Part shown: piece by piece, positions 1 through 13,685 of the stretch | Numbering within the stretch: position 1 is the first letter of the stretch | Layout: every line of letters begins with the position of its first letter | Assembly (NCBI GenBank): GCA_013360535.1 | Contig: JABWBL010000037.1 | Coordinates: forward strand, 1 to 13,685 | Direction of reading: 5' to 3' | Origin: Planctomycetaceae bacterium | GTDB lineage: Bacteria > Planctomycetota > UBA1135 > GCA-002686595 | DNA length: 13,685 nt | Notes under the pieces: model-generated | The model's database searches: none | The model's input: the letters and a program-made list of their open reading frames with translations, nothing else | Told to the model about the DNA's origin: nothing | Position numbers and translations under genes: made by a program

Positions 1-171
1 ATCTTCGAGCCGCGCTTCAGCACCAAGCCCGCCGGGCGCGGCTCGGGTCTGGGCCTGACCACGGTCGCGACGCTCGTGCAGCGTGCGGGCGGCACGATCG
101 AGGTGCTCGGCGCACGCGGCGGCGGCACGGAGTTCGTGCTGGATTTCCCGGCCTGCTCCGGCGCTTCGTGA
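1..171 (+). CDS. Sensor histidine kinase, C-terminal end of ATPase domain (partial)
   Basis: The first 56 codons of the window are open and end at a TGA at 169-171. They encode the tail of a GHKL-type ATPase domain. An F box (IFEPRFSTK, residues 2-9 of the fragment) is followed by a G2-type glycine box (GRGSGLGL, residues 12-19), then the usual closing strands with a GGTEF motif. This is the ATP-lid region of two-component sensor kinases, which phosphorylate a conserved histidine and pass the phosphate to a response regulator. The sensor, dimerisation and phospho-acceptor parts lie to the left of the window, so the signal cannot be inferred. No receiver domain follows the ATPase domain. The next gene starts 183 bases later and looks independently transcribed. 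The family call is secure; the function is unknown. Confidence 0.85.
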   Translation: MFEPRFSTKPAGRGSGLGLTTVATLVQRAGGTIEVLGARGGGTEFVLDFPACSGAS

Positions 172-200
172 ACGAGCGCACGCCGCGGGCGCGCGGCACT

Positions 201-212
201 TCACATTTGTGA
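201..212. promoter_or_regulatory. Short dyad upstream of the SulP gene, operator-like
   Basis: TCACA-TT-TGTGA is a perfect 5-bp inverted repeat with a two-base centre. It lies in the only AT-rich patch of the spacer between the kinase and the SulP gene, about 40 bases upstream of a possible -35 element. It could bind a dimeric regulator, but short dyads also occur by chance. Confidence 0.2.
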
Positions 213-253
213 GAGGCGTCGCGCAGGCGCGCGTCGGGGTTCTGTCTCGGGCG

Positions 254-281
254 TGGACAGCCGGGGTTCCTTTGACACAAT
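254..281 (+). promoter_or_regulatory. Candidate sigma70-type promoter for SulP-carbonic anhydrase
   Basis: TGGACA (254-259, five of six matches to TTGACA) is followed after 16 bases by CACAAT (276-281, four of six matches to TATAAT). Transcription would begin near 288 and leave a leader of about 65 bases before the ATG at 355. This position would also exclude the longer in-frame GTG start at 253. The match is modest and the sigma factors of this organism are unknown. Confidence 0.3.
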
Positions 282-354
282 CCCGCGCCGCGCGAGTGCC
301 CCTCACGCTCCGACTCGCCGCGCCCACGCAGCTCTTCCGCATCACAGGCCAACC

Positions 355-1974
355 ATGACTTGGATCGAGAGCGTCGTCCGCCGACTGCAACGACCGATGC
401 AGCGCGCGACCCCGTCGCCGCAGGCCGAGCGCCTGCTGCCGACCATGCGCCAGAGCTGGCGCGCGGACGTGCCGGGCTCGGCGGTCGTGTTCCTGGTCGC
501 GCTGCCGCTGTGCCTGGGCATCGCGCTCGCGTCGAACGCGCCGATGTTCTCCGGGCTGATCGCGGGCGTCGTCGGCGGGCTCGTCGTCGGCGCGCTCAGC
601 GGTTCGCAGCTGATGGTGAGCGGTCCCGCCGCGGGCCTGACGGCGATCGTGGTGACCGCAATCGCCGCGCTCGGCTCGTTCGAGGCGTTCCTCGCCTCGG
701 TGGTGATCGGCGGTGCGCTGCAGATCGTGCTCGGGCTCGCGCGCGCGGGCCAGATCGGACGCTACTTCCCGTCCGCGGTGGTGCGCGGGATGCTCGCGGC
801 CATCGGCCTGATCCTCGTGCTGAAGCAGCTTCCGCACGCGGTCGGCTACGACCACGACTTCGAGGGCGACGAATCGTTCGTGCAGCGCGACGGCGACACG
901 ACCTTCACCGCGCTCGAGCACGCGCTGCACGCCACGCACGGCGGCGCGATCGTGACGAGCCTGATCGCGCTCGCCGTGCTGATCCTCTGGGACCGCACCG
1001 GGCTGCGCAAGCTGCGGCTCCTGCCCGGGCCGCTCGCCGCGGTGCTCGTCGGCGTCGGCGTCAATGCGCTGCTCGGGCTGGCCAACGCGGACTGGGCTCT
1101 TTCAGGCGAGCACCTCGTCACGCTGCCGGTGATCGCGCGGCTCTCCGATCTCGCGGCGCACTTCTCGCTTCCGGACTGGTCGGCCTTCGCGCGCGACGAG
1201 ACTTGGCAGTTCGGCGTGACGATCGGCATCGTCGCGAGCCTCGAGACGCTGCTCAGCCTCGAGGCCACCGACCGGCTCGACCCGCACCGGCGCGAGTCGC
1301 CTTCCAGCCGCGAGCTCGTCGCGCAAGGTGTCGGCAACGTCGCCTCCGGTCTGGTGGGCGGCCTGCCCGTCACGGGCGTGATCGTGCGCAGCGCCGCGAA
1401 CATCGATGCGGGCAGCCAGACCAAGCTCTCCGCGCTGCTGCACGGCCTGTGGCTCGCGCTCGCGGTCGTGTTTGCGTCGACGCTGCTCAACCACATCCCG
1501 CTCGCGGCGCTGGCGGCGATCCTGCTCTACACGGGCTACAAGCTCGCGCACCCCAAGGTCGTGCGTGCGGTCTGGGCGCAAGGGCCGCCGCAGTTCGTGC
1601 CGTTCCTCGTCACGGTGATCGCGATCCTGCTGACGGACCTGCTGCACGGCATCGGCATCGGACTGGCGACGGGCTTCGCCTTCATCCTGTTCGACCAGCT
1701 GCGCGACCCGTGCTTCACGGTCGTGAGCCACTCCGGCGCCGTGCTGCGTCGCGTGCAGCTCCACGATCGCGTGTCGTTCCTCAACAAGGGCACGATCACG
1801 CGCCTGCTCGAGGAACAGAAGGCGGGCTCGCGGCTCGAGCTCGACGCCTCGCACTGCCTGTACATCGACCACGACGTGCTCGAGTACATCGGCAACTTCC
1901 GCCAGATCGCGCTGCAGCGCGGCATCGACCTGCGCCTCGTGGGTTTCAAGTTCCCCGACGAGCCCGCCACCTGA
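355..1974 (+). CDS. SulP family anion/bicarbonate transporter
   Basis: A 539-residue inner-membrane protein of the SulP (SLC26-like) family. The hallmark first membrane segment follows DVPGS at residues 38-42. A SGPAAGLTA motif lies in the transport core, and the signature beginning NVASGLVGGLPVTG starts at residue 328, followed by the SAANIDAGS region. About ten or more hydrophobic segments run to around residue 450. The soluble tail (about 456-539) resembles a STAS domain, with YIDHDVLEYI from residue 503. I chose the ATG at 355 because the GTG extension at 253 adds 34 low-complexity, arginine- and proline-rich residues and overlaps a possible promoter. No clear Shine-Dalgarno is visible. 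The carbonic anhydrase gene follows after 10 bases. SulP proteins beside beta-carbonic anhydrases are generally taken to move bicarbonate, so bicarbonate is the most likely substrate here; sulfate or another anion is possible. Confidence 0.92.
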   Translation: MTWIESVVRRLQRPMQRATPSPQAERLLPTMRQSWRADVPGSAVVFLVALPLCLGIALASNAPMFSGLIAGVVGGLVVGALSGSQLMVSGPAAGLTAIVVTAIAALGSFEAFLASVVIGGALQIVLGLARAGQIGRYFPSAVVRGMLAAIGLILVLKQLPHAVGYDHDFEGDESFVQRDGDTTFTALEHALHATHGGAIVTSLIALAVLILWDRTGLRKLRLLPGPLAAVLVGVGVNALLGLANADWALSGEHLVTLPVIARLSDLAAHFSLPDWSAFARDETWQFGVTIGIVASLETLLSLEATDRLDPHRRESPSSRELVAQGVGNVASGLVGGLPVTGVIVRSAANIDAGSQTKLSALLHGLWLALAVVFASTLLNHIPLAALAAILLYTGYKLAHPKVVRAVWAQGPPQFVPFLVTVIAILLTDLLHGIGIGLATGFAFILFDQLRDPCFTVVSHSGAVLRRVQLHDRVSFLNKGTITRLLEEQKAGSRLELDASHCLYIDHDVLEYIGNFRQIALQRGIDLRLVGFKFPDEPAT

Positions 1975-1984
1975 CGAGCCCACC

Positions 1985-2632
1985 ATGGAAAACCTCAAGC
2001 GCCTGTTCGAGACCAACCGCGCGATCGTGAGCGAGATCACTTCGAAGGACCCCGAGTTCTTCGCGCGCCGCGCGGGCAAGCAGGAGCCGCACTTCCTGTT
2101 CATCGGCTGCGGCGACAGTCGCGTGCCGGTCGAGACGCTCACGGGCGTGGCTCCGGGCGAGATGTTCGTGCACCGCAACATCGCCAATCAGGTGCGATCG
2201 GTCGACCTGAACCTGCTCTCGGTGCTGCAGTACGCGGTCGAGGTGCTCGACGTGAAGCACGTGATCGTGTGCGGCCACTACGAGTGCGGCGGCGTCAAGG
2301 CCGCGATGGGCAGCCAGAGCTACGGCCTCGTCGACCACTGGCTCGCGGGGATCCGCGACACGTGCAGCCGCCACGAGCAGGAGCTCGCGCGGCAGCCGGA
2401 CGACGAGCGGCGCTTCCGGCGCGTGGTCGAGCTCAACGTGCTGCGTCAGGTCTACAACCTCGCGCGCACGCCGATCGTGCAGGGGGCGTGGAAGCGCGGG
2501 CGCCGGCCGATGCTCCACGGCCTCGTCTACGACCTGCAAGACGGCCTGCTGAAGGACCTCGTGCTCGAGATCGACGGGAACGACGGAGTCGAGCGGATGC
2601 TCGGCACCGGTCGGCGCTCGATCGGCGACTGA
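1985..2632 (+). CDS. can: Beta-class carbonic anhydrase
   Basis: A 215-residue cytosolic zinc enzyme that interconverts CO2 and bicarbonate. The zinc ligands and catalytic dyad are all visible at the same numbering as in E. coli Can: Cys42, Asp44 and Arg46 in CGDSR, then His98 and Cys101 in the GHYECGG motif. The HRNIAN segment (63-68) is also typical. Length is close to the family norm of about 220, with no truncation. It starts ten bases after the SulP stop, so the two are very probably co-transcribed. The pair would import bicarbonate and equilibrate it with CO2, for carboxylation reactions or pH balance. No strong Shine-Dalgarno precedes the ATG, which may mean translation coupled to the SulP gene. 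Enzyme identity is secure; the symbol rests on similarity of sequence and length. Confidence 0.95.
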   Translation: MENLKRLFETNRAIVSEITSKDPEFFARRAGKQEPHFLFIGCGDSRVPVETLTGVAPGEMFVHRNIANQVRSVDLNLLSVLQYAVEVLDVKHVIVCGHYECGGVKAAMGSQSYGLVDHWLAGIRDTCSRHEQELARQPDDERRFRRVVELNVLRQVYNLARTPIVQGAWKRGRRPMLHGLVYDLQDGLLKDLVLEIDGNDGVERMLGTGRRSIGD

Positions 2633-2680
2633 AACGGGCGGCGCAGTCCTTCAAGATCCGCTCAAGGCGCGGTCAACGGC

Positions 2681-2699
2681 TTCGTGTGGTCTTCACGAA
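2681..2699. repeat. Small hairpin downstream of carbonic anhydrase
   Basis: TTCGTG (2681-2686) and CACGAA (2694-2699) form a 6-bp stem with a 7-base loop, about 50 bases after the carbonic anhydrase stop. There is no T-run, so a terminator role is doubtful. It may simply be a weak mRNA 3'-end structure. Confidence 0.2.
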
Positions 2700-2753
2700 C
2701 GGCACGGCAAGCCGCCCAATCGGGGCCTTCCTGCACGCGGGCTTGTCGCGGCC

Positions 2754-2789
2754 CTGACATTCTTATCTGGCCTTGTTAAGGCCTTTACA
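2754..2789 (+). promoter_or_regulatory. AT-rich patch with GGCCTT/AAGGCC dyad before the porin gene
   Basis: In a spacer that is otherwise GC-rich, this short stretch is AT-rich and contains the perfect dyad GGCCTT-GTT-AAGGCC (2769-2783), followed by TTTAC. It could be a weak terminator for the SulP-carbonic anhydrase unit (6-bp stem plus a short T-run), or an operator within the porin promoter. A CTGACA (2754-2759) looks like a -35 element, but no convincing -10 follows at the right distance. I cannot decide between these readings from sequence alone. Confidence 0.3.
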
Positions 2790-2863
2790 GAGCGCGGCGA
2801 GGCTCTTCCGCGCTCGCTCGGGGGTCCTCGGGCGGGCGCAACCCCCACCCCAGCCCCGCGCCC

Positions 2864-4177
2864 ATGCCGACCGCCGCCCGATCCGCCTTCGCCGCCCTCG
2901 CCCTGCTCGCCGCCCCCGCCGTCGGCCTCGCCCAGGAGCCGGCCACGGCCGGGTACGACGAGGCGCTGCGCAAGCTGCAGGCCGACTTCGAGCGGCGCAT
3001 CGCCGAGCTCGAGAAGAAGATCGCGGAGCAACCCAGCCCCAAGGCGACGATCGAGCAGGCGCTCAAGGGCAAGTGGTACGAGAAGATCGGGCTGCGCGGC
3101 TACACCCAGTTCCGCTACACGACGCTCTTCAACAAGGACATGACGCCGGATCTGGTCGTCGGCAACGACAGCACGGTCACCGAGCAGGACACCTTCGGCA
3201 TCCGGCGCGGACGCTTCATCTTCTCCGGCAACGTCACGGAGCACGTCTACCTGTACGCGCAGCTCGACATGTTCGGCACGGTCGGCGGAGCGGGCGACAA
3301 GGGCCTGCAGAACCGCGACCTGTACGCCGACGTCGCCTTCGACACCGACAAGGAGTACCGCCTGCGGCTGGGCCAGTCGAAGGTGCCCTTCGGCTTTGTC
3401 AACCTGCAGTCGAGCCAGAACCGCGCGGCCATGGAGCGGCCCGAGGCGCTCAACTCCGCGGTCGAAGGCGAGCGCGACCTCGGCGTCTACTTCATGTGGG
3501 CTCCCAAGGAGATCCGCACGCTGTTCAGCGACCTGATCAAGCGTGGACTCAAGGGCTCGGGCGACTACGGAGTCGTCGCGATCGGCGCGTATTCGGGTCA
3601 GGGTCTCAACCGCTCGGACCGCAACGGCGAGGCGCACTGGATCGCTCGCGCGTCCTACCCGTGGCAGTTCGACAACGGCCAGATCCTCGAGCTGGGCATC
3701 CAGGCCTACACGGGTGACTTCGTGGTCAACACGTCGGGTGCCGTGACGGCCAAGGCCGATGGCATCGACGACGAGCGCGCGGGACTGACCGCGGTGCTCT
3801 ACCCGCAGCCCTTCGGCTTCGAGTCGGAGTGGGTCTGGGGCCGTGGGCCGGAGCTGAACGGGGCCGGGACGGCGGTGGGCCGCAAGTCGCTCGACGGTGG
3901 CTACGTGCAGTTCAACTACGCGCTCGAGACCCCCAAGGGCAACGTGTTCCCCTTCGTGCGCTGGAACTACTACGACGGCGGGCGCAAGTTCGCGACCAAC
4001 GCACCGCGCGACGAGGTCAGCGAGCTCGACCTCGGCTTCGAGTGGTCGCCGTGGCCGGAGCTGGAGGTGGCGGTGATGTACACGCACACGTTCCATCGCA
4101 CGAACACGCGCAGCGCGCCCTACAGCGACACCGAGGACGAGGATCGCATCGGCTTCCAGGTGCAGTGGAACTACTGA
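2864..4177 (+). CDS. OprO/OprP-like phosphate-selective-type porin
   Basis: A 437-residue predicted outer-membrane beta-barrel. Residues 1-23 are a signal peptide ending GLA, with cleavage likely before QE. Residues about 31-55 form a charged, heptad-like coiled coil (EALRKLQADFERRIAELEKK), as is common ahead of OprO/P-type barrels. The barrel begins near residue 67 with the IGLRGYTQFRY pattern and shows alternating strands, the RRGRFIFSG motif typical of this family, and a C-terminal aromatic residue (QVQWNY). Family members form trimeric channels for phosphate, pyrophosphate or other anions, but substrate choice cannot be read reliably from sequence. The ATG at 2864 is chosen because the signal peptide begins there. 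The gene stands alone behind a 231-base spacer, and the haloperoxidase-like lipoprotein gene starts 100 bases later. Confidence in the fold is high; confidence in phosphate as substrate is low. Confidence 0.85.
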   Translation: MPTAARSAFAALALLAAPAVGLAQEPATAGYDEALRKLQADFERRIAELEKKIAEQPSPKATIEQALKGKWYEKIGLRGYTQFRYTTLFNKDMTPDLVVGNDSTVTEQDTFGIRRGRFIFSGNVTEHVYLYAQLDMFGTVGGAGDKGLQNRDLYADVAFDTDKEYRLRLGQSKVPFGFVNLQSSQNRAAMERPEALNSAVEGERDLGVYFMWAPKEIRTLFSDLIKRGLKGSGDYGVVAIGAYSGQGLNRSDRNGEAHWIARASYPWQFDNGQILELGIQAYTGDFVVNTSGAVTAKADGIDDERAGLTAVLYPQPFGFESEWVWGRGPELNGAGTAVGRKSLDGGYVQFNYALETPKGNVFPFVRWNYYDGGRKFATNAPRDEVSELDLGFEWSPWPELEVAVMYTHTFHRTNTRSAPYSDTEDEDRIGFQVQWNY

Positions 4178-4229
4178 GAACGGGCTGGGTCGCCGTGCGC
4201 ACGGCGGCGCGGCACCCTCCTTGCTAGAA

Positions 4230-4273
4230 CGTGGGACCCACGGACGCGGATCGGCCGCGCCGCGGGTCCCACG
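4230..4273. repeat. Nested inverted repeat directly before the haloperoxidase-like gene
   Basis: CGTGGGACCC (4230-4239) and GGGTCCCACG (4264-4273) are a perfect 10-bp inverted repeat around a 24-base loop. The loop contains its own 5-bp stem, CGCGG/CCGCG (4245-4249 and 4255-4259). The left arm is also a local dyad, CGTGGG-A-CCCACG (4230-4242). The structure ends four bases before the ATG at 4278, so folded in mRNA it would cover the ribosome site. It may instead be a terminator of the porin gene without a T-run, or a pair of operator copies. Confidence 0.5.
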
Positions 4274-4277
4274 CCGC

Positions 4278-5771
4278 ATGAATCGACTCCTTCTCGGCGC
4301 CTGCGCTCTCGCGGGCCTCGCTTTCGTCAGCGCCTGCTCCACGAGCCCGAGCGCGCACGAGCCGCTCCTGCATCAGGAGCAGTGGCCGCTCGAGCGCCAG
4401 AACTTCGCCTACCGCTGGCTCGACATCACGGAGGAGGTCGCGGCGCGTGATGTGGAGCGTGAAGGGGCGCGGCCGACGGTGCTCTCGCGCCAGATGGCGG
4501 TGTGGGCGACGGCGATGTTCGATGCTTGGGCGGCCTACGACGAGCGCGCGGTCGGGACGCGGCTGGGCGGTTCGTTGCGCAGGCCTGAGCGGGAGCGCAC
4601 GGAGGCGAACAAGAACGAGGCCGTCAGCTACGCGAGCTACCGCGCGCTGGTCGCGATGTATCCGAACGACGAGGCGTGGCTCGCGGCGCGCATGCGCGAG
4701 CTGGGCTTCGATCCGCTCGACACGTCGCTCGATCCTGCGACGGCGCGCGGCGTCGGCAACCTCGCGGCGCAGGCGGTGCTCGAGTACCGCCGCCACGACG
4801 GCTCGAACCAGCACGGCGACCTGCCGGGCTCGAGCGGCAAGCCCTACTCGGACTGGACCGGCTACAAGCCGGTCAACACGGCCGACTCGATCGTCGATCC
4901 CGATCGCTGGCAGCCGATCACGTTCACGCGCGCCGACGGCACCAAGTTCACGCCGGGCTACCTGACGCCGCACTGGGGTGAGGTGAAGCCGTTTGCGCTG
5001 GAAAACTCGGCGCAATTCCGACCGGGCCCGCCGCCGACGACGCGCACGGACGACACGACGCTGCGCGCGCAGGTCGATCAGGTGCTCGCCTACAACCGCT
5101 CGCTCACGCCGCGCGAGAAGGCGATCGTCGAGTTCATGCGCGACGGGCCGCGCTCGACCGGACAGAGCGGGCACTGGCTGCGCTTCGCGCAGGATGTGTC
5201 GCGTCGCGACGAGCACTCGCTCGACGAGGACGTGAAGCTCTACTTCACGGTCGCCAACGTCGCCTTCGACGCGTTCATCTCGTGCTGGGAGACCAAGCGG
5301 CACTACGACACGTCGCGCCCGTGGACGCTCGTGCGGCACTACTACAAGGGCCAGCGCGTGCAGAGCTGGGCCGGTCCGCAGGGCGGCGTGGTCGAAGTGC
5401 CCGCCGAGCAGTGGCATCCCTACTCGCCCGCCGTGTTCATCACGCCGCCGTTCCCCGGGTACACGAGCGGCCACGCGACGGTGAGCGGTGCGTGCGCGAA
5501 GATGCTCGAGCTCTTCACCGGCAGCGACCACTACGGTGCGATCGAGCGGCGCTCGTGCTGCGAGCTGACCGAGGTCGACGCGGGCCCGCGCGTCACGCTC
5601 GACCTGCCGACCTTCTCCGGCACGGCGGAAATGGCGGCGATCTCGCGCGCCATGGGCGGCTACCACATTCCGATCGACAACGACGTCGGGCTCGAAGTCG
5701 GCCGCAAGCTCGCGACGTGGAGCTGGCCGCGTTATCAGGCCTTTTTCGACGGCACGGCGAAGCCGCGCTGA
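4278..5771 (+). CDS. Vanadium-dependent haloperoxidase/PAP2-like lipoprotein
   Basis: A 497-residue protein that begins MNRLLLGACALAGLAF and has a lipobox (VSAC), so it is probably lipid-anchored at the periplasmic or outer face. All three motifs of the vanadium haloperoxidase and PAP2 acid phosphatase superfamily are present. The first is Lys340 with Arg347-Pro348 (K-x6-RP), the second is Ser397-Gly398-His399 (SGH), and the third is Ser456-Arg457 with His463 (SR-x5-H, followed by Asp467). These residues bind vanadate or phosphate, and the SGH histidine is the acid-base residue. Family members oxidise halides with peroxide or hydrolyse phosphate esters, and sequence does not settle which. The long N-terminal helical region and total length favour the haloperoxidase branch over small PAP2 phosphatases. 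The start is set by the signal peptide; an upstream TTG at 4221 would add 19 residues. It follows the porin by 100 bases on the same strand. Confidence 0.85.
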   Translation: MNRLLLGACALAGLAFVSACSTSPSAHEPLLHQEQWPLERQNFAYRWLDITEEVAARDVEREGARPTVLSRQMAVWATAMFDAWAAYDERAVGTRLGGSLRRPERERTEANKNEAVSYASYRALVAMYPNDEAWLAARMRELGFDPLDTSLDPATARGVGNLAAQAVLEYRRHDGSNQHGDLPGSSGKPYSDWTGYKPVNTADSIVDPDRWQPITFTRADGTKFTPGYLTPHWGEVKPFALENSAQFRPGPPPTTRTDDTTLRAQVDQVLAYNRSLTPREKAIVEFMRDGPRSTGQSGHWLRFAQDVSRRDEHSLDEDVKLYFTVANVAFDAFISCWETKRHYDTSRPWTLVRHYYKGQRVQSWAGPQGGVVEVPAEQWHPYSPAVFITPPFPGYTSGHATVSGACAKMLELFTGSDHYGAIERRSCCELTEVDAGPRVTLDLPTFSGTAEMAAISRAMGGYHIPIDNDVGLEVGRKLATWSWPRYQAFFDGTAKPR

Positions 5772-5844
5772 CGCGGACTCCCTAGGGGCGGCGCGTAGAA
5801 CCTGCGGGAAAACGGGCCGCCGTGGGCGCAGTCGGGATCCGGCT

Positions 5845-5879
5845 CCGAGATTCCTGAACAGGAATTCGGGTCCGACCCG
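5845..5879. promoter_or_regulatory. Two overlapping dyads upstream of the alginate-export-type gene
   Basis: ATTCCTG-AA-CAGGAAT (5850-5865) is a perfect 7-bp dyad. It extends outward by CCGA/TCGG (5845-5848 and 5866-5869) across one bulged G. Directly after it, sharing bases, is CGGGTC-C-GACCCG (5867-5879), a perfect 6-bp dyad with a one-base centre. They lie about 100 bases before the ATG at 5976, with no T-run. They could be operators of the downstream gene or an end-of-transcript hairpin of the upstream gene. Confidence 0.4.
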
Positions 5880-5975
5880 CGGGGCAGCGCCGCGGCACGC
5901 ACGTTGCCAAGCTCGGCCGCTCGCGCTCGCCGCCCCGTCCCACGGGCACCTACCCGGCGGCGCAAGCTACCCCCA

Positions 5976-7427
5976 ATGCAGAGTCCCCGTTGCGGCGCCC
6001 GCGCCGCGTGCAGCGTTTTCGTTCTCGGTTTCGTGTCGCTCGCTCCCGCCGCCTTCGGGCAGGCGCAACCGATGCCTTCCACGCCCGAGCTGCCGGGGTA
6101 CAAGCTGCTGCGGCAGGACGAGGACTGGTCGAAGTTCGTCGCGAAGGAAGGCGGTGACACGTTCGATCCGGTCAAGCACATGAAGCTCGGCGACTCGAGC
6201 TGGCTGTCGCTCGGCGCGCGCATCGAGGCCCGCGAGGAGGTCTGGGATGGCTTCGGGTTCGGCGGGACGGCCCCGAACGGAGCGAGCCGCCCGGACAGCG
6301 ACAATTTCGCGGTCTCGCGCATGCTCGCCCACGCCGACCTGACCGTCGGTGAGCACCTGCGCGCCTATCTCGAGTTCATGACGGCGCAGTGCACCGAGCG
6401 CGACCTGCAGGGTGGCGAGCGCACCGCCGACATCGACACGTTCGAGGCCCAGCAAGCCTGGTTCGACCTCAAGACGAAGCTCGGCGACGACGCGCTCCGG
6501 CTGCGCACGGGCCGCCAGAGCTTCGGCTTCGGCAACCAGCGCCTGCTGAGCTCGCTGCCGTGGGCGAACACGCTCAACCGTTGGGATGGCTTCACGGCGC
6601 TGTGGAACCACGGCGGCTGGGCGATCAACGGCCTGCTGACCTGGTACGTGCCCGTCAACAAGACCGAGACCAACACGCCCGACGACGAGCGCGCGCTCTA
6701 CGGGCTGTACGCGACGCGGGCGCCGCAACCGGGCGGGACGGGGCTCGACCTGTACGTGATCGGGAACACGCGCCCGGACGTCGCGATCAACGGCACGGCG
6801 ATCGGGGACGAGCGCCGCCACACGCTCGGAGGTCGCACTTGGGGAACCTTCGGGGGCCGTGGCGACTGGGAAGTCGAGGGCGCCTGGCAGTTGGGCGAGA
6901 TCGGCGACGCCGATGTCAGCGCGTGGTTCCTCTCCGGCCTCGCGGGCTGGAAAGTGACGGCCGACCCGCTCTCGCCGCGCTTCTACTGCGGCATCGACCT
7001 CGCCAGCGGCGACCGCAACCCGGGCGGCGACGTCGAGACGTTCCACCAGCTCTACCCGCTCGGCCACCTGTACCTCGGTTACGCGGACACCGTCTCGCGC
7101 CAGAACATCGCGGCGGCGCACATCGGCGCCAGCGTGAAGCCCGGCCCGTCGACGACGGTTTCGCTCACGCTCCACACGCTCAACCTGATGAGCGATCAGG
7201 ACGCGATCTATCAGGTCAACGGCACGGTCGCGCGCAACGCGCCCGCCGGCGGGTTCGACTCGACGCACATCGGCGAGGAGCTCGACTTGCTCGTGCAGCA
7301 CCGCCTCTACCGCCACCTCGACCTCTATGGCGGCTACAGCCACGTCTTCACCGGCGACGCCGTGGCCGAGACCGGCCAGTCCGACGACATCGACTTCCTG
7401 TACGTCGGGATGATCTTCACGTTCTGA
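5976..7427 (+). CDS. Alginate-export-type outer-membrane beta-barrel protein
   Basis: A 483-residue predicted outer-membrane protein. Residues 1-28 form a signal peptide (hydrophobic core CSVFVLGFVSLAPAAFG, cleavage likely before QAQP). A short periplasmic stretch (PELPGYKLLRQDEDWSKF) precedes the barrel, which begins near LSLGARIEAREEVWDGF. The pattern LRLRTGRQSFGFGNQRLLS and the C-terminal LYVGMIFTF, ending in phenylalanine, are typical of the alginate_exp (AlgE-like) family. Many members are general or unknown solute channels rather than alginate exporters. The start at 5976 is preferred over a GTG at 5904, because the extra 24 residues are arginine-rich and precede the signal peptide. No Shine-Dalgarno is evident. 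No alginate or other polysaccharide synthesis genes are seen here, so an export role is not supported. It converges on a second protein of the same broad kind. Confidence 0.78.
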   Translation: MQSPRCGARAACSVFVLGFVSLAPAAFGQAQPMPSTPELPGYKLLRQDEDWSKFVAKEGGDTFDPVKHMKLGDSSWLSLGARIEAREEVWDGFGFGGTAPNGASRPDSDNFAVSRMLAHADLTVGEHLRAYLEFMTAQCTERDLQGGERTADIDTFEAQQAWFDLKTKLGDDALRLRTGRQSFGFGNQRLLSSLPWANTLNRWDGFTALWNHGGWAINGLLTWYVPVNKTETNTPDDERALYGLYATRAPQPGGTGLDLYVIGNTRPDVAINGTAIGDERRHTLGGRTWGTFGGRGDWEVEGAWQLGEIGDADVSAWFLSGLAGWKVTADPLSPRFYCGIDLASGDRNPGGDVETFHQLYPLGHLYLGYADTVSRQNIAAAHIGASVKPGPSTTVSLTLHTLNLMSDQDAIYQVNGTVARNAPAGGFDSTHIGEELDLLVQHRLYRHLDLYGGYSHVFTGDAVAETGQSDDIDFLYVGMIFTF

Positions 7428-7446
7428 GGCGAGGCCCGGAAATCAG

Positions 7447-7485
7447 GCGAGCGCCCGTGGGCCCCTTCAGCCCACGGGCGCTCGC
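7447..7485. terminator. Strong bidirectional hairpin terminator between convergent genes
   Basis: The arms GCGAGCGCCCGTGGGC (7447-7462) and GCCCACGGGCGCTCGC (7470-7485) pair perfectly over 16 bp with the 7-base loop CCCTTCA. The structure begins 20 bases after the plus-strand stop at 7427. The plus-strand tail is pyrimidine-rich (TCCCTTCCCT). Read on the minus strand, the tail includes ATTT. Its place between converging genes suits a shared transcription stop. Confidence 0.8.
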
Positions 7486-7544
7486 TCCCTTCCCTCGGAC
7501 CAGCGTCGTGCGAGCCGGTTCGAAGTCCCTGGGACGGAGCCTGT

Positions 7545-7581
7545 CGCGCGCGCTTCCGTCACGATGCGGAAGGCGCGCGCG
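7545..7581 (-). terminator. Second hairpin, terminator of the minus-strand outer-membrane gene
   Basis: CGCGCGCGCTTCCG (7545-7558) pairs with 7567-7581 through CGGAAG, one bulged G (7573), then CGCGCGCG. This gives 14 base pairs with the 8-base loop TCACGATG. On the minus strand it lies about ten bases after the stop codon at 7591, the right place for a terminator, although no T-run follows. Confidence 0.6.
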
Positions 7582-7590
7582 GACGAGCTC

Positions 7591-8892
7591 TCAGAAGAAG
7601 ACCGTGAGCTGGACGAACAGCACTTCGCGGTCGTCCTCGTCGCGGCCGTAGCCGACCCAACCGAAGGCGCCGTCGCGCAGCTTCTTGGCGATCATCAGGT
7701 CGACCTCGTGCTCGCCGCCCGAGGGGATCGGCGTGTCCATGTACAGGTAGGCGAGGTCGATCGTCAGCGTCTCGGTCGGCTTGAACGTCAGCCCGAGCTG
7801 GTCGGTCGAGAGGTCCGAGCGCCACGCGCCGCCGTACTGGTGCAGCAGGCCGGCGCTGTTGAAGTCGCCGGGGTTGATGTGCAGGCGGCCCTCCGCGTCG
7901 GTGCGCGTCAGGCGCACGCGGTTGAGCACGTTGCCCGTGAGATCGCCGGTGTCGGCGAGCACGTTGACGCGGTAGCCGACGAACGTGTTGTCCGAGCCGG
8001 TCGGCACGTCGTCGTTGCGCTGCGCGATCTCGCCGTTCCACGAGAAGCGGTCGAGCTTGCCCATCGCGGCGAGACCGAACCACGAGTCCTTCGTGAAGTC
8101 AGGGTTGCCCTGCGCCGCGTTGAAGCGATCGCCGTCCGCCGTGCCGAACAGCACGTAGGGCTCGAGCGCCGCGATCAGGTCGTTGCCGAGGTCGATGCGC
8201 GCGTGCGCGCCGACGAAGCGCTGGCCGTCGGCGACGTCGTTGCCGAGGCCGTTGGTCGTGATCGTGCCGTTGTTGTCGATGCCGAAGACCTCGAGCTTGT
8301 GCGCTCCGAACTCGCGCGACAGCCACACGCCGGTGCCCGACGCGGGGAACTGCAGGAAGTCGCAGGAGCCGTAGATCAGGCCCGAGGCGAGCGCGAAGTA
8401 GCTGCGGCCGATGCGCAGCGTCTCGTCGAGCCCGAACAGGTCCTTGGCCTCGAGGTAGGCCTGCGCGATGCCGTCGAAGTCGTTCGTGTTGCCGTTGGGA
8501 TCGGCGTCGGAGTAGGCGTCGCCGCCCGGCCAGACCTCGGAGAAGTTGAACTGCGCGAAGGTCTTGATGTTCTCGTTGACCTGGAAGTCGAGGTTGATGC
8601 GCAGGCGGCTCGAGAGCTGGTCGCCGACGCCCGCGTTGGGGTTGGCCGAGGTCGGCGTGTAGTTGCCGCCGCTGGGCTTCCACGCGTTGCGCGTGCGGAA
8701 GCGGATGTCGCCGGAGATCTTCAGCTTGTCGGAGACGAGCACGAGATCCTCGCCGACGTTGCCGGCCTCGGGCGGCGGAGGAGCGAAGCTGAAGCACTGG
8801 GGCGTGCCGCTCTGGTAGCCGCACTGGGCGGCCGCGGGCACGGAGAGGGCGAGCGCGGCAAGCGCGATCGCGACACGACGCGGGTAGGTCAT
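7591..8892 (-). CDS. Alginate-export-type/porin-like outer-membrane beta-barrel protein
   Basis: A 433-residue predicted outer-membrane protein on the minus strand. Residues 1-23 (MTYPRRVAIALAALALSVPAAAQ) form a clean signal peptide. The mature protein begins with Cys24, and Cys33 follows in a short proline-rich segment that could form a disulfide loop; the site is not a lipobox. The barrel region starts near DKLKISGDIRFRTRNAW and contains SRLRINLDFQVNENIKTFAQF and the LFGLDETLRIGRSYFALASG pattern typical of alginate_exp-like barrels. It ends VLFVQLTVFF with a terminal phenylalanine. The ATG at 8892 is chosen because an in-frame upstream start at 8982 would bury the signal peptide behind 30 residues. 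The ligand is unknown; alginate-type naming reflects fold only. It is divergent from the radical SAM operon and convergent with the other barrel gene. Confidence 0.78.
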   Translation of the reverse strand: MTYPRRVAIALAALALSVPAAAQCGYQSGTPQCFSFAPPPPEAGNVGEDLVLVSDKLKISGDIRFRTRNAWKPSGGNYTPTSANPNAGVGDQLSSRLRINLDFQVNENIKTFAQFNFSEVWPGGDAYSDADPNGNTNDFDGIAQAYLEAKDLFGLDETLRIGRSYFALASGLIYGSCDFLQFPASGTGVWLSREFGAHKLEVFGIDNNGTITTNGLGNDVADGQRFVGAHARIDLGNDLIAALEPYVLFGTADGDRFNAAQGNPDFTKDSWFGLAAMGKLDRFSWNGEIAQRNDDVPTGSDNTFVGYRVNVLADTGDLTGNVLNRVRLTRTDAEGRLHINPGDFNSAGLLHQYGGAWRSDLSTDQLGLTFKPTETLTIDLAYLYMDTPIPSGGEHEVDLMIAKKLRDGAFGWVGYGRDEDDREVLFVQLTVFF

Positions 8893-9245
8893 GGGAACGG
8901 GGCCTTGGGTTGGTTGTGGGACCGGACCCAGCCCGCAGGCGGCGAAGAGAACCCGCGTGAGCCGCCGAATCGAACGCGTCACTCAGGACGGGAATTCGAT
9001 GGAAGAAGCGACCGCTCCTCCGGCGTGCCCACGGGAAATCCCATGGGTCCGCAGAGAGCGCCCTCACGTGGGGCTGAAATGGTCGCCTCTTCGCAACAAG
9101 CGGGGCGAGCATCCCCGACCGCCACGGATTGCGCAAGCCCCGGAAACCGTGGAGACCGTCTCGCGCGGTGGCCGGACGCGTCGCAGCGCTACGAACCTCG
9201 TCCCAGACCCGGCTGCGTCGCCAGCCCCTAGGCTCGAAGGCGCGG
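8893..9245. promoter_or_regulatory. Divergent intergenic region (353 bases) with several dyads
   Basis: This spacer should hold the promoters of the minus-strand barrel gene and the plus-strand radical SAM operon. I see no convincing -35/-10 pair on either strand. Dyads present are TGGGaCCGGaCCCA (8917-8930, 25-38 bases before the barrel ATG), CCCA-c-GGGA-AA-TCCC-a-TGGG (9028-9047), and CCACGG/CCGTGG (9122-9127 and 9147-9152), which encloses the palindrome TTGCGCAA (9129-9136). No coding signal stands out. A TTG at 9129 in frame with the downstream gene would add a basic, low-complexity extension and is not favoured. Confidence 0.4.
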
Positions 9246-10490
9246 ATGAGAGCCTCGGCCCCCTTTCACCTGCTCGCCAAGCCCTTTGGCGCGCGCTGCA
9301 ACCTCGAGTGCCGGTACTGCTTCTACCTGCCCAAGCGCGAGCTCCTTCCCGACGCCCCTGCGCGGATGAGCGACGCGACGCTCGAACATTTCACCCGCGC
9401 CTACATCGAGGCGCAGCCGGCGGGGACGAGCGAGGTCGAGTTCGCGTGGCAAGGCGGCGAGCCGACGCTCGCGGGCCTCGCCTTCTTCGAGCGCGCGCTC
9501 GAGCTGCAACGGCGCTTCGCACGCCCCGGCATGGTGATCCGCAACGCGCTGCAGACCAACGGCACGCTGCTCGACACGGACTGGGCGCAGTTCCTCGCGC
9601 GCCACGCCTTCCTCGTCGGCGTCAGCCTCGACGGGCCGCCGCGCCTGCACGACCCGCTGCGCGTCGACACGCACGGCCACGCGACGCACGAGCGCGTCCT
9701 GCGCGCGCTCGCGCTGCTCGCCGAGCACAAGGTCGAGCACAACGTCCTGACCGTCGTGCATGCACTCAACGCTCCGCATCCCGTGGAGGTCTACGACTTC
9801 CTCGTCGGCACGGGCGTGCGTTTCCTGCAGTTCATCCCGCTGGTCGAGCCCGCGCCGGAAGGTGGCCTGAGCGCACGCAGCGTGCCCGCGGCGCAGTACG
9901 GCAAGTTCCTCGTCGGCGTGCTCGAGCGCTGGCTCGCGCGTGGCCACGTCGGTGAAGTCTTCGTGCGCGACTTCGACTCGACACTCGCGGCGCTGATGGA
10001 CCTGCCTGGCCGCACGTGCGTGTCGTCGCAGGAATGTGGGCGTTGCCTCGCGATCGAACGCACGGGCGACGTGTACTCCTGCGACCACTTCGTCGATCCC
10101 GAGCACGCGCTCGGCCGCGTCGGTGAGCACGACCTCGCCGAGCTCGTCGACGGCACCTTCCAGTCCGGCTTCGGGCGCGCGAAGTCCGCGGATTTGCCGC
10201 GGCAATGCCGCGAATGCGAGCACCTGCGCCTGTGCTGGGGCGGCTGTCCGAAGGATCGCATCGCGCGAGATTCCTTCGGCGAACCCGGTCTCAACCAGCT
10301 CTGCACCGGCTACCGCATCTTCTTCGAGCGCGCGTTGCCCGTGCTGAAGGCGATGGAGCGCTGCCTGCGCGCCGGTCGGCCCGCGCGCGAGTGGCGCGCA
10401 CTGACCGAGAACGCCCCGCGCGCCGTCGATCGCAATTCCCCTTGCCCGTGCGGCAGTGGCGCGAAGTTCAAGCGCTGCTGCGGGGCCTGA
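9246..10490 (+). CDS. Anaerobic sulfatase-maturase-type radical SAM/SPASM enzyme with SEC-C tail
   Basis: A 414-residue cytosolic radical SAM protein. Cys18, Cys22 and Cys25 (CNLECRYC) bind the SAM-cleaving 4Fe-4S cluster. The SPASM part reproduces the cysteine spacing I recall for anSMEcpe: Cys258, Cys264, Cys279, Cys321, Cys324, Cys330, Cys334 and Cys353. Asp280 follows Cys279 and matches the proposed catalytic base. Such enzymes oxidise a Cys or Ser of sulfatases to formylglycine. At the end, CPCGSGAKFKRCC (residues 400-412) is a SEC-C zinc motif. The ATG at 9246 has AAGG five bases upstream and places the family's N-terminal start correctly. It leads a five-gene same-strand run, with the ThiH-like gene 31 bases on. 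No sulfatase is in the window, so its target is elsewhere or different; a related peptide-modifying role is possible. Confidence 0.85.
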   Translation: MRASAPFHLLAKPFGARCNLECRYCFYLPKRELLPDAPARMSDATLEHFTRAYIEAQPAGTSEVEFAWQGGEPTLAGLAFFERALELQRRFARPGMVIRNALQTNGTLLDTDWAQFLARHAFLVGVSLDGPPRLHDPLRVDTHGHATHERVLRALALLAEHKVEHNVLTVVHALNAPHPVEVYDFLVGTGVRFLQFIPLVEPAPEGGLSARSVPAAQYGKFLVGVLERWLARGHVGEVFVRDFDSTLAALMDLPGRTCVSSQECGRCLAIERTGDVYSCDHFVDPEHALGRVGEHDLAELVDGTFQSGFGRAKSADLPRQCRECEHLRLCWGGCPKDRIARDSFGEPGLNQLCTGYRIFFERALPVLKAMERCLRAGRPAREWRALTENAPRAVDRNSPCPCGSGAKFKRCCGA

Positions 10491-10521
10491 AGCCACTCTC
10501 CCTCGACTCGAGCTGCTCCCG

Positions 10522-11574
10522 ATGACGACCCTGACGGCCCAACCGCCCGCGCCCCTGCTCGAACACCTCGCGCGACGGGCGCATCCGTGCGAGACGGAGC
10601 TGTTTCTCGCGCAACCGTTGTCCAGCTTGCTCGCGCAGCACGCCGTCGAGCTCGCACGCGCGCGCCACGAGCACTTCGGCCGCCGCGTGCTGCTGTTCGC
10701 GCCGCTGTACGTCGCCAACGCGTGCATGAACGACTGCTCCTACTGCGGCTTCCGGCGCAGCCTGCGCGTGCGACGCCAGCGCCTCGGCCCCGGCGCCGTG
10801 CTGCGCGAGGCCAAGCTGCTCGCGGAGCGTGGGCACCGCTCGCTCGACCTCGTGGCCGGAGAGGTGCCGCGCGACGTCTTCATCGACTCGGTCGCGCGTG
10901 TCGTCGAGGCGATCCTGCGCCGTACGGCGATCGAGCGCATCCACCTGAACCTCGGCGTGCTCTCCGACGCCCAGTTCCGCCGTTTGCGCGACGCCGGTGC
11001 GGTCGGGTACCACCTCTATCAGGAAACCTACGACGCGGAGACCTACGCCAGAGTGCATGTCGCCGGCCCCAAGAGCGCGATGGAGCCGCGCCTCGAAGCG
11101 ATCGCACGCGCGCACGCGGCCGGTTTCGAGCGCATCGGGCTCGGGATCCTGCTCGGCCTCGCCCCGCTCGCGCCGGAGCTCGCGCGGCTGGTCGCGCACG
11201 CGGAATGGCTCGCCGAGCAGGCTCCGGACGTGCGTCTGGGCTTTTCCCTGCCGCGGATCCAGCGTGTGGACGACTCGTGCGGCTTCCAGACGCCCGCGCC
11301 CGTCGACGACGAGACGTTCCTGAGGGCGCTGCTCTTCCTGCGTCTCAAGTTCCCGCGTGCCGAACTGACGGTGACGACCCGCGAGCGCGCCGAGCTGCGC
11401 GACCGTTCGCTCGCCCTCGGCGTCACGAAGCTCAGCGCGGGTGTTTCGACCGCACCCGGCGGTTATGGACAGTCGGACGACGCGACGCCGCAGTTCTCGA
11501 TCCACGACGAACGTTCGTTCGCCGAGGTCGCGCAGGCCGTGCGCGCGAGCGGACTCGAGCCGGTCGCGAGCTAG
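10522..11574 (+). CDS. ThiH-like radical SAM enzyme (2-iminoacetate synthase family)
   Basis: A 350-residue cytosolic radical SAM protein of the ThiH/HydG branch. Cys68, Cys72 and Cys75 (CMNDCSYC, then GF) bind the 4Fe-4S cluster. The family pattern YQETYDAETYARVHVAGPKS, a GLGILLGL segment and the late SAG-x5-GGYG motif all fit ThiH, which cleaves tyrosine into dehydroglycine and p-cresol for thiazole synthesis. HydG's extra C-terminal cluster cysteines are absent. The protein stops at LEPVAS, without the WKDWD-like ending I associate with typical ThiH. The ATG at 10522 is preferred over a longer start at 10456 that overlaps the upstream gene. No thiG, thiS, thiF or thiC homologue is nearby, and no TPP riboswitch is visible. 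Its neighbours are sulfur carriers, so it may serve another pathway; thiamine synthesis with partners elsewhere remains possible. Confidence 0.82.
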   Translation: MTTLTAQPPAPLLEHLARRAHPCETELFLAQPLSSLLAQHAVELARARHEHFGRRVLLFAPLYVANACMNDCSYCGFRRSLRVRRQRLGPGAVLREAKLLAERGHRSLDLVAGEVPRDVFIDSVARVVEAILRRTAIERIHLNLGVLSDAQFRRLRDAGAVGYHLYQETYDAETYARVHVAGPKSAMEPRLEAIARAHAAGFERIGLGILLGLAPLAPELARLVAHAEWLAEQAPDVRLGFSLPRIQRVDDSCGFQTPAPVDDETFLRALLFLRLKFPRAELTVTTRERAELRDRSLALGVTKLSAGVSTAPGGYGQSDDATPQFSIHDERSFAEVAQAVRASGLEPVAS

Positions 11575-11597
11575 CCAACTTGGTAGGCTCGCGCGCC

Positions 11598-11840
11598 ATG
11601 AGCTCGCAGCCCGATCTCCCCCAAGCCGACTCCACGTGGGACGCCGGCGACATGGGCTGTGGCGAGCTCGTGATCGAGCTGCGCATGAAGATGCGCGAGC
11701 TCGCGCCGCGTGCGGTCCTGCATCTGGTCGCGCGCGATCCCGGAGCGGTCGAGGACATTCCCGCATGGTGCGGGATGACGGGCCACACGCTCGTCCGCGC
11801 CGCCCACCCCACGTACTTCATCCGCCGCAAGGAGAGCTGA
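11598..11840 (+). CDS. TusA-like sulfur carrier protein, noncanonical
   Basis: An 80-residue protein with the TusA (SirA/YeeD) fold pattern. Canonical TusA carries a persulfide on the cysteine of a CPxP motif and hands sulfur to DsrE-type or other partners. Here the corresponding cysteine is Cys21 in GDMGCGELV, so the following proline is replaced by glycine. A second cysteine, Cys58 in EDIPAWCGMTGHTLV, matches the conserved later cysteine of the family (DIPGFC in E. coli TusA). The body (ELRMKMRELAPRAVLHLVARDPGAVEDI) fits the alpha/beta sandwich. The gene lies 23 bases after the ThiH-like gene and one base before the DsrE-like gene, whose ribosome site sits inside its last codons, so the two are translationally linked. 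A close relative of this domain begins the fusion protein two genes on. The family call is good; persulfide carriage by a CG-type site is inferred. Confidence 0.78.
   Translation: MSSQPDLPQADSTWDAGDMGCGELVIELRMKMRELAPRAVLHLVARDPGAVEDIPAWCGMTGHTLVRAAHPTYFIRRKES
11829..11834 (+). promoter_or_regulatory. Strong Shine-Dalgarno for the DsrE-like gene
   Basis: AAGGAG lies seven bases before the ATG at 11842, inside the last codons of the TusA-like gene. It fixes the start and shows that the organism uses Shine-Dalgarno initiation here, unlike at several other genes in the window. This arrangement implies coupled translation of the two small proteins. Confidence 0.75.
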
Positions 11841-11841
11841 C

Positions 11842-12201
11842 ATGGGTCGTTTCTGCGTTTCGCTGACGTGCGCCAAGGACAACCGCGACAAGGCCACCGT
11901 GGCGTTCGTCGTCGCCAACGCCGCCGCCGGATCCGAGCAGGAGACGATGGTGTTCCTCTCGAACGAAGGGGTGCGCCTGGCGAGCCCCGGTTACGCCGAC
12001 GACATCAAGGAAGAGGGCTTTGCGCCGCTCGCGGAGCTGATGGCGAAGTTCGCGGCGGCGGGCGGGAAGATCTACGTGTGCTCGCCGTGCTTCAAGAAGC
12101 GCGGGCTCGACGAGACCAAGCTCATCGCGGGCGCGACGATCGTCGGCGGCGCGAAGCTGGTCGAGTTCCTCGCCGGCGGCTCGCCCTGCGTCTCGTTCTG
12201 A
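11842..12201 (+). CDS. DsrE-like sulfur-relay protein with CxxC
   Basis: A 119-residue small cytosolic protein with the DsrE/DsrF-like pattern: an N-terminal strand, a helix, the segment QETMVFLSNEGVRLASPGY, then LMAKFAAAGGKIYVCSPCFKKRGL and a closing IVGGAKLVEFL. Cys80 and Cys83 form a CxxC at the site where DsrE-family proteins carry their active cysteine. Cys5, Cys10 and Cys116 are additional. Relatives accept or pass persulfide sulfur from TusA, or act in thiol redox. Starting one base after the TusA-like stop with a strong AAGGAG, it is almost certainly a partner of that protein. The fusion gene follows after 10 bases. Proteins of this type are sometimes labelled peroxiredoxin-like in databases, so a plain redox role is an alternative. 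The CxxC could equally form a disulfide or bind a metal. Confidence 0.75.
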   Translation: MGRFCVSLTCAKDNRDKATVAFVVANAAAGSEQETMVFLSNEGVRLASPGYADDIKEEGFAPLAELMAKFAAAGGKIYVCSPCFKKRGLDETKLIAGATIVGGAKLVEFLAGGSPCVSF

Positions 12202-12203
12202 GG
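12200..12203 (+). promoter_or_regulatory. Shine-Dalgarno supporting a GTG start
   Basis: GAGG, overlapping the TGA stop of the DsrE-like gene (12199-12201), sits eight bases before the GTG at 12212. It supports GTG as the start of the fusion gene; no ATG start is available before the TusA-like domain. Confidence 0.55.
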
Positions 12204-12211
12204 CAACGTCC

Positions 12212-13685
12212 GTGGGCGGCCATCCCTTCGCGGCGAAGGCGAGCTTCGACGGCGGCGATCTCGACTGCGGCAACGGGCTCCTGCTCCTGATCCGCAAGCA
12301 CATCGACCCGCTCGAAGCGGGCGACTTGCTCGAGATCCGCTCGACGGAGATCTCCGTGCCCGAGGACCTGCCGGCCTGGTGTCGGCTGACGGGCAACGAG
12401 CTCGTCAGCCACCTGCAGCAAGGCCGGCAACACAGTTTCCTCGTGTCGAAGGGCAAGTTTGCGCCGGAGAAGGCGCGCGCGGCGGTGTCGCAGGATGCGA
12501 TGCCGCTGCGCCAGCCGGTCGTCGCGGTGAAAATTCCCGCGAGCCTGCCGAAGCCCGCGCCTGCGCCGGAGATCGCGCCGCTCTCGGTGATGGGCATCGG
12601 CAGCTGGCCGCGGCCCGTGTGGCTGCTCGACGCTCTGCATCGCCACCTCGAAGGACGGCTCGACGACGCGAGCTTCGAAGCGACGGCCGACGACGCAGTG
12701 CGCCTGTGCGTCGACGCGCAGCTCAAGGCCGGCGTCGACGTCCTCACCGATGGCGAGCAGCGCCGCGACAACTACTCGAGCTTCGTCGGCGGCATCCTCG
12801 ACAACTGCCAGCTGATTCCGATCACCGACCTGCTGCCCTACGTCGATGATCCGGCGGAGTTCGAGCGCGAGCTGCGCGCGCTCGACGTCCCGGCCGGGAA
12901 AGTGCGGCATCCGGCTGTGTTCGGTCCGCTCGGGCGTTCGCGCCCGATCGCGCTCGGCGAGGCGCGTTTCCTGCGCTCGCTGAGCGACAAGCCACGCAAG
13001 GTCGCGTTGCCGGGCCCGTACCTGCTGACGCGCACGATGTGGATGGAGTGCGTTTCCGATCGCGCCTATGCCGACCGCGAGGCGCTCGCGCGCGATGTCG
13101 TGCGCGTGTTGCGCGAGGAACTCGCCGACTTGCTCGCCGAGGGCGTCGCGCTGGTTCAGTTCGACGAACCGGTGCTCAGCGAAGTGGTGTTCGGGCACGC
13201 GCAGCAGAACCGCACGTTCATGTGCGGGGCGCTCGGCGAGAAGCTCGACACGCCGGCGGAGCTCGCGTTCGCGGAGAAGCTGCTCGCGGAGCTCACCGAG
13301 GGCTTCCCGCGCGAACGCCTCGCGCTGCACGTCTGCCGCGGCAACTGGTCGCCGGACGAGAGCGTCGCGCTGCACGGCGATTATCGGCCACTCCTGCCGC
13401 TGCTCCGGCGCGCTCCCGTCGGCACGTTGTTTCTCGAGATGTGCACGCCGCGCGCGGGGGATGGCGCGCTGCTGGCGGAGATCCCGCGCACGACACGCAT
13501 CGGCATCGGTGCGGTCAACCAGAAGCTGCGCGAGGTCGAGACGCCCGAGCAGATCCTCGCGCGGCTGGGCCCGCTGGTCGCGGCCCTCGGGCCCGAGCGC
13601 GTGCTGCTCAACCCCGACTGCGGCTTCGCGACCTTCGCCGACAACCCGCTCGCGTCCGCCCAGATCGCCCAGGCCAAGCTGGCCT
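12212..13685 (+). CDS. TusA-like domain fused to MetE-type (cobalamin-independent methionine synthase) core, 3' end cut
   Basis: An open frame from GTG at 12212 to the window edge gives 491 residues without a stop. Residues about 10-80 are a TusA-like domain, with Cys19 in GDLDCGNG and Cys57 in EDLPAWCRLTGNELV, closely echoing the separate TusA-like protein upstream. Residues 82-123 are a proline- and alanine-rich linker. From residue 124 (LSVMGIGSWPRP) comes a MetE-type catalytic barrel with TDGEQRRDNY (Asp180 to Glu182), PGPYLLTRT (267 onward), QFDEPVL (316 onward), and zinc ligands His373, Cys375 (HVCRGN), Glu409 (LFLEM) and Cys470 (NPDCGF). The MetE core activates a thiol on zinc for methyl transfer from a folate. 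The separate N-terminal MetE domain is not present; the TusA-like domain takes its place. Probably only a few tens of residues at most are missing. The substrate is unknown. Confidence 0.82.
   Translation, partial: MGGHPFAAKASFDGGDLDCGNGLLLLIRKHIDPLEAGDLLEIRSTEISVPEDLPAWCRLTGNELVSHLQQGRQHSFLVSKGKFAPEKARAAVSQDAMPLRQPVVAVKIPASLPKPAPAPEIAPLSVMGIGSWPRPVWLLDALHRHLEGRLDDASFEATADDAVRLCVDAQLKAGVDVLTDGEQRRDNYSSFVGGILDNCQLIPITDLLPYVDDPAEFERELRALDVPAGKVRHPAVFGPLGRSRPIALGEARFLRSLSDKPRKVALPGPYLLTRTMWMECVSDRAYADREALARDVVRVLREELADLLAEGVALVQFDEPVLSEVVFGHAQQNRTFMCGALGEKLDTPAELAFAEKLLAELTEGFPRERLALHVCRGNWSPDESVALHGDYRPLLPLLRRAPVGTLFLEMCTPRAGDGALLAEIPRTTRIGIGAVNQKLREVETPEQILARLGPLVAALGPERVLLNPDCGFATFADNPLASAQIAQAKLA

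What the first reader, a model, noticed from the sequence alone, without database searches (positions are those of the whole stretch)
12212..13685. A sulfur-carrier domain fused to a methionine-synthase core
The sequence shows a TusA-like domain (Cys19, Cys57), a linker, and a MetE-type barrel with all four zinc ligands (His373, Cys375, Glu409, Cys470). MetE cores hold the acceptor thiol on zinc. A TusA domain carries sulfur as a persulfide. Joining them in one chain suggests that the carrier delivers the thiol, or a carrier-bound sulfur, to the zinc site. That would mean either making a methylated sulfur product or assembling a thiol acceptor in place. I do not know this architecture as a described enzyme.
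Basis: partly seen in the sequence, partly recalled or inferred. Interest (0 to 1): 0.75.

Follow-up and report, generated by a model that had tools for sequence, protein, structure and literature searches.

The report
Sulfur carrier fused to methionine synthase
A bacterial protein joins a sulfur-carrying domain to the zinc-containing half of a methionine-making enzyme; the joined protein turns up in several bacterial phyla beside other sulfur-carrying proteins, and what it makes has not been tested.

Summary
The frame 12212-13684 (+) encodes a TusA domain (Cys19, Cys57), a Pro-rich linker and a MetE-type barrel with His373/Cys375/Glu409/Cys470. It is no assembly join: one frame crosses the domain junction in 79 of 80 relatives fetched from several phyla. 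DsrE lies nearby in 76 of 80 loci and a second TusA in 66 of 80. Zinc and homocysteine ligands are kept in 95 of 95 fused rows; the MetE pterin ligand Glu583 in 93 (Asp in 2), but in 0 of 23 MesD and other core-MetE rows, 3 of them gaps. In Planctomycetota a split form has TusA-OsmC beside a separate MetE. All 20 genomes checked also hold a MetH-type gene, so this is accessory. Best reading: a homocysteine-type zinc methyltransferase, probably pterin-fed, with TusA in place of MetE's N-terminal barrel, served by a DsrE3/TusA sulfur relay. Sulfur delivery to the zinc is unproven. A selenium link (selD in 20 of 20) faded against background. Eight on-topic paper searches found no description. New variant of a known kind.

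The parts
12212..13685 (+). TusA-MetE fusion gene, 491 codons held, cut by the contig end
   Evidence: closest relatives 507 aa
12245..12454 (+). TusA domain (about residues 12-81) with Cys19 (12266-12268) and Cys57; motif CGNG in place of CPxP
12455..12580 (+). inter-domain linker (about residues 82-123); first half variable, second half conserved (P109, L112, P113, P115, A118, P123 in 36-39 of 39 rows)
12581..13684 (+). MetE-type zinc barrel: Zn ligands H373, C375, E409, C470; homocysteine ligands S131, E182, D318; pterin-type ligand E324 and basic R232
11842..12201 (+). DsrE gene, nearest solved relative 3mc3 (DsrE3A type), Cys80 and Cys83 invariant in 77 of 77 rows
11598..11840 (+). stand-alone TusA gene, motif CGEL
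10522..11574 (+). ThiH-like radical SAM gene upstream; among the 80 fetched loci found beside the module only in L003 (same genus as the window), so membership doubtful

Best explanation
The protein is an accessory zinc-dependent S-methyltransferase of the methionine-synthase type. Its barrel holds homocysteine (or a close amino-acid thiol) on zinc and takes a methyl group, most likely from a reduced pterin such as methyl-tetrahydrofolate. A TusA domain on a Pro-rich linker stands where canonical MetE has its N-terminal barrel. The neighbouring DsrE3-type protein and second TusA load sulfane sulfur (persulfide or thiosulfonate) onto the fused TusA Cys19, so that sulfur handling and methyl transfer are coupled in one chain. 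Shown: domain order, ligand conservation, gene neighbourhood, a single fused clade in one tree. Inferred: homocysteine as acceptor, pterin as donor, sulfur loading of Cys19, and the coupling itself.
For: Zn and Hcy ligands in 95 of 95 fused rows (3 of these rows repeat records, and 4 members under 460 aa were left out). E. coli Glu605 / T. maritima Glu583, which makes the bidentate pterin contact (PMC539065, passages): fused 93 E + 2 D of 95; unfused rows outside type C 19 of 19 (17 split, L131, and L150, a truncated member of the fused clade); type C 6 of 6; full MetE 3 of 3; MesD 0 of 4; other core-MetE 0 of 19, 3 of them gaps. The basic residue at Tm Arg496: R in 95 of 95 fused, K/R in the same 19 of 19. 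phmmer aligns both positions to T. maritima MetE chain residues 528 and 615; that these are Arg496 and Glu583 rests on my offset of 32. DsrE in 76 of 80 loci, stand-alone TusA in 66 of 80. DsrE3A-to-TusA thiosulfonate transfer is established elsewhere (PMC4175335, abstract and passages), and 3mc3, which that paper calls a DsrE3A, is the best solved match of the window's DsrE (E = 4.5e-6). In 7 Binatia-like loci metX and metY lie divergently beside it. A divergent cysteine desulfurase gene precedes the set in a Paracoccus plasmid.
Against: Two other folate contacts of MetE are missing (Arg493, DMV motif), the Trp539 position is ambiguous (W277 in one alignment, not in the others), and the N-terminal-barrel contacts are absent by construction. 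Type C relatives have Ser at the Arg496 position (6 of 6) and no TusA or DsrE was called beside them, so neither seems essential to the wider family. The binding role of E324 is read from a homologue. The 19 genomes checked plus the own genome carry a PF02574 (MetH-type) gene, so the cell does not need this for methionine. DsrE was not found in L039, L042 and L051, and stand-alone TusA not in 14 of 80 loci, the 7 Binatia-like ones among them. No structure could be predicted.
Confidence: 0.4

Rival explanations
1. The carried sulfur is itself the methyl (or alkyl) acceptor: persulfide sulfur on TusA Cys19 is presented to zinc and alkylated, giving a methylated sulfur species or a thiol built in place.
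For: TusA and MetE in one chain, both catalytic sites kept; operon with DsrE and a second TusA; a PhnD-type uptake system in 18 of 80 loci whose binding protein looks suited to a small oxyanion (ligand inferred).
Against: Hcy amino/carboxylate ligands invariant in 95 of 95, which a bare persulfide would not need; no dedicated partner enzyme recognised; type C relatives appear to do without TusA.
Confidence: 0.2
2. The TusA domain is a docking or structural piece that replaces the N-terminal barrel; the enzyme is simply a further core methionine synthase, and DsrE/TusA serve as thiol redox helpers.
For: In split loci TusA is instead joined to an OsmC domain and MetE is a separate gene, so thiol-handling modules vary while MetE stays; the second half of the linker is conserved, as if packed on the barrel.
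Against: C19 in 77 of 78 (1 gap) and C57 in 75 of 78 rows is more than a scaffold needs.
Confidence: 0.25
3. Selenium metabolism: the TusA/DsrE pair acts like YedF and the system handles selenium.
For: selD in 20 of 20 fusion genomes, 2 of 14 controls; selA and trxB directly after the fusion in a Paracoccus plasmid (SelA confirmed by NCBIfam); Planctomycetota: selD in 45 of 50 genomes with a family member against 201 of 342 without, p = 7e-6.
Against: High background: Burkholderiales 9 of 11 against 206 of 289, p = 0.73; fused genomes alone in Planctomycetota 15 of 17 against 231 of 375, p = 0.04; the tests are not corrected for kinship, and 4 fused genomes have no selD match (G150, G220, G809, G917; some assemblies are incomplete). 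Motifs differ from YedF (CPxP and CGxC in PMC5322559, passages).
Confidence: 0.08

Closest known systems
Canonical MetE (cobalamin-independent methionine synthase), C-terminal barrel
   Same: Zn ligands, Hcy ligands, Glu583-type pterin ligand and one basic tail-binding residue
   Different: No N-terminal barrel; TusA domain instead; DMV motif and Arg493 absent; scores far under the NCBIfam MetE cut-offs
Core methionine synthases MesA-D / core-MetE (PMC7857596, passages and one part of a section; PMC7005905, passages)
   Same: Single zinc/Hcy barrel without the duplicated barrel; MesD, too, often co-occurs with MetH
   Different: Those two texts hold no mention of TusA or DsrE (term counts 0); the 4 MesD rows lack the pterin Glu. 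MesA, MesB and MesC sequences were not in hand. A MesX (DUF1852) partner was not searched for in the fusion loci
TusA sulfur carriers
   Same: Match over the Pfam cut-off, Cys at the carrier position, DsrE partner
   Different: CPxP (motif as given in PMC5322559) replaced by CG[NSG]G, second conserved Cys57, fused to a methyltransferase
DsrE3A-TusA thiosulfate relay of Metallosphaera (PMC4175335, abstract and passages)
   Same: DsrE and TusA genes side by side; DsrE3A-type relative
   Different: There beside heterodisulfide-reductase-like genes for sulfur oxidation; here beside a methyltransferase
YedF (TusA-DsrE, selenium linked; PMC5322559 and PMC2432076, passages)
   Same: Same two domain families
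   Different: Separate genes here; other cysteine motifs; weak selD link

Membership tests
Zinc/homocysteine methyltransferase barrel (PF01717) | His-Cys-Glu-Cys zinc ligands | tested here: met
   95 of 95 fused rows
Zinc/homocysteine methyltransferase barrel (PF01717) | Hcy ligands S433/E484/D599 of E. coli MetE | tested here: met
   95 of 95 fused rows
Canonical MetE | Two barrels, N-terminal barrel present | tested here: not met
   TusA and linker in its place
Folate-using MetE | C-barrel pterin contacts (Glu583, Trp539, Arg493, Arg496, DMV) | tested here: inconclusive
   Glu583 and Arg496 kept, Arg493 and DMV not, Trp539 ambiguous
MesD | Groups with MesD sequences | tested here: not met
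   the 4 MesD rows fall outside the fused+split+type C clade in the FastTree tree
MesD | MesX (DUF1852) partner | not tested
   no DUF1852 search was made in fusion loci or genomes
TusA | Pfam TusA match over the curated cut-off | tested here: met
   31.3 against 28.6 bits
TusA | CPxP active-site motif | tested here: not met
   CGNG 67, CGSG 7, CGGG 3 of 78, one unread
Methionine synthase (activity) | Makes methionine from homocysteine | not testable with these tools
   needs assay or complementation
YedF / selenium trait | Strict co-occurrence with selD | tested here: not met
   4 fused genomes without a selD match: G150, G220, G809, G917; some are incomplete assemblies

The most novel reading that the evidence does not exclude
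A methionine-synthase barrel has been turned into a sulfur-alkylation station: a DsrE3-TusA relay, in some lineages fed by its own oxyanion transporter, hands sulfane sulfur on Cys19 to the zinc, where it is joined to a methyl group or to an activated homoserine (metX lies next door in Binatia). That would be a PLP-free or folate-to-persulfide route to homocysteine, methionine or a methylated sulfur compound.
Probability: 0.12. Interest if true: 0.9.

Novelty: new variant of a known kind. Interest (0 to 1): 0.6.

Why it matters
Source databases name this protein a homocysteine methyltransferase or a TusA protein, and neither name explains why the two are one chain. The family is found across phyla with invariant catalytic residues, so it does something selected for. 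It joins two separate branches of sulfur chemistry, persulfide trafficking and zinc-thiolate methyl transfer, and makes one question testable: can a carrier-bound sulfur be used by a methionine-synthase-type zinc site? The split and fused forms, and forms without TusA, give a natural set for working out what the carrier adds.

Tried and rejected
Selenium: pursued after 20 of 20 fusion genomes had selD, then weakened by background counts. Assembly join or frameshift at the junction: rejected; frame breaks inside the barrel exist in L009 and L056. Housekeeping methionine synthase: rejected as sole role, since a PF02574 gene was found in 19 of 19 genomes and in the own genome; that Pfam family also holds enzymes other than MetH. 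In G007 and G017 the best match lies in an open frame of about 373 aa, and in G016 only partial matches were found. The ThiH-like gene as a partner: among 80 loci only in L003, left aside. The c8/c9 pair (about 178 and 510 aa, in 9 and 8 of 80 loci) has no match over a family cut-off and only very weak solved relatives. Three of the 19 'other' rows (L166, L174, L182) show a MesD-like motif and may be MesD too. Gene calls in loci come from my own codon-usage script, not a standard gene finder. OsmC and PhnD-like naming in split and type C loci was checked by Pfam on one locus each, L119 and L125; the rest is by length, profile or eye.

Full report
Observation. The frame 12212-13684 on the + strand starts with GTG ten bases after the stop of a DsrE gene and runs to the end of the contig. 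Pfam finds TusA (residues 24-80) and Meth_synt_2. The window is contig C502 of a 4.05 Mb assembly, 78% complete. Closest relatives of 507 aa show that only about 16 residues are missing. The nearest named record, 94% identical, is a Planctomycetota bin, by its name from Lac Pavin (L003).

Real and widespread. The protein search scored the 8000 candidates sharing most words, and 7954 passed; that count includes ordinary MetE-like proteins, and only the best 120 were listed. Those are 502-551 aa long; 96 of 120 list both Pfam domains, the other 24 list no TusA match although they have the length of the fusion. The genome scan found 283 relatives and kept 80 loci, labelled Planctomycetota, Binatota, Rokubacteria, Chloroflexi, Burkholderiales, Rhizobiales and others, at 60-94% identity; some labels of metagenome bins may be wrong. 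In 79 of the 80 one frame crosses the domain junction. I count 17 as fused, including G180, which is cut by a contig end; 40 of the 50 were looked at in their gene order (39 fetched, and the own genome), the other 10 are taken as unfused because their match starts at query residue 89 or later. 1 of 398 in the phylum of a Massilia, the seed itself; 11 of 300 in its order, seed included, two of them partial matches.

Catalytic residues. In one search, 78 fused rows were aligned with E. coli MetE; four members under 460 aa (L008, L009, L056 and a second gene in L053) were left out. Zinc and homocysteine ligands are kept in every fused row. Their identity as ligands is from PMC7857596 (passages and one part of a section). 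Folate contacts are from PMC539065 (passages). Glu583 is kept as E324 in 93 rows with Asp in 2. It is Glu in 19 of 19 unfused rows outside type C (17 split, L131, and L150), 6 of 6 type C and 3 of 3 full MetE rows, but in 0 of 4 MesD and 0 of 19 other core-MetE rows, 3 of these 19 being gaps (L183 gave no row). A basic residue stands at the Arg496 position in all 95 fused rows and in those 19, but Ser in 6 of 6 type C rows; 4 of 19 other rows also have K or R there. Arg493 and the DMV motif are not kept, and the Trp539 position cannot be settled without a structure. I read this as a pocket that still leans towards a pterin methyl donor, unlike MesD, which PMC7857596 reports to work without methyl-folate.

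The TusA parts. The fused domain has CGNG, CGSG or CGGG at the carrier Cys (67, 7 and 3 of 78; one unread); the stand-alone TusA mostly has CGEL or CGDL (37 of 45). Neither shows CPxP. Cys57 is kept in 75 of 78. The DsrE has Cys80 and Cys83 in 77 of 77 rows, and its best solved match is 3mc3 (E = 4.5e-6), which PMC4175335 names as a DsrE3A; that paper shows thiosulfate passing from DsrE3A to TusA (abstract and passages).

Neighbourhood. Of the 80 loci, DsrE is found in 76 (one search counts 75 because its filter hides the one in L082), stand-alone TusA in 66, a PhnD-type binding protein in 18, the unknown pair c8/c9 in 9 and 8, a second DsrE-like gene in 15, a transglutaminase-like gene in 5, and metX with metY in 7, Binatia-like loci that are partly near-identical. 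L008 starts inside the gene; L039, L042 and L051 show no DsrE. In a Paracoccus plasmid the order is cysteine desulfurase (divergent), TusA, DsrE, two unknowns, fusion, selA, trxB. The binding protein is closest to HtxB; across 18 copies it keeps the residues that I align with W52, R178 and D206, but has His and Ser where HtxB has F158 and N128, as in phosphite binders. PMC5700983 (passages) speaks of a 'hybrid' class with features of both; whether these 18 belong to it I did not test. A three-oxygen anion is my inference; sulfite or thiosulfate would suit the relay.

Split and TusA-free forms. Of 24 unfused loci fetched from the window's phylum, 17 have a TusA-bearing gene of 225-264 aa directly before, or in L155 one gene before, a separate MetE, with DsrE close by in 16 of 17 (not called in L135); 6 are type C (OsmC-size gene, PhnD-like-size gene, MetE); 1 (L131) is neither. 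Pfam confirms TusA plus OsmC for L119, and OsmC, Phosphonate-bd and acyl-CoA dehydrogenase for L125. NCBIfam's nearest names for the last two are the Rv1680 and Rv1679 families, under their cut-offs. In the FastTree tree the fused rows, with the truncated L150, form one clade (0.90), and fused, split and type C together form one (1.0), with the MesD and other rows outside. So the fusion probably arose once and spread.

Need for it. A PF02574 gene is present in 19 of 19 fusion genomes and in the own genome; 5 of 19 also hold a full-length MetE-type frame. In the own genome the fusion is the only Meth_synt_2 match. The fusion is therefore an extra, not the only methionine synthase.

Selenium. 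selD was found over the cut-off in 20 of 20 genomes, against 2 of 14 controls, which looked decisive. Background: 246 of 392 in the phylum and 215 of 300 in Burkholderiales. With any family member 45 of 50 against 201 of 342 (p = 7e-6); fused alone 15 of 17 against 231 of 375 (p = 0.04); Burkholderiales 9 of 11 against 206 of 289 (p = 0.73). Not kinship-corrected. I keep it as a weak rival.

Literature. Eight on-topic searches of the held library listed no paper that I recognised as describing a TusA-MetE fusion; two more asked other questions. One search found 37 papers and listed 20; one search found 12 and listed 10. I saw listings only, except the papers read in passages as cited. Most subscription papers are not held, so a description there is possible.

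Verdict. Real, conserved, probably of one origin, in a sulfur-relay setting, undescribed as far as searched. The enzyme is most likely a homocysteine-type methyltransferase; what the TusA arm does is the open and testable point.

Noticed in passing
G000:C386:197-1138 (own genome): selD over the curated cut-off with one in-frame TGA, as expected of a selenocysteine-containing SelD; most of the phylum's selD matches that were listed carry one TGA.
   Followed up: partly
window 10522-11574: ThiH-like radical SAM protein (287 bits, cut-off 380) directly before TusA; among 80 loci seen only in the same-genus L003.
   Followed up: partly
window 9246-10490: Anaerobic sulfatase maturase-type radical SAM/SPASM protein with a SEC-C tail.
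   Followed up: no
window 253-2632: SulP-family transporter followed by a carbonic anhydrase (Pro_CA).
   Followed up: no
window 4278-5771: DUF6851 / vanadium chloroperoxidase-like protein between two porin-like genes.
   Followed up: no
L119 8588-9325 (-) and similar loci: TusA-OsmC fusion beside a separate MetE; by eye the OsmC parts of L119, L120 and L125 each lack at least one of the usual two cysteines (motif recalled).
   Followed up: partly
L125 6113-9947 (-): TusA-free set: OsmC, PhnD-like protein without an evident signal, MetE, acyl-CoA dehydrogenase-like; NCBIfam points to Rv1680 and Rv1679 families, under cut-off.
   Followed up: partly
L024 5586-7985 and 17 similar loci: ABC transporter with an HtxB-like binding protein whose third-oxygen site is of the phosphite-binder kind, inside a sulfur-relay gene set.
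   Followed up: partly
L065 5854-7919: Pair of unknown proteins (c8 with membrane stretches by eye, c9) between DsrE and the fusion; 187 homologues of c9, none of the 120 listed with a Pfam domain.
   Followed up: partly
L009 8583-10166 and L056 5717-7288: In both, the fusion gene is broken into two frames at about the same place inside the barrel (near query residues 280-299); cause unknown.
   Followed up: no
G001, G002, G013 (Binatia): 12-13 Meth_synt_2 matches per genome, many in separate core-MetE-size frames.
   Followed up: no
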